DNA of 64,000 nt from Flavobacterium galactosidilyticum (GTDB taxonomy: Bacteria > Bacteroidota > Bacteroidia > Flavobacteriales > Flavobacteriaceae), in NCBI RefSeq assembly GCF_020911945.1, contig NZ_CP087135.1, forward strand, positions 3,026,001 to 3,090,000, written 5' to 3'. A program made the translations under genes and the position numbers. The notes under the pieces are model-generated. The model worked only from the letters and a program-made list of their open reading frames with translations, did no database searches and was not told the DNA's origin. Shown here piece after piece: positions 1-64,000 of the stretch. The number at the start of each line of letters is the position of its first letter. Positions within the stretch are counted from its first letter, which is position 1.

Positions 1-253
1 AAACTTAAGCAAAAGAATATCATTCTTTACCGCAAGAAAGTAGTTATTGTTTAGCAATCAACTAAATTTAAATATTTTTGTATTAAATTTGGTAGAGACC
101 GTCCATAAAAAAATACTACACCACAAATACAAGGCTGTTAACCATTAACGATTTATTAGATCGAGATTACACTTATCAACAAATTGAGCTTAGAAAACAG
201 GAATAATATACTGTTTCCTTACTATAGACTCCTAATTAAAGAACTTCGTTCTA
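1..253. other. Left-edge intergenic region, possibly with the tail of an upstream gene
   Basis: Frame 1 is open from base 1 to a TAG at 52-54 (17 codons, Lys-rich), so the last residues of an upstream plus-strand gene could lie here, but 17 codons is too little to judge. The rest of the stretch is AT-rich, has no RNA gene that I recognise, and appears to be the upstream region of the PLP-enzyme gene starting at 254. Confidence 0.3.
47..80 (+). promoter_or_regulatory. Candidate Bacteroidota-type promoter
   Basis: TTG at 47-49 and TATTTTTG at 73-80 match the TTG / TAnnTTTG pattern of the Bacteroidota primary sigma factor with a 23-nt spacer. It would give a leader of roughly 165 nt before the PLP-enzyme start at 254, which is long, so this is only a candidate. 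Confidence 0.35.
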
Positions 254-2350
254 ATGAACGTATTAAATATAATATCTATGACAAACAACATTCTAATTGA
301 AAATCAATACAATAGAACTAGTTTATTCGAAAAGGAAAATGTAAACTACTTGGTTCGCGTTTTAAAAAGATTTAATACTGTACCTAAAGTAAATAATATC
401 AATATTATTACCTCTACTACTGAGCCTACTATTTTTAAAATTATACCAAACAAATCGATAATTATTGGTTCGGCTTTTTTGAATCAACCGGTTTTAGCTT
501 TGGTTTATTTAAGATATGGTATTGAATGGCAGCTATGGTATAAAGCGTTGAACAGCGACAAAAAAGACACTGTATTGTGCGACATTGCTGCGCTTGAAGT
601 GACTCGAATATTTTACAAATTATTACCTAAAAATGACAAAGAAAAATTAGAAAAACTTGATTATTTTTTGATCAATTTGATTAAAAATGAAAGTGATTTA
701 AGTACAGAATGTTCCTTAAAACATGAAGGTTTACAGAGTTTTCATGGATTGCAAACTTTAGAAAATAACTGTAAAGAATCGTGGAAGCCAATAATCGAAA
801 ATCTTGCTAAACCAACCGAATATTTATTAATGGCCGGAGGTGATCTTAGATTGAATATTGACGAAATTGAATTATTAAATAAATACGGATGTCGACCATT
901 TCCTAGACCAGATGCGTTTACTTTTGCCTCTTCAACTGCATCGAGTGTTTCTAATTTTGCGTTTGATAAAACAGATAAAGTGAGAAGTATTTTAATTAAT
1001 AATAGTTTAAAAAACGGGTTTAAAAAAGCCACAATAGACTTTTCTCAATTACTGAAAGATAACCTTCGAAAAATATTCAAACTAAATGATGAATGTGAAA
1101 TAATATTTTCACCATCAGGCACCGACTCATCTCTTCAAATTGCAGCCATAACTCAGATCATGTCCGATAAAGAAATTACTCATATTTTAGTAGCTTCAGA
1201 TGAAACAGGTAGTGGTGTTGCTTCGGCATTAAAAGGATGTCATTTTGAAAACACAACGGCTTTAAATTATCCAGTTAAAAAAGGCGATAGAATTGAAGGT
1301 TTTAGAGATGTCAATTTGATTAAAATTCCTTTTAGAGATGCAAACGGAGCATTAAAATCATCCACTCAATTAGACGAAGAAGTCTTTAATGCCGTTTTTA
1401 AAACTAGTGAATTAGGCAGACATGTTGTATTACATACGATGGATCAATCTAAATTGGGGTATCAATCACCTAGTGATGAATTTATTAAAAAATTGAATAG
1501 CCTCAAAAAGTTATCAATGCAAATCATTGTAGATGGCTCACAACTGAGATTAGACCCAAAAGACATCCAAAATTATTTAAGTAAAGGATATATTGTTACC
1601 ATTACAGGAAGTAAATACTTTACTGGCCCACCTTATTGCGGCGCATTAATTTTGCCTAAAAACGTAGCTAAAGTAATAAGTTCAGCAAAAACTACGCTGC
1701 CAAAAGGTTTAACCCAATATTACAATCATTCTGATTGGCCCACTTCTTGGTCTTGTTCAAATGACTTATCAGACGGATATAATTACGGTTCCTATATGCG
1801 TTGGAATGCTGCCATAGTAGAAATGGACAGATACTATAAAACACCAATATTATATCGAAACATGGGAATTGAAATGTTCTGTAATTTTGTCGAAGACTCC
1901 ATAAAAGATGCAGGTTTCTTAGTACCTATTTATGGCGATGAAACCAAAACTAATGCTTACCATAGTAAAGAATTTGGAATTAGAAACATTCGCACCATTT
2001 TCCCTTTCTTTATTCTTAAAAACAATGTAGCATTGTCAGTTGATAATGTTAAGAAACTTTATACTTTATTAAATTCGGATCTGTCCGATAAGTTTGCAGA
2101 TTCTTCTATAGAAATTATTCGACTCGCTGCTCAAAAATGTCATATAGGGCAAGCTGTGGAAGTAAAATACAGTAATGATATTGAAAGTGCTGTTTTAAGA
2201 ATGAGTTTGGGTGCAAGAGTTATTTCAGAAAGTTGGGTCAACAGAGATATCAGTCTATTCTTTAGGAATATCGAATTACAAATGAATCAAATTACGATTA
2301 TCATTAAAAAGATAGAATTAATAATCAACACTCCTGATCTTTTGAACTAA
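254..2350 (+). CDS. Large fold-type I PLP-dependent enzyme, substrate unknown
   Basis: The 698-residue protein has an aminotransferase-class-V-like core from about residue 210. SPSGTDSS near 285 resembles a PLP-phosphate loop, Asp427 in VDGSQLRL should bind the pyridine nitrogen, and Lys454 in TGSKYFTGPP is the expected Schiff-base lysine. The first 200 residues are a separate mostly helical region that I cannot assign. There is no signal peptide or membrane segment, so it is probably cytosolic. At 698 aa it is far longer than ordinary class V enzymes (about 350-450 aa). An in-frame ATG at 278 is an alternative start. It is transcribed alone and converges on the CBS-like cysteine synthase gene. 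The fold is well supported; the reaction is not, and I do not recognise the family. Confidence 0.8.
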   Translation: MNVLNIISMTNNILIENQYNRTSLFEKENVNYLVRVLKRFNTVPKVNNINIITSTTEPTIFKIIPNKSIIIGSAFLNQPVLALVYLRYGIEWQLWYKALNSDKKDTVLCDIAALEVTRIFYKLLPKNDKEKLEKLDYFLINLIKNESDLSTECSLKHEGLQSFHGLQTLENNCKESWKPIIENLAKPTEYLLMAGGDLRLNIDEIELLNKYGCRPFPRPDAFTFASSTASSVSNFAFDKTDKVRSILINNSLKNGFKKATIDFSQLLKDNLRKIFKLNDECEIIFSPSGTDSSLQIAAITQIMSDKEITHILVASDETGSGVASALKGCHFENTTALNYPVKKGDRIEGFRDVNLIKIPFRDANGALKSSTQLDEEVFNAVFKTSELGRHVVLHTMDQSKLGYQSPSDEFIKKLNSLKKLSMQIIVDGSQLRLDPKDIQNYLSKGYIVTITGSKYFTGPPYCGALILPKNVAKVISSAKTTLPKGLTQYYNHSDWPTSWSCSNDLSDGYNYGSYMRWNAAIVEMDRYYKTPILYRNMGIEMFCNFVEDSIKDAGFLVPIYGDETKTNAYHSKEFGIRNIRTIFPFFILKNNVALSVDNVKKLYTLLNSDLSDKFADSSIEIIRLAAQKCHIGQAVEVKYSNDIESAVLRMSLGARVISESWVNRDISLFFRNIELQMNQITIIIKKIELIINTPDLLN

Positions 2351-2407
2351 ATATAAAAGGACAAGCTGTTAGCGAGCCTTTAAAAAGATATGTCTAATGT
2401 TAAAATT

Positions 2408-2447
2408 AAATTGCCCCCAAAAAAGTGATACTATTTGGGGGCAATTT
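2408..2447. terminator. Bidirectional hairpin terminator
   Basis: Perfect 14-bp inverted repeat (arms 2408-2421 and 2434-2447, core TTGCCCCC / GGGGGCAA) with A/T-rich flanks, between the convergent PLP-enzyme and cysteine-synthase genes. It can serve both strands. Confidence 0.8.
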
Positions 2448-2478
2448 ATTAATGGGACTTTATATCTAAAAATATAAA

Positions 2479-3519
2479 TTATTTTATAAATTCAATTTTT
2501 TGAGCTTCTTCTTGATTAATGCTATCAAAGAAACCTTGTTCATTCATCCAATCATCACTAAATACTTTACTCATATAGCGAGAGCCATGATCTGGAAAAA
2601 CAGCAATAACATTACTGCTTTCGTCAAATTCGCCTTCTTCAGCATATTGTTTGATTGCCTGCATTACTGCTCCCGAGGTGTAGCCAACAAACAAACCTTC
2701 TTTTCTAGTTATTTCTCTTGCTGAATGCGCACTTTCTTCATCAGTAACTTTCATAAACTTATCAATTACATCAAAATCTGTAGCTGATGGAATTAAATTT
2801 TTCCCTAAACCTTCGATTCTGTATGGATAAATTTCCTCGCTATCAAATTCTTTGGTTTCGTGATACTTTTTTAGTACTGATCCAAAAGCATCAACACCAA
2901 GAATTCTGATATTTGGATTTTGTTCCTTTAAGTATTTTGCTATACCTGAAATAGTTCCTCCAGTACCGCTGCAAGCGACAAGATGCGTTATTAGACCATT
3001 AGTTTGATTCCAAATTTCTGGTCCGGTAGATTTATAATGTGCATCAATATTCAACTGATTAAAATATTGATTGATGTAAACAGACCCTTTCGTTTCTTCG
3101 TGCAAACGTTTTGCTACATTGTAATAAGAACGTTCGTCATCAGCAGATACGTGTGCTGGACAAACATACACTTTAGCCCCTAAGCTGCGAAGCATATCTA
3201 TTTTATCTTTAGAGGATTTAGAACTAACGGCAAGAATGCAATTATATCCCTTAATGATACTAACCATCGCTAAACTAAAACCCGTATTACCAGAGGTGGT
3301 TTCGATTATTGTATCTCCCGGAGATAAAATACCTCTTTTTTCTGCTTCTTCAATTATGTATAAAGCAATTCTATCTTTTGACGAATGTCCCGGATTAAAA
3401 GCTTCTACCTTGGCATAGAAATTACCTTTTAACTCTTCAGTAACTTTATTTAGCTTAATAAGTGGAGTGTCTCCTATTAATTCTAAAACATTATTGTAGG
3501 CGTTTATTTCTTTTTTCAT
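2479..3519 (-). CDS. PLP-dependent cysteine synthase / cystathionine beta-synthase-like enzyme
   Basis: Fold-type II PLP enzyme of 346 aa. [10 protein letters not shown] lies near 14-23, Lys48 in NPGHSSKDR is the Schiff-base lysine, TSGNTG at 75-80 binds the substrate carboxylate, and a Gly-rich GTGGTISG loop binds the PLP phosphate. The C-terminal [18 protein letters not shown] resembles the catalytic core of cystathionine beta-synthase (human NYMTKFLSDRWM) rather than CysK, and the protein is about 35 aa longer than CysK. The CBS regulatory domains are absent. It probably performs beta-replacement on serine, O-acetylserine or homocysteine-linked substrates; which one cannot be read from the sequence. 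A second, CysM-type synthase lies at 61671-62558. Confidence 0.88.
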
Positions 3520-3565
3520 AAAAAAATAGTTAGTCGTAGCTAATTTTATTTAAGCACGAACGATG

Positions 3566-3573
3566 CAAATTTA
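3566..3573 (-). promoter_or_regulatory. Candidate -7 box of the CBS-like synthase gene
   Basis: The minus strand reads TAAATTTG, a full match to TAnnTTTG, about 47 nt before the ATG at 3519. No convincing TTG lies 17-23 nt further upstream, so it is supported by the -7 box alone. Confidence 0.4.
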
Positions 3574-3587
3574 ACAAAAAAAAGTTA

Positions 3588-5723
3588 TTACTTTTTTATT
3601 TGTTCTAAATCTAATAAAAAAGCGTACTCCTTAGCTAATTCCTTCAACGCTTCAAATCGTCCTGAAGCCCCACCGTGACCAGCATCCATATTAGTATTTA
3701 GGTACAAAACAGTATCATTAGTTTTTTGAGTTCTTAATTTTGCAACCCACTTTGCAGGCTCCCAATATTGTACTTGTGAATCATGAAGCCCTGTAGAAAC
3801 ATACATATTTGGATAATTTTGAGCTTTTACATTGTCATAAGGAGAGTAAGACAGCATATAATCATAGTATTTTTTAATATTTGGATTTCCCCATTCGTCA
3901 TACTCTCCCGTTGTAAGCGGAATAGTATCATCTAGCATAGTATTTATTACATCCACAAAAGGAACTTGAGCGATAACACCATTATATAGTTCAGGAGCAC
4001 TGTTGACCACAACTCCCATTAGTAATCCACCTGCAGATCCACCTTCAGCATATAAATGTTTAGGGGAACTATATTTTTCGTTTATTAAAAATTTAGAACA
4101 GTCGATATAATCCGTAAACGTATTTTTCTTTTTTAACAACTTACCATCCTCATACCATTGTCTGCCCAAATCCTCACCACCGCGTATGTGCGCAATTGCA
4201 AAAACAAAACCTCTGTCTAAAATAGATAATCTTGTAGATGAAAAGTAAGTATCCATAGTAACACCGTACGAACCATATGCGTAAAGTAGCAAAGGATTTT
4301 CCCCATCTTTTTTCAATCCTTTTTTGTAAACCATAGAGATAGGAACTTTGGTACCATCAGTTGCAGTAGCCCAAACACGTTCTTCTATATAATTATTTTT
4401 ATCAAATTTACCTCCTAGAACTTGCTGCTCCTTTTTAACTTCCTTTTCCTTAGTTCTCATGTTAAAATCAATCACTGAAGCAGGAGTTGCTAATGATTGA
4501 TAACTGTAACGTACTATTTCTGTATCAAAATCTACATTTGTAGTCGTCCCAGCGCTGTAGGTTTCGCTTCCAAAAGGCAAGTAATACTCTCCTTCTCCAC
4601 TCCATGGAATTATGCGAATGTGATTCAATCCGTTAGAGCGTTCTTCAACTACTAGATAATTACTAAAGATCTCGATATCTTCTAGAAGCACGTCATCGCG
4701 ATGCGGAATTACTTCGGTCCAATTCTCTTTTGTAGTAGCATTTTCCGGCGTTTTCATCAGTTTAAAATTAGTCGCTTTATCTTTATTAGTCAAGATATAA
4801 AACGAATCTCCAAAATGAGAAATACTATATTCTAAACCGCGAACTCTTTTTTGAAAAACATCAAATTTACCATCAGGATTATCTGAATTTAGTATTCGGT
4901 ATTCAGTAGTTAGCGTACTACCTGAACCAATTACTATATATTTTCTTGACTTTTCTTTACCTACCGAAACGTCGAATGTATCATCTTTTTCATGAAATAC
5001 AAGTATATCATTTGATGAATCAGTATCTAATTTATGTTTAAAAACCTTGTCAGATCGAAGCGTCACTTCATCTTGCTTCGTGTAAAACAACGTTTTATTG
5101 TCATTAGCCCAAACTGAGCTTCCTGTAGCATTCTCTATCTTATCAGAAAGAATTTCACCAGTAGTAAGGTTCTTTATTTGAATAGTATAAATACGTCTTC
5201 CAACGGTATCACTACCAAAACTTACAAAATTATTATCAGGACTTATACTTAAACCTCCTAATTTAAAATAGGCATGTCCGATTGACATCTCGTTACAATT
5301 GAATAAAATCTCCTCTTTTGCATCTAGACTTCCCCTTTTTCTTGAATAAATAGGATAATCTTTCCCGGTTTCAAAACGAGTGATGTAATAATATCCATTA
5401 TATAAATAAGGGACAGACTCATCATCTTCCTTAATACGCGATTTCATTTCTTCATACAGATCTTTTTGAAAACCCTTCGTGTCAGCAGTCATTGTGTCGT
5501 AATACGTGTTTTCTTGATTCAAATAATCAATAACCTCGGGATTTTCGCGATCATTCAACCAGAAATAATTATCAACTCTTTTTATTTTATGTGTTTCTAA
5601 AGTTTTAGGAATAATTTTAGCGATTGGAGCTACAATATTTTTTGACATTTTTTGTGCTTTAATTTTAGTGTATGAAGCTACAAAAATAAGACAAAGGGAA
5701 GTTAAGATGAGCTTATTTTTCAT
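3588..5723 (-). CDS. ptrB: Secreted oligopeptidase B (S9A prolyl oligopeptidase family)
   Basis: Serine peptidase that cleaves short peptides after basic residues. A signal peptide covers about residues 1-23 (Lys-Asn-Lys start, hydrophobic core, ending KAQ), so it is exported to the periplasm or beyond. A beta-propeller domain occupies roughly 80-430 and the alpha/beta-hydrolase domain follows. The triad is visible: Ser563 in GGSAGG, Asp648 in GLHDSQV and His683 in AGHGGASGR. At 711 aa it fits the family. It starts only 70 bp from the divergent ybaB gene, whose promoter occupies the gap. E. coli PtrB is cytosolic; the exported form is common in Flavobacteriia. Confidence 0.93.
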   Translation of the reverse strand: MKNKLILTSLCLIFVASYTKIKAQKMSKNIVAPIAKIIPKTLETHKIKRVDNYFWLNDRENPEVIDYLNQENTYYDTMTADTKGFQKDLYEEMKSRIKEDDESVPYLYNGYYYITRFETGKDYPIYSRKRGSLDAKEEILFNCNEMSIGHAYFKLGGLSISPDNNFVSFGSDTVGRRIYTIQIKNLTTGEILSDKIENATGSSVWANDNKTLFYTKQDEVTLRSDKVFKHKLDTDSSNDILVFHEKDDTFDVSVGKEKSRKYIVIGSGSTLTTEYRILNSDNPDGKFDVFQKRVRGLEYSISHFGDSFYILTNKDKATNFKLMKTPENATTKENWTEVIPHRDDVLLEDIEIFSNYLVVEERSNGLNHIRIIPWSGEGEYYLPFGSETYSAGTTTNVDFDTEIVRYSYQSLATPASVIDFNMRTKEKEVKKEQQVLGGKFDKNNYIEERVWATATDGTKVPISMVYKKGLKKDGENPLLLYAYGSYGVTMDTYFSSTRLSILDRGFVFAIAHIRGGEDLGRQWYEDGKLLKKKNTFTDYIDCSKFLINEKYSSPKHLYAEGGSAGGLLMGVVVNSAPELYNGVIAQVPFVDVINTMLDDTIPLTTGEYDEWGNPNIKKYYDYMLSYSPYDNVKAQNYPNMYVSTGLHDSQVQYWEPAKWVAKLRTQKTNDTVLYLNTNMDAGHGGASGRFEALKELAKEYAFLLDLEQIKK

Positions 5724-5732
5724 GATTTTTTA

Positions 5733-5763
5733 TTGATTATGACTATGCAATATAGTAAATTTG
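5733..5763 (+). promoter_or_regulatory. ybaB promoter
   Basis: TTG at 5733-5735, a 20-nt spacer, then TAAATTTG at 5756-5763: a near-ideal Bacteroidota promoter. It implies transcription from about 5770, which is why ATG 5794 and not an upstream codon was taken as the ybaB start. Confidence 0.65.
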
Positions 5764-5793
5764 CTTTTTAGTTTAATTTCAAAAAACAGTAAG

Positions 5794-6114
5794 ATGGATT
5801 TAATGGGAATGATGGGTAAACTTAAGGAGACCCAACAAAAAATAGAGGATACAAAAAACCGCTTGGATACGGTTTTGATCGATGAGCAAAGCAATGATGG
5901 TTTATTAAAAGTAACTCTCACTGCTAATAGAGCTATAAAATCAATCACAATTGATGATTCATTATTAGAAGATAAAGATCAATTAGAAGATTATTTGATT
6001 TTAACATTAAACAAAGCGATTGAAAAAGCTACCGATGTAAACCAAACAGAACTTGATGCAGTTACTAAAATGGACATGCCAATGATTCCTGGTATGGAAG
6101 ATTTGTTTAAGTAA
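5794..6114 (+). CDS. ybaB: YbaB/EbfC family nucleoid-associated protein
   Basis: Small DNA-binding protein of 106 aa, the normal family length. It starts [12 protein letters not shown], has the amphipathic helix rich in Gln and Lys (TQQKIEDTK) and the [16 protein letters not shown] strand region, and ends PGMEDLFK. Family members form dimers that coat DNA and are often found next to recR or dnaX; neither gene is nearby here. An upstream TTG-initiated extension to 5761 is rejected because the predicted transcription start lies inside it. It is divergent from ptrB and convergent with ltaE. Confidence 0.88.
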
Positions 6115-6120
6115 TGGTAA

Positions 6121-6168
6121 ATTATGAATTAATGAGTTTTTAAATTAAAAGACTCATTAATTCATAAT
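6121..6168. terminator. Inverted repeat between ybaB and ltaE
   Basis: Perfect 17-bp arms (6121-6137 and 6152-6168, ATTATGAATTAATGAGT and its complement) with a T/A-rich loop, between two convergent genes. It is very AT-rich, so termination strength is uncertain. Confidence 0.55.
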
Positions 6169-6176
6169 TACTAAGT

Positions 6177-7196
6177 TTATAACTTCAATAACGTATCTAA
6201 AACATACGTGTGCATTACTTCTTTATAATCAAGATGGGTCACAATTCGAAGTTTTCCTTGTCCCATGGAACTAATTGAAATATTTTTTTGCTTCAATAAT
6301 TCAATTAAATTCTTTTCGATACAATTTGGAACTAAAGTAAAAATCAAAATATTAGTTTCAACGGGCTCTACTGAAGCAACCCAATTTACTTTCTGTAATA
6401 CTTCTGCTATTTCTTTAGCTCTTCTGTGATCTTCAGCAAGTCGTCTGATGTTATTTTCCAAGGCATAGATTCCGGCTGCTGCCAAATAACCTACTTGACG
6501 CATTCCACCGCCTAATATTTTACGAATGCGCAAAGCTCTATGAATAGTTGCTTTATCCCCCAATAAAACAGAACCAATAGGCGCTCCTAAACCTTTAGAT
6601 AAACAAACGGAAATAGTATCGAATATTTTTCCAAATTCTTTTGGATCTTGATTCTTAGCTACTAAAGCATTCCAAATACGCGCACCATCTAAGTGAAATT
6701 TCAAATCATTAGCGTCGCAAACTTCTTTTATTTTTCGTAGATCTTCTAATTCATAACATGCCCCACCACCTTTATTAGTGGTGTTTTCTACACAAACTAA
6801 ACTAGTTAGTGGACTGTGATAAAACTCTGGATCATTGATCGCACCTGCCACTTGTTCAGCAGTAATCATTCCGCGATTTCCATCTAATAAACAACAAGAA
6901 ACGCCACTATTAAATGAAACTCCGCCACCTTCATAATTGTAAACATGAGCGTATTTGTCAGCTATTAATTGTTCTCCAGGCTGGGTATGCAATTTTATAG
7001 CAGTTTGATTGGCCATTGTCCCTGAAGGAAAAAATAGCCCCGCTTCCATACCAAACATGGCAGCAGTTCTCCCCTCAAGTTCAATAACAGTAGGATCTTG
7101 TTTGTAAACATCATCTCCCACAACAGCGTTTAACATGTGCACTAACATCTCTCGTGAAGGTTTAGTGATGGTATCGCTAACTAAATTTATTTCCAT
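6177..7196 (-). CDS. ltaE: Low-specificity L-threonine aldolase
   Basis: Fold-type I PLP enzyme that splits L-threonine or L-allo-threonine into glycine and acetaldehyde. It begins MEINLVSDTITKPSREM, matching the family's DLRSDT-type start. HLDGARIWNA supplies the pyridine-binding Asp, and Lys201 in LSKGLGAPIGS is the Schiff-base lysine. The 339-aa length is typical. An ATG 12 codons upstream (7232) would add a charged tail absent from the family, so 7196 is preferred. It is divergent from prfB with 89 bp between the starts. Confidence 0.9.
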   Translation of the reverse strand: MEINLVSDTITKPSREMLVHMLNAVVGDDVYKQDPTVIELEGRTAAMFGMEAGLFFPSGTMANQTAIKLHTQPGEQLIADKYAHVYNYEGGGVSFNSGVSCCLLDGNRGMITAEQVAGAINDPEFYHSPLTSLVCVENTTNKGGGACYELEDLRKIKEVCDANDLKFHLDGARIWNALVAKNQDPKEFGKIFDTISVCLSKGLGAPIGSVLLGDKATIHRALRIRKILGGGMRQVGYLAAAGIYALENNIRRLAEDHRRAKEIAEVLQKVNWVASVEPVETNILIFTLVPNCIEKNLIELLKQKNISISSMGQGKLRIVTHLDYKEVMHTYVLDTLLKL

Positions 7197-7233
7197 ATCT
7201 TTATTATTATTTTTGATAAGGACAAGTACCAAC

Positions 7234-7264
7234 TTGCCCCTCCGTAAAAAATTTTCTATTTTTG
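7234..7264 (+). promoter_or_regulatory. prfB promoter
   Basis: TTG at 7234-7236, a 20-nt spacer and TATTTTTG at 7257-7264 match the Bacteroidota consensus. Transcription would begin near 7271, about 15 nt before the prfB ATG at 7286. Confidence 0.7.
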
Positions 7265-7285
7265 TCGCACAAAATTACATAATTT

Positions 7286-8384
7286 ATGACAACTACCGAA
7301 CAAATAAAAGGTATTGTAGAGCGCCTTGGTGCGTTGAGGAGGTATCTTTGACGTTGATGCCAAATTAATTGAAATTTCAAACGAGGAAGAAAAAACTTTT
7401 GCTCCAGACTTTTGGAATAACGCAAAAGATGCTGAAATCATTGTAAAGAATCTCCGAAATAAAAAAAAATGGATTGAAGATTACAACAAAGCAGTCGAAA
7501 TGACTGACGAGCTGCAACTAGCCTATGATTTTTATAAAGAAGGCGAACTAACAACTGATGAATTAGACGAGCAATACACACTGACTCAAACCCACATTGA
7601 AGCAATTGAATTCAAAAATATGCTTTCGGATGAGGGTGATACATTGAGTGCAGTACTTCAAATCACTGCTGGTGCTGGTGGTACCGAGAGCTGCGACTGG
7701 GCTTCTATGCTGATGCGTATGTACATGATGTGGGGTGAAAAATATGGATTCAAAATAAAAGAACTTAACTTTCAAGCTGGTGAGGTTGCAGGAATTAAAA
7801 CGGTAACACTCGAATTTGAAGGTGATTATTCTTTTGGTTACTTAAAAGGTGAAAATGGCGTACACCGTTTAGTACGCATATCCCCTTTTGACAGTAATGC
7901 AAAACGCCATACTTCTTTCGCTTCAGTTTACGTATATCCGCTTGTTGATGATAGTATCGAAATTGATATTAACCCTGCTGATATTGAAATTACAACTTCT
8001 AGATCAAGCGGTGCTGGAGGGCAAAATGTCAATAAGGTAGAAACAAAAGTGCAATTGTTTCACAAACCAACAGGAATTCAAATTCAATGTTCTGAAACGC
8101 GTTCGCAACAAGACAATAGACAACGTGCCATGCAAATGCTGCGCTCTCAATTGTATGAAATTGAACTAAAAAAGAAGCAAGCACAACGTGCTGATATCGA
8201 AGCTGGTAAAATGAAAATTGAGTGGGGATCTCAAATCAGAAATTACGTAATGCAACCGTATAAGTTAGTCAAAGATGTTCGCACTGGCCATGAAACAAGT
8301 AACGTAGATGGCGTGATGAATGGTGAAATTGATGACTTTTTGAAAGCATACTTGATGATGATGGGACAAAAAGAAGAAGAATAA
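7286..8384 (+). CDS. prfB: Peptide chain release factor 2, made by programmed +1 frameshift
   Basis: RF2 releases finished peptides at UGA and UAA codons. The gene is in two frames. Frame 1 runs from ATG 7286 for 21 codons to an in-frame TGA at 7349-7351. After a +1 slip at CTT TGA C, translation resumes with GAC (7350) and continues to 8384, giving about 365 aa, the normal RF2 length. The GGQ catalytic loop is in [11 protein letters not shown] and the conserved [11 protein letters not shown] stretch is present. An apparent ATG at 7500 is internal. Reading through the shift joins [20 protein letters not shown] to [14 protein letters not shown], as expected for RF2. The TGA at the slip site allows autoregulation by RF2 concentration. 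Confidence 0.96.
7337..7352 (+). promoter_or_regulatory. RF2 programmed frameshift signal
   Basis: AGGAGG (7337-7342) acts as an internal Shine-Dalgarno sequence, followed by TAT, the slippery CTT, the TGA stop and a C that weakens termination. The spacing from the Shine-Dalgarno element to the slip codon is the one conserved in bacterial prfB genes. Confidence 0.93.
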
Positions 8385-8414
8385 ATTCCTTTCAAAATAT
8401 AAAATATAATAGCT

Positions 8415-8446
8415 ACCCGAAAGTTTATCTGAACTTTCGGGTTTTA
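8415..8446 (+). terminator. prfB terminator
   Basis: 11-bp perfect stem ACCCGAAAGTT / AACTTTCGGGT (8415-8425, 8432-8442) with a 6-nt loop and a T-rich tail, 30 bp after the prfB stop. Confidence 0.8.
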
Positions 8447-8536
8447 TTTTTCCTTCTCACCAATACTATTTGGAATAAAAATTGTAGTGGTTTTTTACTT
8501 ACATTTACAAAAAGCACTTTCTAATTTTTTATTTCT

Positions 8537-10141
8537 ATGAAAAACCAGTTACTCCTAATTTCCTGTTTGATAACGATAGTCTCATTTGCACAAAAACCCA
8601 TTTTTACGACCGTAAAGGTAAAGTCTGCAACAGTTTACTTTAATGCCGCTGAACTTTCTCAAAGTACATCAGTAAATCTACCATTAGGAACCAGTGAAGT
8701 CATTGTTAAAAACGTCGCTAATTCCTTAAATCAAAATACAATTCAAATAGTTGCTCCAAGCAATATCACTGTTTTATCAGTACAATTTACGAATAACTAC
8801 ATTTCAGAATTTGAGATAGATGATAGCAACCCAGCCATAAAAAAAGTACGAGACAGTATCACTTTGGTTAAAAAAGAAATTAAAAAAACACAAATACAAA
8901 CCCTTTCAAATACACAAGCAATTGGATTGCTGGATAGTAATAAGGTGATATCAGGAGCAAATAATGGTTTGAACGTTGCTGAATTAATAAAACTAGTTGA
9001 CTATTATAAATCTAAAAGAACTGAGCTTGAAAACACTATTGTAGACTTAAAAGAAAAAGAGGAGAATTGGACTAAAAAACTAACTACACTAAACAATAAA
9101 TTAGAATTCAATTCTAAAAATGAGGAGAAAACCTCTTCAGGAAAATTGATTCTGCAAGTGATGAATAGTGTGGCAGGAATTACGCCACTTGATATTTCGT
9201 ATATAACCAATTCAGCTAGATGGAATCCATTTTATGATTTACGTGCCGAAAGTATCAAAGAGCCAATTAATATGATGTACAAAGCGCAGGTGTTTCAAAA
9301 TTCTGGAATTGATTGGAAAAAAGTAAAACTCACTTTATCTAGTGGTAATCCAAATCAAAATAATCATGCTCCGGAATTGCAACCTTGGTTTTTAAAATAC
9401 AACGAACCTAAAGTTTACGCCGCTAGAAACATGGCGCTTGAAGAAGTTGTTGTAGTTGGTTACGGATCATTAAAAGACGATGCAAAAGCAAAAGAATCCA
9501 GTGTTTCTAATTTCACTACTATTAATGAAAATCAGCTTAATATATCCTTTGATATTGATATTCCTTACGATATTTTATCAAACGGAAAAGCTCATAGTGT
9601 GGCATTGAAAGAAATAAAATTACCTGCTGCTTACAATTATTATGCTGCGCCAAGATTGGATAAAGAAGCTTTTTTATTAGCAGAAATTGCTGATTATTCT
9701 AAATACAACTTACTTAAAGGTGAAGCTAATATCATTTTTGAAGGAATGTATGTAGGAAAAACAATGATTAGTCCCAATCAAATTACTGATACGCTTAAAT
9801 TAAGTATGGGTAGAGATAAAAAAATTGCTATTTCGAGAGACATAGTATTCGATAAATCAGGAACAAAATTTTTGTCTTCTTATAAAGAACAGACTTTTAC
9901 TTACGATACAACAATTAAAAATAACAAAAAAGAAAGCATAGAAATAGCGTTGAAAGATCAATTCCCTATCAGCACAGACAAAGAAATTACCATTGAACTT
10001 TTAGAGAATGGCAAAGCCAAGGTAAATAGTGAAAATGGAATCATAGATTGGGATTTAAAGTTAGCAGCTAACGAAACAAAGAAAATCAGAATTAGCTATA
10101 AAGTCAGATATCCAAAAGATAAAATTATTGACAATTTGTAG
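8537..10141 (+). CDS. DUF4139 (MuiA-like) secreted protein with a SusC-type VVVVGYG insert
   Basis: A signal peptide covers about residues 1-18 (ends SFAQ), so the 534-aa protein is exported. Residues about 25-130 look like the DUF4140 N-terminal domain, about 140-200 is charged and likely coiled coil, and 210-530 is the DUF4139 beta-rich region (DISYITNSARWNPFYDLRAE). Family members have been called mucoidy inhibitor A-like, but no biochemical role is established. Unusual for the fold, residues about 300-311 read LEEVVVVGYGSL, almost the TonB-linked motif of SusC/RagA receptors, followed by a polar linker. It is a single gene bounded by the prfB terminator. Confidence 0.82.
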   Translation: MKNQLLLISCLITIVSFAQKPIFTTVKVKSATVYFNAAELSQSTSVNLPLGTSEVIVKNVANSLNQNTIQIVAPSNITVLSVQFTNNYISEFEIDDSNPAIKKVRDSITLVKKEIKKTQIQTLSNTQAIGLLDSNKVISGANNGLNVAELIKLVDYYKSKRTELENTIVDLKEKEENWTKKLTTLNNKLEFNSKNEEKTSSGKLILQVMNSVAGITPLDISYITNSARWNPFYDLRAESIKEPINMMYKAQVFQNSGIDWKKVKLTLSSGNPNQNNHAPELQPWFLKYNEPKVYAARNMALEEVVVVGYGSLKDDAKAKESSVSNFTTINENQLNISFDIDIPYDILSNGKAHSVALKEIKLPAAYNYYAAPRLDKEAFLLAEIADYSKYNLLKGEANIIFEGMYVGKTMISPNQITDTLKLSMGRDKKIAISRDIVFDKSGTKFLSSYKEQTFTYDTTIKNNKKESIEIALKDQFPISTDKEITIELLENGKAKVNSENGIIDWDLKLAANETKKIRISYKVRYPKDKIIDNL

Positions 10142-10473
10142 TTTGACGGCAAATACAAAAGTTATTTCTTTTGCCACATATTACATGAATTTGCAATAAT
10201 AGCTATAATTTTAAAAAGCGAATAGCACTAATTTTTAAGTATTGGAAGATTGGTGCAATATTAAAACACTGTAATTCTATTGTTTTTCTTGTAATAGGTG
10301 GCTAATATTTATTTTTTTAAGCTTGTGTCTTTGCCTAAATGTAGTATTTCGTATTTCTATAAATACAAGTCCATAACCTAACGGAGACTCTGCCATTAAT
10401 AAAATATTAGGAATATTAACTCAAATTTGTTTTATTTGATAAGTAAAAAGTAACCAAATCCAAATTAAACTTA
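10142..10473. other. Intergenic region before lpxD
   Basis: 332 bases, very AT-rich, containing no ORF worth calling and no full TAnnTTTG promoter match. A weak GGCAAA / TTTGCC pairing near 10148-10175 follows the DUF4139 gene. Nothing else was recognised. Confidence 0.4.
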
Positions 10474-11475
10474 ATGAAATCCTATTCGATTCAAGAAATA
10501 AATGAAATTTTAAAAGGAGTAATTGTCGGTAATACATTCCATAACATCACTGCTCCTGAACAACTTGAAGTTGCTAATGAGACCGAAATTTCATTTATTG
10601 GAAACAAAAAATACGAAAAGTTATGGACTACCTCCAAAGCTTGTGTTGCTGTTGTAAATGAGGATATTTCGATAGAACCTGGAGAAAACAAAGCATTTAT
10701 AAAAGTAAAAAATGCTGATTTAGCCATGTCTCAAATATTAGAGCTTTTTGCTCCACCTACTCCACTATTTCATATCGATATTCATCCAACAGCGACAATT
10801 GATAAGACTGCAACTATTTGCAATAGCGCTCGAATCGGTGCGGGTTGTTATATTGGTCCAAATGTTATCGTGGGCGACAACACTACTATTTATCCAAATG
10901 TGACTATCCTTGATGAATGTACTATTGGAAAAAACACAGTGATTTGGTCCGGAACAGTAATTAGAGAGCGTTGCCATATAGGTAATGATTGTATTATACA
11001 CCCAAACGCCACTATTGGTGCAGATGGATTTGGTTTCCGCCCAGATCCACAACGCGGTTTGGTTAAAATTCCACAAATTGGAAATGTAATCATTGGAAAC
11101 AATGTCGAAATTGGTGCTAATTCTTGCGTTGATAGAGGAAAATTCAGTTCAACAGTTTTAGGAGATGGTTGCAAAATTGATAATTTAGTACAAATAGGAC
11201 ACAATAGCAAATTAGGAATGTTTTGTATTATGGCTGGAAACAGCGGATTAGCAGGGTCAGTAACGCTAGGAAACGGCGTTATTATTGGCGGAAGCGCCTC
11301 TATTAAAGACCATACTACCATAGGTGATGGCGCTATTGTAGGTGCAGGTTCAGGCGTAACAGGAGATATCCCTGCAGGAAAAACAATGCTTGGTTATCCA
11401 GCAGTTGAAGCTCGTGATGCTCTGAAACAATGGGCTATATTAAAAAGACTCGTAAACGAATCTAAAAGTAAATAA
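10474..11475 (+). CDS. lpxD: UDP-3-O-(3-hydroxyacyl)glucosamine N-acyltransferase (LpxD family)
   Basis: Third enzyme of lipid A synthesis, adding the N-linked 3-hydroxyacyl chain from acyl carrier protein; trimeric and cytosolic. Residues 1-95 form the uridine-binding domain (EISFIGNKKYEKLW), and 100-315 are left-handed beta-helix hexapeptide repeats (IGPNVIVGDN-type). His243 in QIGHNSKLG is the catalytic base position, and a short C-terminal helix follows. The length of 333 aa fits LpxD. The usual partners lpxA, lpxB and fabZ are not in the window, so it may be a second, stand-alone LpxD paralogue. Confidence 0.88.
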   Translation: MKSYSIQEINEILKGVIVGNTFHNITAPEQLEVANETEISFIGNKKYEKLWTTSKACVAVVNEDISIEPGENKAFIKVKNADLAMSQILELFAPPTPLFHIDIHPTATIDKTATICNSARIGAGCYIGPNVIVGDNTTIYPNVTILDECTIGKNTVIWSGTVIRERCHIGNDCIIHPNATIGADGFGFRPDPQRGLVKIPQIGNVIIGNNVEIGANSCVDRGKFSSTVLGDGCKIDNLVQIGHNSKLGMFCIMAGNSGLAGSVTLGNGVIIGGSASIKDHTTIGDGAIVGAGSGVTGDIPAGKTMLGYPAVEARDALKQWAILKRLVNESKSK

Positions 11476-11495
11476 TCACATATTATTAAATTCAT

Positions 11496-11526
11496 AAAAA
11501 AACAGAAGTAAAATTCTGTTTTTTTT
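11496..11526 (+). terminator. lpxD terminator
   Basis: 12-bp stem AAAAAAACAGAA / TTCTGTTTTTTT (11496-11507, 11514-11525), 6-nt loop, ending in a run of T, 20 bp after the lpxD stop. Confidence 0.8.
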
Positions 11527-11626
11527 CATTTAAAAGCAAATTTAAATCCTATTTCTTTCTAAAATCATAAAGTTCATTTAGTAGGATTTTGTATTTTAGC
11601 ACAAAAATTTTAAATATCATTTCATC

Positions 11627-13255
11627 ATGGATTTGAACTTCAACAAAAACGAAGACCACAATAAATTATTACTTTCTGCTTTACGCAAAAAATTAAACAT
11701 AGTACAACTAGGAGGCGGTGAAAAACGCATCCAGAAATTACATGCTGAAGGTAAAATGACAGCGAGAGAACGCATTGATTATTTATTGGATCCAAAAGCA
11801 AAAGCAATAGAAATTGGGGCATTTGTAGGTGAAGGAATGTACGCCGAGCACGGTGGTTGTCCATCAGGTGGTGTAATTGTTAAGATAGGATATATTAGAG
11901 GAAAACAGTGTATTGTCGTAGCTAATGATGCTACCGTAAAAGCGGGCGCTTGGTTCCCTATAACAGCTAAGAAAAATTTACGCGCGCAAGAAATAGCAAT
12001 GGAAAACCGACTTCCAATCATTTATTTGGTTGATAGTGCTGGAGTTTATTTACCACTACAAGACGAAATTTTCCCTGACAAAGAACATTTTGGACGCATC
12101 TTTAGAAACAACGCTCAAATGAGTAGCATGGGAATTACCCAAATTTCAGCCGTAATGGGAAGTTGTGTTGCCGGTGGCGCTTACTTACCCATTATGAGTG
12201 ATGAAGCTTTGATTGTTGAAAAAACGGGAAGTATCTTCCTTGCGGGAAGTTATTTAGTAAAAGCTGCTATTGGTGAAAGTATTGATAATGAAACTTTAGG
12301 TGGAGCAACGACGCATTGTGAAATTTCAGGCGTTACGGATTATAAAGCTAAAGACGATAAAGATGCACTAGACAAAATAAAAAATATAGTTGACAAAATA
12401 GGTGATTTTGACAAAGCAGGGTACAGCCGTATAAAAGCAGAGAAACCAGCATTAGACGAAAAAGAAATCTATGGCATTTTACCAAAAGCACGAAATGAAC
12501 AATACGATATGATGGAAATCATCAATCGTTTAGTTGATAATTCAGAGTTTGAAGCATACAAAGATGGCTACGGGCAAACCATAATTACTGGTTATGCTAG
12601 AATTGATGGTTGGGCAGTAGGAATTGTAGCTAACCAAAGAAAAGTAGTTAAAACAAAGAATGGCGAAATGCAATTTGGAGGTGTAATCTACTCTGATAGC
12701 GCTGATAAAGCAACTCGTTTTATTGCTAATTGTAATCAGAAAAAAATTCCTTTGGTTTTTGTTCAAGACGTTACCGGATTTATGGTGGGCTCTAAATCAG
12801 AACATGGCGGAATTATAAAAGATGGCGCTAAAATGGTAAATGCGGTGAGTAATTCTGTAGTGCCAAAATTTACTGTCATCGTAGGGAATTCATACGGCGC
12901 CGGAAATTATGCAATGTGTGGTAAAGCCTATGATCCAAGATTAATCTTTGCATGGCCTAGCGCAGAACTAGCAGTTATGGGCGGAACACAAGCAGCGAAA
13001 GTATTAGCACAAATTGAAGCTTCGTCGCTTAAAGCAAAAGGCGAAGTCGTAGATGAAACAAAAGAAGCAGCGTTATTTGATAAAATAAAAGCCAGATACG
13101 ATGAGCAAGTTTCTCCTTACTATGCAGCATCGCGATTATGGACTGATGCAATCATTGATCCTTTAGAAACAAGAACTTGGATTTCTTTGGGTATTGAAGC
13201 AGCAAACCACGCTCCTATTGAGAAAAAATTTAACTTGGGCGTAATACAAGTGTAA
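11627..13255 (+). CDS. Acyl-CoA carboxylase carboxyltransferase (beta) subunit, methylcrotonyl-CoA type
   Basis: Transfers carboxyl from carboxybiotin to an acyl-CoA. Both crotonase-like carboxyltransferase halves are present over 542 aa. The N-half has LVDSAGVYLPLQDEIFPD and MGSCVAGGAYLPIMSDE, closest by eye to methylcrotonyl-CoA carboxylase beta (leucine breakdown). The C-half has FVQDVTGFMVGS and GNSYGAGNYAMCGKAYDP. Propionyl-CoA carboxylase beta is the alternative. No biotin carboxylase or biotin-carrier gene is adjacent, so the alpha partner must be encoded elsewhere. It is transcribed alone between two hairpins. Confidence 0.87.
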   Translation: MDLNFNKNEDHNKLLLSALRKKLNIVQLGGGEKRIQKLHAEGKMTARERIDYLLDPKAKAIEIGAFVGEGMYAEHGGCPSGGVIVKIGYIRGKQCIVVANDATVKAGAWFPITAKKNLRAQEIAMENRLPIIYLVDSAGVYLPLQDEIFPDKEHFGRIFRNNAQMSSMGITQISAVMGSCVAGGAYLPIMSDEALIVEKTGSIFLAGSYLVKAAIGESIDNETLGGATTHCEISGVTDYKAKDDKDALDKIKNIVDKIGDFDKAGYSRIKAEKPALDEKEIYGILPKARNEQYDMMEIINRLVDNSEFEAYKDGYGQTIITGYARIDGWAVGIVANQRKVVKTKNGEMQFGGVIYSDSADKATRFIANCNQKKIPLVFVQDVTGFMVGSKSEHGGIIKDGAKMVNAVSNSVVPKFTVIVGNSYGAGNYAMCGKAYDPRLIFAWPSAELAVMGGTQAAKVLAQIEASSLKAKGEVVDETKEAALFDKIKARYDEQVSPYYAASRLWTDAIIDPLETRTWISLGIEAANHAPIEKKFNLGVIQV

Positions 13256-13280
13256 TGCAATAATAGGAAAATATTTATAT

Positions 13281-13316
13281 AAAAAAGGCATTTGTTTATT
13301 TAGACAGATGCTTTTT
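13281..13316 (+). terminator. Terminator after the carboxyltransferase gene
   Basis: Imperfect hairpin, AAAAAAGGCATTTGT (13281-13295) against ACAGATGCTTTTT (13304-13316), with a T tail. It also lies just downstream of the convergent menE gene. Confidence 0.55.
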
Positions 13317-13337
13317 CGCTATTTATAAAGAGCTATA

Positions 13338-14390
13338 CTAGATACTCTCCAAAATCTCTTTGCGTTTTACTTTCCCATTATCCGTTTCTACAAATTTTGA
13401 CACAAAAAAAACATCTTTTGGTTTTTCGTATTTATCTAGGTCATCAAAAATAGCATCATCAAGATTTTGTTTTTCTCCTTCGATAACTAAAACTAGTTTC
13501 TCACCTAACACTTGATCCGGCATTCCTGCAACAAAAAATCTTGCATTAATTTTTGAAGTAAGCTTATCTTCAATTTGCTCCGGAATTAATTTGATCCCGC
13601 CACTATTGATTACATTATCGATCCGACCCATTAAAACAAATTGACGATCTCCAACTAACTTTATTAAATCGTTAGTTACAACTGATTCAGCTGCTATTCC
13701 TGGAGCATCAATTACCAGACAATTTCTTTCATCTTGCGCAATATTTATATTTGGTAACAAAGAAAATACTTCTTCTTTTATATTCTTCGCAGCAATATGA
13801 GTAAGCGTTTCAGTCATACCATAAGTTTCAAAAACTTGTGTTTTTAAAGTAGATAATTCCTTAACTAGTTCATTATTAATTTTGCTCCCTCCAATAATTA
13901 ATTTTTTAACATTTTTGAGCTTTCCTATTGAGTTTTGAACTTGCATAGGTAGCATCGCTACAAAATCATATTTAACATCACTTTTCACGACAGGATTTGA
14001 ACTTGGCTCTACCAAGTCCATATCAAGACCTAGAATAAGACCTCTTACAAACATCATTTTACCAGCTATATATTTACAAGGCAAACAATGTAATACCTTA
14101 TTTCCAGGTTGTAAATCAAAGAAATTACCTGTGGCAATTGCAGAGTTTACCATCGCTTGCTTTTCAATTCTAACAATTTTAGGCGCTCCCGTTGTGCCCG
14201 ATGTTTTCAGCTCGACATATGATTTAGAATCAAACCAATCTAATATAAAGTCGCCCATCGCTTTTTCGTAGATATCACCTTCCTTAATAAAGCTATATGC
14301 AATACGACACAAATCATTACGTTTGAGATGATACCCATTCAATTTAAATAGGTTATGAACATTATTATAAGTTATTGTACTGGTCATCAT
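13338..14390 (-). CDS. menE: o-Succinylbenzoate-CoA ligase (AMP-binding family)
   Basis: Adenylate-forming enzyme, probably the MenE step of menaquinone synthesis. The ATP loop is in TSGTTGAPK, the A5 motif is ETYGMTET, and the hinge/C-terminal domain has MGRIDNVINSGGIKLIPEQIED and a final KVKRKEIL Lys region. From ATG 14390 it is 350 aa, shorter than typical acyl-CoA ligases (about 500 aa) but usual for Bacteroidota MenE. A further 50 codons upstream in frame are hydrophobic, run into the neighbouring gene and are rejected. It follows the CPBP gene by 40 bp in the same direction. MenE is inferred, since other men genes are not in the window. Confidence 0.8.
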   Translation of the reverse strand: MMTSTITYNNVHNLFKLNGYHLKRNDLCRIAYSFIKEGDIYEKAMGDFILDWFDSKSYVELKTSGTTGAPKIVRIEKQAMVNSAIATGNFFDLQPGNKVLHCLPCKYIAGKMMFVRGLILGLDMDLVEPSSNPVVKSDVKYDFVAMLPMQVQNSIGKLKNVKKLIIGGSKINNELVKELSTLKTQVFETYGMTETLTHIAAKNIKEEVFSLLPNINIAQDERNCLVIDAPGIAAESVVTNDLIKLVGDRQFVLMGRIDNVINSGGIKLIPEQIEDKLTSKINARFFVAGMPDQVLGEKLVLVIEGEKQNLDDAIFDDLDKYEKPKDVFFVSKFVETDNGKVKRKEILESI

Positions 14391-14430
14391 TTTGTAGTAT
14401 ATTATTTTGGAGATAATTGAAAGGCTCAAT

Positions 14431-15345
14431 TTACAAAATTTTCCCAAGTAATTTATCTTTCCAGTTGCTCCAATTGTACTTTTTACTAAAAATAAATAAT
14501 AGGATAGGAAAAACAATGATAACCGGAAAAATAATATCAAATCCTGCAGAAGGATCCGATATATCCTTAAAAATTGAATGCGTTTGTAATGCTGACCAAT
14601 CAGAAGTAACGAGTAAAGCTCCCACTAAATTATTAGCGGCATGAAATCCCAACGCGAGTTCCATACCTTCATCCATCAACGTAATTATCCCCAGGAACAA
14701 ACCAGTTCCTATATAGTAGATCATAATTATGGGTCCAATTTTAGTAACTTCAGGATTAAACCAATGCATACCTCCAAAAATTAGCGAAGTCATAAGCAAC
14801 GGAAACCATCTGTTTTTAGCGAGATTAGCAAAACCCTGCATCAAATAACCTCTAAAAATAAATTCCTCACAACTGGTTTGTATCGGAATGAAAATAATCC
14901 CAATTAAAACCAAAAAAGCAAATGGAATGGGTTTAAAATTAAATACAAAATCACCTGGACTAAAATAATAAGCTAAAAGCGTCGAAATTATAGTAAAAGC
15001 TGACCAAAGCAAAAATGAAAATACTATCCTACTCCAATCGACCTTTTTTCGCGATGTGGTAATCGACTGCAAACTTTGATTATGCAAATTACGAACAACA
15101 AAAAAAATACCTACCATTGTGACAACAAACGAAACCATCACAAGAAATAAGGTCAGGTTCGAATCAAAATACTGCATTACAGCTTCATTGCTAGTAGGAT
15201 ATGATTTTGTATTTGCAAATGAACTATAAAGCAAAGCAACTAAAAACACTAATTGTCCAAGAAATGATGCAAAAATGATCAACAATGAACCCCAAATATA
15301 TTTTGAAAACCTATTCCCTGGCTTAACACCCTGTTCTATAAACAT
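14431..15345 (-). CDS. CPBP-family intramembrane metalloprotease
   Basis: Integral membrane protein of 304 aa with about eight hydrophobic segments. The Abi/CAAX-protease motifs are present in order: EEFIFRGY (EExxxR), FGGMHW (FxxxH) and HAANNLVG (HxxxN). These residues form the metal-dependent glutamate/histidine active site of the family. Substrates in bacteria are mostly unknown, and roles in membrane-protein processing or bacteriocin immunity have been proposed for relatives. It is upstream of menE on the same strand and divergent from arsC. Confidence 0.87.
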   Translation of the reverse strand: MFIEQGVKPGNRFSKYIWGSLLIIFASFLGQLVFLVALLYSSFANTKSYPTSNEAVMQYFDSNLTLFLVMVSFVVTMVGIFFVVRNLHNQSLQSITTSRKKVDWSRIVFSFLLWSAFTIISTLLAYYFSPGDFVFNFKPIPFAFLVLIGIIFIPIQTSCEEFIFRGYLMQGFANLAKNRWFPLLMTSLIFGGMHWFNPEVTKIGPIIMIYYIGTGLFLGIITLMDEGMELALGFHAANNLVGALLVTSDWSALQTHSIFKDISDPSAGFDIIFPVIIVFPILLFIFSKKYNWSNWKDKLLGKIL

Positions 15346-15444
15346 AATTTTTTGTTTAATTTTATACGTACTTCGATAAACAAACCTTACTTTTGTTCGA
15401 CGAAAAATATTTATTTACTAAATACCAGCCAAATATAAAGTAAT

Positions 15445-15789
15445 ATGATACAAATATACCATAATTCACGTTGTGGCAAATCTCGAAATTGCGTCGCATT
15501 TATTGAAGAATCGAAATACGAATATGAAATAATTAATTATTTAACAAACCCACCTACAATGGAAGAATTAAGTATAATTATTGAAAAGCTAAAGATTAAA
15601 CCAATTGATTTAGTTCGACAAAAAGAAAAAATTTGGGTTGAAAATTTTAGAGACTTAAATTTAAACGAACAGCAAATCGTTCAAACGATGATTGAGAATC
15701 CAATATTAATTGAAAGGCCAATCGTCATCTTAGGCGACAAAGCAATCATCGGAAGATATTTAGAAAACGTTTCTGCCTTTTTACCTTAA
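15445..15789 (+). CDS. arsC: ArsC-family (thioredoxin-fold) reductase
   Basis: Glutaredoxin-dependent arsenate reductase family, 114 aa. Cys10 in NSRCGKSRN is the catalytic cysteine position, and ERPIVI carries the conserved Arg-Pro region. EIINYLTNPPTMEEL is the typical helix entry. No arsR, arsB or acr3 gene is nearby, so a dedicated arsenic role is doubtful; family members next to unrelated genes may be general thiol reductases. A lone -7 box TACTTTTG lies at 15388-15395. Confidence 0.82.
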   Translation: MIQIYHNSRCGKSRNCVAFIEESKYEYEIINYLTNPPTMEELSIIIEKLKIKPIDLVRQKEKIWVENFRDLNLNEQQIVQTMIENPILIERPIVILGDKAIIGRYLENVSAFLP

Positions 15790-15824
15790 AATACCCATTA
15801 AACTATTAACATTTATTTGTGACT

Positions 15825-15841
15825 TTTGGTTTTAAACCAAA
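15825..15841. promoter_or_regulatory. Palindrome before the TonB receptor gene
   Basis: TTTGGTTT, one T, AAACCAAA: an 8-bp-arm palindrome 36 bp after arsC and 44 bp before the receptor start at 15885. It could be a regulator-binding site; it lacks the long stem and T tail of a terminator. Confidence 0.3.
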
Positions 15842-15884
15842 CACATTTTCTGAAATCTAACAAAATTAACTAATGTTTATAAAA

Positions 15885-18338
15885 ATGAAAAAAATAAAAT
15901 CTGCTTTAATTCTAGCTCTTTTTTTAACTACTATTTTTAGTTTTGCGCAACAGCCACCGATGAAACCTAAAATTAAAATAACAGGGAAAGTAATCGAAAA
16001 AGTAAGTAAACAACCACTTGAGTATGCAACTATTACTTTTTTACTTCCAAATAATCCAAAACCTGTAGCAGGTGGTATTACAAATCCAAAAGGAGAGTTT
16101 GATATTGAAGTTAATCCTGGCGTTTATGATATAAAAATTGAGTTTATATCTTTCAAAATTAATGAAATCAAACAAAAAAGTTTAAAGACTAGCACGAGTT
16201 TAGGTTTGATAAGTTTAGAAGAAGATGCTAATCAGTTAAACGAAGTTGTTATTCGTTCTGAAAAAACCACTGTCGAAATCAAATTAGACAAGAAAGTATA
16301 TAACGTAGGGAATGACCTTATGGTAAAAGGTGGAACAGTAAGTGACGTTTTAGACAATATTCCTTCTGTTTCTGTAGATGTGGAAGGAAATGTAAGTTTA
16401 CGTGGTAATGATAATGTAAGAGTACTTATTGATGGAAAACCATCAAACGCGATTAATATTGCTGAAGCTTTACGCTTAATTCCTGCTGATGCTATCGAAA
16501 AAGTGGAGGTTATTACTAATCCATCTGCTAGATATGACGCAGAAGGCGGTGGTGGTTTATTAAACATTATATTGAAAAAAGGAAAAAATCAAGGTTTAAA
16601 TGGAACTTTTATAGCTTCTACAGGATATCCTGAAACCTATGGTTTAAGTGGAAATTTAAATTATAAATCAAAAAACTTCAATCTTTTTACTACTCAAGGA
16701 TACAGCAATCGTAATAGTCCAGGTAGCTCGATAACTAATTCAGAATATTTGAATTCAGATAATTCTACAAGAAACTACATCTACGAAAACAGGGAAAACG
16801 AAAGAAATAATAAAGGATATAATGGAAATTTTGGAATTGAATTGTATTTAAATGAATCTACTTCTTGGACAAATTCATTAAACTACAGAAAAAGTAATGG
16901 AGATAACGTTGATAACGTTTTGCAAAATTATTATGATTCAGGTTTTAATTATGACTACACGAGAAACCGAATCAATGACGAGATTAGCGATAGTGAAAAT
17001 GTAGAATTTGCCACTAATTTCATGAAAAAATTCAAGAGAGATGGTCACAAATTGACTATTGACGGTTCGTTCTCTTCTAATGATGATGTGAATGACGCTT
17101 TAATTACAGATACAGCGACGAATAGTAATGTGTTAAAATTAGACAAAACTATTAATAATCAAAATCAAAAAAGAAACTTAATTCAAATGGATTATGTTTT
17201 ACCTTTTGGAAAAGGAAGTCAGTTTGAAGCAGGATACCGTGGTGATTTTTCAGATTTAGTTACTGATTACCAAGTGGAAAACGATGGGGTTATCAACAAT
17301 AACTTTACCAATACATTAGAATATAAAGAGAAAGTAAATGCACTTTATACGCAATACGGACAAAAAATCAATAAATTCTCTGTTCTTTTTGGTTTGCGTT
17401 TTGAAGATTCAAATATCGAAATCAATCAATTAGCTACAAACGATTACAATACTAAAAAGTATAGTAACTTTTTCCCAAGCGCATTCTTCACTTATGAAAT
17501 ATCAGATCAAAGTAGTGCTTCTGTAAGTTATAGTCGAAGAATACAAAGGCCTAGAGGTCGTATGCTGAATCCTTTTAACAGTTTATCTAGTAACATCAAT
17601 ATTTTTGTGGGAAATCCGGACTTAAATCCAGCATTTTCTGATGCGCTTGATTTTGGATACATCAAAAGATGGGAAAAATTGACATTCAACACTTCGTTAT
17701 ATGTTAATAAAACAACAGATGTTTTTCAATTTGCAAGAAGAGAATCAGGTGCATTCGTTAACGGAACTCCAGTAATTATTAGCTCACCAATTAACTTAGC
17801 AACTGAGTATAGAACTGGATTTGAATTTACATTAAACTATTCTCCTTATAAATGGTGGAAATTAAATGGAAACTTCAACTTATTTAGAAATGAAACTCAA
17901 GGTATATTTACCTACACTGATTTTAACAATAACGTAAATGTCCAAGATTTTGGTAATGTAGCGACATCTTGGTCTTCAAGAATAACTTCAAAGATAACAT
18001 TGCCGTACAAAATTGACTGGCAAACTAATGCAAGTTATAATGCACCACAAACAAGTGCTCAAGGTAAAAGCTTAGGTGTTTTTGCAGCTAACTTAGCGTT
18101 TAGTAAAGATGTTTTGAAAGATAAAGGAACACTATCGTTCAATATTAGTGATGTATTTAATTCTAGAAAAAGAATTACTGAGAATTATCTTCAAGGAGTT
18201 GTAAGTTCATACAGCGAAATGCAGTGGAGACAAAGACAATTTAGTCTATCATTCACATATCGTTTCAACAAACCTAAAAACGAGAGAGAAAGACCTAGAC
18301 CAAATCAAAACGATAACGAAGGTGATTTCCAAGGATAA
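15885..18338 (+). CDS. TonB-dependent outer-membrane receptor (OMP_b-brl_3 type)
   Basis: A signal peptide covers about residues 1-21 from ATG 15885 (MKKIKSALILAL, ending FAQ). An in-frame ATG at 15873 adds four residues and is less likely. Next is a carboxypeptidase-regulatory-like beta-sandwich (about 30-115, GKVIEKVSKQPLEYATITF), then a plug domain (about 120-230, NVSLRGNDNVRVLIDGKPS), then a beta barrel to the C terminus with ISYSRR-type strands and a terminal FSLSFTYRF strand. It is about 817 aa. The substrate is unknown; relatives import siderophores, peptides or other ligands. No SusD partner follows, so it is not a polysaccharide-utilisation SusCD pair. Confidence 0.88.
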   Translation: MKKIKSALILALFLTTIFSFAQQPPMKPKIKITGKVIEKVSKQPLEYATITFLLPNNPKPVAGGITNPKGEFDIEVNPGVYDIKIEFISFKINEIKQKSLKTSTSLGLISLEEDANQLNEVVIRSEKTTVEIKLDKKVYNVGNDLMVKGGTVSDVLDNIPSVSVDVEGNVSLRGNDNVRVLIDGKPSNAINIAEALRLIPADAIEKVEVITNPSARYDAEGGGGLLNIILKKGKNQGLNGTFIASTGYPETYGLSGNLNYKSKNFNLFTTQGYSNRNSPGSSITNSEYLNSDNSTRNYIYENRENERNNKGYNGNFGIELYLNESTSWTNSLNYRKSNGDNVDNVLQNYYDSGFNYDYTRNRINDEISDSENVEFATNFMKKFKRDGHKLTIDGSFSSNDDVNDALITDTATNSNVLKLDKTINNQNQKRNLIQMDYVLPFGKGSQFEAGYRGDFSDLVTDYQVENDGVINNNFTNTLEYKEKVNALYTQYGQKINKFSVLFGLRFEDSNIEINQLATNDYNTKKYSNFFPSAFFTYEISDQSSASVSYSRRIQRPRGRMLNPFNSLSSNINIFVGNPDLNPAFSDALDFGYIKRWEKLTFNTSLYVNKTTDVFQFARRESGAFVNGTPVIISSPINLATEYRTGFEFTLNYSPYKWWKLNGNFNLFRNETQGIFTYTDFNNNVNVQDFGNVATSWSSRITSKITLPYKIDWQTNASYNAPQTSAQGKSLGVFAANLAFSKDVLKDKGTLSFNISDVFNSRKRITENYLQGVVSSYSEMQWRQRQFSLSFTYRFNKPKNERERPRPNQNDNEGDFQG

Positions 18339-18402
18339 AACAAATACGGGCTTCAGAAATGGAGTCCTTATTTTTACAAAAATCCCAAAAATATATAGGC
18401 AC

Positions 18403-18437
18403 AAAAAAAAGGACTCATTTACATGGGTCCTTTTTTT
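18403..18437. terminator. Bidirectional terminator after the TonB receptor
   Basis: A-run, GGACTC, 8-nt loop, GGGTCC (one G-T pair), T-run. It lies between the receptor gene and the convergent small membrane-protein gene. Confidence 0.8.
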
Positions 18438-18452
18438 ATTTAACAAACAGTT

Positions 18453-18626
18453 TTAAACTGCTTGTTGTTCTTGCTTCTTTTTTTCTCTTTTCTCTTTATA
18501 TGCTTCCCAAGTTGCGCCACCTACCCAATAGGATACGAAACTTACTAAAAAAAACATTAACCAGAATCCTATTGTAAGAACGGTTAAGAAAAGTAAAAAG
18601 CCTAAATACTGTGAAAATTCAAACAT
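18453..18626 (-). CDS. Small membrane protein, unknown function
   Basis: 57 aa from ATG 18626. A hydrophobic stretch of about 30 residues (YLGFLLFLTVLTIGFWLMFF and on) forms one long or two short membrane segments, followed by a strongly basic tail EKREKKKQEQQ that should face the cytoplasm. An ATG further upstream (18707) would add 27 residues with no clear support. I do not recognise the family; the arrangement of hydrophobic core and charged tail suggests a real gene. Confidence 0.55.
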   Translation of the reverse strand: MFEFSQYLGFLLFLTVLTIGFWLMFFLVSFVSYWVGGATWEAYKEKREKKKQEQQAV

Positions 18627-18755
18627 GTTTTCCGGAATTTTTGAATGTAAGTACAAATGTAAGTTTAAATAGTTTTCATACCAATAAAAAAGCATAAAAA
18701 CTATCAATGAATTTTTATAAAAAAGGAATTATCCGTATTTTTGAGCTCAGAATTT

Positions 18756-18832
18756 GGAGCTATTCCCGCTGTACACTCCAATCTTTTCTTTTTTAAGAAA
18801 AAAAGAAAAGGATTTCCATTTCCATCGGGGCT
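18756..18832 (-). repeat. Dispersed palindromic repeat, copy 1
   Basis: On the plus strand it starts GGAGCTATTCCCGCTGTAC, then has an A/T hairpin (about 18783-18808), then AAAAGGAT and a C-rich end. Its ends match the reverse complement of the element at 22644-22714 (GGAGCTATTTCCTGCTATTC ... AAAAGGAT). It lies 40 bp before fumC. Confidence 0.6.
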
Positions 18833-18871
18833 AAAAGTATAATAAACTACATATTTATAAATAACAACGAC

Positions 18872-20269
18872 ATGAAATTCAGAATAGAAAAAGACACCAT
18901 GGGTGAAGTGCAGGTTCCTGCAGACAAATATTGGGGCGCACAAACTGAACGTTCTAGAAACAACTTCAAAATAGGATCTTCAGCATCAATGCCTAAAGAA
19001 ATCATTGAAGGTTTTGCTTATCTAAAAAAAGCTGCTGCATATGCTAATTGCGATTTAGGAGTATTGCCAACAGAAAAAAGAGATGCAATTGCAGCTGTTT
19101 GTGATGAAATACTTGCCGGAAAATTAGATAATGAATTTCCATTGGTAATATGGCAAACAGGTTCTGGGACACAAAGCAACATGAACGTAAATGAAGTTGT
19201 TGCTAATCGTGCTCAAGTGTTAAAAGGTTTCAACATTGGCGAAGGCGAACAATTCATTAAAGCAAATGATGATGTAAACAAATCACAATCTTCTAATGAT
19301 ACTTTTCCCACAGGAATGCACATCGCTGCTTACAAAGCGGTTGTTGAAGTTACCATTCCAGGTGTTGAAAAACTAAGAGACACTTTGCACGCTAAGGCTA
19401 TTGAATTCAAAAATGTTGTAAAAATTGGACGTACGCATTTAATGGATGCTACACCGCTTACCTTAGGTCAAGAAATTTCAGGATATGTAGCGCAATTAAA
19501 CTACGGTTTAAAAGCAGTTAAAAACACGCTGGCTCACTTATCAGAAGTAGCTTTAGGAGGAACAGCAGTAGGAACTGGACTAAATACACCAGAAGGCTAC
19601 GATGTAAAAGTAGCTGAGTATATCGCTGAATTTACAGGACATCCTTTTGTAACTGCTGAAAATAAATTTGAAGCATTAGCAGCTCATGATGCAATTGTAG
19701 AATCTCATGGTGCTTTAAAACAATTAGCCGTTTCATTAAACAAAATTGCTAATGATGTGCGTATGCTAGCTTCAGGACCACGTTCAGGAATTGGAGAAAT
19801 AATAATTCCAGAAAACGAGCCTGGATCTTCAATTATGCCAGGAAAAGTAAATCCAACACAATGTGAAGCCTTAACTATGGTTTGCGCACAAGTGATGGGT
19901 AATGATGTTGCTATTACCGTTGGAGGAATGCAAGGTCAGTATGAATTGAATGTTTTTAAACCATTAATGGCTGCAAACTTTTTACAATCGGCTCGTTTAT
20001 TAGGAGATGCATGTCTTTCTTTTGATGAACATTGCGCTCAAGGTATCGAACCAAACTACAAACGCATCAAAGAATTAGTTGATAATTCATTAATGTTAGT
20101 TACTGCTTTGAATACTAAAATTGGTTATTACAAATCTGCTGAAATTGCTCAAACAGCGCATAAAAACGGCACAACTTTAAAAGAAGAAGCAGTTCGTTTA
20201 GGATACGTTACTTCAGAAGATTTTGATGCTTGGGTAAAACCAGAAGATATGGTAGGAAGTTTGAAATAA
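18872..20269 (+). CDS. fumC: Class II fumarate hydratase
   Basis: TCA-cycle enzyme interconverting fumarate and malate; cytosolic homotetramer without an iron-sulfur cluster. It is 465 aa, the family length. The opening [20 protein letters not shown] is typical. [13 protein letters not shown], the [18 protein letters not shown] catalytic region and the superfamily signature [11 protein letters not shown] (flexible loop with the catalytic serine) are all present. It is a single gene followed by a strong hairpin shared with the convergent lpdA. Confidence 0.96.
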
Positions 20270-20288
20270 AACGTAGTAAATTCCAAAA

Positions 20289-20331
20289 AAATCCCAAATT
20301 CCAATTATTATATTTTTGGAATTTGGGATTT
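20289..20331. terminator. Bidirectional terminator between fumC and lpdA
   Basis: Perfect 16-bp stem AAATCCCAAATTCCAA / TTGGAATTTGGGATTT (20289-20304, 20316-20331) with an 11-nt loop. Confidence 0.85.
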
Positions 20332-20371
20332 ATTATTTTGGAACTTGGAATTTCAAATATTAAAATTTCAA

Positions 20372-21775
20372 CTATACGTGCAGTGCTCTATTATCTGTAG
20401 CGGCTAATGCAGCTTCTTTTATAGCCTCCGCAAAAGTAGGATGCGCATGTGACATTCTAGAAATATCTTCGGCAGATGCTTTAAATTCCATTGCAGTTAC
20501 TGCTTCTGCAATCAAATCAGCACAACGAGCACCAATCATGTGAACTCCTAAAACCTCATCGGTTTTTGTATCAGCAAGAATTTTTACAAATCCGTCTAAA
20601 TCTCCTCCTGCTCTCGCACGACCTAACGCTTTGAAAGGGAAACTTCCTGATTTATAATCTACACCAGCAGCTTTTAATTGCTCTTCTGTTTGTCCAACTG
20701 CAGCCACTTCTGGCCAAGTATAAACAACGCCTGGAATCAAGTTATAATCAATATGTGGTTTTTGACCTGCTAATATTTCAGCAACCATAGTACCTTCTTC
20801 TTCCGCTTTGTGTGCTAACATTGCACCACGAACTACATCACCAATTGCATAGATATTAGGAACATTAGTTTGTAAATGATCGTTTACTTCAACCATTCCT
20901 CTATCCGAAATTTTTACTCCAGCATTTTCAGCATTCAATCCTTCTGTATAGGGACGACGACCAACAGAAACTAAAGAGTAATCTCCTTGTAAAGTGATTG
21001 TTTCTCCTTTAGCATTTTCTGCTTGAACTACAACTCCATCTCCATTTCTTTCTACTGATTTCACTTTATGCGAAACGTAGAATTTCATACCTTGTTTTTT
21101 TAATACTTTAGTCAATTCTTTAGACAAAGAAGCATCCATTCCTGGAATAATTCTGTCTAAATATTCTACTACAGAAACTTGTGCTCCTAAACGTAAATAG
21201 ACTTGACCTAACTCAATACCAATAACTCCACCACCAATAATAATTAAGTGTTTAGGTACTTCTTTCAATTTCAACGCTTCTGTAGAAGTAATGATTCTTT
21301 CTTTATCTAATTTGATAAATGGTAAAGAAGATGGTTTAGAACCTGTAGCAATAATTATATTTTTAGCCTCAATAGTTTCTGAAGTTCCATCAGCTTTAGC
21401 AACCGCAACATGCGTAGCATCAACAAAAGAACCTAAGCCTTCAAGAACAGTAATTTTATTTTTGTCCATCAAAAATTTCACACCACCAGAAGTTTGGTCA
21501 ACAACAGCTTGTTTGCGTGCAATCATTTTTTCTAAATTTACTTTTACTTCACCAGAAACTTCGATTCCGTGATCTGCAAAATGTGAAATTTCACTATAAT
21601 GGTGAGAAGAGGCAAGCAAAGCTTTAGAAGGAATACAACCTACATTTAAACAAGTTCCACCTAAAGTAGAATATTTCTCGATAATTGCTGTTTTAAAACC
21701 TAGTTGCGCACAACGAATTGCTGATACATATCCTCCAGGTCCTGAACCTATAATGACTACGTCAAATGAACTCAT
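20372..21775 (-). CDS. lpdA: Dihydrolipoyl dehydrogenase (E3)
   Basis: FAD enzyme that reoxidises lipoyl groups of 2-oxoacid dehydrogenases and the glycine cleavage system. The N-terminal Rossmann motif is IIGSGPGGY, the redox disulfide is Cys42/Cys47 in GGTCLNVGCIPS, the NAD-binding motif is IIGGGVIGIELG, and the C-terminal His-Glu pair is in HAHPTFAEAIKEA. It is 467 aa, full length. No E1 or E2 gene is adjacent, so it is a free-standing E3 probably shared among complexes. A TAATTTTG -7 box lies upstream. Confidence 0.95.
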   Translation of the reverse strand: MSSFDVVIIGSGPGGYVSAIRCAQLGFKTAIIEKYSTLGGTCLNVGCIPSKALLASSHHYSEISHFADHGIEVSGEVKVNLEKMIARKQAVVDQTSGGVKFLMDKNKITVLEGLGSFVDATHVAVAKADGTSETIEAKNIIIATGSKPSSLPFIKLDKERIITSTEALKLKEVPKHLIIIGGGVIGIELGQVYLRLGAQVSVVEYLDRIIPGMDASLSKELTKVLKKQGMKFYVSHKVKSVERNGDGVVVQAENAKGETITLQGDYSLVSVGRRPYTEGLNAENAGVKISDRGMVEVNDHLQTNVPNIYAIGDVVRGAMLAHKAEEEGTMVAEILAGQKPHIDYNLIPGVVYTWPEVAAVGQTEEQLKAAGVDYKSGSFPFKALGRARAGGDLDGFVKILADTKTDEVLGVHMIGARCADLIAEAVTAMEFKASAEDISRMSHAHPTFAEAIKEAALAATDNRALHV

Positions 21776-21812
21776 AGTAATTTATTTTAGTGTGTTTTTA
21801 TAAAATGTTCCA

Positions 21813-21820
21813 CAAAATTA
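21813..21820 (-). promoter_or_regulatory. Candidate -7 box of lpdA
   Basis: The minus strand reads TAATTTTG about 40 nt before the lpdA ATG; no clear TTG element precedes it. Confidence 0.4.
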
Positions 21821-21938
21821 AGGAATTAAGTTTTGTTTAAAGTTTAATTCGCGAGGTTTTTTGTTAAGAAAATGCATTCAGTAACAAATGGTTATAACAC
21901 AATAGAATACAAATAAAATTATCAGTATTACAAATTCC

Positions 21939-21987
21939 AAAATCAGCTACAAACAATCAAGTTTTAAATTATTTGTAGCTGATTTTT
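21939..21987 (-). terminator. Terminator of the Lrp-family gene
   Basis: Perfect 15-bp stem AAAATCAGCTACAAA / TTTGTAGCTGATTTT (21939-21953, 21972-21986) with an 18-nt loop, 20 bp beyond the regulator's stop codon. Confidence 0.75.
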
Positions 21988-22005
21988 AATATTGTTTTGT
22001 AACTA

Positions 22006-22464
22006 TTAAAGTACAATGACTGTCGTATTTTTGACTTCATTGATCATAAAAGTACTGTGTGTACTTCCTATATGTTCTAAAGTGGTGAGTTTAGTAACCA
22101 AGAATTCTCGATAGGCTTCCATGTCTTTTACGACAATTTTTAGAATATAATCATAATCACCGCTTACATGATGGCATTCTAAGACTTCCTTTAGTTGCAC
22201 GACTTGACTTTCAAATTTCGAAATAAACTCTTTAGTATGTTGGATCAGTTTTAGATGGCAAAAAACAACAAAACCTTTCTCGACTTTAGAGCGATCAACT
22301 AAAACTACATATTTATCTATTATGCCTTCCCGTTCTAATTTTTTGATTCGCTCATAAACTGCAGTTACAGAAAGGTTCAATTTGAGAGAAAGTTCTTTGG
22401 TTGTTTTCTTACAATCCGATTGTAACAGGAAAAGTAGGTTTTTATCTATTGCGTCTAGCATCAT
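22006..22464 (-). CDS. Lrp/AsnC-family transcriptional regulator
   Basis: 152 aa from the first ATG of a tandem ATG-ATG (22464/22461), matching the family; a longer TTG-initiated reading is rejected. The N-terminal winged helix-turn-helix (about 3-50: LDAIDKNLLFLL, TTKELSLKLNLSVTAVYERIKKLE) is followed by the RAM ligand-binding domain (about 65-145, HVSGDYDYILKIVVKDMEAYREF). It is divergent from the methionine-gamma-lyase-like gene, the arrangement of mdeR/mdeA in Pseudomonas, which suggests that it senses an amino acid and controls that gene. That link is inferred from position. Confidence 0.88.
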   Translation of the reverse strand: MMLDAIDKNLLFLLQSDCKKTTKELSLKLNLSVTAVYERIKKLEREGIIDKYVVLVDRSKVEKGFVVFCHLKLIQHTKEFISKFESQVVQLKEVLECHHVSGDYDYILKIVVKDMEAYREFLVTKLTTLEHIGSTHSTFMINEVKNTTVIVL

Positions 22465-22643
22465 TTTTTTTGGATTTAAATTGAAATAAAATCTATACAA
22501 ATCTTATTCTTCAGGTTAATTTAGAAAATAAATTTACAATTTTATTATTTAATAGTTTTAAAATCTAATGTAATACAATAGTATTGATTAATAATCTTAA
22601 ATACTTTTATTTTGAATCGACTTATCAACAACGAAAAACCCTT

Positions 22644-22714
22644 GTCCTGATCAGCGGCATCCTTTTATTAGCGATAGCAAATAAAAAATATAGCGAATAG
22701 CAGGAAATAGCTCC
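22644..22714 (+). repeat. Dispersed palindromic repeat, copy 2
   Basis: It reads CCTGATCAGCGGCATCC, an A/T hairpin (CCTTTTATTAGC against GCAAATAAAAAAT), TATAGCGAATAGCAGG and AAATAGCTCC. Its ends match the reverse complement of 18756-18832. It lies 14 bp before the methionine-gamma-lyase-like start, so it would be in that transcript's leader. Confidence 0.6.
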
Positions 22715-22727
22715 AAAAAAAATAGAT

Positions 22728-23936
22728 ATGAAAAACTTCAATCCCGCAGACAATATTCAAGATTTACAATACTTTGGAGAATTTGGTGGTGTAAATCCAT
22801 CCATTTCCGACTCATCAACTTACACCTTTCTTTCGGCAAAAACTATGTTTGATACTTTTGAAGGAAATATGGAAGGATGTTACTTGTATTCTCGCCATTC
22901 TTCGCCTAGTAATTTGTATTTAGACAAAGCTATGGCAGCGATGGAAGGAACAGAATCAGCTAATGTTTCGGCATCAGGAATGGGAGCCATCACGCCTACT
23001 CTACTACAATTATGTGGAACTGGCGATCACATTGTTTCAAGCAGAACAATATATGGGGGAACTTATGCTTTTTTAAAGAATTTTGCTCCAAGATTAGGCA
23101 TTAAAACCACATTTGTAGATATTACAAAACTAGCTATTATAGAGAATGCCATCACTCCAAATACTAAAGTTTTATACTGTGAAACAGTGAGTAATCCTTT
23201 GCTTGAAGTGGCTGATATTGAAGGTTTGTCTGCAATTGCAAAGCGCCATAACTTAACACTTGTGGTTGACAACACTTTTTCACCCTTATCGGTTTCTCCA
23301 GCAAAACTAGGCGCTGATATCGTGATTCACAGTTTAACAAAATACATTAATGGAAGCAGTGATACTGTGGGCGGAGTAACTTGTGCATCACAAGCATTTA
23401 TTGACAGTTTAAAAAATGTGAATAGCGGTGCTAGCATGTTGTTAGGGCCAACAATGGATAGTATGCGTTCTGCCAGTGTAATGAAAAACTTGCGTACACT
23501 ACACATCCGTATGAAACAACACAGTCATAATGCTATGTATCTGGCGGAACGTTTCGAAAAAGACGGATTGACAACCGTTTATCCAGGTTTAGAAAGTCAT
23601 CCGAGTCACAAATTGTACAAAACTATGATTAATCCAGAATATGGTTTTGGAGGAATGATGACGCTAGATGTAGGAACTTTGGCAAAAGCGAATGCTTTAA
23701 TGGAATTAATGCAGTCTAAAAACTTAGGGTATTTAGCCGTGAGTTTAGGATTCTACAAAACACTATTTAGCGCTCCAGGAACCTCAACTTCAAGTGAAAT
23801 TCCAGTAGATGAACAAATAGAAATGGGATTGACGGATGGTTTAATCCGTTTTTCTATAGGTTTAGATAATGATATCGAAAGAACCTACCAGATGATGAAA
23901 GCTTGTATGGTCGAACTGAAAATTATAAATAATTAA
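22728..23936 (+). CDS. Cys/Met-metabolism PLP enzyme, methionine gamma-lyase-like
   Basis: Fold-type I trans-sulfuration family, 402 aa. SRHSSPSNLYLDKAMAAME is the entry helix, SASGMGAITPTLL the phosphate loop, VVDNTFSPLSVSP contains the pyridine-binding Asp, and Lys205 in HSLTKYINGSSD is the Schiff-base lysine. The family includes methionine gamma-lyase, cystathionine gamma-synthase and gamma-lyase; by eye methionine gamma-lyase or a homologue is the best fit, giving 2-oxobutyrate, methanethiol and ammonia. The divergent Lrp-family gene supports an amino-acid-induced catabolic role. The leader contains the repeat at 22644-22714. Confidence 0.82.
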   Translation: MKNFNPADNIQDLQYFGEFGGVNPSISDSSTYTFLSAKTMFDTFEGNMEGCYLYSRHSSPSNLYLDKAMAAMEGTESANVSASGMGAITPTLLQLCGTGDHIVSSRTIYGGTYAFLKNFAPRLGIKTTFVDITKLAIIENAITPNTKVLYCETVSNPLLEVADIEGLSAIAKRHNLTLVVDNTFSPLSVSPAKLGADIVIHSLTKYINGSSDTVGGVTCASQAFIDSLKNVNSGASMLLGPTMDSMRSASVMKNLRTLHIRMKQHSHNAMYLAERFEKDGLTTVYPGLESHPSHKLYKTMINPEYGFGGMMTLDVGTLAKANALMELMQSKNLGYLAVSLGFYKTLFSAPGTSTSSEIPVDEQIEMGLTDGLIRFSIGLDNDIERTYQMMKACMVELKIINN

Positions 23937-23960
23937 CCAACTATATTTTAACCAAAACCT

Positions 23961-23997
23961 AAAAGCCTGTATGCTCAATCATACAGGCTTTTTTTAT
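23961..23997 (+). terminator. Terminator after the methionine gamma-lyase-like gene
   Basis: 13-bp stem AAAAGCCTGTATG / CATACAGGCTTTT (23961-23973, 23980-23992), 6-nt loop, T tail. Confidence 0.85.
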
Positions 23998-24057
23998 AGT
24001 AAATCAAACTGTTTTTATACGCTACAAAATTGCTTTCATTAATTTATTTAAAAAAAA

Positions 24058-25701
24058 TCAATTCTTATGCAACCACTTGCACAATATTTTTTCTAAATCC
24101 AATTGAATAATTGGTTTTGGCAAGTAATCATTCATACCTGCTTCCAGACATTTTTCTTTAACTCCAACCATTATTCCCGCAGTGATTGCAATGATGGGAA
24201 TATTTTCAGAATGATCAAACTTTCTAATTTCTTCTGTGGCTTCATATCCATTTTTATTTGGCATCTGAATATCCATTAAAATCACATCAGGTTTTTCTTT
24301 TTTATAAAGTGCTACAGCCTCATTACCATCATAAGCTTGTAAAACAGTACAATTAGAAATAATCCTTTTGACTAATGTCTTTGCTAAAAGCATATTAATC
24401 TTATTATCCTCCACAATCAGCACTTTTTTATCACTTAGTGTAACTACAGTTTCAGATGTACAGCTTTCAATAATTTCACTAAGACTAGCCTCTTTCACTT
24501 TTTTATTCTTTACTTTCTTTAATTTAATTGTAAAATAAAAGTCACTTCCATCACCATATTTACTAATTAATTCTAATTTACTATCCATTAAAGCTAAGAG
24601 CTGATTTGAAATGGATAATCCCAATCCTGTACCGCCAAATTTCCTGTTAGTAGAATTGCCCTCTTGCACAAATGACTTGAATATCTTTGCATTATTAACC
24701 GTTTTAATTCCAATCCCGGTATCTTTTACAGAAAAATTAAGAGTAGTCCATTTTTTTTCTGATGAGGGAATTTCATTAATATCCATTCTAATCTCACCAA
24801 AATTGGTAAACTTTATCGCATTACTTAATAGGTTCACCAATATTTGTTTTAATCGAACAGAATCAGTTAAAACAAATTGTGGAACTGATTTTTCGATGTT
24901 GAGAATTAAATCAATATTTTTTTGCTTGGCTTGAAAACTAAACAGATTAATAATTTGATTCGTTAATTTATGAAGATTTACCTTTTCTATATCTAATTCT
25001 AATTTTCCAGATTCAATTTTGGAGAAATCCAGAACATTATTAACTATTTGCATCAATGAATTGGCAGATTCATTGATGGTAGTCATATATTCGGATTGAT
25101 TTTTCTTAAGATCAGACTTCATTAGTAAATGTGTAAAACCAATAATACCATTTAATGGTGTTCTAATCTCGTGACTCATATTAGCTAGGAAATTAGTTTT
25201 AGCTTTACTTGCGGATTCCGCTAATTCTTTAGCTTTTAGTAACTCCATTTCCATGACCTTTTGTTCTGTAATATCAATAAAACTAATTACAATTTCAGTA
25301 ATATTCCCAGAAACATCAATATCAGGAAATCCATTAATTAAGTGCCACGCAACTTCATCAGTTAATTCATGTTTCACCCCTATTATGAAATTTTTCAGAG
25401 GTTCTTTACTTGCAATTATCTGATTTACAGGGCAATTATTCACATCCATAACAGAATTATCTTCGTTCAAAAACTGACAAGTTGCATCATAGGCTGTAAT
25501 ACCTACCATTCGATCGTAAGTTAAACCTATTAATTCGGCCGCCTTTTTATTTGAAACTACTATTGAACTGTCAGGAGCATAAACAACAATTCCCGCATCA
25601 AGATTATTTAATAAACCACGATAGCGTTCTTCACTTTTAAAGAGAGCATTGTCTGACTGCTTAGCGGTAGTAATATCGCGACACAGGCATATAAAATGCA
25701 T
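24058..25701 (-). CDS. C-terminal segment of the giant kinase (PAS, HisKA, HATPase, receiver)
   Basis: 547 codons from ATG 25701, in the same frame as the preceding segment beyond the TAA. PAS about 20-150, HisKA about 165-235 ([19 protein letters not shown] with the phospho-His), HATPase about 280-395 ([17 protein letters not shown]), receiver about 425-545 (LIVEDNKIN, phospho-Asp in [10 protein letters not shown], Lys in YLPKP). If translation restarts here, a short hybrid kinase lacking most sensors would be produced. Confidence 0.8.
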
Positions 25702-25719
25702 GTTCTTTCCTATACTTTC

Positions 25720-28407
25720 TTACATAGGAGCTACAGAGAGTTCAAACCAATGCAACCCATTTTCTAATTGTAACGTATATTGCCTCCCAGATGAAAATCC
25801 TTTTTCTGAAGCTTCGTGTACGGCTGACAAACATAAATTAGCTGCATCAGAAGGTAATATTTCGGTGAAGTTTTTCCCTAAAAACATACTAGCTGGTATT
25901 GCTAATAAATCATTTCGACTAGAATGGTAATTATAAATTTTACCTTCTAAATCTACTTCAAACAATAAGTCTGGAATAGCGCCAAGGATGGCTTCCATTT
26001 TTTTATGCATTTTCGTAAACTCGTCATTTATCATTTTGCGTTCACTTATATCTCTTACAAAGGCAACAATCCTACCATCTACAATCATTTTTGCTGTAAT
26101 TTCGACAGCAATTAAAGATCCATTTTTATGAAGCATATTACGTTCCAGCATAGTTTGCTCACCACGTAACAGCTCTTTGTACATTATTGGTCTTACCTTA
26201 AGTTCTTCAGGACTGTATAAATCTGAAATGTTTTTTGTGCAAAGTTCTTCTTTAGTGTAACCTAACAAATTACAAGCGCTTTCATTGACTTCAAGTAAAT
26301 CTCCTGAAACATTATTAGTAAAAACAGCATCTGAAGCTTGATCAATAAGGCTTTTGTATTTCTCTTCACTGCTGATCAACTGCTTTTTAACGTTGTACAA
26401 TTCTGTAATTTCAATCATAGCTCCGTTTAAGCGGACAGCTTTTCCATCTTCATCTCTTGAGATGATTCCTCTTGCATAAAATAACCCATAACTTCCGTCT
26501 GCTTTTGGGAATCTAAACTCATCGGACCATAAATTTACAGAATCCCTATATGAGTAATCCAGTTTTTCAGTAACACGCGCTCTATCGTCTAGATGAATCT
26601 TAGATCGCCATATTTCTCGATATTCATATCCATTACTTTTTGCACTACCAAAACCAAAAAGATCAATAAAATTTTTATTATTCCAGCTTTCTCCGGTCAC
26701 TAAATCTAATTCAAAAACGGCATCCTTAGTAGCAGCAGAAATCATTTCATATCTTTCGTTTGCAATTTTTATCTTTTCTTCTGCTTTTTTTAATTCAGAA
26801 AGATCTAATCCCATTCCTACAATCCTTTTTTTGCCTTTATATTCAAAATATTGAGAATTTATATAAAAAGGAATTTTATTTTTATTTTTTGTAAAGAATT
26901 CAATTTCTGTTCCTGCAGTATCTCTTTCGAACACGTTTTCTATTCTTGCTTTTATTTTATTTTTTAAATCATCGTCAAAAAAATCAAGCGGATTCATTTG
27001 CGCTAATTCATTTGCACTATAGCCAGAAACTACCTCGAAATTTTTATTCCAGTTCATGATAACGCCATTTTCATCATAGAGATAAAAAATACCTGGAAGA
27101 TTATTAATGATCATTTCTGAGAATTTTTTCTCTTCTAAAATTGCTTCTTCGGCAATCTTACGCTCGCTAATATCAGTTATAGTGCCTACGTAGCCTACAA
27201 TCTCATTTCTAAAATTTATTTCTGGAATAGCTTGCCCCATCACCCAAGCTATTGAACCGTCTGGGCGAACAAAACGATACTCTTCTATTGATGAGCTTTT
27301 TGTAGTTGTAGCTAGTTCCCATTTCTGAAAGATTGTTTTTCTATCGTCCTCGTGCACCGCATTAATCCAACCATTTCCTATTCCTTCTTCAAAAGTCAGT
27401 CCTGAAATTTTGCACCAAAATGGATTAACATAAGTAGTAAAACCAGATGGATCAGTTCTAAAAATTCCTACTGAAGAAAACTCAGTCAAAGTGTGATATC
27501 TTCGCTCACTTTCTACAATAGCTTCCTCTGCTTTTTTGCGTAAAGCTTCTTTTTCAAAAATTTCTAATGCAAAAGAAATATCGTTAGTAGCTCCTTCTAG
27601 CAAGATTATTTCTTCAGAATCAAAAAAACATTTTTCACCAGAATAAAAACAAATCACTCCTATTACTTTCCCGAATTTTTTTATTGGTACCGCCATTAGA
27701 GATAAATAACCGCAAAATAAAGCTTCATTCCTCCATGGCAACATACTAGGGTCAGTTTCAATATCATTACAAATAACATATCTGTCATCTCTAATCGCGC
27801 AGCCAGCAGGACCTCTACCTAAAACCTCATCGTCTATTGATATAGAATTAATTCTAGCAAAGTATTCATAATCACTTCCTGCAACTTGAACGGGAATTAT
27901 TTCTCTGGAACTTTCATCAATCACACCTATCCATGCCATTTTAAATTTACCGGTGTTTACCGCAATGTTGCATGCCTCATTATAAAGTGCTCTTTCATCA
28001 GTTGTACGTACGATCATCTGATTCATCTGACTAATAAACGAATAAAGTCTATTGGTTTTAATGATTTTCTGTTCTGCCAAAATTCGCTCAGTAACATCCG
28101 TAACAATGCCGTGGCAAATTACTGTTCCTTCAGGCTCAACTATTGGTAGAGAATTCACGTTATGCCATACTAATCCTTTTTCAGGATGAAAATAACGGTA
28201 TTCTACTTTTAGTGGAATTAATTTCGTTTTAGTTTCCTTTATACTGAATACAACTTGATCTAAGTCTTCAGGATGAATATTCTCAAAAATTTTATTAGCA
28301 TTATTCTCAATCTCAGGAAATGTTAATCCATAAATTTCTTCAACAGCAGTACTAGCATAAGGAAAACATAATGAACCATCAGCGTTTTGACGCATCGAAT
28401 AAATCAA
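25720..28407 (-). CDS. Middle segment of the giant kinase (GAF plus five or six PAS domains)
   Basis: The segment opens inside a PAS domain; its ATG at 28407 overlaps the previous stop and is not a credible independent start. Order: PAS remainder 1-115, GAF about 120-290 (AWIGVIDESSREIIPVQVAG), PAS about 300-425, 430-545, 550-670 and 680-795, and a final PAS from 800 cut by the stop after LSVAPM. It contains no kinase domain. Confidence 0.75.
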   Translation of the reverse strand: MIYSMRQNADGSLCFPYASTAVEEIYGLTFPEIENNANKIFENIHPEDLDQVVFSIKETKTKLIPLKVEYRYFHPEKGLVWHNVNSLPIVEPEGTVICHGIVTDVTERILAEQKIIKTNRLYSFISQMNQMIVRTTDERALYNEACNIAVNTGKFKMAWIGVIDESSREIIPVQVAGSDYEYFARINSISIDDEVLGRGPAGCAIRDDRYVICNDIETDPSMLPWRNEALFCGYLSLMAVPIKKFGKVIGVICFYSGEKCFFDSEEIILLEGATNDISFALEIFEKEALRKKAEEAIVESERRYHTLTEFSSVGIFRTDPSGFTTYVNPFWCKISGLTFEEGIGNGWINAVHEDDRKTIFQKWELATTTKSSSIEEYRFVRPDGSIAWVMGQAIPEINFRNEIVGYVGTITDISERKIAEEAILEEKKFSEMIINNLPGIFYLYDENGVIMNWNKNFEVVSGYSANELAQMNPLDFFDDDLKNKIKARIENVFERDTAGTEIEFFTKNKNKIPFYINSQYFEYKGKKRIVGMGLDLSELKKAEEKIKIANERYEMISAATKDAVFELDLVTGESWNNKNFIDLFGFGSAKSNGYEYREIWRSKIHLDDRARVTEKLDYSYRDSVNLWSDEFRFPKADGSYGLFYARGIISRDEDGKAVRLNGAMIEITELYNVKKQLISSEEKYKSLIDQASDAVFTNNVSGDLLEVNESACNLLGYTKEELCTKNISDLYSPEELKVRPIMYKELLRGEQTMLERNMLHKNGSLIAVEITAKMIVDGRIVAFVRDISERKMINDEFTKMHKKMEAILGAIPDLLFEVDLEGKIYNYHSSRNDLLAIPASMFLGKNFTEILPSDAANLCLSAVHEASEKGFSSGRQYTLQLENGLHWFELSVAPM

Positions 28408-30059
28408 ACCTGGCGAAGTTGCCGCAATTTTAGCAAATTTATCTTTCCATGGGCTGTTTTTGCTTCAGTTACATCTTTTAAATTTGCGATTATGCCTCCC
28501 ACACTCTTGTCTAAAATTCTATTATTTAGAATTCCTTGAAGCCAGATATAATGTCCTTTTTTATGTTTTACCTGAAAAACTACATCTATCGGAATACCAG
28601 GATTATCTGCTGACTGCTGAATCTTTGTTTTTACATAATCTAAAAAATCAGGATGGTAATAAGTACTACTAGAGATTCTTTTAAACTCTTTGTCAGAATA
28701 TCCCGTAATTCGTGACGAAGAGGCGCTTCTAAAAAGAGTCTTTAGGTCTTTATCTATTATCGTGATAATACCTTCATTATATTCTACTAACTTCCTGAAG
28801 CGTTTTTCGCTCTCCACGATCAGCTCTTCTGCATTTTTCTTTGCTGTTATGTCTTTAACAAATCCGAGGAACCTATTTTCTGATAGTTTTATTACATCAA
28901 GAAAACACCACAAAACTTCAGCAGTTTTGCGAATAATTTTCATTTCTCCCTTTAAAACACCGGTTGTCTCAAGATCTTGTACCATACTAGTCAATTCATC
29001 GTCTTCCTCTTTTGGAGATAAATCTCCAAATTTCATTTGCAAAAGCTCCTCTTTAGAATATCCAGTCAATTGTACTGCAGCGTAATTAACCTCTAGATAA
29101 TTTCTACTCCCGTCAAAAACAAAAATGCCATCAGGAGCATTCTCTACATAATTTTTAAACTTAGAATTCCTTTCTTGTGTAATGAGCTTTAGCCGATACT
29201 CAACTACTGCAGCTTCCTGAGCTTTTATTGCTTGCTCAGTAATTACTTTCTCAGTAATATCTTGCGTGTTACCTCTTATTGCAGAAACTAATCCGTTATC
29301 ATCAATAATAGGTATCACAATAGCATTTAGCCATTTTTTTATATTATTTGATAGAATGATTTCTTGTTCAACTTCAAATTGCTTTCTATCTTTAATAGCT
29401 TGTTCGATTTTTTTTAAAAAGAAGGAAGCATCTTCTTTTGAGAAAAGATTTAAAAACTCGTGATACAAATTTTGTTCTTGCTTGACTTCAATATTATAGA
29501 GTTGGTAGAGTTGATTTGACCAAATCATTTCTTTAGTAACCAAATTTAATTCCCAACTGCCAATTTTAGCAATTTTTTGGGCTTCATTTAGTAATCGTTC
29601 ATTAGCAATTAAACGCTCATTATTCCTTCTTTCTTCAGTAATATCTCTACCAATAGCATATAAAAAATCTCCTACTGGAGATAATGTCATAGTCCATTCT
29701 ACGGTTACAATTTCTTTATTTTTTTTAACATATCGATTTTCAAAATTCATTGAAGATTTCGATTCTGATAACAGTTGTGCTTCTATAGCGGTTTTTTCAA
29801 CATCTTCAGGATGTAGAAATGATCGGATCGGATTTGCTAATAATTCCTCCTTAGTATAACCCAAAATCTTTATGAAGGCGGGGTTAATCTCTTTAAAAAA
29901 ACCATCTAAATCTACTACACATACTAGATCTTGAGATCCATTTTGGTAGAAGTCAAAGTAGCTGCGGAATTGCCCTTCCTTTACAAGTCGGTTTATTTCA
30001 GATTCTTGCTCATCAATTTTACGCAGTAGAGAGTCGTTAGAAAGTTTCTCGTTGTTCAT
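28404..30059 (-). CDS. N-terminal segment of the giant kinase (four PAS domains)
   Basis: 551 codons from ATG 30059. PAS domains lie at about 32-140 (DLVCVVDLDGFFKEINPAF), 150-275 (IGSWELNLVTKEMIW), 300-410 (APDGIFVFDGSRNYLEVNY) and 420-535, each ending in a PAC-like DIT motif. The last 15 codons after EAK are out of frame and artefactual. On its own it has no output domain. A good promoter lies 80 nt upstream. Confidence 0.8.
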   Translation of the reverse strand: MNNEKLSNDSLLRKIDEQESEINRLVKEGQFRSYFDFYQNGSQDLVCVVDLDGFFKEINPAFIKILGYTKEELLANPIRSFLHPEDVEKTAIEAQLLSESKSSMNFENRYVKKNKEIVTVEWTMTLSPVGDFLYAIGRDITEERRNNERLIANERLLNEAQKIAKIGSWELNLVTKEMIWSNQLYQLYNIEVKQEQNLYHEFLNLFSKEDASFFLKKIEQAIKDRKQFEVEQEIILSNNIKKWLNAIVIPIIDDNGLVSAIRGNTQDITEKVITEQAIKAQEAAVVEYRLKLITQERNSKFKNYVENAPDGIFVFDGSRNYLEVNYAAVQLTGYSKEELLQMKFGDLSPKEEDDELTSMVQDLETTGVLKGEMKIIRKTAEVLWCFLDVIKLSENRFLGFVKDITAKKNAEELIVESEKRFRKLVEYNEGIITIIDKDLKTLFRSASSSRITGYSDKEFKRISSSTYYHPDFLDYVKTKIQQSADNPGIPIDVVFQVKHKKGHYIWLQGILNNRILDKSVGGIIANLKDVTEAKTAHGKINLLKLRQLRQV

Positions 30060-30137
30060 ACCTATCCATTTCTTGTAGAGGATAAAAGTAATAAATTATC
30101 AATAAAAAGTTTTAATCGCTCTAAAAGTAAAATATAA

Positions 30138-30171
30138 CAAAGTTAATTCTTATCGAAATTCGATTTTCAAA
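30138..30171 (-). promoter_or_regulatory. Promoter of the giant kinase gene
   Basis: The minus strand has TTTG (30168-30171), a 22-nt spacer and TAACTTTG (30138-30145), giving a leader of about 70 nt. Confidence 0.55.
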
Positions 30172-30565
30172 GTCAATTAAGGCACCTAATAAGAAGTAAA
30201 AAAGCGCATTAAACGAATGAAAACAACACTTAAAAGCAACTTTAAGAAGGATTTAAGCGGCATTTAAACACTTTAGAATAACTGTTTAACCTCTTTTATG
30301 CACAAGTGAATAAAAGCAATGTTTTTAGTAATTAGTTAGCCTTATCAATGTATGATAACAACATCAGCAAAACCCTAAATTGTATGTTTTAATGATTGAA
30401 AATAGTAGAATTAATAGGTAAAGCAGCCCGAAACGTATTAAAAAAAGGCTTAAATTAGCTAAGCATTTGACATTCTTCAAGTGAAAGTCTTTAGCCTGGT
30501 GATGTCTGTTCTTGGATACCAATTTGATGTAGTCAATACCGGTCTACCACCTAAAAAATAAAATA
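30172..30565. other. Intergenic region between the kinase and the GlcG-like gene
   Basis: Nearly 400 AT-rich bases. A 16-codon ATG ORF at 30217-30267 is Lys-rich and looks accidental. No full TAnnTTTG box was seen before the gene at 30566. The segment 30421-30545 is less AT-rich than its surroundings and could be a structured leader, but no known riboswitch motif was recognised. Confidence 0.3.
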
Positions 30566-31039
30566 ATGAACAGAAAAATAATAATAACAGCCCTACTTTT
30601 TATTGTAACTATGGTAAACTCTCAAGAAAAAATAACAACAGAACCTATTCTTACTGGAGAATCTGCTAGGAAAATTGTACAGCGCGCATTTGAACAGGCA
30701 GAAAAAGACAGATTATTCGTAACTATCACTGTAGTTGACAAATCTGGGCAAACACTAGCGGTATTGAGACATCATAACGCTGGAGTGCATACTGTAAGGG
30801 CAAGTTATAAAAAAGCTTATACCGCTTCTTCTCAAAAAAGGGAAACTGCGGAAATTGCTAAAGGACTTAAAAACGGTAGTATTCCAGAGGATTTCAGATT
30901 TCTAGATGAGAATATTTTAGCGATGGATGGAGGAATCCCAATTTATATTAATGGGAAAGTAGTAGGTGGTATTGGCGTTGGAGGTGCTCATGGAGACGAA
31001 GATGTTCGCATTGCAAAAGCAGGATTATATGGATTTTAA
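30566..31039 (+). CDS. Secreted GlcG/HbpS-family (DUF336) protein
   Basis: A signal peptide covers about residues 1-19 ([12 protein letters not shown], ending VNSQ), so the 157-aa protein is extracytoplasmic. The GlcG/HbpS fold is seen in [31 protein letters not shown] and [20 protein letters not shown]. Relatives include HbpS of Streptomyces, a heme-binding protein that modulates a sensor kinase, and GlcG of glycolate loci. A heme or redox role is possible but not shown. It stands alone, divergent from the giant kinase gene. Confidence 0.82.
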
Positions 31040-31197
31040 ATGTATTATTTGTAATTTTTGTAATTAAAATGGACAATCGCTTAATTATATTTCGTAAGCA
31101 ATACAACTGATTATTAAGTATACAGCTGCTCTTTTATTCTTTGTTTTAAATTTGTTTAATTTTTTGTTAAAAAGATTAAACAATTAAAATAAATAGC

Positions 31198-31205
31198 TAT
31201 CTTTG
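31198..31205 (+). promoter_or_regulatory. Candidate -7 box of the fasciclin lipoprotein gene
   Basis: TATCTTTG, a full TAnnTTTG match, 36 nt before the ATG; no TTG at the expected distance. Confidence 0.45.
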
Positions 31206-31240
31206 AGTATCTTAATTAATTTAAACTTAAAACACAAACT

Positions 31241-31825
31241 ATGAAATTAGTAAAAACAATTAGTGCGTTTGCACTATTAGGAGCAATCGTTACTTCATGT
31301 GGTGAAAAGAAAACAGCTGATACTACTGATATGGCTGACACTACAACAGTAGCAATGGATACAATGGCTGTGGCTGAAACTGGAACTATTGTGGATGTTG
31401 CGGCTGGAAATGCAGATTTTTCAACGCTTGTAGCAGCAGTTAAAGCGGCTGGCTTAGTTGAAACATTGAGCGGAGCAGGTCCATTTACAGTATTTGCACC
31501 TAATAACGCTGCTTTTGATAAACTGCCAGCTGGAACAGTAGATAGTTTATTGAAGCCTGAGAATGTTGAAATGTTGAAATCAATTCTGACATATCATGTA
31601 GTAGCGGGAAAATTTGACGCGGCAGCTGTAATCGAAGCAATAAACGGGAACAAAGGAAAATACACTGTTACAACTGTTCAAGGAGAAAAAATTGATTTGA
31701 GTTTAAAAGATGGAAAAGTAATGTTGACTGACGCAAAAGGTGGTATGTCAGCAGTTATACTTGCTGATGTAGCAGCATCTAACGGAGTGATTCATGCAAT
31801 TGACACCGTTATTATGCCAAAATAA
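31241..31825 (+). CDS. Fasciclin-domain lipoprotein
   Basis: 194 aa. A lipoprotein signal peptide ends in AIVTSCGEKK with the lipidated Cys at 20, followed by a Thr/Asp-rich linker (about 21-55). One FAS1 domain occupies about 58-193: FSTLVAAVKAAGLVETLSGA, FTVFAPNNAAFDKLP, ILTYHVVAGKFDA and GVIHAIDTVIMPK are its conserved H1 and H2 regions. FAS1 domains mediate adhesion or bind matrix. It is probably anchored in the outer membrane. Monocistronic between its own promoter and a strong terminator. Confidence 0.92.
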   Translation: MKLVKTISAFALLGAIVTSCGEKKTADTTDMADTTTVAMDTMAVAETGTIVDVAAGNADFSTLVAAVKAAGLVETLSGAGPFTVFAPNNAAFDKLPAGTVDSLLKPENVEMLKSILTYHVVAGKFDAAAVIEAINGNKGKYTVTTVQGEKIDLSLKDGKVMLTDAKGGMSAVILADVAASNGVIHAIDTVIMPK

Positions 31826-31846
31826 CGTTTTGTTTATTTATTTTGT

Positions 31847-31885
31847 AAAAACCGTTGCAACATCATTGTGCAACGGTTTTTTTTT
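31847..31885 (+). terminator. Terminator after the fasciclin gene
   Basis: Perfect 13-bp stem AAAAACCGTTGCA / TGCAACGGTTTTT (31847-31859, 31869-31881), 9-nt loop and T tail. Confidence 0.9.
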
Positions 31886-32053
31886 GTATCAGAATAACTG
31901 TAAAAACAGGTTAATTTATTTTTAACATGTTAATTGCGTTTTTTTCGATCTGTGACAAAAAAATGATGCTATGAACTACAAACAGTAATTAAAAGTCCCA
32001 GTTCTTTTGTACTTTTAGCACTTATTTATCTTTTGAAAACTTAATAAAAAATA

Positions 32054-32563
32054 ATGAATTACCAATTTAGAAAAGCAGAATTAACTGAACTCGAACAAAT
32101 ATGGACGATTTTGCAGCAAGCGATTCAACGCCGAAAAGAAGATGGCAGCGATCAATGGCAAGATGGTTACCCTAATCCAGAAGTAATACAAAAAGACATT
32201 GAAAAAGGCTCAGGATTTGTTTTGCTGGAAAACGAAAAAGTAACAGGTTACACTGCACTCTTAATTAGTGACGAACCAGCATACGCTGCTATTGAAGGTA
32301 AATGGCTTACAAACGATGAATTCGTTGTACTCCATCGAGTAGCTATCGCTGAAGAGCATTTAGGTAAAGGTCTTGCTAAAATGATAATGAAACACATAGA
32401 AGCTTTTGCTATAAGCAATAACATCTACAGCATCAAAGCCGATACTAATTTTGATAATCTTGCGATGATTAAAATTTTTGAAAGTCTTGGCTATACATAC
32501 TGCGGCGAAGTATATTTTAGAGGAAGCCCCAGAAAAGCGTATGAGAAAGTGTTAGAGAAATAG
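32054..32563 (+). CDS. GNAT-family N-acetyltransferase
   Basis: 169 aa, a single GNAT domain. FRKAELTELEQIWTILQQAI is the first strand and helix, VLLENEKVTGYTALL the central strands, and LHRVAIAEEHLGKGLAKMIM contains the acetyl-CoA-binding loop (here HLGKGLA for the usual Q/RxxGxG/A). DNLAMIKIFESLGY closes the fold. The substrate is unknown. It is monocistronic, convergent with DUF4494. Confidence 0.86.
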   Translation: MNYQFRKAELTELEQIWTILQQAIQRRKEDGSDQWQDGYPNPEVIQKDIEKGSGFVLLENEKVTGYTALLISDEPAYAAIEGKWLTNDEFVVLHRVAIAEEHLGKGLAKMIMKHIEAFAISNNIYSIKADTNFDNLAMIKIFESLGYTYCGEVYFRGSPRKAYEKVLEK

Positions 32564-32582
32564 ATTTTAAAATAAAAAACCA

Positions 32583-32632
32583 CAAATACACAAACAAAAA
32601 ATCCCATTATGACTTCTTAATTTGTGTATTTG
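32583..32632. terminator. Inverted repeat between GNAT and DUF4494 genes
   Basis: 12-bp perfect arms CAAATACACAAA / TTTGTGTATTTG (32583-32594, 32621-32632). A second AAATCCC / GGGATTT pair interleaves with it. It lies between convergent genes and probably terminates both. Confidence 0.6.
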
Positions 32633-32657
32633 CGGGATTTATTTTAATGCAAAATAG

Positions 32658-33209
32658 TTAGGAAAATGTTTCTTCTTCAGCAACAAACTCCATGTGGTCT
32701 TCTATTTCTGCTGCCACTTCTGGTTTTGAAGCTTTCAGTGCGTTGAATTTTTCTAGTTGTTCCAACTCTCCTTCTTCTCCTGAGAAATAAGGAAAAACAT
32801 CCATAATAGGTGATTCTGAAATAGCAGGAATAGTATAGTCGCCCATAGTTCCTTTCATAACTCCTGTAGTATTGTCAAAAGCTTCTTTGACATCATTAGC
32901 TTGAACTAATAAATACATGCTCGTTTTGCGCTCTTTACCGCTTTCTTCGTCGTAAGCCAATAAAGATACTTTTGATTTAAACCAACGGTCCGCATTTTCA
33001 AACGGATGTATTTCGGCATAATTAGCCATTTTTATATTGGTGATTTTAAATTCTTCACTAATATATGCTGACATCTCTTCTGTAATTCTACTTTCTGCTT
33101 CTGTATAAGACAAAGCATCTACTAGATAAGGTTCAGTTGTGATTTTTTGTCCACCAGTTTCGTCTGTTTTTCTATATTTTACTTTGCATTCGTACCAAAT
33201 TGTGCTCAT
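32658..33209 (-). CDS. DUF4494 family protein
   Basis: 183 aa, cytosolic, no membrane segment. The N-terminal WYECKVKYRKTDETGGQKI and KITEPYLVDALSYTEAE-like pattern, together with EIHPFENADRWFKSKVSL, match DUF4494, a family largely confined to Bacteroidota with no assigned function. The C-terminal 35 residues are very acidic (Glu-rich). A TATCTTTG -7 box lies at 33232-33239. Confidence 0.83.
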   Translation of the reverse strand: MSTIWYECKVKYRKTDETGGQKITTEPYLVDALSYTEAESRITEEMSAYISEEFKITNIKMANYAEIHPFENADRWFKSKVSLLAYDEESGKERKTSMYLLVQANDVKEAFDNTTGVMKGTMGDYTIPAISESPIMDVFPYFSGEEGELEQLEKFNALKASKPEVAAEIEDHMEFVAEEETFS

Positions 33210-33231
33210 CTCTAATTTTTTTTAAGGATGT

Positions 33232-33239
33232 CAAAGATA
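33232..33239 (-). promoter_or_regulatory. Candidate -7 box of the DUF4494 gene
   Basis: The minus strand reads TATCTTTG 22 nt before the ATG; the upstream TTG element is not evident. Confidence 0.4.
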
Positions 33240-33403
33240 GATTTAAAAGAAAAAATAAAAGGACGATTCATAAAATAGATATTCACAATTTTGAATAATA
33301 CAATCAAAAAACTTCATAATATATAAGTCAAATATGTTTCAAAAAAAACAGCCTCTCTACAAAAGAAAGACTGATTTAAGAAACTATTTTTTATAGCAAT
33401 AGC

Positions 33404-34036
33404 TTAGTCAATTAGTGTAACTAAATCTTCCTTGCTTTTTCTAACTTTAACTAAATTAACTAACCAGTCATTCTCAGCATCTCTGTAACCAAGAGGAAGA
33501 ATTACACAACTTCTTAGTCCTTTTGCTCTTAATCCTAGAATTTCATCTAAGGCATTTTCATCAAACCCTTCGATAGGTGTACTGTCTACGCCTTCAAAAG
33601 CTGCTGCTGCAATAGCTTGCGAAAACGCAATATAAGCTTGTCTTGCAGCATGCTGAAAGTTAACTTCAGGATCTCTTTGAGGATAAAGTCCTAAAAGCAT
33701 TTGACGGTAATTTTCCCAACCCTCATTTTTGAAACCACGAATTTCATTAGTCAAGTCAAACATTTTATTGATACGCTCCACAGTATAATTATCCCAAGCA
33801 GCAAAAACAAGCAAATGGGAACAATCAGTAATCACGGATTGATTCCAGCCAATAGCTCTAATTTTTTCCTTTATCTCTTGATTTGTAACCACCATAATTT
33901 CAAAAGGTTGCAAACCACTTGATGTTGGCGCTAGTGAAGCCGCTTCAATAATGGTATCTATTTTTTCTTGTGCTACTTTTTGACCATTCATCGCTTTAGC
34001 AGCGTAACGCCATTTCAATTTATCTATTAATTCCAT
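33404..34036 (-). CDS. NAD(P)H-dependent nitroreductase-family oxidoreductase
   Basis: FMN enzyme of the NfsB/nitroreductase fold, 210 aa. RYAAKAMNG near the start supplies the phosphate-binding Arg/Lys, APTSSGLQPFEIMVV is the FMN-binding loop, and ILPLGYRDAENDWL is the conserved C-terminal strand. Substrates could be quinones or nitroaromatic compounds. It is the last gene of DoxX-TetR-nitroreductase, 44 bp after tetR, suggesting a repressor-controlled detoxification unit. Confidence 0.88.
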   Translation of the reverse strand: MELIDKLKWRYAAKAMNGQKVAQEKIDTIIEAASLAPTSSGLQPFEIMVVTNQEIKEKIRAIGWNQSVITDCSHLLVFAAWDNYTVERINKMFDLTNEIRGFKNEGWENYRQMLLGLYPQRDPEVNFQHAARQAYIAFSQAIAAAAFEGVDSTPIEGFDENALDEILGLRAKGLRSCVILPLGYRDAENDWLVNLVKVRKSKEDLVTLID

Positions 34037-34080
34037 TTTTATTTTATGTATTTATTGTTATTTTTTAATTCATTAAAATT

Positions 34081-34659
34081 TTAAACCCGAATACTATCCC
34101 AAGCCGCTTGAAAAGCATCTTTTAAAACGGTATCGCATAATGGACAAAGCTTTCTATTTTCCATATTCATCAGAAAAGCTAAGGGATAAATCGTAAAAGC
34201 ATAAAGTAAATAGGGTGACATTTCTTTTATTATCCCGTCCTGTTTTGCTTTTGTCCACAAATCAAAAAGAGGAGCAATATGTTTCAGTCCTTCTTGTCTG
34301 GTTGCTTCATCGATCATAGGTGTATTGTCGCATTGTGACAAAAAAGAAGCTTCCTCTTTTTGTTGCAATTTAAAATCAGCCATATTTAACCATATCTTTT
34401 CGAAACTTTCTCTTATGGGTTTTTCAGAATCATATCCTTTAAACGCTGCTTCCGCAAAAGAGGATTTGACATCTAGATACAATTGATTGACCATGTCTTG
34501 CTTGCTCTCAAAATATAGATAAATAGTAGCTGGAGAAACATTGGCAACTTTAGCCACTTTGGCCATTGACGCACCTTGAATACCTCCATTATTAACCAGA
34601 AACAATGTCGCTTTTAAAAGCGAGCTTCGTTTCTCAATACTTTTTTGCAGTAGTGCCAT
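34081..34659 (-). CDS. TetR-family regulator of the DoxX/nitroreductase operon
   Basis: 192 aa. The N-terminal helix-turn-helix is about residues 10-55: ATLFLVNNGGIQGASMAKVAKVA, then VSPATIYLYFESKQDMVNQLY, the canonical recognition helix. The C-terminal ligand-binding domain has CPLCD near 160, two Cys that could sense electrophiles or metal. Its ATG directly follows the DoxX stop. The palindrome ATGAACGTTCAT upstream of DoxX is a likely operator, making this probably an autorepressor. Confidence 0.86.
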   Translation of the reverse strand: MALLQKSIEKRSSLLKATLFLVNNGGIQGASMAKVAKVANVSPATIYLYFESKQDMVNQLYLDVKSSFAEAAFKGYDSEKPIRESFEKIWLNMADFKLQQKEEASFLSQCDNTPMIDEATRQEGLKHIAPLFDLWTKAKQDGIIKEMSPYLLYAFTIYPLAFLMNMENRKLCPLCDTVLKDAFQAAWDSIRV

Positions 34660-34660
34660 A

Positions 34661-35053
34661 TTATTTTTTATTAAAATAAATATTTTTTAATTTCCAAGCT
34701 ATCGCTATTAATCCGAATTGAATAACTAAACGAATCAATGCCAATTGATGACTTCCAATTGCTGGAGTATCTGAGAATACATCCCAAATGTGGATGGGTA
34801 AAAAAAATAGCATTAACGCAAATAAAGAAAATGCTCCAATTCCTCTATATTTTTTTATTAAAAGAAGTAATGTTATAGCTATTTCTATTACACCATAAAA
34901 ATAAATAATCACCATTTTGAAAGGCAAAAAGTTAGGAACAAAAGGATTATAAAATACTGAATTCCTAAAATGTTGCACACCACTGTAAAACATAAAAACA
35001 GCCATAATAATTACAACAACATTCCAAATCCTCTTTGCAACGCTTTCCACCAT
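34661..35053 (-). CDS. DoxX-like membrane protein
   Basis: 130 aa with four hydrophobic helices (IWNVVVIIMAVFMFYSGVQH, MVIIYFYGVIEIAITLLLLI, GAFSLFALMLFFLPIHI, LIRLVIQFGLIAIAW), matching the DoxX/SURF4-like four-helix family. The function of these proteins is poorly known; some take part in oxidative-stress or thiol responses. It is the first gene of the operon and overlaps nothing, with 1 bp to tetR. Confidence 0.8.
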   Translation of the reverse strand: MVESVAKRIWNVVVIIMAVFMFYSGVQHFRNSVFYNPFVPNFLPFKMVIIYFYGVIEIAITLLLLIKKYRGIGAFSLFALMLFFLPIHIWDVFSDTPAIGSHQLALIRLVIQFGLIAIAWKLKNIYFNKK

Positions 35054-35071
35054 TTAATTTATTTGATAGTG

Positions 35072-35106
35072 CAAAAGTAAAACAAAAAAAAAGAATGAAC
35101 GTTCAT
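35072..35106 (-). promoter_or_regulatory. DoxX-operon promoter with palindromic operator
   Basis: The minus strand -7 box is TACTTTTG (35072-35079). The perfect 12-bp palindrome ATGAACGTTCAT (35095-35106) sits where the -33 element should be, so a bound TetR-family repressor would block the promoter. Confidence 0.55.
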
Positions 35107-35364
35107 AAATTAAAATTTTAAGCATTGTTTAATACAATTTAGCCTTAGCATAAAATATATGCGATGAAAAACTATTCAATTATCAAATACAATATTCCCA
35201 AACCAATTTATGAATAAAACAATTAGTTAAAAAACTCATAAACAACTAAATAAAGTAGATGATTATTCGAAAAATATAAGACAAACTACAACCCAAAGCA
35301 CAGATTTGCAAATACATATATACTTTATTCCTACTTTAAAACAATAGTTAAAATTATGTTAAAA

Positions 35365-35407
35365 TTAAATTAAACGAACGTTTAATTTAAACGGTTGTTT
35401 AATTTTG
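35365..35407 (+). promoter_or_regulatory. Efflux-operon promoter and tandem operator
   Basis: An inverted repeat with 12-bp arms and a 2-nt centre (TTAAATTAAACG, AA, CGTTTAATTTAA, 35365-35390) is followed directly by an imperfect copy AAACGGTTGTTT (35389-35400), which abuts the -7 box TAATTTTG (35400-35407). The arrangement suits autorepression by the TetR-family product of the next gene. Both this site and the one at 35095 contain GAACGTT. Confidence 0.6.
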
Positions 35408-35429
35408 CTCTCCTAAAAAAATCAATAAT

Positions 35430-36056
35430 TTGGAAACTAATTTCAACGATAAACAAATCAAGATACTCGAAGTGGCAGAACTGCTATTTTCGGAAAAAGG
35501 TTTTGATGGAACATCGATACGGGATATATCTAAAGAAGCGAAAATAAACATCGCTATGATTTCTTATTACTTTGGATCTAAGGAGCGACTACTAGAAGCG
35601 CTAATTCTCCATCGAACTACCGACTTAAAACTACAATTAGATCATTTGATATTAGAAAATCTAGAGCCGATTGAAAAAGTCAATAAGCTAATTGAACTTT
35701 ACATTAATCGCGTCAATTCTAATAGAGGACTTTACAGAATTTTACACTTCGAATTTACTTCAAAAAAGAGAAACATAAATCATGAGACATTTTCTGAACT
35801 CAAAAAGGGAAACCTCAAATCTTTAGAAACTATTATAATAGAGGGACAAAACAAAGGTGTTTTTAGAAAGGATATTGTAATACCGCTAATCACACCCACT
35901 ATTTTAGGTACATTTTTTCATTTTCAAATGAATAGACCGTTTTTTGAAAACTTATTAAACTTGAACACGGAAGCGCTATATGATAATTACATAAAAACAG
36001 TTCTCACAAAACACATTCAACAAACAATAAAAGCACTACTAGTATATGAAAGTTAG
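35430..36056 (+). CDS. TetR-family regulator of the TolC-EmrAB operon
   Basis: 208 aa. The helix-turn-helix (about 10-55: ILEVAELLFSEKGFDGTSIRDIS, INIAMISYYFGSKERLLEAL) is typical, and the C-terminal domain is helical and variable. The start is TTG at 35430, 23 nt after the -7 box; the next in-frame ATG lies inside the helix-turn-helix, so TTG is required. It overlaps the downstream outer-membrane factor gene by 11 bp, giving a single operon with the pump it presumably controls. Confidence 0.87.
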   Translation: METNFNDKQIKILEVAELLFSEKGFDGTSIRDISKEAKINIAMISYYFGSKERLLEALILHRTTDLKLQLDHLILENLEPIEKVNKLIELYINRVNSNRGLYRILHFEFTSKKRNINHETFSELKKGNLKSLETIIIEGQNKGVFRKDIVIPLITPTILGTFFHFQMNRPFFENLLNLNTEALYDNYIKTVLTKHIQQTIKALLVYES

Positions 36057-37374
36057 TCAAATAATGTTCTTAGGCATCTTTTTCATAGGAATTAATTCTA
36101 TTGAAGCACAAGATAGAACGAGTTTTTCTCTTGAGGAAGCCGTTCATATGGCTTGGACCAAAAGCAATGAGGTCTCGCTAGCAAACACGAAAGTGAACAC
36201 CAAAAAATATGAATTACAGTCCGTAAAAAACAATCAGTATCCTGATTTTAAAGTCTCGGGGCAGTATCAAAGATTAGCTAAGGCATCTGTAGACTTAAAA
36301 ATTAACAAAAACAGTTCTTCGACAACAGCTATTCCTACTGTAGATCAATTAATTATCGGACAAGCAAATGCTACTTTACCTATTTTTGGAGGATTCAAAA
36401 TTCAAAATAGCATTAAACTTCAAGATAATCTCTATCAAGCGGAAACGGCTAATTCCTTGCAAACAAAGGAAGATGTTGCAATGAATGTGGTAAATTATTA
36501 CGCGAGTTTGTATAAGGCACAAAAAACAATAGAGCTCCTTAAAGAAAATCAGAAGAAAGCAGAACAACGCGTAACTGATTTTATCGAATTAGAAAAAAAC
36601 GGAATCATTCCTAGAAATGATTTATTAAAATCGCAACTACAAGTTTCAAAAATACAACTATCATTAGATGAAGCAAACAACAATTTAAACATTGTCAATT
36701 ACTCGCTGACAACACTTTTAAAATTACCTCCAAACACTAAACTAGAAGTAAAAGAAAGTGATTTTGTTGATTTGACTATGGATAATGTTCCTACAAGCGA
36801 AGAACCTGCACTGCAAAATCGTAAAGATTTAGAAGCTATTCACTTTCAGGAAAAAGCGAGTCAAGCCAATATAAAAATGGCTAAAAGCGCGTATTATCCG
36901 TCCCTATCACTAATTGGAGGGTATACCGTATTAGATATTAAAAATGTTGTTACGATCCAAAATGCTATGAACTTTGGTGTAGGTGTTTCCTATGATTTGA
37001 GTTCCATTCTAAAAAATGGCACTATGGTAAAACTAGCAGAAAGTAAAGCATCGGAAGTCCAAAATTCAGAAGAAATGCTGACTGACTATATCAAAATTGA
37101 AGTTCAAAAATCGATAGAAGACTATCAATTAGCGCTTAAACAAAGTAATGTATACACTCAGGCGGTTGAACAGTCTACTGAAAACTATCGCATCATAAAA
37201 GATAAATACGACAATGGTTTATCAAATACCAATGATTTACTAGAAGCTGATGTCGAACAACTAAATGCTACCATTAATAAAGCTTTGGCCAAAGCCAATA
37301 TCGTTCAAAAATATTACGAGTTACTTTCAGTAACAGGACAATTATCTAAAACCTTCAACCTTTCAAAAATATAA
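36046..37374 (+). CDS. TolC-family outer-membrane efflux protein
   Basis: 442 aa. A signal peptide covers about residues 1-22 (ends SIEAQ). Two OEP repeats follow, about 30-215 and 240-435, with long helical stretches (AEQRVTDFIELEKNGIIPRNDLLKSQLQ and the matching second-repeat VIVEQ-like helix) forming the periplasmic tunnel. It provides the outer-membrane exit duct for the EmrAB-like pump encoded next. It starts within the tetR gene, indicating translational coupling. Confidence 0.9.
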   Translation: MKVSQIMFLGIFFIGINSIEAQDRTSFSLEEAVHMAWTKSNEVSLANTKVNTKKYELQSVKNNQYPDFKVSGQYQRLAKASVDLKINKNSSSTTAIPTVDQLIIGQANATLPIFGGFKIQNSIKLQDNLYQAETANSLQTKEDVAMNVVNYYASLYKAQKTIELLKENQKKAEQRVTDFIELEKNGIIPRNDLLKSQLQVSKIQLSLDEANNNLNIVNYSLTTLLKLPPNTKLEVKESDFVDLTMDNVPTSEEPALQNRKDLEAIHFQEKASQANIKMAKSAYYPSLSLIGGYTVLDIKNVVTIQNAMNFGVGVSYDLSSILKNGTMVKLAESKASEVQNSEEMLTDYIKIEVQKSIEDYQLALKQSNVYTQAVEQSTENYRIIKDKYDNGLSNTNDLLEADVEQLNATINKALAKANIVQKYYELLSVTGQLSKTFNLSKI

Positions 37375-37385
37375 TTATTACTCAC

Positions 37386-38465
37386 ATGGAAAAGAAACAA
37401 ACAAATACAAAATTTATTATTATCCTAGTGATCTTGGTAGTGATAGGCGGAGGATATGGAACTTATAAATACTTACACTCGTTAGCCCACGAGCAAACGG
37501 ATGATGCTCAAATTGAGAAAAACATGAACCCAATTATTCCAAGAGTATCGGGTTACGTAAGTAAAGTGTACATAAAAGATAACGACTATGTAAAAAAAGG
37601 AGATACTTTATTTACGATCGATAAGAAAGATTATCAATTAAAAATCGCGGAAGCAACTGCTGCTCTTGCTGCTGCTGAAGGAAACTTTGAGGTTTCTAGG
37701 GCAGATATCAGTAGCGCGCTTGCAAGTGTTTCTGCCTCTGACGCTACTGTTCAATCGGCTAGCGGAAGTATTGAAAGTGCTAAAATTAAATTGGCGCAAA
37801 TAACTAGTGACTACAATCGCTACAACAATTTGTATAAAAGCCATACCATCACTAAACAACAGTATGAACAAGCTTCTACAGCGAAACAAGAAGCTGAAAA
37901 CCAAGTCCGCATTTTGCAACAACAACAAAAAGCAAGTGCTTACCAAAAATCAGTTATTATAGCGAAATCGAAAGCTTCAGATAAACTAACTGAAGTGGCT
38001 GCTGCCAATATCAAAAGAGCACAAGCTTTACTAGATGCAGCAAATTTAAATATCTCTTATACCGTTATTACGGCTGCAATTGACGGTCAGGTTTCAAAAA
38101 TTGATATTCAACCAGGGCAATTAGTTCAACCAGGACAATCGTTATTTTATATTATCAATAACCAAGAAGCTTGGGTAATTGCTAATTTCAAAGAAACGCA
38201 ATTGAACAAAATGGTAATGGGACAAAAAGTAACTTTAAAAGTAGATGCTTATCCTGACTATGATTTCCAAGGTACAATTACCTCTTTTTCACCCGCTACA
38301 GGATCTCGTTTCTCTATTTTGCCTCCAGATAATGCAACTGGTAACTTTGTAAAAACAATTCAAAGATTACCGGTAAAAATATCCTTAGATGCATCAAATG
38401 ACGCTGAAAAAATAAAATTACTGAGACCAGGAATGAATGTTGATGTTGATGTACATGTAAAATAA
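37386..38465 (+). CDS. emrA: HlyD/EmrA-family membrane-fusion protein
   Basis: 359 aa. One N-terminal membrane anchor (about 9-27, FIIILVILVVIGGGYG) is followed by the lipoyl half YVSKVYIKDNDYVKKGDTLF, a coiled-coil hairpin (about 85-205, Ala/Gln/Lys-rich), the second lipoyl half VSKIDIQPGQLVQPGQ and a beta-barrel domain. It links the inner-membrane transporter to the TolC-like duct. 11 bp after the TolC gene and 1 bp before the transporter gene. Confidence 0.9.
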   Translation: MEKKQTNTKFIIILVILVVIGGGYGTYKYLHSLAHEQTDDAQIEKNMNPIIPRVSGYVSKVYIKDNDYVKKGDTLFTIDKKDYQLKIAEATAALAAAEGNFEVSRADISSALASVSASDATVQSASGSIESAKIKLAQITSDYNRYNNLYKSHTITKQQYEQASTAKQEAENQVRILQQQQKASAYQKSVIIAKSKASDKLTEVAAANIKRAQALLDAANLNISYTVITAAIDGQVSKIDIQPGQLVQPGQSLFYIINNQEAWVIANFKETQLNKMVMGQKVTLKVDAYPDYDFQGTITSFSPATGSRFSILPPDNATGNFVKTIQRLPVKISLDASNDAEKIKLLRPGMNVDVDVHVK

Positions 38466-38466
38466 A

Positions 38467-40047
38467 ATGACAGGAACTGAAGATGATTTAGTAGAATATG
38501 GCTTTAGACGGGTTATCATTACGATTACAGCTGTGCTTTGTGCACTGCTAGAAATTGTAGATACCACTATTGTCAATGTAGCTTTGACCAATATGAGGGG
38601 AAGCCTAGGTGCGACATTAACTGATGTTGCTTGGGTAATAACTGCATACGCCATTGCCAATGTTATTGTTATTCCAATGACGAGCTGGCTTTCACAACAA
38701 TTTGGAAGACGTAATTATTTTGTCGTTTCCATTATTATTTTTACCACAGCTTCTTTTTTATGCGGTAATGCCACTAATATTTGGGAACTTATTGCTTTCC
38801 GATTTATACAAGGACTAGGCGGAGGAGCGCTATTAGTAACTGCTCAAACCATTATAACCGAAAGTTATCCGATTGCTAAACGTGGAATGGCGCAAGCTAT
38901 TTACGGCATGGGTGTAATTGTAGGACCTACATTAGGTCCGCCATTAGGAGGTTACTTAGTAGATAATTTCTCTTGGCCTTACATTTTCTACATCAATATA
39001 CCACTTGGAATTATTGCTGCTATTTTAGCTTTCACTTTTGTGAGAAGTCCAAAATTTGGTAAAAAATTAAAAGCAAGTCAAGTCGATTGGTGGGGAATTG
39101 TCCTTTTATCAGCTTTCATTGGTTCTTTACAGTTTGTTTTAGAACACGGTCAGCAAGATGACTGGTTCAATAATAGCACGATTACCGCATTGAGCGTGGT
39201 TTCTGTTTTTGGTTTGGTATTATTTATATGGAGAGAATTGACTTATAAATATCCTATTGTAAACCTAAGTGTTTTAAAAGATGGAAACTTAAGAATAGGA
39301 ACGATAATGTGTTTCATCCTTGGATTTGGACTTTATGGGTCTACTTTGATTATCCCCATTTATACGCAATCAGTTTTAGGCTGGACTGCTACTGATGCTG
39401 GACTATTGCTTATTCCTGGTTCAATTACCACCGCTTTTATGATGCCAATTGTGGGTCGATTAATTCAAAAAGGAGTGCCACAAGGGTATATGGTAGGTGT
39501 TGGGTTTTTAATATTCTTTTTCTTTACCCTAATGATGTATAATAATATGACACCTGATACGGGAGCTGAACATTTATTTTGGCCATTAATTTTAAGAGGA
39601 ATAGGACTTGGATTACTTTTTGTACCTATTACCACTTTGTCTCTTTCTACTTTAAAAGGAAAACATATTGGAGAAGGTGCCGCTTTTACTGGTATGATGC
39701 GACAACTTGGAGGTTCTTTTGGTATCGCCATCATTACCACTTTTATTACAAGATTTAGCCAGAAACATCGTGTGGACTTAGTTTCTAATCTTGACGGAAC
39801 GAGACTTGAAGTTCAAGAAAAAATTACGCTATTACAACAAGGATTTATGTCTAAAGGGTTTAGCGCTAACGAAGCATTAAAAAAGGCATATCAAGTAATT
39901 GATTTTTCAGTGATGAAACAAAGCACCGTTTTAGCCTATATGGATATTTTCCTTTACCTAGGTATTATGTTTTTATGTTGTATTCCTATTATCTTTTTTA
40001 TCAAAAAAGGAAAAAATAAAATCAATCCTGCAGATGCAATGCATTAA
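38467..40047 (+). CDS. emrB: DHA2-family MFS multidrug transporter (EmrB-like)
   Basis: 526 aa with about 14 membrane helices, the DHA2 arrangement. TIVNVALTNMRGSLGAT near 25-45 carries the family motif D1, QQFGRRNYFV the loop 2-3 motif A, and GMGVIVGPTLGPPLGGYLVD the antiporter motif C. A proton-coupled drug exporter working with the EmrA- and TolC-like proteins of the same operon. It is followed by a strong terminator. Confidence 0.92.
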   Translation: MTGTEDDLVEYGFRRVIITITAVLCALLEIVDTTIVNVALTNMRGSLGATLTDVAWVITAYAIANVIVIPMTSWLSQQFGRRNYFVVSIIIFTTASFLCGNATNIWELIAFRFIQGLGGGALLVTAQTIITESYPIAKRGMAQAIYGMGVIVGPTLGPPLGGYLVDNFSWPYIFYINIPLGIIAAILAFTFVRSPKFGKKLKASQVDWWGIVLLSAFIGSLQFVLEHGQQDDWFNNSTITALSVVSVFGLVLFIWRELTYKYPIVNLSVLKDGNLRIGTIMCFILGFGLYGSTLIIPIYTQSVLGWTATDAGLLLIPGSITTAFMMPIVGRLIQKGVPQGYMVGVGFLIFFFFTLMMYNNMTPDTGAEHLFWPLILRGIGLGLLFVPITTLSLSTLKGKHIGEGAAFTGMMRQLGGSFGIAIITTFITRFSQKHRVDLVSNLDGTRLEVQEKITLLQQGFMSKGFSANEALKKAYQVIDFSVMKQSTVLAYMDIFLYLGIMFLCCIPIIFFIKKGKNKINPADAMH

Positions 40048-40062
40048 TTTGATTTTTACAAA

Positions 40063-40099
40063 AAAAACGCCGAACTCGTAATGAATTCGGCGTTTTTGT
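40063..40099. terminator. Bidirectional terminator between the efflux operon and yaaA
   Basis: Perfect 12-bp stem AAAAACGCCGAA / TTCGGCGTTTTT (40063-40074, 40086-40097) with an 11-nt loop. Confidence 0.9.
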
Positions 40100-40114
40100 T
40101 TTTATATAAAATTC

Positions 40115-40873
40115 TTAACGGGTAAAAACAAGCTGATTTTCTTTCGATAAATTAGCATCAAATTGATAGCCATCATAATTAAATCCTTTCAAATCTTCAA
40201 TGGTTTCAGCATTAGTATCAATAATATAACGCACCATCATTCCTCTTGCTTTTTTAGCAAAAAAACTAATTATTTTCAGTTTTCCATTTTTATAGTCTTT
40301 GAATTCTGGAGTAATTACTGGAACCTTCAAGGCTTTGACATCTATTGCCGAAAAATATTCATTACTAGCTAAGTTGACGAATAATTCTCCTTCCTTGAGT
40401 TCTTTATTTAAAGCCTTAGTAATGGTCGGTTTCCAAAACTGATATAGGTTTTGGCTTTCACCAATAGGTAATTTAGTTCCCATTTCAAGACGGTACGCTT
40501 GCATCAAATCCAATGGCTTGAGTAATCCGTATAAACCGGAAAGTATTCTCAAACGATCTTGTAAGACTTCTAATTTATTTAATGGAATCGAAAAAGCATC
40601 TAAACCAGTGTAAACATCGCCGTCAAAAGTATAAACTGCCGGACGAGAATTTGATGTGGTAAAAGGTGTTTTCCAATCTTGATTTCGTTTCCAATTTAAC
40701 TCCGCCAGTTTATCAGAAATACTCATTAAGTCAGCTAATTCAGCAGGTTTTTTCTCCTTCAAAACTTTGTGAACGTGTCTCGATTCTTTTAAAAATGAAG
40801 GTTCTGTATGTATAGGAGTTGGTAAATCTTTTTCGAAATTTAAGGACTTGGCTGGTGATATAACAATTTTCAT
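40115..40873 (-). CDS. yaaA: Peroxide stress protein YaaA (DUF328)
   Basis: 252 aa from ATG 40873 (a TTG two codons upstream is rejected). MKIVISPAKSLNFE is the family signature at the N terminus; FDGDVYTGLDA, RILSGLYGLLKPLDLMQAYRLEMGT and the Lys-rich FFAKKARGMMVRYI stretch are all conserved. E. coli YaaA lowers intracellular free iron during peroxide stress and has a DNA-binding fold. It is monocistronic. Confidence 0.94.
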   Translation of the reverse strand: MKIVISPAKSLNFEKDLPTPIHTEPSFLKESRHVHKVLKEKKPAELADLMSISDKLAELNWKRNQDWKTPFTTSNSRPAVYTFDGDVYTGLDAFSIPLNKLEVLQDRLRILSGLYGLLKPLDLMQAYRLEMGTKLPIGESQNLYQFWKPTITKALNKELKEGELFVNLASNEYFSAIDVKALKVPVITPEFKDYKNGKLKIISFFAKKARGMMVRYIIDTNAETIEDLKGFNYDGYQFDANLSKENQLVFTR

Positions 40874-41039
40874 ATTCAATACTCTTTAAGTGCTTTCTAT
40901 AAGTTTTCTCAAAAATACTAATTGAAAACAAGAAACAAAACCTAATTATATTGATTTCTTAAATAGTGCAATAGATATCTTACTTATACAAACAATATTT
41001 AGTATATTTAAAGTAACATAAATATTAAAATACTATCTA

Positions 41040-41171
41040 ATGAATGCCATTGAAATCCGCACAGCAACAATGGCTAATTTAGAGATAATTCTAAAAATTA
41101 GCATCCATCTCTTTACGGTAACTTTTAATTTGCACACTATACTTTCAAAATATCATATCTTTTTATCTTGA
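41040..41171 (+). pseudogene. Probable GNAT acetyltransferase remnant (N-terminal fragment)
   Basis: A 43-codon ORF begins MNAIEIRTATMANLEIILKI and continues SIHLFTVTFN, which reads like the first strand and helix of a GNAT acetyltransferase (IRxATxxDLExILxISIxxFxxTF). After about residue 30 the similarity stops and the ORF ends. The promoter of the flavin-oxidoreductase gene overlaps its end. A decayed, deleted gene is the likeliest explanation; chance is possible at this length. Confidence 0.4.
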
Positions 41172-41196
41172 CACAAGTCAATTTGATGTATTTTTG
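41168..41196 (+). promoter_or_regulatory. Promoter of the flavin oxidoreductase gene
   Basis: TTG (41168-41170), 18-nt spacer, TATTTTTG (41189-41196), 20 nt before the ATG at 41217. Confidence 0.65.
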
Positions 41197-41216
41197 TATA
41201 AACATTTTCAAAAAAC

Positions 41217-42455
41217 ATGAAACAAGATGTGATTATTATAGGAGCAGGATTAGCAGGACTTTCTGCAGCTGTTCATTTACACCGTCAGGGACGAAAGGTT
41301 TTAATTCTAGAAGCTACAGACCGCGCAGGGGGGAGAATAAAAACCGACTCACATGATGGATTTCTTTTAGACAGAGGTTTTCAAGTGTTTTTGACTGCTT
41401 ACCCAGAGTCAAAATCTTTACTCAATTATACGGATTTAAATTTAAAGAAAATGTTGCCCGGCGCAACTGTTCTCTATGATGATGGGCAATTTGAAATTGC
41501 AGATCCGTTGCGAAGACCTTCAGCAGCTTTAGCGACTTTTTTTGCTCCAGTAGGAACTTTAAAAGATAAAATAAATACACTTTGGCTAAAAAATAAATTA
41601 CAAAATTTAACAATCGATCAAATTTTTCAACAACCAGAACAAACGACTAGAAAGCAATTGACTGAATATGGTTTTAGTCCAAAAATGATTGAGCGATTTT
41701 ATGCCCCTTTCCTCTCTGGAATATTTTTAGAAAATGATTTATCAACTTCTAGAAGAATGTTTGATTTTGTGATGAAAATGTTTTCTGATGGAGATGTGGC
41801 AGTTCCAGCTCTAGGCATGGAAGAAATACCAAAACAATTAGTTGCCATGCTTCCAGAAAATAGTATTCGTTGTAACACTCAAGTAATGAAAATAGAGGGA
41901 AATAAAGTGACTATAGCCGATGGAACTGTTTTAGAAGCCAACCAAATTCTTTTGGCTACGACCGCAAATTCACTAGCGCAAGAATTCTTTCCCAAGCAAA
42001 AAATGACTTCTCATCAAGTCACTAATGTTTATTTTGAAGCATCTGAAACTCCTACGAGAAAAGCAGTGGTAATACTCAATGCATCAAAAATCAAAAAGTG
42101 GGTAAATAACTTGACTGTAATGTCTAATGTATCTTCCGCTTATTCTCCAAAGGGCAAAGTGCTTATTTCTGTCTCTTACAATGGAATTCCAACTATAGGC
42201 GACGCTGCTTTAGCCGAAAACATGAAGCGAGAATTAAAAAAATGGTTTGGCCAAAAAGTAAACAATTGGAAAATGTTAAAAGTATACCGAATTGAATATG
42301 CTTTACCTACGCAGGAAAGCGTGCGAAATGAAATTCCAGCTTCTGAAATTAAGATCTCTGATACTCTTTTTATATGCGGTGATAATTTATTGAATGGCTC
42401 AATAAATGCGGCGATGAAAACAGGTAGACTAGCAGCTGAAGCAATGCAGCTATAG
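41217..42455 (+). CDS. FAD-dependent amine-oxidase/phytoene-desaturase-like oxidoreductase
   Basis: 412 aa. DVIIIGAGLAGLSAAVHLHRQGRKVLILEATDRAGGRI (split here as the dinucleotide-binding GxGxxG motif and the following acidic-GGR segment, residues about 4-42) defines the flavin amine oxidase superfamily. The C-terminal FICGDNLLNGSINAAMKTGRLAAEA is the second FAD-binding motif. The substrate is not evident: carotenoid, porphyrin and amine oxidases all share this fold. It is a single gene, convergent with the SulP gene. Confidence 0.82.
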   Translation: MKQDVIIIGAGLAGLSAAVHLHRQGRKVLILEATDRAGGRIKTDSHDGFLLDRGFQVFLTAYPESKSLLNYTDLNLKKMLPGATVLYDDGQFEIADPLRRPSAALATFFAPVGTLKDKINTLWLKNKLQNLTIDQIFQQPEQTTRKQLTEYGFSPKMIERFYAPFLSGIFLENDLSTSRRMFDFVMKMFSDGDVAVPALGMEEIPKQLVAMLPENSIRCNTQVMKIEGNKVTIADGTVLEANQILLATTANSLAQEFFPKQKMTSHQVTNVYFEASETPTRKAVVILNASKIKKWVNNLTVMSNVSSAYSPKGKVLISVSYNGIPTIGDAALAENMKRELKKWFGQKVNNWKMLKVYRIEYALPTQESVRNEIPASEIKISDTLFICGDNLLNGSINAAMKTGRLAAEAMQL

Positions 42456-42555
42456 ATTTCATATTTACTAAAAACTGTATTAAATTTTATAAAATCATTA
42501 CGGATGATAAATTTTTATGTTCTTTATGGTTGTAATAGCTAGTGTAAAATTCAAT

Positions 42556-44088
42556 TTAATCTAGTGCTACTTTATAGGTTGGATCTTCAAGAATATTAAC
42601 ATCAATAATAGCGTCTGCATTTTTTAATAAAGTTTTACAATCCGCACTCAAATGCTGTAGGTGAACCTTTTTATTGAGTTGCGCATACTTTTCGGTGATT
42701 TTATTGACAGCGTCAATCGCACTCATATCCGTTATTTTACTTTCTTTAAAGTCGATTATTATTTCATTTGGATCATTAGCGACATCAAATTTTTCTAAGA
42801 AAGCAGTTGTTGACGCAAAAAACAAAGGACCATATATTTCATAATGCTTCACTCCTTTTTCATCGATATACTTCTTCGCACGAATTCTTTTGGCACTTTC
42901 CCATGCAAAAACCAAAGCTGAAATTATTACACCAATCAAAACTGCTAAAGCCAAGTTGTGTAATAAAATTGTTATTACTGCTACTAGTATCCCAACAAAA
43001 ATATCGTGCTTTGGCATCTTATTAATGATTCGGAAACTTGTCCATTCAAAAGTTCCAATCGCTACCATTACCATAACTCCTACTAAGGCTGCCATTGGTA
43101 CTCGTTCAATTACAGGCGCACCAAATAAAATAATAATCAGTATGGTTAATGCAGCTACAATTCCAGATAAACGCGCTCTAGAACCAGCAGAAAGATTAAC
43201 TAATGTTTGTGCAATCATAGGACAACCACCCATTCCAAAGAAAAAACCATTCAGAATATTAGAGCTTCCTTGCGCAATACATTCTCTATTTCCATTTCCC
43301 TTAGTTCCCGTAATTTCATCGACTAAAGTCAATGTCAATAATCCTTCCGTTAATCCCACTGAAGCCATAATTAAAGCATATGGAAATATAATTTTCAGCA
43401 TTTCTAAATTGATTGGCACAGTAGGAATGTGAAATGGAGGAAAACCACCACTTATAGAAGCAATATCTCTCACCGTCTTAGTTTCAATTTTAAAGAAAAA
43501 AACCAAGGCAAAGATTATAATAATTGCTACTAATGAAGCTGGAACAGCTTTGGTAATTTTAGGAAAAAGCACAATAATTCCGATGGTTAGTGCAACTAAA
43601 CCAGCCATAATCAAGAGTGGAATGCCAGTAAGCCATTCTACTTGACCGTTGACTACTTTCTTAAATTGTTCTAACTGTGACATAAAAATGATAACGGCTA
43701 AACCGTTTACAAACCCAAACATAACAGGTTGCGGCACCAATCCTATAAATTTTCCGAGTTTAAATATCCCTATCAAAATTTGAATGACACCAGCTAATGC
43801 AACTGCGGCAAAAACATATTCCAAACCATTCGAGTTCATTAGCGCTATTAAAACAATTACAGTAGCTCCTGCTCCTCCAGAAATCATTCCAGGTCTTCCA
43901 CCAAAAATAGCTGTTACTAAACCTGCAATAAATGCAGCATATAAACCCATCAAGGGAGGGAAACCAGCTAATATTGCAAATGACAGCGACTCAGGAATCA
44001 TAGTCATAGCAACTGTTAAGCCTGCTAGGATTTCGGTTCTAAAATTGACTTTTTGTGAAAAGTCAAATAAATTAAATACTTTTTTCAT
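42556..44088 (-). CDS. SulP-family inorganic anion transporter with STAS domain
   Basis: 510 aa from ATG 44088, which gives the usual MKKVFNLFDF start; ATGs at 44124 and 44109 are alternatives. Around 10-14 hydrophobic segments occupy residues 15-390, with GLTVAMTMIPESLSFAILAG and ISGGAGATVIVLIAL typical of SulP helices 1 and 3. A C-terminal STAS domain (about 415-505, IIDFKESKITDMSAIDAV) is cytosolic. The family moves sulfate, bicarbonate or other anions, by symport or exchange; which one cannot be told here. Confidence 0.9.
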   Translation of the reverse strand: MKKVFNLFDFSQKVNFRTEILAGLTVAMTMIPESLSFAILAGFPPLMGLYAAFIAGLVTAIFGGRPGMISGGAGATVIVLIALMNSNGLEYVFAAVALAGVIQILIGIFKLGKFIGLVPQPVMFGFVNGLAVIIFMSQLEQFKKVVNGQVEWLTGIPLLIMAGLVALTIGIIVLFPKITKAVPASLVAIIIIFALVFFFKIETKTVRDIASISGGFPPFHIPTVPINLEMLKIIFPYALIMASVGLTEGLLTLTLVDEITGTKGNGNRECIAQGSSNILNGFFFGMGGCPMIAQTLVNLSAGSRARLSGIVAALTILIIILFGAPVIERVPMAALVGVMVMVAIGTFEWTSFRIINKMPKHDIFVGILVAVITILLHNLALAVLIGVIISALVFAWESAKRIRAKKYIDEKGVKHYEIYGPLFFASTTAFLEKFDVANDPNEIIIDFKESKITDMSAIDAVNKITEKYAQLNKKVHLQHLSADCKTLLKNADAIIDVNILEDPTYKVALD

Positions 44089-44236
44089 ATAATAATTAAG
44101 GTAGTCCATACCTACTTTTGACATCAGAAATCGTAATTAAAACAATTTAGATGTAATCTTAAGCCGAATACTATTTACTGTAAAAACCATTGTCGAGAAA
44201 CGAATGGCGGTATGGATAATACTTATGTTGGAAGTG

Positions 44237-44267
44237 CAAAAATAAAACTTTCGAGGCCATTCTACAA
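44237..44267 (-). promoter_or_regulatory. SulP gene promoter
   Basis: The minus strand has TTG (44265-44267), 20-nt spacer and TATTTTTG (44237-44244). Transcription from about 44230 leaves a leader of about 105-140 nt, long for this genome. Confidence 0.6.
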
Positions 44268-44384
44268 CAAGACACTACAATTAATTAAATTGATAAGCCT
44301 ACAAAACTATTCATAAAAAAATAAGAGTTTAGCTTCTAAATTTTAAAATTCCATCAAAAATATCCATCTTTGATTAATTTTACG

Positions 44385-44432
44385 ATGAAAAACCAAAAAT
44401 TACCTTTTGAAAAACTGAAAAAAATACAATGA
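44385..44432 (+). CDS. Possible 15-codon upstream ORF coupled to the adenosine deaminase gene
   Basis: ATG at 44385 opens a Lys-rich 15-codon ORF (MKNQKLPFEKLKKIQ) whose TGA (44430-44432) overlaps the deaminase ATG (44429-44431) in ATGA fashion. A near-consensus -7 box CATCTTTG (44365-44372) would start transcription just before it. It may be a coupling peptide or coincidence. Confidence 0.3.
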   Translation: MKNQKLPFEKLKKIQ

Positions 44433-45847
44433 AATTACTTTATACTTTATGTTTCGCTTTTTTATTTACCGTTACTTATTCACAAGCGACTAACGACTAC
44501 TTAGAAAGAATTAGAGATAATGAGGTTGCCTTAACCGCTTTCTTTTCGCAAATGCCAAAAGGAGGTGACTTACATCATCATTTCTCGGGTTCAATTTATG
44601 CAGAACCACTATTACAGCAGGCCATTACCGCTGATTTCTATCTGAACATTGAAACAATGGATGTATTAAAAGATAAACCAGTGAATGGAAACTGGGAAAA
44701 ATTTTCAACATTAAAAAATAATGGAACCTTAGAAGTCTACAAGCAAAAAATTATGCAAAAATGGTCTGTAAAAGACTATAATTATGTAGATTATCCTTCT
44801 GATAAGTTGTTTTTCGAGTCATTTATGAAATTTGAACCAGCCATACAAGGAAATTTTGGAAGCGGACTATTAGAATTAAAAAATAGAGCCATTTCTGAAA
44901 ATGTAAGTTATATAGAAACGCAATTATCTACTATTCCTACTGATATGAATACGGATGATTTAACAAAATTTAATTTCCGATTAAGAAAGCTAGCTTTATT
45001 AAAAGATGAAAAAGCGATCATAAAATCACTTGATTCTGTGTATAATTCACTACTCAAAAAAGACGCTATTTCATATGCTAAAGATTTCAATATTAATTTT
45101 GTGAGTAGACTTCACAAAGATTTAAAAATTGATGATTCCAGATTTACAATGCGTTATCAAAACTTTGTTCTACGTTTCATGGAGCCGGTTGATTTATTTA
45201 AAAATCTAGTTATCGCATTTATTTCAGCAGATACTAGTCCACTAATGGCTGGGGTAAATATTGTTTCTCCTGAAGATGGCGAAACTTCGATGAAGGATTA
45301 TTGGTTGCACATGATGATGTTTAAATACTGTCATTCTAAATATCCAAACGTAAAATACACGATGCATGCTGGCGAACTGACTCTTGGTTTGGTTCAGCCA
45401 GAAGAACTGACTTGGCATATTGGAGCAGCAGTTCATACTGCAGGAGCTAATCGAATTGGTCATGGAGTTGATATGGCCTATGAAAAAGATGCTTATGATT
45501 TATTGCGTTATATGGCTAAAAAATCAATACCTATCGAAATCAACTTAGTGAGTAACGAGTTTATATTAAAAGTAAAAGGCAGCCGTCATCCTTTAACTTT
45601 GTATAAAGAATTTGGCGTTCCTATCGTAATTAGTACTGATGATGCGGGAATCTTACGCACTAATATGACTGAGCAATATGTATTATTAGCCAAACGCTAC
45701 AAAGACATCTCCTATAATGATATTAAGAAATTTGTTTACAACAGTATCAATTATAGTTTTATAAAAGAAGCTTCTGTAAAAAAACAATTATTGAAGGACT
45801 TAGACAATCGCTTTAAAAAGTTTGAAGCTATATTTCCATTAAATTAA
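44429..45847 (+). CDS. Secreted adenosine deaminase-family enzyme (ADGF-like)
   Basis: 472 aa with a signal peptide (about 1-18, ends VTYSQ), so it acts outside the cytoplasm. Metal ligands are in GGDLHHHFSGS (about 42-52). YTMHAGE carries the zinc His and catalytic Glu, NRIGHGVDM the next His, and STDDAGIL the zinc-binding Asp pair. At 472 aa it is longer than cytosolic adenosine deaminases (about 340 aa), like the secreted growth-factor-type (ADGF/CECR1) enzymes. It deaminates adenosine or adenine-like nucleosides, presumably for salvage. Monocistronic with a strong terminator. Confidence 0.9.
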   Translation: MKLLYTLCFAFLFTVTYSQATNDYLERIRDNEVALTAFFSQMPKGGDLHHHFSGSIYAEPLLQQAITADFYLNIETMDVLKDKPVNGNWEKFSTLKNNGTLEVYKQKIMQKWSVKDYNYVDYPSDKLFFESFMKFEPAIQGNFGSGLLELKNRAISENVSYIETQLSTIPTDMNTDDLTKFNFRLRKLALLKDEKAIIKSLDSVYNSLLKKDAISYAKDFNINFVSRLHKDLKIDDSRFTMRYQNFVLRFMEPVDLFKNLVIAFISADTSPLMAGVNIVSPEDGETSMKDYWLHMMMFKYCHSKYPNVKYTMHAGELTLGLVQPEELTWHIGAAVHTAGANRIGHGVDMAYEKDAYDLLRYMAKKSIPIEINLVSNEFILKVKGSRHPLTLYKEFGVPIVISTDDAGILRTNMTEQYVLLAKRYKDISYNDIKKFVYNSINYSFIKEASVKKQLLKDLDNRFKKFEAIFPLN

Positions 45848-45877
45848 TTAGATTGTACATTAAAAGACCTTCTATAA

Positions 45878-45920
45878 AAAATCAAACCTCGCTAATTATA
45901 AAATAGCGAGGTTTGATTTT
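45878..45920. terminator. Bidirectional terminator between the deaminase and the kinase cluster
   Basis: Perfect 17-bp stem AAAATCAAACCTCGCTA / TAGCGAGGTTTGATTTT (45878-45894, 45904-45920). Confidence 0.85.
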
Positions 45921-45953
45921 GATAAATGCCGACCTATAAAAGAGTCTAATGAA

Positions 45954-48305
45954 CTAAAATTCATTTGCAAATTCCAACTCTTTAATAGCTAACTGACACA
46001 TGACGTTCAGATTGTTAACCTCATCTTTACGCTTTTGACCTAACGGATTTATTTCTATTTCCTTTTCGATAATATCAACACAATCAGAGGCTTTGACCAT
46101 TCCTAAAATACTGAGTGACGATTTTAGTTTATGAATCTCATCTTTCAAGATTTTGATATCATCGTTTGTATTAGACTCCATGATTATTTCCATTGTTTCT
46201 GGAGTTTTATCTAAAAAAAGAGAAATCATATTTTTTATAAAATTCTCGTCACCATCTGAAAAATCTTTTAAATAGTGAAAATCAATTAATTTTTCTGATG
46301 TAACTTGTTCTTTCTGCGTTTCAAAAACCGGCATATTATTTACTTTATTCTTATTTAAATTTTGATATATTTTATTCAATAACACATTGAAATCATATGG
46401 TTTAGATAAATAATCATTCATTCCACTGTCTAGACATTTTTGCTCCTCATCTACTGTTGCATGAGCTGTCAAAGCAATTATTGGAATAACAGATTTTTCT
46501 CCCATGTTTTCTCTAATGTAACTTGTAAGCTCTAATCCATCCATTTCTGGCATTTGAATATCCATTAAAATAATATCATAAGTATTATTAGTAATCTTTT
46601 CAATTGCTAATTTTCCATTATCAACTATGTCAATTTTCTTATTCCATTTTTCAAAAACTTTTACCGCTAAGAGCTGATTGAGTTCGTTGTCTTCAACCAA
46701 TAAGATTTTAATATCCTTCAAAAAATCTGAATCTATAGTGCTACTGTTTACATGTGTATCAATCAGCATTCCTTTTTGTACCTTTTTATATTTTAAGTAA
46801 AAAGAAAATTCACTTCCTTCAGAAACAGTACTTTCAACTTTAATCTTTCCACCTTGCAACTCGACAAGTTTCTTAGTAATGGTAAGGCCTAATCCCGTAC
46901 CGCCATATCTTCTTGTTGTTTCATTTGATGCTTGATTAAAGCTTTCAAATACAGAATCTATTTTATCTGTTGGAATACCTATTCCCGTATCGACTATTAC
47001 AAACTTCAACAAAGTTTCAGTTTCAGTCTCTTCAATTTCACTAACAATTAATTCGACAAAGCCCTTTTCTGTAAATTTCAATGCATTACCTACTAAGTTG
47101 AGTAAAATTTGAATCAACTTTGTAGGATCTCCTATTAGATTATCATTTATCTTAGGGTCGATATCGCACAATAATTTTATTTTTTTCTCACTTGCGTTTT
47201 GAAAAAGCAATTCAATTACAGAGTTTACGGTTCTTGACAAAGAGAAATCTACTTCTTCCAAAGTCATTTTATCGGCTTCAATTTTAGAGAAATCCAGAAT
47301 ATCATTAATAATATACATCAAGTTTTGACCTGCTTTTTTTATAGCTTCTACGCTTTGTTTTTGATTATCATCTAAATTTGTGCTTTCTAAAATCCTAGCA
47401 AATCCAATGATCCCATTCATAGGTGTACGAATTTCATGACTCATATTAGCAAGAAACTGCTCCTTAATCACAACAGCTTTTTCAGCTAATTCTTTGGCTC
47501 GTATTAGCTCTAATTCTGTTATTTTTTGTTCACTAATATCTTGAATTGTACCCAGAATTTTATAAGGCTTGTTCTTTTCATCATTCAAACATTTTATATA
47601 TTGATTGATGTATTTTACATTTCCTTTTTTACTCGTGATGCTATGATGAAATTGTGTTTCAGCATTAGTAGCCATAACAGATTTCAAATTGTTTTTAAAA
47701 AGCGCTAAATCTTTTACATCAGTAAAAAAAGATTTAAAATAATCAATTGAAGTAATTTTTTGTCTTTCAACTTCAAAAATAGCAAAGAATTCATCTGAGA
47801 AATATATCTCATTATTACTCATGTTAATTTCCCAGCTTCCTATTTTAGCTAATTTGTGTGCTTCAAGAAGTCGATTAGAATTTATCTTCAGTTCTAATTC
47901 CGCAGCTTTTCGAAGTTTTAAACTTTCGTGTAATTTAATTGTATTTCTAATACTTTGCGATACACCATCAGGGGTCAATAAAGTTTTCGGAATATAATCA
48001 GACGCACCGCTTAAAATGGCTTGACTGGCTATTTTCTCATCCCCTTGTGAGGTTACAAAAATAACTGGAGTTTCAATATCTAAATCTCTAATTTTCTTTA
48101 GGAAAGTAATACCATCAGTGTCCGGCATTAAGTAATCTAAAAAGATTAAGTCATACTTTAATGATTTAATCATTTCGATTCCTTCTTTTGCTGAGAAAAC
48201 ACTGTCAACCTCTGCTACAATTCCAGATTGAGATATAGAACGACTAATAGTTGTAGAGTCAACTTTATCGTCATCAATTATTAAAATTTTTAAAACAACT
48301 GTCAT
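45954..48305 (-). CDS. Hybrid histidine kinase: receiver-PAS-HisKA-HATPase-receiver-HPt
   Basis: 783 aa, soluble. Receiver 1 about 5-125 (phospho-Asp in LIFLDYLMPDTDG, Lys in YIPKT); PAS about 145-270 (IGSWEINMSNNEIYFS); HisKA about 290-355 ([19 protein letters not shown]); HATPase about 400-515 (DTGIGIPTDK, GGTGLGLTIT); receiver 2 about 540-655 ([29 protein letters not shown]); HPt about 690-780 (EIHKLKSSLSILGM, His acceptor). The N-terminal receiver suggests it is itself switched by another kinase, probably one encoded upstream. It is the last gene of the five-gene cluster, 18 bp after the degenerate receiver. Confidence 0.92.
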   Translation of the reverse strand: MTVVLKILIIDDDKVDSTTISRSISQSGIVAEVDSVFSAKEGIEMIKSLKYDLIFLDYLMPDTDGITFLKKIRDLDIETPVIFVTSQGDEKIASQAILSGASDYIPKTLLTPDGVSQSIRNTIKLHESLKLRKAAELELKINSNRLLEAHKLAKIGSWEINMSNNEIYFSDEFFAIFEVERQKITSIDYFKSFFTDVKDLALFKNNLKSVMATNAETQFHHSITSKKGNVKYINQYIKCLNDEKNKPYKILGTIQDISEQKITELELIRAKELAEKAVVIKEQFLANMSHEIRTPMNGIIGFARILESTNLDDNQKQSVEAIKKAGQNLMYIINDILDFSKIEADKMTLEEVDFSLSRTVNSVIELLFQNASEKKIKLLCDIDPKINDNLIGDPTKLIQILLNLVGNALKFTEKGFVELIVSEIEETETETLLKFVIVDTGIGIPTDKIDSVFESFNQASNETTRRYGGTGLGLTITKKLVELQGGKIKVESTVSEGSEFSFYLKYKKVQKGMLIDTHVNSSTIDSDFLKDIKILLVEDNELNQLLAVKVFEKWNKKIDIVDNGKLAIEKITNNTYDIILMDIQMPEMDGLELTSYIRENMGEKSVIPIIALTAHATVDEEQKCLDSGMNDYLSKPYDFNVLLNKIYQNLNKNKVNNMPVFETQKEQVTSEKLIDFHYLKDFSDGDENFIKNMISLFLDKTPETMEIIMESNTNDDIKILKDEIHKLKSSLSILGMVKASDCVDIIEKEIEINPLGQKRKDEVNNLNVMCQLAIKELEFANEF

Positions 48306-48322
48306 AGTAATTTATTATTTAT

Positions 48323-48733
48323 CTAAAACTCAATGATATTCCAGTAGTCATTCAATATCGAAAAAGAAGGATTCAATTTACCGCTTTCAAATACCATATG
48401 AATATAGCCAGCTATATTCAATTGTAAAGCAGCTTCTTTATTTATTTCTTGTTTTGAATCAGTGATTACAAAAACTAAACTTGACTTTAAATCAGGATGA
48501 TTTCGTATTGCTTTCAAAAAATCAATTCCTTCATTATTTGTACTATTCACATCAATCAATATAATTTTAGGAATTGGATTTAATTTATGAGAACCATCTA
48601 GCATCAACCATGCCTCATTTTCATTTGCTGCTGTAAATAGTACATGTTTAATCTTAACTTCCAGAAAAGATTTTTTAATAGTTTCGATAATAGTTTTTCG
48701 ATTATCAATCAGCAGAATTGTTGTGTTTCTCAT
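48323..48733 (-). CDS. Single-domain receiver, degenerate
   Basis: 136 aa, one receiver domain with no output. It aligns end to end with the adjacent 136-aa receiver, so the two are probably tandem duplicates. The phosphoacceptor Asp (KIILIDVNSTNNEG) and the Thr (VFVITDS) remain. However, the acidic pair is D-N-R instead of E-D-D (ILLIDNRK), and the conserved LKP lysine is replaced (GYIHMVFES). Without a full Mg2+ site and Lys, normal phosphorylation signalling is unlikely; it may bind a partner as a pseudo-receiver. Confidence 0.85.
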   Translation of the reverse strand: MRNTTILLIDNRKTIIETIKKSFLEVKIKHVLFTAANENEAWLMLDGSHKLNPIPKIILIDVNSTNNEGIDFLKAIRNHPDLKSSLVFVITDSKQEINKEAALQLNIAGYIHMVFESGKLNPSFSILNDYWNIIEF

Positions 48734-48754
48734 AATAAAAATGAATTAAGCCAA

Positions 48755-49165
48755 TTACATTTCACACAATTGCCAAAAGTTTTTAAGAGTAGCGACTGAG
48801 GTTAAAAATTTTTCAAAAGAAAGCGGTTTAAGGATATAACCCGCAACATTCAGATTGTATGCATTTATCTTGTCACTGTCTTCATTAGATGTTGTCATCA
48901 CAAAAACAGATATATTTTTAAGCTTTTCATTTTCTCTCATTATTTTTAGAAACTCAATTCCATTCATTTTTGGCATATTGATATCCAAAATAATGATTTT
49001 AGGCAAAGGAATAATTTTACTTTCTAACATTTCAAGTGCTTCAATTCCATTTCCGGCAACAAAAAGCGGATTCATTATATTGTTTTTAGAGAATGCTCTT
49101 TTTACATTCATTACATCTACTTCATCGTCTTCGACTAATAAAATATTTACCAATTTTTGGTTCAT
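48755..49165 (-). CDS. Single-domain response regulator (Rcp1-like)
   Basis: 136 aa, a complete receiver: acidic pair in ILLVEDDEVD, phospho-Asp in IIILDINMPKMNG, Thr in VFVMTTS and Lys in YILKPLS. No DNA-binding or enzymatic output, so it passes phosphate or acts by protein contact. It resembles the Rcp1-type receivers found next to phytochrome-like kinases. It starts 4 bp after the short kinase gene, implying co-translation. Confidence 0.92.
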   Translation of the reverse strand: MNQKLVNILLVEDDEVDVMNVKRAFSKNNIMNPLFVAGNGIEALEMLESKIIPLPKIIILDINMPKMNGIEFLKIMRENEKLKNISVFVMTTSNEDSDKINAYNLNVAGYILKPLSFEKFLTSVATLKNFWQLCEM

Positions 49166-49169
49166 AATA

Positions 49170-49898
49170 TTATTTTTTTAATGTTATTATTTTAGGCCAA
49201 TTTAGTGTAAAAACAGAACCGTTATCGATACCTGCTGTATATTTTAACTCTCCACCTACTAATTTCATGATCTTACAACTTATGGCTAATCCTGCACCAG
49301 TAGTGTTAACAACATCCTTAGAACTAACGGTATAAAAAATAGTGAAAATTTTATGAGCAACATCCTCTGGTATTCCAGGTCCGTTATCCGCAACTATAAT
49401 TTGATAATCATTCTCGTTTTCTATAATCGAAATCGCTACTTTTTTACTTTCCTTATCGTTGAATTGAATGGCATTATCAATCAAATTACTTAATACTTTT
49501 TGCAATTTTAAGCCTAAAGTTACGCAGTTTTCGTTAATTAGATTACTTGCTATGCTAAATTCTACATTTGAATCATTATTAAATAAGTCGATACAACTAC
49601 TCATCATTTTGGGAATATTCACTTCATAAAACTCCAAATCCGTTCTTTCCACACGAGAGAGTTCTAACAAGCCATTCATCATGCTTTCCAGACGATTCAC
49701 TCTATTTTTTAGTAAATCTAAGTTAGTTTTGACGTCTTTATTCGCTATTTCACCAAGATCTTCTTCTATCCAAGTTGCAATGTTTGAAATCGCTCTCATG
49801 GGTGATTTTATATCATGTGAGACTATGTAGACGAAATCATCAAACTCCTTTTTAAGGGCTATTAATTCCTGTTGTGTATTTTTTTCAGACTGCTCCAT
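49170..49898 (-). CDS. Short soluble histidine kinase without sensor domain
   Basis: 242 aa. Only HisKA (about 10-80, DDFVYIVSHDIKSPMRAISNI, with the phospho-His) and HATPase (about 120-240, NLIDNAIQFN, VADNGPGIPEDVA, GAGLAISCKI) are present. There is no input or membrane segment. Its core is clearly similar to the C-terminus of the larger kinase just upstream (VSHDLKAPLRAINNL), suggesting duplication. It could be recruited to a partner or act as a phosphatase. It begins 6 bp after the larger kinase. Confidence 0.9.
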   Translation of the reverse strand: MEQSEKNTQQELIALKKEFDDFVYIVSHDIKSPMRAISNIATWIEEDLGEIANKDVKTNLDLLKNRVNRLESMMNGLLELSRVERTDLEFYEVNIPKMMSSCIDLFNNDSNVEFSIASNLINENCVTLGLKLQKVLSNLIDNAIQFNDKESKKVAISIIENENDYQIIVADNGPGIPEDVAHKIFTIFYTVSSKDVVNTTGAGLAISCKIMKLVGGELKYTAGIDNGSVFTLNWPKIITLKK

Positions 49899-49904
49899 TT
49901 ATAA

Positions 49905-52223
49905 TTATTTAGGGAATGTAAAAATGAAACTACATCCTTTATTTTCTTGCGATTCAATATGTATAGTTCCTCCTTTTTCTTCAACGATTTTTTTGACAAT
50001 AGACAAACCAACACCAGTACTTTCTTTTACATCTCGTGCTTCAATAGTTTGAAATACTTTGAATATTTTTTCATGGTACTCTTCGGCAATTCCAGGACCA
50101 TTATCTTTTATAGTAAATTGATGATAATCAGGTAACGATTCATAGATACATTCTATTTCACCTACAGGTTTATTACTGTATTTTACCGCATTACTGATCA
50201 AATTGCTAAAAACTTGTTGCAAAAGTATTTTTTCTGATTCAATGACTGGAAAGTTATCACTCACTTTTATTTCAAAACCTTCTTTTGGAACTATAGAATC
50301 AATAATCTGGTCTAACAACTCTTTCAAATCTATATCTTCTTTTTCGAGAGCTATTCTACCAATACGTGCATACTCCAGAACACCGTTAATTAAGTTTTCC
50401 ATTCGCAAAACTCTACCGCGAAGCAAATCAAAATTTGAAATGACATCTTGTGGCATATTTGGCATATCTTCCACTATCCATTCTGAAAGATTGTTAATTG
50501 CTCTTAGTGGAGCTTTCAAATCATGCGAGACTACGTAAGCAAATTCGTCGAGTTCCTTGTTCTTTTTTTCAAGACTTACCAGTGCATCAGTTAAATTTTC
50601 TTCTGCATTCTTTTGATCACTTATGTCTGTACTTATTGAAATGTATTGATAAGGTTTGTTCATTTCATCTAAAAAAGGAACGATAGTCATCTTTTCCCAA
50701 TAAGAAGAACCGTCTTTAGCTGAATTTTTAATTTCACCCTTCCACACATTCCCTTGTACAATAGTATTCAAAATTTCTTTAGTTCCATCTTTAGAGAAAT
50801 ATCCGGTAATAGTTCGCTGATCTCTACCTATCAGTTCATTGTGAGAATACTTAGAAACAGTACAGAAATTATCATTTACAAAAGTGAGTAATCCGTTTTG
50901 ATCAGAAATAGAAACAATTGCTGATTCGTCAAGAGCTGATCTAATATCTTTAATTTCTTTAGTTTTTTGTGTAATTTCTCTTTCAGCTACCGTTATCTCG
51001 GTAATATCTTGAATAATACCTTTTAACTCAATTACTTCTCCTTTTTCATTTTTAAAAGGTTGCCCAATCTCTAAAATATGTTTTATTCGTTCATTAGGAA
51101 GTACAATTCTATATTTCACTTTGAAATTTTCGCCGGTTTTCAAAGCCTTCTCATTTACCTTATCTAGCTTGATTAAGTCATCTTTATGTACTAAATCTCT
51201 GTAGGTTTTATACAGTTCATTAGAAGGCAATTTATCCATTTCAAAAATACGATAATGACCGTCAGACCAAACAAGATCATTGGTAGTTAAATTAAATTTC
51301 CAACTCCCAATTTTTGCAATTCGCTGTGACTCTTCTAGTAAATTATTACCATCAATTAAATTTTGTTCTGCAATTTTTTCTTTAGTTATATTTCGGGCAA
51401 TACAATATAAATTGCCTGTCACTGGATTTGGTGAGGTATTCCAGCTCAAAACTATATAATCACCATTTTTACAACGATAACGGTTTTCAAAACTAATACT
51501 CATCTCACCTTGCGCTAGTTTTTCTACTTCCTTGAAAGTCATTGCTAAATCATCTGGATGAACTAAGTTCATAAAAGAGGATCCTGCAAGCTCTTCTTTA
51601 GAATAGCCTAAAACAGTAGTAAAAGCTGGATTTACTTTATAAAGCATCCCGTCTACATTTGCGATGCAAACTAAATCTACAGAAAGTTCAATAAAATTAT
51701 CTAACTCTTTCTGAGAGTCAAGGAAATCAGAATTTTTTTTACGTAAATCCAATAAAGAAACTACTTGAGCAGCTAGCAATTGGAGCGCTTTTTTTTGATC
51801 ATCAGTAAGACTCCTTGCTTTGGTATCAATTACACAAAGTGAGCCCAAATTGTATCCCTCTTTATTACGAAGTGGTGCTCCAGCATAAAATCGAATGTCA
51901 GGATTACCCGTAACAAGTGGATTTTCAGAAAACAATTCGCTTTCTAGCGCATTAGCCACTTCAAAAATATCATCGCCCATAATTGTATATTGGCAAAAAG
52001 ATATGTTTCTTGGAGTTTCACTAGCTTCTAAGCCAACGGTTGATTTAAACCATTGCCGTTCTTCATCTATTAAACTAACTAACGCTATAGGAGTGTCACA
52101 TATATAAGAGGCAAGCTGCGTAATGGCATCGTATTCTTTCTCAGATAAAGTATCTAAAACGGAATATGCTTTAAGTGCTTTGAGTCTTTCAGTTTCATTA
52201 GTAGGTGTAGGATATATTTTCAT
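49905..52223 (-). CDS. GAF-PAS-PAS-PAS histidine kinase
   Basis: 772 aa from ATG 52223; a TTG eight codons upstream is rejected. GAF about 20-160 (DTPIALVSLIDEERQWFKS, FYAGAPLRN), PAS about 180-300 (DLVCIANVDGMLYKVNPAF), 310-425 and 435-550, HisKA about 560-630 (DEFAYVVSHDLKAPLRAIN) and HATPase about 665-772 (KDNGPGIAEEY, STGVGLSIV). Soluble. It is the first gene of the cluster; the GAF is of the type usual in phytochrome-like and redox kinases, but the ligand is unknown. Confidence 0.92.
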   Translation of the reverse strand: MKIYPTPTNETERLKALKAYSVLDTLSEKEYDAITQLASYICDTPIALVSLIDEERQWFKSTVGLEASETPRNISFCQYTIMGDDIFEVANALESELFSENPLVTGNPDIRFYAGAPLRNKEGYNLGSLCVIDTKARSLTDDQKKALQLLAAQVVSLLDLRKKNSDFLDSQKELDNFIELSVDLVCIANVDGMLYKVNPAFTTVLGYSKEELAGSSFMNLVHPDDLAMTFKEVEKLAQGEMSISFENRYRCKNGDYIVLSWNTSPNPVTGNLYCIARNITKEKIAEQNLIDGNNLLEESQRIAKIGSWKFNLTTNDLVWSDGHYRIFEMDKLPSNELYKTYRDLVHKDDLIKLDKVNEKALKTGENFKVKYRIVLPNERIKHILEIGQPFKNEKGEVIELKGIIQDITEITVAEREITQKTKEIKDIRSALDESAIVSISDQNGLLTFVNDNFCTVSKYSHNELIGRDQRTITGYFSKDGTKEILNTIVQGNVWKGEIKNSAKDGSSYWEKMTIVPFLDEMNKPYQYISISTDISDQKNAEENLTDALVSLEKKNKELDEFAYVVSHDLKAPLRAINNLSEWIVEDMPNMPQDVISNFDLLRGRVLRMENLINGVLEYARIGRIALEKEDIDLKELLDQIIDSIVPKEGFEIKVSDNFPVIESEKILLQQVFSNLISNAVKYSNKPVGEIECIYESLPDYHQFTIKDNGPGIAEEYHEKIFKVFQTIEARDVKESTGVGLSIVKKIVEEKGGTIHIESQENKGCSFIFTFPK

Positions 52224-52885
52224 TAAGAGGGCTTTTAATTTTCTCAATATTAGCTAAGAATTAATAATTTTTTGATGGTTAATGAATTAATTTTTTGCTA
52301 CAATTCAATTCTAATTCGTATTTTAAGAAAATATTAATTTGCCAGACAAAATTAAAATTATTTTTGTAGCAAACAGTCCTTAAGCCCGTTAAAATTGAGC
52401 AAACCCTAAAAAGGAGCCATTGCATTTACCTTGCTTACCTAAAAAAAACTAAATCAGTTTAGAACAAACTCATTATCAATTAAGTAAATCTAGATTGATC
52501 AAAATAAAAATTGCAGATAATATAAATTGATTTTTATTATTCTATTTTGATTTCTAATCTGACAACTGTAACAAAAAATTGAAATCAAAACTTAAAACGC
52601 TTTTAAACAAGCAATTAAAACGATTAAACTAAACTTTTTAACATCATACATATTTATTATTTAAATTTACAAAGCATTTTTGTTTTAAATGAATCGCATA
52701 TAATTCTTCCATGCAAGACATAATGCGTCTCTAAAACTAAATAAGAGCATATTTTATATTTTTTTTAAAAGAAAAGTTGAAGGGATTAAATTTTCTAATA
52801 GGAGAATAAAATTCTTTTTGGTTTGCTGCTTAATTTTAAACAACACTATGTTTTTTTCATTAATTAGTTAGAATAAATATTGAGT
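52224..52885. other. Long intergenic region between divergent kinase cluster and PLD gene
   Basis: About 660 AT-rich bases. It holds one plus-strand promoter match (52338-52366) far from the next gene; no ORF over 10 codons there looks coding. The sequence TAATATTG, one mismatch from a -7 box, precedes the kinase gene on the minus strand. A small RNA or long leader is possible; nothing else was recognised. Confidence 0.35.
52338..52366 (+). promoter_or_regulatory. Orphan promoter in the 52.2-52.9 kb gap
   Basis: TTTG (52338-52341), 17-nt spacer, TATTTTTG (52359-52366) on the plus strand, about 510 nt before the PLD gene and pointing towards it. Confidence 0.45.
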
Positions 52886-54040
52886 ATGATAAAAACTGAC
52901 GATAGCTTTATTATTCCTAACAATCTGGAGTTAGTGCACAGTGGCGAAGATTACTTTGCCCGTTTAGAAGCTATCCTACAAGGAGCACACGTTGAGATTT
53001 ATATTCTAATGTATCTTTTTGAAAATGATACGACAGGCAAAAAAATTATCACTGCATTAAAGGAAGCTGCTCTCCGGAAGGTTGCTATTTATATAGTTTT
53101 GGATGGATTAGGATCTTTATCGTTTCCTTCAGAACAGATAATTCAACTAAAAGAAACGGGGATCAATATTCGCTTTTTCGCTCCTTTATTCTCAACCTAT
53201 TCCTTTTATCTTGGTCGAAGACTTCACAGTAAAATTGTAGTTGTCGATGCAAAAATTGCACTAATTGGCGGAATAAATATCGCTAATAAATACCAAGGTA
53301 CTACAACAGAAAAAGCTTGGTTGGACTATGCTGTTCAATTAAAAGGCGAAGTTGCTAAACCTCTTAAACAGCTTTGTAGCGATATTTACTTAAAAAAAAG
53401 AAAGCTAAGAGACAAGAAACTAAGATTTATATTTGGGATGCAACAGGACACTTCTATTCGCATCCTTCAGAATGATTGGTTAAAAGGAAAAGACCAAATT
53501 TGTGATTCCTACATACACTCGATACGAAATGCAAAAAAAGAAATCATCATTGTAGGTAGTTATTTTCTTCCCGGAATCCGCATCATTCAAGCTTTGAAAA
53601 AAGCATCTAAAAATAAAGTGGCTATCAAATTAATTTTATCCGGCAAATCAGATCTTCCGCTAACAAGACGAGCAACTTGCTTTCTTTACGAAAAACTTCT
53701 CAAATACAATATTGAATTGTACGAATGGGACGAATCTGTTTTGCATGGAAAAGTGGCCGTTATTGATGGCAAATGGTCAACAATAGGCTCATTTAACCTG
53801 AACAATTTAAGTTCATATGGTAGTCTGGAAACTAATGTCGAAATAAATTCTGAATCTTTTTCCATTATGTTTCGCGAACACCTCAACGAAATCATCTTAC
53901 AATGTCATAATATAACCCTAGAATCGCTAAAAGCAAAAAACAGTGTAATGACAAAATTTATTAATTTAATTTCGTACGGGATTACTAGAATTATCGAAAT
54001 ACTGATTACCTACACACCCTATAAACGTTTTTATCATTAA
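52886..54040 (+). CDS. Phospholipase D-family cardiolipin synthase-like protein
   Basis: 384 aa from ATG 52886. It has two HKD motifs: LHSKIVVVDAKIALIGG near 115 and VLHGKVAVIDGKWSTIGS near 290, the paired half-sites of PLD-superfamily transferases. No N-terminal membrane helices, so it resembles ClsB/YbhO rather than ClsA; a short hydrophobic C-terminal stretch may attach it to the membrane. Probable role: cardiolipin or related lipid synthesis. The long upstream gap may contain its leader. Confidence 0.88.
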   Translation: MIKTDDSFIIPNNLELVHSGEDYFARLEAILQGAHVEIYILMYLFENDTTGKKIITALKEAALRKVAIYIVLDGLGSLSFPSEQIIQLKETGINIRFFAPLFSTYSFYLGRRLHSKIVVVDAKIALIGGINIANKYQGTTTEKAWLDYAVQLKGEVAKPLKQLCSDIYLKKRKLRDKKLRFIFGMQQDTSIRILQNDWLKGKDQICDSYIHSIRNAKKEIIIVGSYFLPGIRIIQALKKASKNKVAIKLILSGKSDLPLTRRATCFLYEKLLKYNIELYEWDESVLHGKVAVIDGKWSTIGSFNLNNLSSYGSLETNVEINSESFSIMFREHLNEIILQCHNITLESLKAKNSVMTKFINLISYGITRIIEILITYTPYKRFYH

Positions 54041-54095
54041 CCTATATTTAACTGTAATAAAGCAATTTAGTACGGTTTTACATAAAAAAAATGAT

Positions 54096-54103
54096 TAAAT
54101 TTG
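54096..54103 (+). promoter_or_regulatory. Candidate -7 box of cbpAM
   Basis: TAAATTTG, full match, giving a leader of about 75 nt before cbpA; upstream element weak. Confidence 0.4.
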
Positions 54104-54185
54104 ACACTATAGACTTTATGTTACTACTTTATATATATCTAGTTTTTAAGGTAAACCAATTAACTTCAACTTAAAAAAAAATCTA

Positions 54186-55091
54186 ATGGCGTTCATAGAC
54201 TATTACAAGACACTTGAAGTAGACAAAAAAGCAACTGAAGCCGAAATTAAAAAGGCGTATCGTAAACTTGCTCGTAAATACCATCCTGATTTGAATCCCA
54301 ATGACAAAGAAGCTGAAAGAAAATTCAAGGAATTAAATGAAGCGAATGAAGTGCTAAGTCACGTAGAAAATCGTAAAAAATATGATGAATACGGCGAAAA
54401 CTGGCAACATGGAGAACAATTTGAAAAATTCCAACAGCAACGTCATTATCAAGGTAATCCACAACAAGGAGGATTTGACAGTTCATCTTTCAGCGGCGAA
54501 GGTGATTTCTCTGATTTCTTTGAATCCATGTTTGGTGGTCGATCTTCCAGTAGTGGAGGACGCAGAAATGCACAATTTAAAGGTCAGGATTTTAATGCTG
54601 AACTGCAATTAGATCTAAAAGATATTTATACCGCACACAAAAGAACACTAACCATAAATGGAAAAAATATCCGAATTACAATTCCAGCTGGAGTAGAAAA
54701 CGGACAGCAGATCAAAATAAGTGGATTGGGTGGCGAAGGTTCTGCTAATGCACCTAAAGGCGATTTATACATTACATTTTCTATTGAAAATCACACTAAT
54801 TTTAAATTAGAAAAACACAATCTATACTCTAGCGTAGATATCGATATATATACTGCTATATTAGGAGGAGAAATTACCGCAGATACCTTTGATGGAAAAG
54901 TAAAACTGATAGTAAAACCAGGAACCCAAAATGGAACTAAAGTAAAGCTGAAAGGAAAAGGATTCCCCGTTTACAAAAAAGAAGGAGAATTTGGCGATTT
55001 GTATCTCACCTATCAAATACAAATTCCAAAAAATTTGTCTGAAAAAGAAAAAGAATTATTCACTGAACTCGCTAAATTAAGAACCTCATGA
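54186..55091 (+). CDS. cbpA: CbpA-type DnaJ-family co-chaperone
   Basis: 301 aa. J domain at 1-70 with the HPD motif in RKYHPDLNPND, a Gly/Ser/Gln-rich linker (about 75-120, DFFESMFGG), and two C-terminal substrate-binding domains (about 125-290). The zinc-finger region of DnaJ is absent, which makes it CbpA-like. It stimulates a DnaK-type ATPase and may bind DNA. It overlaps cbpM by 4 bp (ATGA), so the pair is translationally coupled. Confidence 0.92.
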   Translation: MAFIDYYKTLEVDKKATEAEIKKAYRKLARKYHPDLNPNDKEAERKFKELNEANEVLSHVENRKKYDEYGENWQHGEQFEKFQQQRHYQGNPQQGGFDSSSFSGEGDFSDFFESMFGGRSSSSGGRRNAQFKGQDFNAELQLDLKDIYTAHKRTLTINGKNIRITIPAGVENGQQIKISGLGGEGSANAPKGDLYITFSIENHTNFKLEKHNLYSSVDIDIYTAILGGEITADTFDGKVKLIVKPGTQNGTKVKLKGKGFPVYKKEGEFGDLYLTYQIQIPKNLSEKEKELFTELAKLRTS

Positions 55092-55381
55092 ATTTAGAAA
55101 ATTTGATACCAATCCCCGAGTTGTGTTCCCATTACGAACTTGAGATGTCATTTTTTGTAAATCTCAGTGAAATGGGTTTGTTGCAAATAACAACATTTGA
55201 AACTACCGCTTATATTGATTTAGATTCTATATACAAAATAGAAAAAATAATACATCTACATCAAGACTTAGAAGTGAACATCGAAGGAATTGATGTGATT
55301 TTTAATTTGTTACAAAAAATGGATTCACTACAAAAAGAAGTAATTGCCCTAAAAAACAGGTTGCGGTTGTACGAAAGTTAA
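55088..55381 (+). CDS. cbpM: Chaperone modulator CbpM
   Basis: 97 aa. Helical MerR-like N-terminal region (LIPIPELCSHYELEMSFFVNL) and a C-terminal leucine-zipper-like helix (LLQKMDSLQKEVIALKNRL). In E. coli CbpM binds the CbpA J domain and inhibits it. The ATGA overlap with cbpA supports the assignment despite weak sequence conservation. Confidence 0.85.
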   Translation: MNLENLIPIPELCSHYELEMSFFVNLSEMGLLQITTFETTAYIDLDSIYKIEKIIHLHQDLEVNIEGIDVIFNLLQKMDSLQKEVIALKNRLRLYES

Positions 55382-55445
55382 AACGAGCCTTTTAATTAAA
55401 AAAACATAATTTATAGTTAAAAAAACACATTCAGTAGCTCCTTTT

Positions 55446-56170
55446 TTACTTTTTTGAAATAGGCGTCTTAGCTTTTCGTATTTGATTTTCAGCTTTTTGA
55501 CGTAATTGTTCGTGATGCAAGAACCAACCTCCAATAGCTCCAATACAACTTCCGATAAAAATATAAAAACTCCCACAATTACAGATTCAAAAAGAGTGGT
55601 GTTCTTATTCTTTTCAACAATAATGAGCTCTTTTTTAAGAGGATATTTTTTAGCACTTAACAAACTATAAGCAAAGGCAAGTGTACATGCAAGCATGGCT
55701 CCCATTCCAATTAAGCCCACACGAAGTGGAATTGTTTCCAAATTAAACGGCATACAACTTGCAAGAGAAGCAATCATAATAAAAAAGAAACCTCCTGGAG
55801 GCTTCATTTTTATGTAACTAAGAATCCAATTTATGGTCATCGCAAACAATCCCATTACTACTGAAGAAATAATTGGATTAAAGCTAAAACAAATTCCTAT
55901 AAAAAAGGAAATCATAAAACCAAACGAGCAACCTAATAGAGTAATCATACGGTCAGCCACTGAAGTGGATGGCATATATAAAATAACAAGTCCTGCCAAA
56001 CAAGCTAATATGCCATAATCTAGTCGACCAAAATAATAGCCTGCTAGCAATGGTAGTCCAACACATAATGATGCTAAAACTGGAATATGCCAAAGCCGTT
56101 CTGTTTTTTTTAGTTCAAACAGTGCTTTAATTTCACTAACAATCAATATTTTTAAATTATCATTCATCAA
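55446..56170 (-). pseudogene. FUSC-like membrane protein, frameshifted near the C terminus
   Basis: The N-terminal 200 residues contain about six membrane helices (LASLCVGLPLLAGYYFGRL, MITLLGCSFGFMISFFIGI, GGFFFIMIASLASCM) like the FUSC/YccS N-terminal domain. At 55557-55561 a run of five A (T on the coding strand) seems one base short. With six, the protein continues FIGSCIGAIGGWFLHHEQ and ends after KTPISKK at 55446, about 241 aa, with no overlap with cbpM. As given, the frame runs on through a nonsensical 60-residue tail into cbpM to 55349. It is a true frameshift or a homopolymer sequencing error. Third gene of an operon after the desulfurase. Confidence 0.75.
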
Positions 56171-56183
56171 TAAGTCGTTTTTT

Positions 56184-57308
56184 CTAAATACTTTTTAAAG
56201 CTTCTACTAATATATCAATATCCTCTTTAGTATTGAAATGACTAAACGATATGCGTAAACTTGGCTTCTTTAAATCTTCTTCTGACAAAATCTCGAGTAA
56301 AACATGGGATGGTTTTATACTCCCTGATTGACAAGCACTTCCCCTAGAAACGGCAATACCTTTCATGTCTAAATGAAATAAAATCATCGCTGTCTTAGCT
56401 TCTGAAAAAGGCAATAAAACATTTAAAATAGTATAAAAAGCATCAGAACCACCATTAATTTTATGATCTGGAAATTCTAATTCTAATTTTGATATAAGAT
56501 ACTTTTTTAAATCTAAAATATGACTTTGATGCGCCTCTAAACAGTTATAAGAAAGAGATAATGCCTTTGCCATACCAGCAATTTGATGCAAAGCTTCGGT
56601 TCCTGCTCGCAAACCTTTTTCTTGTTCTCCTCCAAAAAACAAAGGTTGCAATCCTGAATTTTTACGTACAAAAGCAAAACCAACACCTTTAGGACCGTGA
56701 AATTTATGAGCACTAGCTACGATAAAATCTACTGAGAGTTTTTGCAAATCAATAGCTGTTTTACCAACAGACTGAACAGTATCTGAATGAAATAACGCAC
56801 TATGTTCTTGACAAATAACACCAACTCGCTCTAAGTCTAATACAGTCCCAGTCTCATTATTTACATGCATCAAGCTAACTAATGTTTTCGTTTCCTGCGA
56901 AAGTAGCTCCACTAAATGTGTCAAATCCACTTCGCCACTTGGTTTTACATGCACATAGTCGATTTGAATACCAAAATCTTTTTCTAATACTAAGGCAGTA
57001 TACAAAACAGCGTGATGTTCCATTTTGCTCGTAATGATGCGCTTTACTTTCAAATCTTTAACCGCTGAACGAAGAACCCAATTATTAGCTTCTGTGCCGC
57101 AAGAAGTGAAAATTATTTCCTGTGCAGTAGCGTTCATATTTTGTGCAATAGACTTTCGAGAAAGTTCGAGAATACTTTTAGACTTACGCCCTAAGCTGTG
57201 AGTGGATGATGGATTTCCATAATCCTCAGTTAAAACCTTTGTCATTTCTTGAATTACTTCTGGATACACAGCAGTTGTTGATGCGTTATCAAGATATACT
57301 TTTTTCAT
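56184..57308 (-). CDS. Cysteine desulfurase (NifS/IscS-like)
   Basis: 374 aa fold-type I PLP enzyme moving sulfur from cysteine to an enzyme persulfide. MKKVYLDNASTTAVYPEV starts the family; FTSCGTEANNW is the phosphate loop, Lys in ASAHKFHGPKGVGF the Schiff-base lysine, and Cys in SRGSACQSGS the sulfur-accepting residue. It is not near isc or suf genes, so it may serve tRNA thiolation or another pathway. It sits between the RarD-like transporter and FUSC genes with 16- and 13-bp gaps. Confidence 0.9.
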   Translation of the reverse strand: MKKVYLDNASTTAVYPEVIQEMTKVLTEDYGNPSSTHSLGRKSKSILELSRKSIAQNMNATAQEIIFTSCGTEANNWVLRSAVKDLKVKRIITSKMEHHAVLYTALVLEKDFGIQIDYVHVKPSGEVDLTHLVELLSQETKTLVSLMHVNNETGTVLDLERVGVICQEHSALFHSDTVQSVGKTAIDLQKLSVDFIVASAHKFHGPKGVGFAFVRKNSGLQPLFFGGEQEKGLRAGTEALHQIAGMAKALSLSYNCLEAHQSHILDLKKYLISKLELEFPDHKINGGSDAFYTILNVLLPFSEAKTAMILFHLDMKGIAVSRGSACQSGSIKPSHVLLEILSEEDLKKPSLRISFSHFNTKEDIDILVEALKSI

Positions 57309-57324
57309 TTATTAGTATTATAAA

Positions 57325-58245
57325 TTAATTAGAAGGCTTAATTTCTGATCGGACTACTTTTAATTTTCTAGCGAATAATGCCTTTTCATTATAAATCAAT
57401 ATCGAAATAAAGATTAAGAAGTACGAAAATATTTGAATAGCACTTATTTGTTCATTATAATAAAAAATAGCTACTAAGAACGTAATTATTGGATTGATGT
57501 AAATCATAATTCCTACTGCTGAAGAGTTGATTCCTTTAAGAGCATACAGGTTTAAGAATAACGGAATGATTGTAAACAGTGCAACAATGAATAACATACA
57601 TCCGTAAAACAAAGGCTCTATAGGAATTGCACCACTATACTTTGGATAAAAAGGAAGAAGAACAATTGCTGTGAAAACCAGTTGAATAGTAAGTACTAAA
57701 AATTTATCAATTTCGCTATTTTTTCTTTGGCTCACTAAGTATAGTGCATAAGTTGCAGCGACAATCAGACTGTAAAATATATCATGAAAATGACCGAATG
57801 AAAGTAAAACACAGCTAAAAAGACTAATCATTACAGCCACCCATTGCCACTTACTCAATTTTTCCTTTAGAATAAAGAAAGCAAAAACTGTGGTGAGAAT
57901 AGGACAAATCAAATACGCTAGGGAAGCCGCATTCACGCTGATATGATTGACAACATAAATGAAAACAAACCAATTTAAGGTAAGAAATAATCCTCCTCCA
58001 AGGGTCAAAGCTACGATGCTTTTTCTCTCTTTAATAGAGCTGTTTTTAAAATGATTCCAGTCTTTTCTAATTACATTTCTCCTAAAAGCGAGATTAATTA
58101 ACAGCATTGTTGTTACACTAAAAAATACCCGATAAAATAGAATATCTAACGAAGGATAATTATGTAAAGGCTTTAAAGCAAAACTAAAAAAACCCCAGAT
58201 GAAAAAAGCTAAAAAAGCAGCCGAATAATATTTATTAAGTCTCAT
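57325..58245 (-). CDS. EamA-family (RarD-like) drug/metabolite transporter
   Basis: 306 aa, ten predicted membrane helices in two EamA repeats (about 5-145 and 155-290). LDILFYRVFFSVTTMLLI, ISVNAASLAYLICPILTTVFAF and GIMIYINPIITFLVAIFYY are typical. It exports or imports small metabolites; no substrate is indicated. First gene of a probable three-gene operon with a cysteine desulfurase. A TATATTTG -7 box lies 20-27 nt upstream. Confidence 0.87.
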   Translation of the reverse strand: MRLNKYYSAAFLAFFIWGFFSFALKPLHNYPSLDILFYRVFFSVTTMLLINLAFRRNVIRKDWNHFKNSSIKERKSIVALTLGGGLFLTLNWFVFIYVVNHISVNAASLAYLICPILTTVFAFFILKEKLSKWQWVAVMISLFSCVLLSFGHFHDIFYSLIVAATYALYLVSQRKNSEIDKFLVLTIQLVFTAIVLLPFYPKYSGAIPIEPLFYGCMLFIVALFTIIPLFLNLYALKGINSSAVGIMIYINPIITFLVAIFYYNEQISAIQIFSYFLIFISILIYNEKALFARKLKVVRSEIKPSN

Positions 58246-58264
58246 AGACAGTGTTAATTTCGCG

Positions 58265-58272
58265 CAAATATA
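58265..58272 (-). promoter_or_regulatory. Candidate -7 box of the RarD-like operon
   Basis: The minus strand reads TATATTTG, a full match, about 20 nt before the ATG. Confidence 0.45.
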
Positions 58273-58403
58273 CGATTTTCAATCCGCTTTAGAATAGCAT
58301 AATTTGATCTGTCAAAGTAGAAAGTACATCGTGTTTTTAAAAACCGAATAAAGCATAAAACACAATATGCTGTTAAATAAGCTATTTTTAAACGGGAATG
58401 TAA

Positions 58404-58431
58404 TTGGAACAAATTAAAAATTCTACTTTTG
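58404..58431 (+). promoter_or_regulatory. Promoter of the duplicated-domain lipoprotein gene
   Basis: TTG (58404-58406), 17-nt spacer, TACTTTTG (58424-58431); transcription from about 58438, which excludes start codons upstream of 58449. Confidence 0.65.
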
Positions 58432-58448
58432 TTACAAATATTATAAAA

Positions 58449-59390
58449 ATGAAACGAATACTAAGCTTATTGGCTTTTGCCTTATTATTAAACAGTTGTG
58501 ATGACGGAGATTTAACTCAAGAAGATATCAGTTTTGATGCTGTGACCGTACAAAAATGCACTACAAACCCGCTACTTTATAAATTAAAAGATAATGAATC
58601 CTTAATTTTTGAAGCAACAGGTATTACTTTTCCAACAGAAACAACAACGCAAACACTAGACATCAGCGGGTCGAATCGTGTGATTTATCGTTTTTACAAT
58701 AATAAAGTAACTGGAGCAACTATTTGCGAGAGCATTCCGCCAGCTAGCCCTACAGTAACAGATCAATGGACTGCAAGCGGTGGAAAAATAGTTATAAATA
58801 CTACTGCTGTTAAAACTAACGATACAAAAGATAACAGTTCAAGGATTACAGGTTACAATCATAATATAACTTTTAAAAACATAACGTTTAGTAAATCAAA
58901 CGGAACGCAAGTTTATGAAACTTTTACTTTTGGTGATTACGTTGTAAGCGCTACGGCTTTGCCACTGGCTTTTACTAAAGTGTTAAAGCAATGCTCAATT
59001 TCAAAACGTTTGTACGATAAAAATAGCAGCGAAGCGCTGATTCTTGATATAGATCAAACTCTAATTGTTAATGCTGCAACACCGCTAAATACTCCGAGAA
59101 TAGGATTGATAAGTGACACGAAAAACAAATTAACATACCGATTGTTCTCTGGTTTATTAACTGACGATTACTTTTGCAACACTACATACCCAACTACTCC
59201 AGCGATAAATGAAGAATGGATTGCGGTTCCTGGCGTGACAAATAATAGTGGTATTATTGAAGTAACAACCACTGTATATGGGAACGGCTTTAAGCATACT
59301 GTGGTTATCAAAAAGGCAAAATTACAGAAAGGAAATAGCGATTTTCTATTAGGTGATAATTACATTTATGGCGAATTATTAACGACAAAT
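58449..59390 (+). CDS. Surface-type lipoprotein with an internal tandem duplication
   Basis: 314 aa from ATG 58449 (the stop is 59391-59393); a TTG at 58404 is inside the promoter. A lipoprotein signal peptide ends LLLNSCDDGD with Cys17; the CDDGD start is acidic, like Bacteroidota surface-export signals. Two similar halves follow, about 37-165 and 182-314. Each starts with a Cys (37, 182), has xxxYRxx then a second Cys about 56-61 residues later (93, 243), and a P/T-rich turn followed by a Trp (QW/EW). The two Cys of each half may form a disulfide. No known family was recognised. Confidence 0.8.
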
Positions 59391-59409
59391 TAATCGAAAT
59401 AAATAGCTA

Positions 59410-59438
59410 AAAGCAGCATCTTTTTGATGCTGCTTTTT
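59410..59438 (+). terminator. Terminator after the lipoprotein gene
   Basis: 11-bp stem AAAGCAGCATC / GATGCTGCTTT (59410-59420, 59426-59436) with a T5 loop and T tail. Confidence 0.85.
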
Positions 59439-59446
59439 ACCTAAAA

Positions 59447-59504
59447 AAAAGATCCGATTTTAAATGATTTTTCTAATTGAAATTCATTTAAAATCGGATC
59501 TTTT
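59447..59504. terminator. Second, longer hairpin
   Basis: Perfect 21-bp arms (59447-59467 and 59484-59504, core AAAGATCCGATTTTAAATGA) between the lipoprotein gene and the convergent Smr gene; it terminates the minus strand and possibly both. Confidence 0.75.
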
Positions 59505-59533
59505 ATGTTGAGTTATAAAAATAGAAAGACGAC

Positions 59534-60085
59534 TTACATCGCACTTTGTTTGATGAAGACCTCGGTTGCGCCTTGACCATATTTTTGATAATTAGCTTCA
59601 GCGAAAGCAATATTATCGTAACGTCCTAATAAGAAATCTAACTCGGATTTTAGGACTCCTTCGCCAACACCATGTATAAAAACAATCTTTGGTATTCGGT
59701 TTCTTATTGCAAATTCAATGTGGCGTTTTGCAGTTTCAGTTTGTAAAGTTAGAATGTCATAGTTAGACATTCCTCGTTTGTTTGGCACCAGTTTTTCAAT
59801 GTGTAAATCGAACTCTGGCGCTGGTATTTCATGTTTAGATTTCTTCTCTTTCACAAAACTTCTCGGTTTTGGAATCTCTTTCTCTTTTGACAACTCACTT
59901 ACATTAACTCTTTTAATAGAATCCATTAAGTTACTGGTAACATGAATTTTAATCAATTCATTGACAAAAAATGTCATCACGAATCCATCTTCAGTTTCGA
60001 TAGTTACTTGGTTATCTTTCACTGACAACACTACCCCATTCATAGCTTCATCAAGTACTGAAACTTTATCTCCTTTACTAAACAT
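59534..60085 (-). CDS. Smr/MutS2-type domain protein (DUF2027-like N terminus)
   Basis: 183 aa from ATG 60085; 14 upstream codons are basic and overlap the previous gene's coding region, so they are rejected. A small beta-barrel (about 1-55, FSKGDKVSVLDEAMNGVVLSVKDN) precedes a basic linker and a C-terminal Smr domain (about 105-182). FDLHIEKLVPN carries the DxH motif, and IVFIHGVGEGVLKSEL the conserved HGxGxGxL. Smr domains cut or bind branched DNA or RNA. It overlaps the end of the small membrane-protein gene. Confidence 0.85.
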   Translation of the reverse strand: MFSKGDKVSVLDEAMNGVVLSVKDNQVTIETEDGFVMTFFVNELIKIHVTSNLMDSIKRVNVSELSKEKEIPKPRSFVKEKKSKHEIPAPEFDLHIEKLVPNKRGMSNYDILTLQTETAKRHIEFAIRNRIPKIVFIHGVGEGVLKSELDFLLGRYDNIAFAEANYQKYGQGATEVFIKQSAM

Positions 60086-60260
60086 GATCGTCTTCTTTAT
60101 CTTGATTTTTACTCGGCGTTTTAGCACTCAGCTTCATCATCCCAATCATAAAAACTATAATTGCAATGACCATGATGTACACATTTTTTTCGTTACTCGC
60201 CTGTTGGTACAAAGCAACAAATATGGCAATAACCATTATCGGTATTATAAACTTTTTCAT
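60078..60260 (-). CDS. Small two-helix membrane protein
   Basis: 60 aa. Two hydrophobic helices (FIIPIMVIAIFVALYQQ and NVYIMVIAIIVFMIGMM) are separated by a short polar loop, ending in a charged tail KTPSKNQDKEDDHV. Its stop codon overlaps the Smr start, so the two are probably an operon. A TACTTTTG -7 box lies 20-27 nt before the ATG (60280-60287), supporting expression. Function unknown. Confidence 0.6.
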   Translation of the reverse strand: MKKFIIPIMVIAIFVALYQQASNEKNVYIMVIAIIVFMIGMMKLSAKTPSKNQDKEDDHV

Positions 60261-60279
60261 TTTATTTCATATCAGATTC

Positions 60280-60287
60280 CAAAAGTA
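60280..60287 (-). promoter_or_regulatory. Candidate -7 box of the small membrane protein/Smr operon
   Basis: The minus strand reads TACTTTTG, 20 nt before the ATG at 60260; no clear upstream TTG. Confidence 0.4.
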
Positions 60288-60352
60288 ATGAATTTAAAAT
60301 TACCCGTTTTTTATTTCGATCGTTAGTTATTTTTTTTGTAAAATTGTACAAA

Positions 60353-60643
60353 ATGAAAACATTGATTTTAGAGAAATATATGTTCCCTTGTTTAAGCAAA
60401 ACTCTATTTGGAATAGAGTGTTTGGGTTGTGGTTTTCAGCGTAGTTTAGTGATGCTTTTGCAAGGTGATTTTTCCGGATCTTTTAAGATGTATCCAGCAC
60501 TCCTTACTACCTTTTTATTTCTTGGAATTTTAGGTTTAAATTTTATAGACACCAACAGAAATTATAAAAAATCACTTATGGTTTCTGCTTTTATAAATGG
60601 CGCTTTTATGGTAGTAGGTTATTTTTTCAAACACTACCATTAA
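60353..60643 (+). CDS. DUF2752 family small membrane protein
   Basis: 96 aa from ATG 60353; a TTG three codons upstream is not needed. MFPCLSKTLFGIECLGCGFQRSL carries the DUF2752 Cys pattern (PC, CxGCGxxR), followed by two hydrophobic segments (MYPALLTTFLFLGILGL, GAFMVVGYFF). Function of the family is unknown; the Cys and charged cluster suggests metal or thiol chemistry at the membrane. It is a single gene, convergent with DUF1003. Confidence 0.85.
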   Translation: MKTLILEKYMFPCLSKTLFGIECLGCGFQRSLVMLLQGDFSGSFKMYPALLTTFLFLGILGLNFIDTNRNYKKSLMVSAFINGAFMVVGYFFKHYH

Positions 60644-60670
60644 AATTGTTTCTGATTTGAAATCGAACTC

Positions 60671-61369
60671 TTATTTAATCCTTGATAAAATATCATTCAT
60701 CATTTCGATTTGAACTTTTTGAATTTCTATTAACTCTTCTTGTTGATGCATAATTAAATGATCTAACTTTTCATGAAGCATTCTGATTTCAAGTTCTGAT
60801 TTTAAATTAATCATATAATCTTTCTTTGCTCTATCGCGATCTTTTTCTTCCTGACGATTTTGGCTCATCATAATTACTGGAGCTTGAAGTGCAGCTAAAC
60901 AAGATAAAATCAAATTCAACAAAATAAATGGATAGGGATCAAATCCTTTATTTAATAACAAATAAATATTAGCGGCAATCCAAAGTAAAATAAAAAATCC
61001 GAATAGGATTATAAATTTCCAGCTACCGCCAAAAGCAGCGACTCTATCGGCTATCTTTTGCCCAAATGTTCGAATTCCAATTTCATCTTCTACAGTATTA
61101 ACCAGAGATACATCTTCATTCAGGGCATCGACAACCTTATTTTCTAAATTAGATAACTCTCCTATTTCAACAGACAGATAATTAGAAATGTATTTCTCTC
61201 TGTATAAATGGAGTTCGCTTACAGAGAGGCAGTCCTCTTCTTTAAAGTCGGGAAAATCATTTTTAATGAGTGATAATATTGGATTCCTCACTGTTTTCGC
61301 AAGTACTTTATCAGCTATTGGAAATTCTTTCTTAGATACATCACTTATAAAAGTCAAATTATTATTCAT
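60671..61369 (-). CDS. DUF1003 membrane protein
   Basis: 232 aa. About residues 1-95 are soluble and acidic. Two membrane helices follow (WKFIILFGFFILLWIAANIY, PFILLNLILSCLAALQAPVI), then a Lys/Asp/Arg-rich segment QNRQEEKDRDRAKKDYMINLK and a coiled-coil C terminus (about 185-232). This is the DUF1003 arrangement; some relatives are linked to Mg2+/cyclophilin loci, but function is not established. Divergent from the cysM leader. Confidence 0.87.
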   Translation of the reverse strand: MNNNLTFISDVSKKEFPIADKVLAKTVRNPILSLIKNDFPDFKEEDCLSVSELHLYREKYISNYLSVEIGELSNLENKVVDALNEDVSLVNTVEDEIGIRTFGQKIADRVAAFGGSWKFIILFGFFILLWIAANIYLLLNKGFDPYPFILLNLILSCLAALQAPVIMMSQNRQEEKDRDRAKKDYMINLKSELEIRMLHEKLDHLIMHQQEELIEIQKVQIEMMNDILSRIK

Positions 61370-61510
61370 GAGATTTTATTTATTAGCTAATTTAAAAAAA
61401 GATGTAATCAATATACTTTTTCATACTGCAAAGTTTAAAGTATTTAACAAATGAGCTTATTTACCCAGAATCTCTTTCCATCTACAAATAAATTATTCGA
61501 AATAGTTCAA

Positions 61511-61518
61511 TATATTTG
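61511..61518 (+). promoter_or_regulatory. -7 box of the cysM leader transcript
   Basis: TATATTTG, a full TAnnTTTG match, with transcription expected near 61525, 17 nt before the leader-peptide ATG. The -33 element is weak. The placement of this box relative to the peptide is strong support that the peptide is transcribed. Confidence 0.55.
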
Positions 61519-61541
61519 TGTCTTGATATAAAACTAAGAAA

Positions 61542-61595
61542 ATGATTTTAAATTTTACTTCTACACCTTATTGTCATTGTTGTTGCTGTTTTTAA
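61542..61595 (+). CDS. Cysteine-rich leader peptide upstream of cysM
   Basis: A 17-codon ORF, MILNFTSTPYCHCCCCF then TAA. Five of the last seven codons are Cys (TGT TGT TGT TGC TGT, with CAT between the first two), a stretch with no expected function other than reporting charged cysteinyl-tRNA. It lies about 17 nt into the predicted transcript and 75 nt before cysM. Classical amino-acid attenuators (trp, his, leu leaders) use the same logic, and cysteine-rich leader ORFs are known before cysteine genes in Actinobacteria; I am not aware of this one in Bacteroidota. It is too short for standard gene calling. Confidence 0.75.
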   Translation: MILNFTSTPYCHCCCCF

Positions 61596-61596
61596 A

Positions 61597-61641
61597 AAAT
61601 CCTTTACGATAAAAAAGACAATAGAGGATAATTAAATCCTC
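61597..61641 (+). promoter_or_regulatory. Mutually exclusive RNA pairings behind the leader peptide
   Basis: Segment 1 (AUCCUUU, 61599-61605) can pair with segment 2 (AGAGGAU, 61623-61629), 7 bp including one G-U. Segment 2 can instead pair with segment 3 (AUCCUC, 61636-61641), a 6-bp hairpin with loop AAUUAA. Segment 1 starts 4 nt after the leader stop codon, so a ribosome halted on the Cys codons would cover it and favour 2:3; a ribosome that has finished would free it. No U-run follows, so the outcome may be translational or Rho-linked rather than simple termination. Confidence 0.5.
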
Positions 61642-61670
61642 CTCATTAAAATCATTAGATACAAAACAGC

Positions 61671-62558
61671 ATGAAATCACAAAAATTAGTGGACTTAATA
61701 GGCAATACACCGTTAGTAGAATCTATTAACCTAGTACAAAATAAAAACGTAAAACTTTTACTAAAACTAGAAGGCAATAACCCTGGAGGCAGCGTCAAAG
61801 ATAGAGCAGCTTACAACATGATTAAATCCGCATTAGAACGTGGAGAAATCAAAAAAGGAGATAAACTTATCGAGGCTACAAGCGGTAATACTGGAATTGC
61901 ATTAGCAATGATTGCGCAATTATTTAATATAGAAATTGAACTCGTTTTACCAGAGGATTCTACTAAAGAGCGTACTCAAACCATGCGTGCGTACGGCGCT
62001 ACAGTCATTTTAACACCTGCTAGCACGGGGATTATTGGCTCAAGGGATTATGCTGACAAAAAAGTGGCTGAAGGCGGTTATATTATGTTAAATCAGTTTG
62101 CTAATGATGACAACTGGAAAGCCCATTACAAAACAACAGGTCCAGAAATATGGAATGATACCGATGGAACTGTTACTCATTTTGTATCTGCTATGGGAAC
62201 TACAGGGACAATTATAGGAACATCTGCATACCTGAAAGAACAGAATCCTGCTATCCAAATAATAGGTGCGCAACCTAGCGATGGTTCTCAAATTCCTGGA
62301 ATCAGGAAATGGCCAAAAGAATATTTACCAAAGATTTTTGACCCATCAAAAGTTGATACTGTAATAGAAGTTTCAGAAGAAGAAGCGCGAGCGATGACGA
62401 AACGATTGGCGCTTGAAGAAGGTGTTTTCGCAGGAATGAGTAGTGGAGGTTCTGTAGCTGCAGCATTAAAAATCGCAACTACTTTAGAATCTGGGGTGAT
62501 TGTCGCAATCATTTGCGACCGTGGCGATCGTTATTTATCATCTGATCTATTTGATTAA
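61671..62558 (+). CDS. cysM: Cysteine synthase B
   Basis: Fold-type II PLP enzyme making cysteine from O-acetylserine and sulfide or thiosulfate. LVDLIGNTPLVES opens it, Lys in NPGGSVKDRAA is the Schiff-base lysine, ATSGNTGIALAM binds substrate, VSAMGTTGTIIGTSAYLKE the phosphate, and GVFAGMSSGGSVAA closes the site. 295 aa, the CysM length, shorter than CysK. It is monocistronic, with its own promoter, leader peptide and terminator. The CBS-like enzyme at 2479-3519 is a second cysteine/cystathionine synthase in the same window. Confidence 0.93.
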   Translation: MKSQKLVDLIGNTPLVESINLVQNKNVKLLLKLEGNNPGGSVKDRAAYNMIKSALERGEIKKGDKLIEATSGNTGIALAMIAQLFNIEIELVLPEDSTKERTQTMRAYGATVILTPASTGIIGSRDYADKKVAEGGYIMLNQFANDDNWKAHYKTTGPEIWNDTDGTVTHFVSAMGTTGTIIGTSAYLKEQNPAIQIIGAQPSDGSQIPGIRKWPKEYLPKIFDPSKVDTVIEVSEEEARAMTKRLALEEGVFAGMSSGGSVAAALKIATTLESGVIVAIICDRGDRYLSSDLFD

Positions 62559-62578
62559 ATAGCTATTTCTACATAACA

Positions 62579-62613
62579 AAAGAGGCTTGATTTCAAAAAC
62601 ATCAAGCCTCTTT
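62579..62613. terminator. Bidirectional terminator between cysM and osmC
   Basis: Perfect 13-bp stem AAAGAGGCTTGAT / ATCAAGCCTCTTT (62579-62591, 62601-62613) with a 9-nt loop. Confidence 0.88.
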
Positions 62614-62631
62614 CCTTTAGTAATCAATTAT

Positions 62632-63042
62632 TTATACTAAAATTGCAGTCGTCGAAATAGCTGCGTTTAACACTTTAGAAACGGGACAGTTTTTCTCCGC
62701 TTTTGCAACAAACTGCTGAAAAATGTCTTCAGAAATATCTTTTATTTTAGCATGTATTGTTAAGTGGGATGTGATTATCGTTCCGTCAACTAAGTCAATA
62801 TCACATTTAGACTCAATACTTTCTACTTCAAAGCCTTCCTCACTGATATAGGCGGTAAGCTGCATGGTGAAGCAACCAGCATGAGCTGCCGCAATAAGTT
62901 CCTCAGGATTTGTACCTACTCCTTCCTCAAAACGAGATTTAAACGAATATTGCGTATCTTTTAATGTAGTGGTTTCTGTGCTTAGTTTCCCGGCTCCTTC
63001 TTTAAGTGAACCATTCCAGACGGCGGTTGCATTTCTTTTCAT
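62632..63042 (-). CDS. osmC: OsmC-family peroxide reductase
   Basis: 136 aa. Two conserved Cys, in AAHAGCFTM (Cys57) and EKNCPVSKVL (Cys118), form the redox pair of OsmC/Ohr hydroperoxide reductases; the spacing and the TNPEELIAAAHAGCF context match OsmC rather than Ohr. It reduces organic hydroperoxides using dihydrolipoyl or other thiol donors. A lipoamide link to the lpdA in this window is possible but unproven. It has its own transcription and converges on cysM. Confidence 0.9.
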   Translation of the reverse strand: MKRNATAVWNGSLKEGAGKLSTETTTLKDTQYSFKSRFEEGVGTNPEELIAAAHAGCFTMQLTAYISEEGFEVESIESKCDIDLVDGTIITSHLTIHAKIKDISEDIFQQFVAKAEKNCPVSKVLNAAISTTAILV

Positions 63043-63204
63043 AGTTTGTAGTTTTAATAGTGTAAATGATTTAATAATTGTTACAAATTTTAATAATCAA
63101 ATAAATAATTTCAAAAATCGTGTTTTCTCAAATTTAGGTCATCTATCAACAAATCTCGAGTAAAAGCAGTTTATTTAACTAAAGTTTAAAACTAATCAAC
63201 ATAA

Positions 63205-64000
63205 TCATTTCTCGTTTTTAAAGAGTACTGAGAATGTAGCGCCTTGATTAACTCCTTCACTATCAAGAAGAAAATCCCCATGATATTTTTGTACAATTTT
63301 TCTACATAAATATAGACCAATACCAGTTGATGGTTCGTTAGCAGTTCCTAATCGCCCTCTGTTTGTAAATTTTTCATACAGTTCCACCTTATTTTTTGGA
63401 TCAAATCCTATTCCTGAATCTGATACTGAAAATGCTACTTTACCATCAATAACGCTTACAGTTAGTTTAATTTCACTATTCGAGAAAGAAAACTTTATCG
63501 CATTATCTACTAAATTAACTAAAACACGAACTAATAAATCTTCGTCAATCATTAGCACAGCTTCTTCGAGTTCAGAACTTGTCTTTAATTCAATTTGTTT
63601 TGAAAGTAATTTTTGCCCTAATTGACTCGTTACCGAATCAAACACAGCATGTAAGTTGATTGTGTTGGTTTGCAAACCTCGATTAGAAAGTTCATCCTCA
63701 TCTTTAATCAATTTGATAAAAATATCTATAAAAATAAACTGCTGGTTGGTTGATTGCAGAATTAACTTCGCATAATCCGAAACGTCTTTAGATGGATTTT
63801 CATGTAAAATAAGCTCCGCTAATCCTTGCGAATTCCCTGTGAAATTTTTGAAATCATGAGAAAGCAAGTAAATTAAGTCTTGTTTTTCACTTATGAAACG
63901 TTCGTGGTCTATAATAGTTTTTTGAATATTACTCATTAACAATCCGACCTCATCAGAAAAATTAGTAGGAAGTACAGGTACTTTTCGCTCATTTCGATAA
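63205..64000 (-). CDS. Histidine kinase, N terminus beyond the right edge
   Basis: Partial. The frame stays open to the window edge beyond an apparent ATG at 63942: upstream codons read YRNERKVPVLPTNFSDEVGLLM, whose SDEVGLL resembles the end of a HAMP domain, so the true start is outside and the kinase is probably membrane-bound. HisKA (about 63810-63890, LIYLLSHDFKNFTGNSQ) carries the phospho-His; HATPase follows (NLVDNAIKF, SDSGIGFDP, STGIGLYLCRK). It is a separate transcription unit from osmC. Confidence 0.9.
   Translation of the reverse strand, partial: YRNERKVPVLPTNFSDEVGLLMSNIQKTIIDHERFISEKQDLIYLLSHDFKNFTGNSQGLAELILHENPSKDVSDYAKLILQSTNQQFIFIDIFIKLIKDEDELSNRGLQTNTINLHAVFDSVTSQLGQKLLSKQIELKTSSELEEAVLMIDEDLLVRVLVNLVDNAIKFSFSNSEIKLTVSVIDGKVAFSVSDSGIGFDPKNKVELYEKFTNRGRLGTANEPSTGIGLYLCRKIVQKYHGDFLLDSEGVNQGATFSVLFKNEK

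Follow-up and report, generated by a model that had tools for sequence, protein, structure and literature searches.

Positions 61542-61595 of the window, the whole 64,000-nucleotide stretch of Flavobacterium galactosidilyticum DNA analysed here, are likely to act as the sensor in an attenuator that responds to cysteine through ribosomes: a translated leader in front of the cysteine synthase gene cysM, on which ribosome stalling would open the cysM start. The relevant features, in window coordinates, are:

60671..61369, minus strand: DUF1003 gene, divergent neighbour of the leader-cysM unit (Pfam PF06210, E 3.4e-42)
61501..61518, plus strand: conserved promoter motif AATAGTTCAATATATTTG, which includes the -7 box
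61511-61518, plus strand: -7 box TATATTTG, fitting the sigma-A consensus TAnnTTTG
61523..61523, plus strand: predicted transcription start site, placed from the box spacing
61542..61595, plus strand: leader ORF MILNFTSTPYCHCCCCF-stop, with ATG at 61542, 17 codons and TAA at 61593-61595
61572..61589, plus strand: Cys codons 11 and 13-16, the proposed sensor codons (TGT, then TGT TGT TGC TGT, with CAT between)
61584..61592, plus strand: proposed anti-start segment TGCTGTTTT, predicted to pair with 61663-61671
61624..61641, plus strand: spacer hairpin GAGGAT-AATTAA-ATCCTC of the centroid structure, followed by no T-run on this strand
61663..61671, plus strand: cysM translation start region AAAACAGCA, whose final base is the A of the ATG
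before the cysM start: stretch AAAACAGC
61671..62558, plus strand: cysM, cysteine synthase B (above cut-off for NCBIfam NF008735 and TIGR01138)

A cysteine-rich leader in front of cysM

The leader ORF closes with the codons TGT CAT TGT TGT TGC TGT TTT TAA, and 75 nt separate its stop from the cysM ATG at 61671. The initial annotation, which had reported a 17-codon Cys-ending ORF 75 nt 5' of cysM, is thereby confirmed at 61542-61595 on the plus strand. As in ribosome-mediated attenuators, a gene for making an amino acid is preceded by a short ORF in which codons for that amino acid are clustered. The pattern TGYTGYTGYTGYTTYTAA (CCCCF-stop) has a single match in the 3.53-Mb genome of the window, and only 3 of the 689 short ATG ORFs in the window (8-40 codons, both strands) carry at least three Cys in their last eight codons; one of the two further cases (10623) sits within a 333-codon ORF. 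A short ORF at window position 30989 (counted from 0) has three Cys among its last eight codons.

Elsewhere in the genome of the window, a second CysE homologue lies next to a CysK-like gene and lacks such a leader. No Cys-run uORF was found before this cysE-cysK-like pair or two other synthase homologues inspected, nor before the PAPS-reductase-family genes or cysS inspected. Near two PAPS-reductase-family genes at L262 (G000:C1:453000-459500) there is an ORF that we take to resemble an Rrf2-type regulator; it is a possible protein regulator of sulfur genes.

The sigma-A box of F. psychrophilum, TAnnTTTG, is placed at -12 to -5 in the accessible text of PMC9723704. With this spacing, the -7 box at 61511-61518 puts the start site at about 61523 and predicts a 5' UTR of about 19 nt. 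The ORF does lie close to the predicted start site, as had been claimed, at a distance of about 19 nt instead of the 17 nt first given. A search of the 398 genus genomes for the promoter motif, as AATAGTTCAATATNTTTG, gave 33 matches, as opposed to one for the reversed control, and the 18-mer occurs once in the genome of the window. Of these 33 matches, 31 precede cysE (20) or cysM (11), the exceptions being L228 and L254; the 18-mer may be an operator in addition to a promoter. The motif is kept 5' of cysE or cysM even in loci without a leader, such as L088, L133, L135 and L145. A "second promoter" 3' of the leader (TTG...TAnnTTT) was dropped, being by eye not common among leader loci.

The loci marked by the promoter motif provide a measure of cysteine specificity. 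A uORF with at least three Cys in its last eight codons is present in 19 of the 31 (10 cysM, 9 cysE), loci that are related and hence not independent; the other 12, including the broken G007 and L235, have no leader. This is the conservation of regulatory codons expected of ribosome-mediated attenuators. Dinucleotide-preserving shuffles of the 31 motif regions gave no leader in 30 rounds, and the same criterion applied to each of the other 19 amino acids returned none of the 31 loci.

Conservation of the leader beside cysM

We compared 80 CysM relatives from named genomes, mostly Flavobacterium, out of at least 482; most of the named loci have the cysE-cysM arrangement. In ten of the 80, cysM has no cysE before it, and all ten carry a leader of the 17-codon kind, for example F. 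yafengii MSLNYKNIPFCYCCSCF, F. xanthum MSSHYNYIPFCYTCCYF, F. limicola MSLNFENIPFYCCCCCF and F. flabelliforme MPFNSKYIPLYLGCCCL. For the comparisons below, loci from further genomes were added; once five duplicates and the broken L031 (G007) were left out, the cysM-type set consists of 16 distinct sequences, which are related rather than independent. All 16 have an ATG, 17 codons without indels and a TAA, followed by a spacer to cysM of 71 to 97 nt. Codon 14 is TGT in every one and codon 15 is Cys in 15, while Cys occupies codons 13 and 16 in 12 leaders each and codon 11 in 11. An NYKNIPF-like N-terminal stretch is common to most of the clade. At G007 (L031), a lone cysM, the leader is broken by eye, with the start lost and two stops. 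In L031 and in L076, the codon preceding the Cys run is a stop where relatives have Tyr, and the Cys run itself is retained.

A search of the 398 genomes of the genus with TGYTGYTGYTGYTTYTAA returned 50 matches in 47 genomes, all inspected. Of these, 37 are enclosed, on one strand or the other, by a stop-to-stop frame of 90 codons or more. The 13 outside such frames include nine before cysM (among them the broken G007) and two before cysE; the matches at L155 and L161, by eye not at cysteine genes, lie in frames that overlap longer frames on the opposite strand.

Conservation of the frame in relatives, proposed as a check when the ORF was first described, is thus borne out by a frame and length that are constant across the cysM clade. 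The accompanying expectation of synonymous change in the Cys codons is realised elsewhere: TGT/TGC exchange is nearly absent in the cysM clade and present among the leaders that precede cysE. Pairwise differences between cysM leaders number 368, 413 and 478 at codon positions 1-3, a slight third-position excess, and codons 11-17 show no such excess (102, 170, 106). There is therefore no clear codon-level selection within the cysM clade, where conservation could reflect the RNA level or plain descent.

Leaders before cysE-cysM and the history of the locus

For cysE-cysM loci, a leader was defined as an ATG frame of 8-32 codons with at least three Cys among the last eight. By this criterion, 5 of the 69 assessed loci have a leader and 64 do not (L129 was excluded). 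Examples are MNNRQLRFYFKISISLGNCCCCF, MSHVHNQFNPLFSLSFRNCCCNF and, in Flavicella marina, MLATQTYQITSFTTQYSLCDCRCCF. These leaders share the C-terminal Cys run and have unrelated N-termini, which makes simple copying a poor explanation. Cys number and placement are variable among them, and the runs differ in codons and interruptions (CDCRCC, CCHC, CICCRCC), always in a single frame with the stop just after.

Absence takes several forms. In a clade of 41 cysE-cysM loci, none of the 40 assessed has a leader; by eye, the frame of L076 is closed by a stop ahead of the Cys run, and L077 no longer has a start. A wider scan of L073, L120, L144 and L146, whose cysE start had first been poorly placed, gave no leader by the criterion. 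A GTG frame far upstream in L120 (VDFNAPCFCC) was left uncounted, and a frame in L074 that ends HCC-stop has two Cys, under the criterion. In the wider family, 145 of 249 genomes have a CysE match at threshold, and 30 loci were inspected. Both loci of genus g22 carry a leader, one of them identical to that of Flavicella marina, and the remaining 28 have none, although in six of these there are frames, mostly lacking an ATG, with two or three dispersed Cys; these were not counted. With 64 of 69 cysE-cysM loci lacking a leader, and with broken copies in G007, L076 and L077, the leader is evidently dispensable. The original link of the leader to cysM therefore needs qualifying: it holds before cysM alone, but the leader is found ahead of cysE-cysM as well, and many relatives lack it or have a damaged copy.

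A CysM tree of 81 rows, built by a quick method, groups the cysM-alone loci in one clade that implies one change (SH-aLRT 95), while presence of the leader requires at least six changes, three of them forced by well-supported branches. A DUF1003-like gene, the divergent neighbour in the window, also lies upstream of cysE in L106, as judged by comparing L106 by eye with the frames upstream of the leader-cysM loci. The CysE of L106 scores above the NCBIfam cut-off for EpsC serine O-acetyltransferase and below that of the NCBIfam cysE model. From the single cysM-alone clade and the neighbour shared with L106, we consider it most likely that cysE was lost from a leader-cysE-cysM operon and that the leader stayed with cysM; the tree by itself gives no direction to gain or loss. 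The leader seems to predate its association with cysM on its own. The motif A[CT]AGCATG is found in 9 of 10 leader-cysM loci as opposed to 5 of 70 cysE-cysM loci; its TAGC may simply be what is left of a cysE stop codon, a possibility that weighs against the mechanism proposed below.

Predicted coupling between leader and cysM start

An RNAalifold consensus of the 16 cysM-type sequences contains a sole helix, of seven pairs, joining codons 15-17 with the cysM start. It is a weak helix of -3.04 kcal/mol, to which covariation contributes -0.12. Each of its pairs holds in 15 or 16 of the 16 sequences, one of them as GC in 8, GU in 5, AU in 2 and AC in 1. In the window, nine pairs are possible between 61584-61592 and 61663-61671; its minimum-energy fold differs from the consensus helix and is not unusual relative to shuffles (z -1.61). 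The leader start at 61541-61551 is complementary over 11 bases to 61646-61656 and is paired with it in the predicted fold of the window, a pairing not noticed in the folds of relatives. No consensus structure was obtained for 11 cysE-type sequences, the set of 12 less L253 that was used for folding and duplex calculations.

We then modelled a ribosome whose footprint was assumed to run from 15 nt upstream of the A-site codon to 11 nt downstream of it. Placed on the Cys codons, it makes the start region of the 16 cysM-type sequences easier to open: the mean cost falls from 4.16 to 2.07 kcal/mol, with a drop of at least 0.4 kcal/mol in 14 of the 16 and no effect in L067 and L237. At codon 2 the mean is unchanged (4.17), and at the stop codon it is 2.98. 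The effect is small in the window itself (1.4 to 0.6 kcal/mol), and the 11 cysE-type sequences show no mean read-out (3.64 to 3.34 kcal/mol). Shuffled spacers yield a mean gain of 0.21 (sd 0.27), and none of 30 reaches 2.09; when just the 12 nt before the start are shuffled, the gain is still 1.82 on average over the null, and 8 of 30 reach 2.09. At the 5% level, the duplex energy between leader tail and start is not above that of composition-preserving shuffles in 14 of 16 cysM-type and 11 of 11 cysE-type sequences. The models thus predict a coupling between leader and start region in the cysM clade that is partly a matter of composition and that, in its narrow form of 7-9 bp, is a tentative prediction.

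Masking of the start would matter in these organisms, since Flavobacteria are described in the accessible text of PMC9976891 as initiating without Shine-Dalgarno sequences and preferring unstructured starts.

Proposed mechanism and its alternatives

We propose the following cycle for the cysM-type leader. When Cys-tRNA is plentiful, ribosomes would complete the 17 codons and depart, after which the leader RNA, from its final Cys codons through the stop into the spacer, would pair onto the cysM start, and little CysM would be made. When Cys-tRNA is scarce, a ribosome stalled at codons 13-16 would cover the anti-start segment, leaving the cysM start accessible and allowing CysM to be produced. 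Stalling and the direction of the response, with cysM going up, are steps that we infer from the attenuator model, and the helix and its opening by the ribosome are predictions from folding. Translational control is the leading candidate, at a little less than an even chance, and a Rho-type level is a lesser one. Our most specific version is a tentative one: cysE having been lost, the inherited polycysteine leader would have come to stand beside cysM, and its last Cys codons UGCUGUUU would pair with AAACAGCA at the cysM start.

The Cys codons could also act as sensor for Rho-dependent termination in the spacer, with the stalled ribosome shielding the RNA from Rho, which we rate as possible though doubtful. 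An intrinsic terminator scan of 61400-61760 found none on the plus strand, and the absence of a terminator-like site there suits Rho, as do the cysE-type leaders: the models gave them no read-out at the start region, and a Rho mechanism would account for them. For the actinobacterial cys leaders, Seliverstov 2005 put forward Rho, with the tna operon as the analogy, in the part of the text available (PMC1262725). However, the spacers vary in length and sequence between lineages, and Rho leaves the modelled start-region effect of the cysM clade unexplained. On the minus strand, the leader-cysM spacer holds a terminator-like hairpin with a T-run (61642-61623).

It is unlikely that the leader is vestigial, an old cysE-cysM attenuator stranded before cysM with its regulation gone. 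A single clade of cysM-alone loci, reached by one change, and the decay in G007 are compatible with such a remnant, but start, stop and the 17-codon length are constant in 16 distinct intact sequences, as against the many absences elsewhere.

We think it quite unlikely that the repeat TGTTGTTGCTG is a DNA operator, a promoter element or a structured RNA, with translation of the ORF serving no purpose. The third base of the Cys codons hardly varies in the cysM clade, as such an element would have it; the cysE-type runs, by contrast, use other codons and interruptions while keeping one frame and a stop just after, and a search of 61400-61800 against Rfam gave no match at E 1. The only Rfam matches of the window at gathering threshold lie elsewhere, two Flavo-1 elements (RF01705) at 18758-18836 (minus strand) and 22639-22711 (plus strand).

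Action of the peptide itself, through metal or thiol binding or nascent-chain arrest, is very unlikely: its Cys-rich tail and the NYKNIPF-like N-terminus would favour it, but the N-termini of cysE-type leaders are unrelated, their Cys vary in count and place, and N-terminal likeness inside the cysM clade can be descent.

Lastly, although three short ORFs in the window end in Cys-rich tails, a chance ORF is almost inconceivable, and on sequence grounds it is excluded by conservation and Cys specificity. The claim that the match between the Cys run and cysM is hard to ascribe to chance is upheld by its conservation in relatives and its absence from shuffles, and the reading of the Cys codons as a sensor finds good comparative support in the constant frame and length, the Cys runs under unrelated N-termini and the same empty shuffles.

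Relation to known systems

In attenuators of the trp and his type, and in translational attenuators of the erm type, a stalled ribosome alters the folding of downstream RNA. The present case departs from these in that no terminator was found and the sensor codons themselves are proposed to mask the start. The polycysteine leaders of mycobacteria are reportedly leaderless, to go by a 2020 title of Canestrari and colleagues. The Flavobacterium leader differs from that type in having a predicted 5' UTR of about 19 nt.

Polycysteine leader ORFs precede cys operons in Mycobacterium and Propionibacterium acnes and cbs in Bifidobacterium longum, according to the accessible text of PMC1262725. Like the mycobacterial ORFs as described there, ours has its Cys run near the stop, stands before cysteine genes and lacks an obvious terminator (PMC1262725); unlike the actinobacterial ones, it belongs to another phylum, shows no sequence relation that we noticed, precedes cysM or cysE-cysM and is read by ribosomes that do without Shine-Dalgarno sequences. 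In Rhodobacterales, uORFC-8-2 before cysS has tandem Cys codons, two stems and a U-run terminator, as given in the available text of PMC8632094. It resembles our leader as a uORF with tandem Cys codons and a presumed Cys-tRNA sensor (PMC8632094), and differs in that the gene in the window is the cysM synthase and no plus-strand terminator was found. Closer by descent, leader peptide attenuation before amino-acid operons is mentioned in general terms for F. psychrophilum, the same genus and the same principle, with no cysteine gene named in the accessible text (PMC9723704). Another member of the Bacteroidota, Bacteroides thetaiotaomicron, has long 5' UTRs with short ORFs "reminiscent of leader peptides"; the example gene in the text available encodes a hypothetical protein, not a cysteine enzyme (PMC7366714). 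Among the titles, abstracts and text passages that our literature search covered, none describes a cysteine leader in Bacteroidota. We therefore place the leader, as a new example from Bacteroidota, in a class already described in Actinobacteria and Alphaproteobacteria, with an unproven read-out that is possibly new. Because no sequence relation to the actinobacterial or alphaproteobacterial leaders was noticed, polycysteine leaders look like a repeated solution.

Most likely, the cell would sense cysteine shortage through the speed of ribosomes across the leader. If the proposed pairing is true, sensor and mask would be one segment, a terminator-free arrangement suited to ribosomes that ignore Shine-Dalgarno sequences. 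For the study of ribosome-mediated control in bacteria that initiate without Shine-Dalgarno pairing, the locus would be a compact and testable system, in which natural losses and one operon rearrangement could serve as controls.
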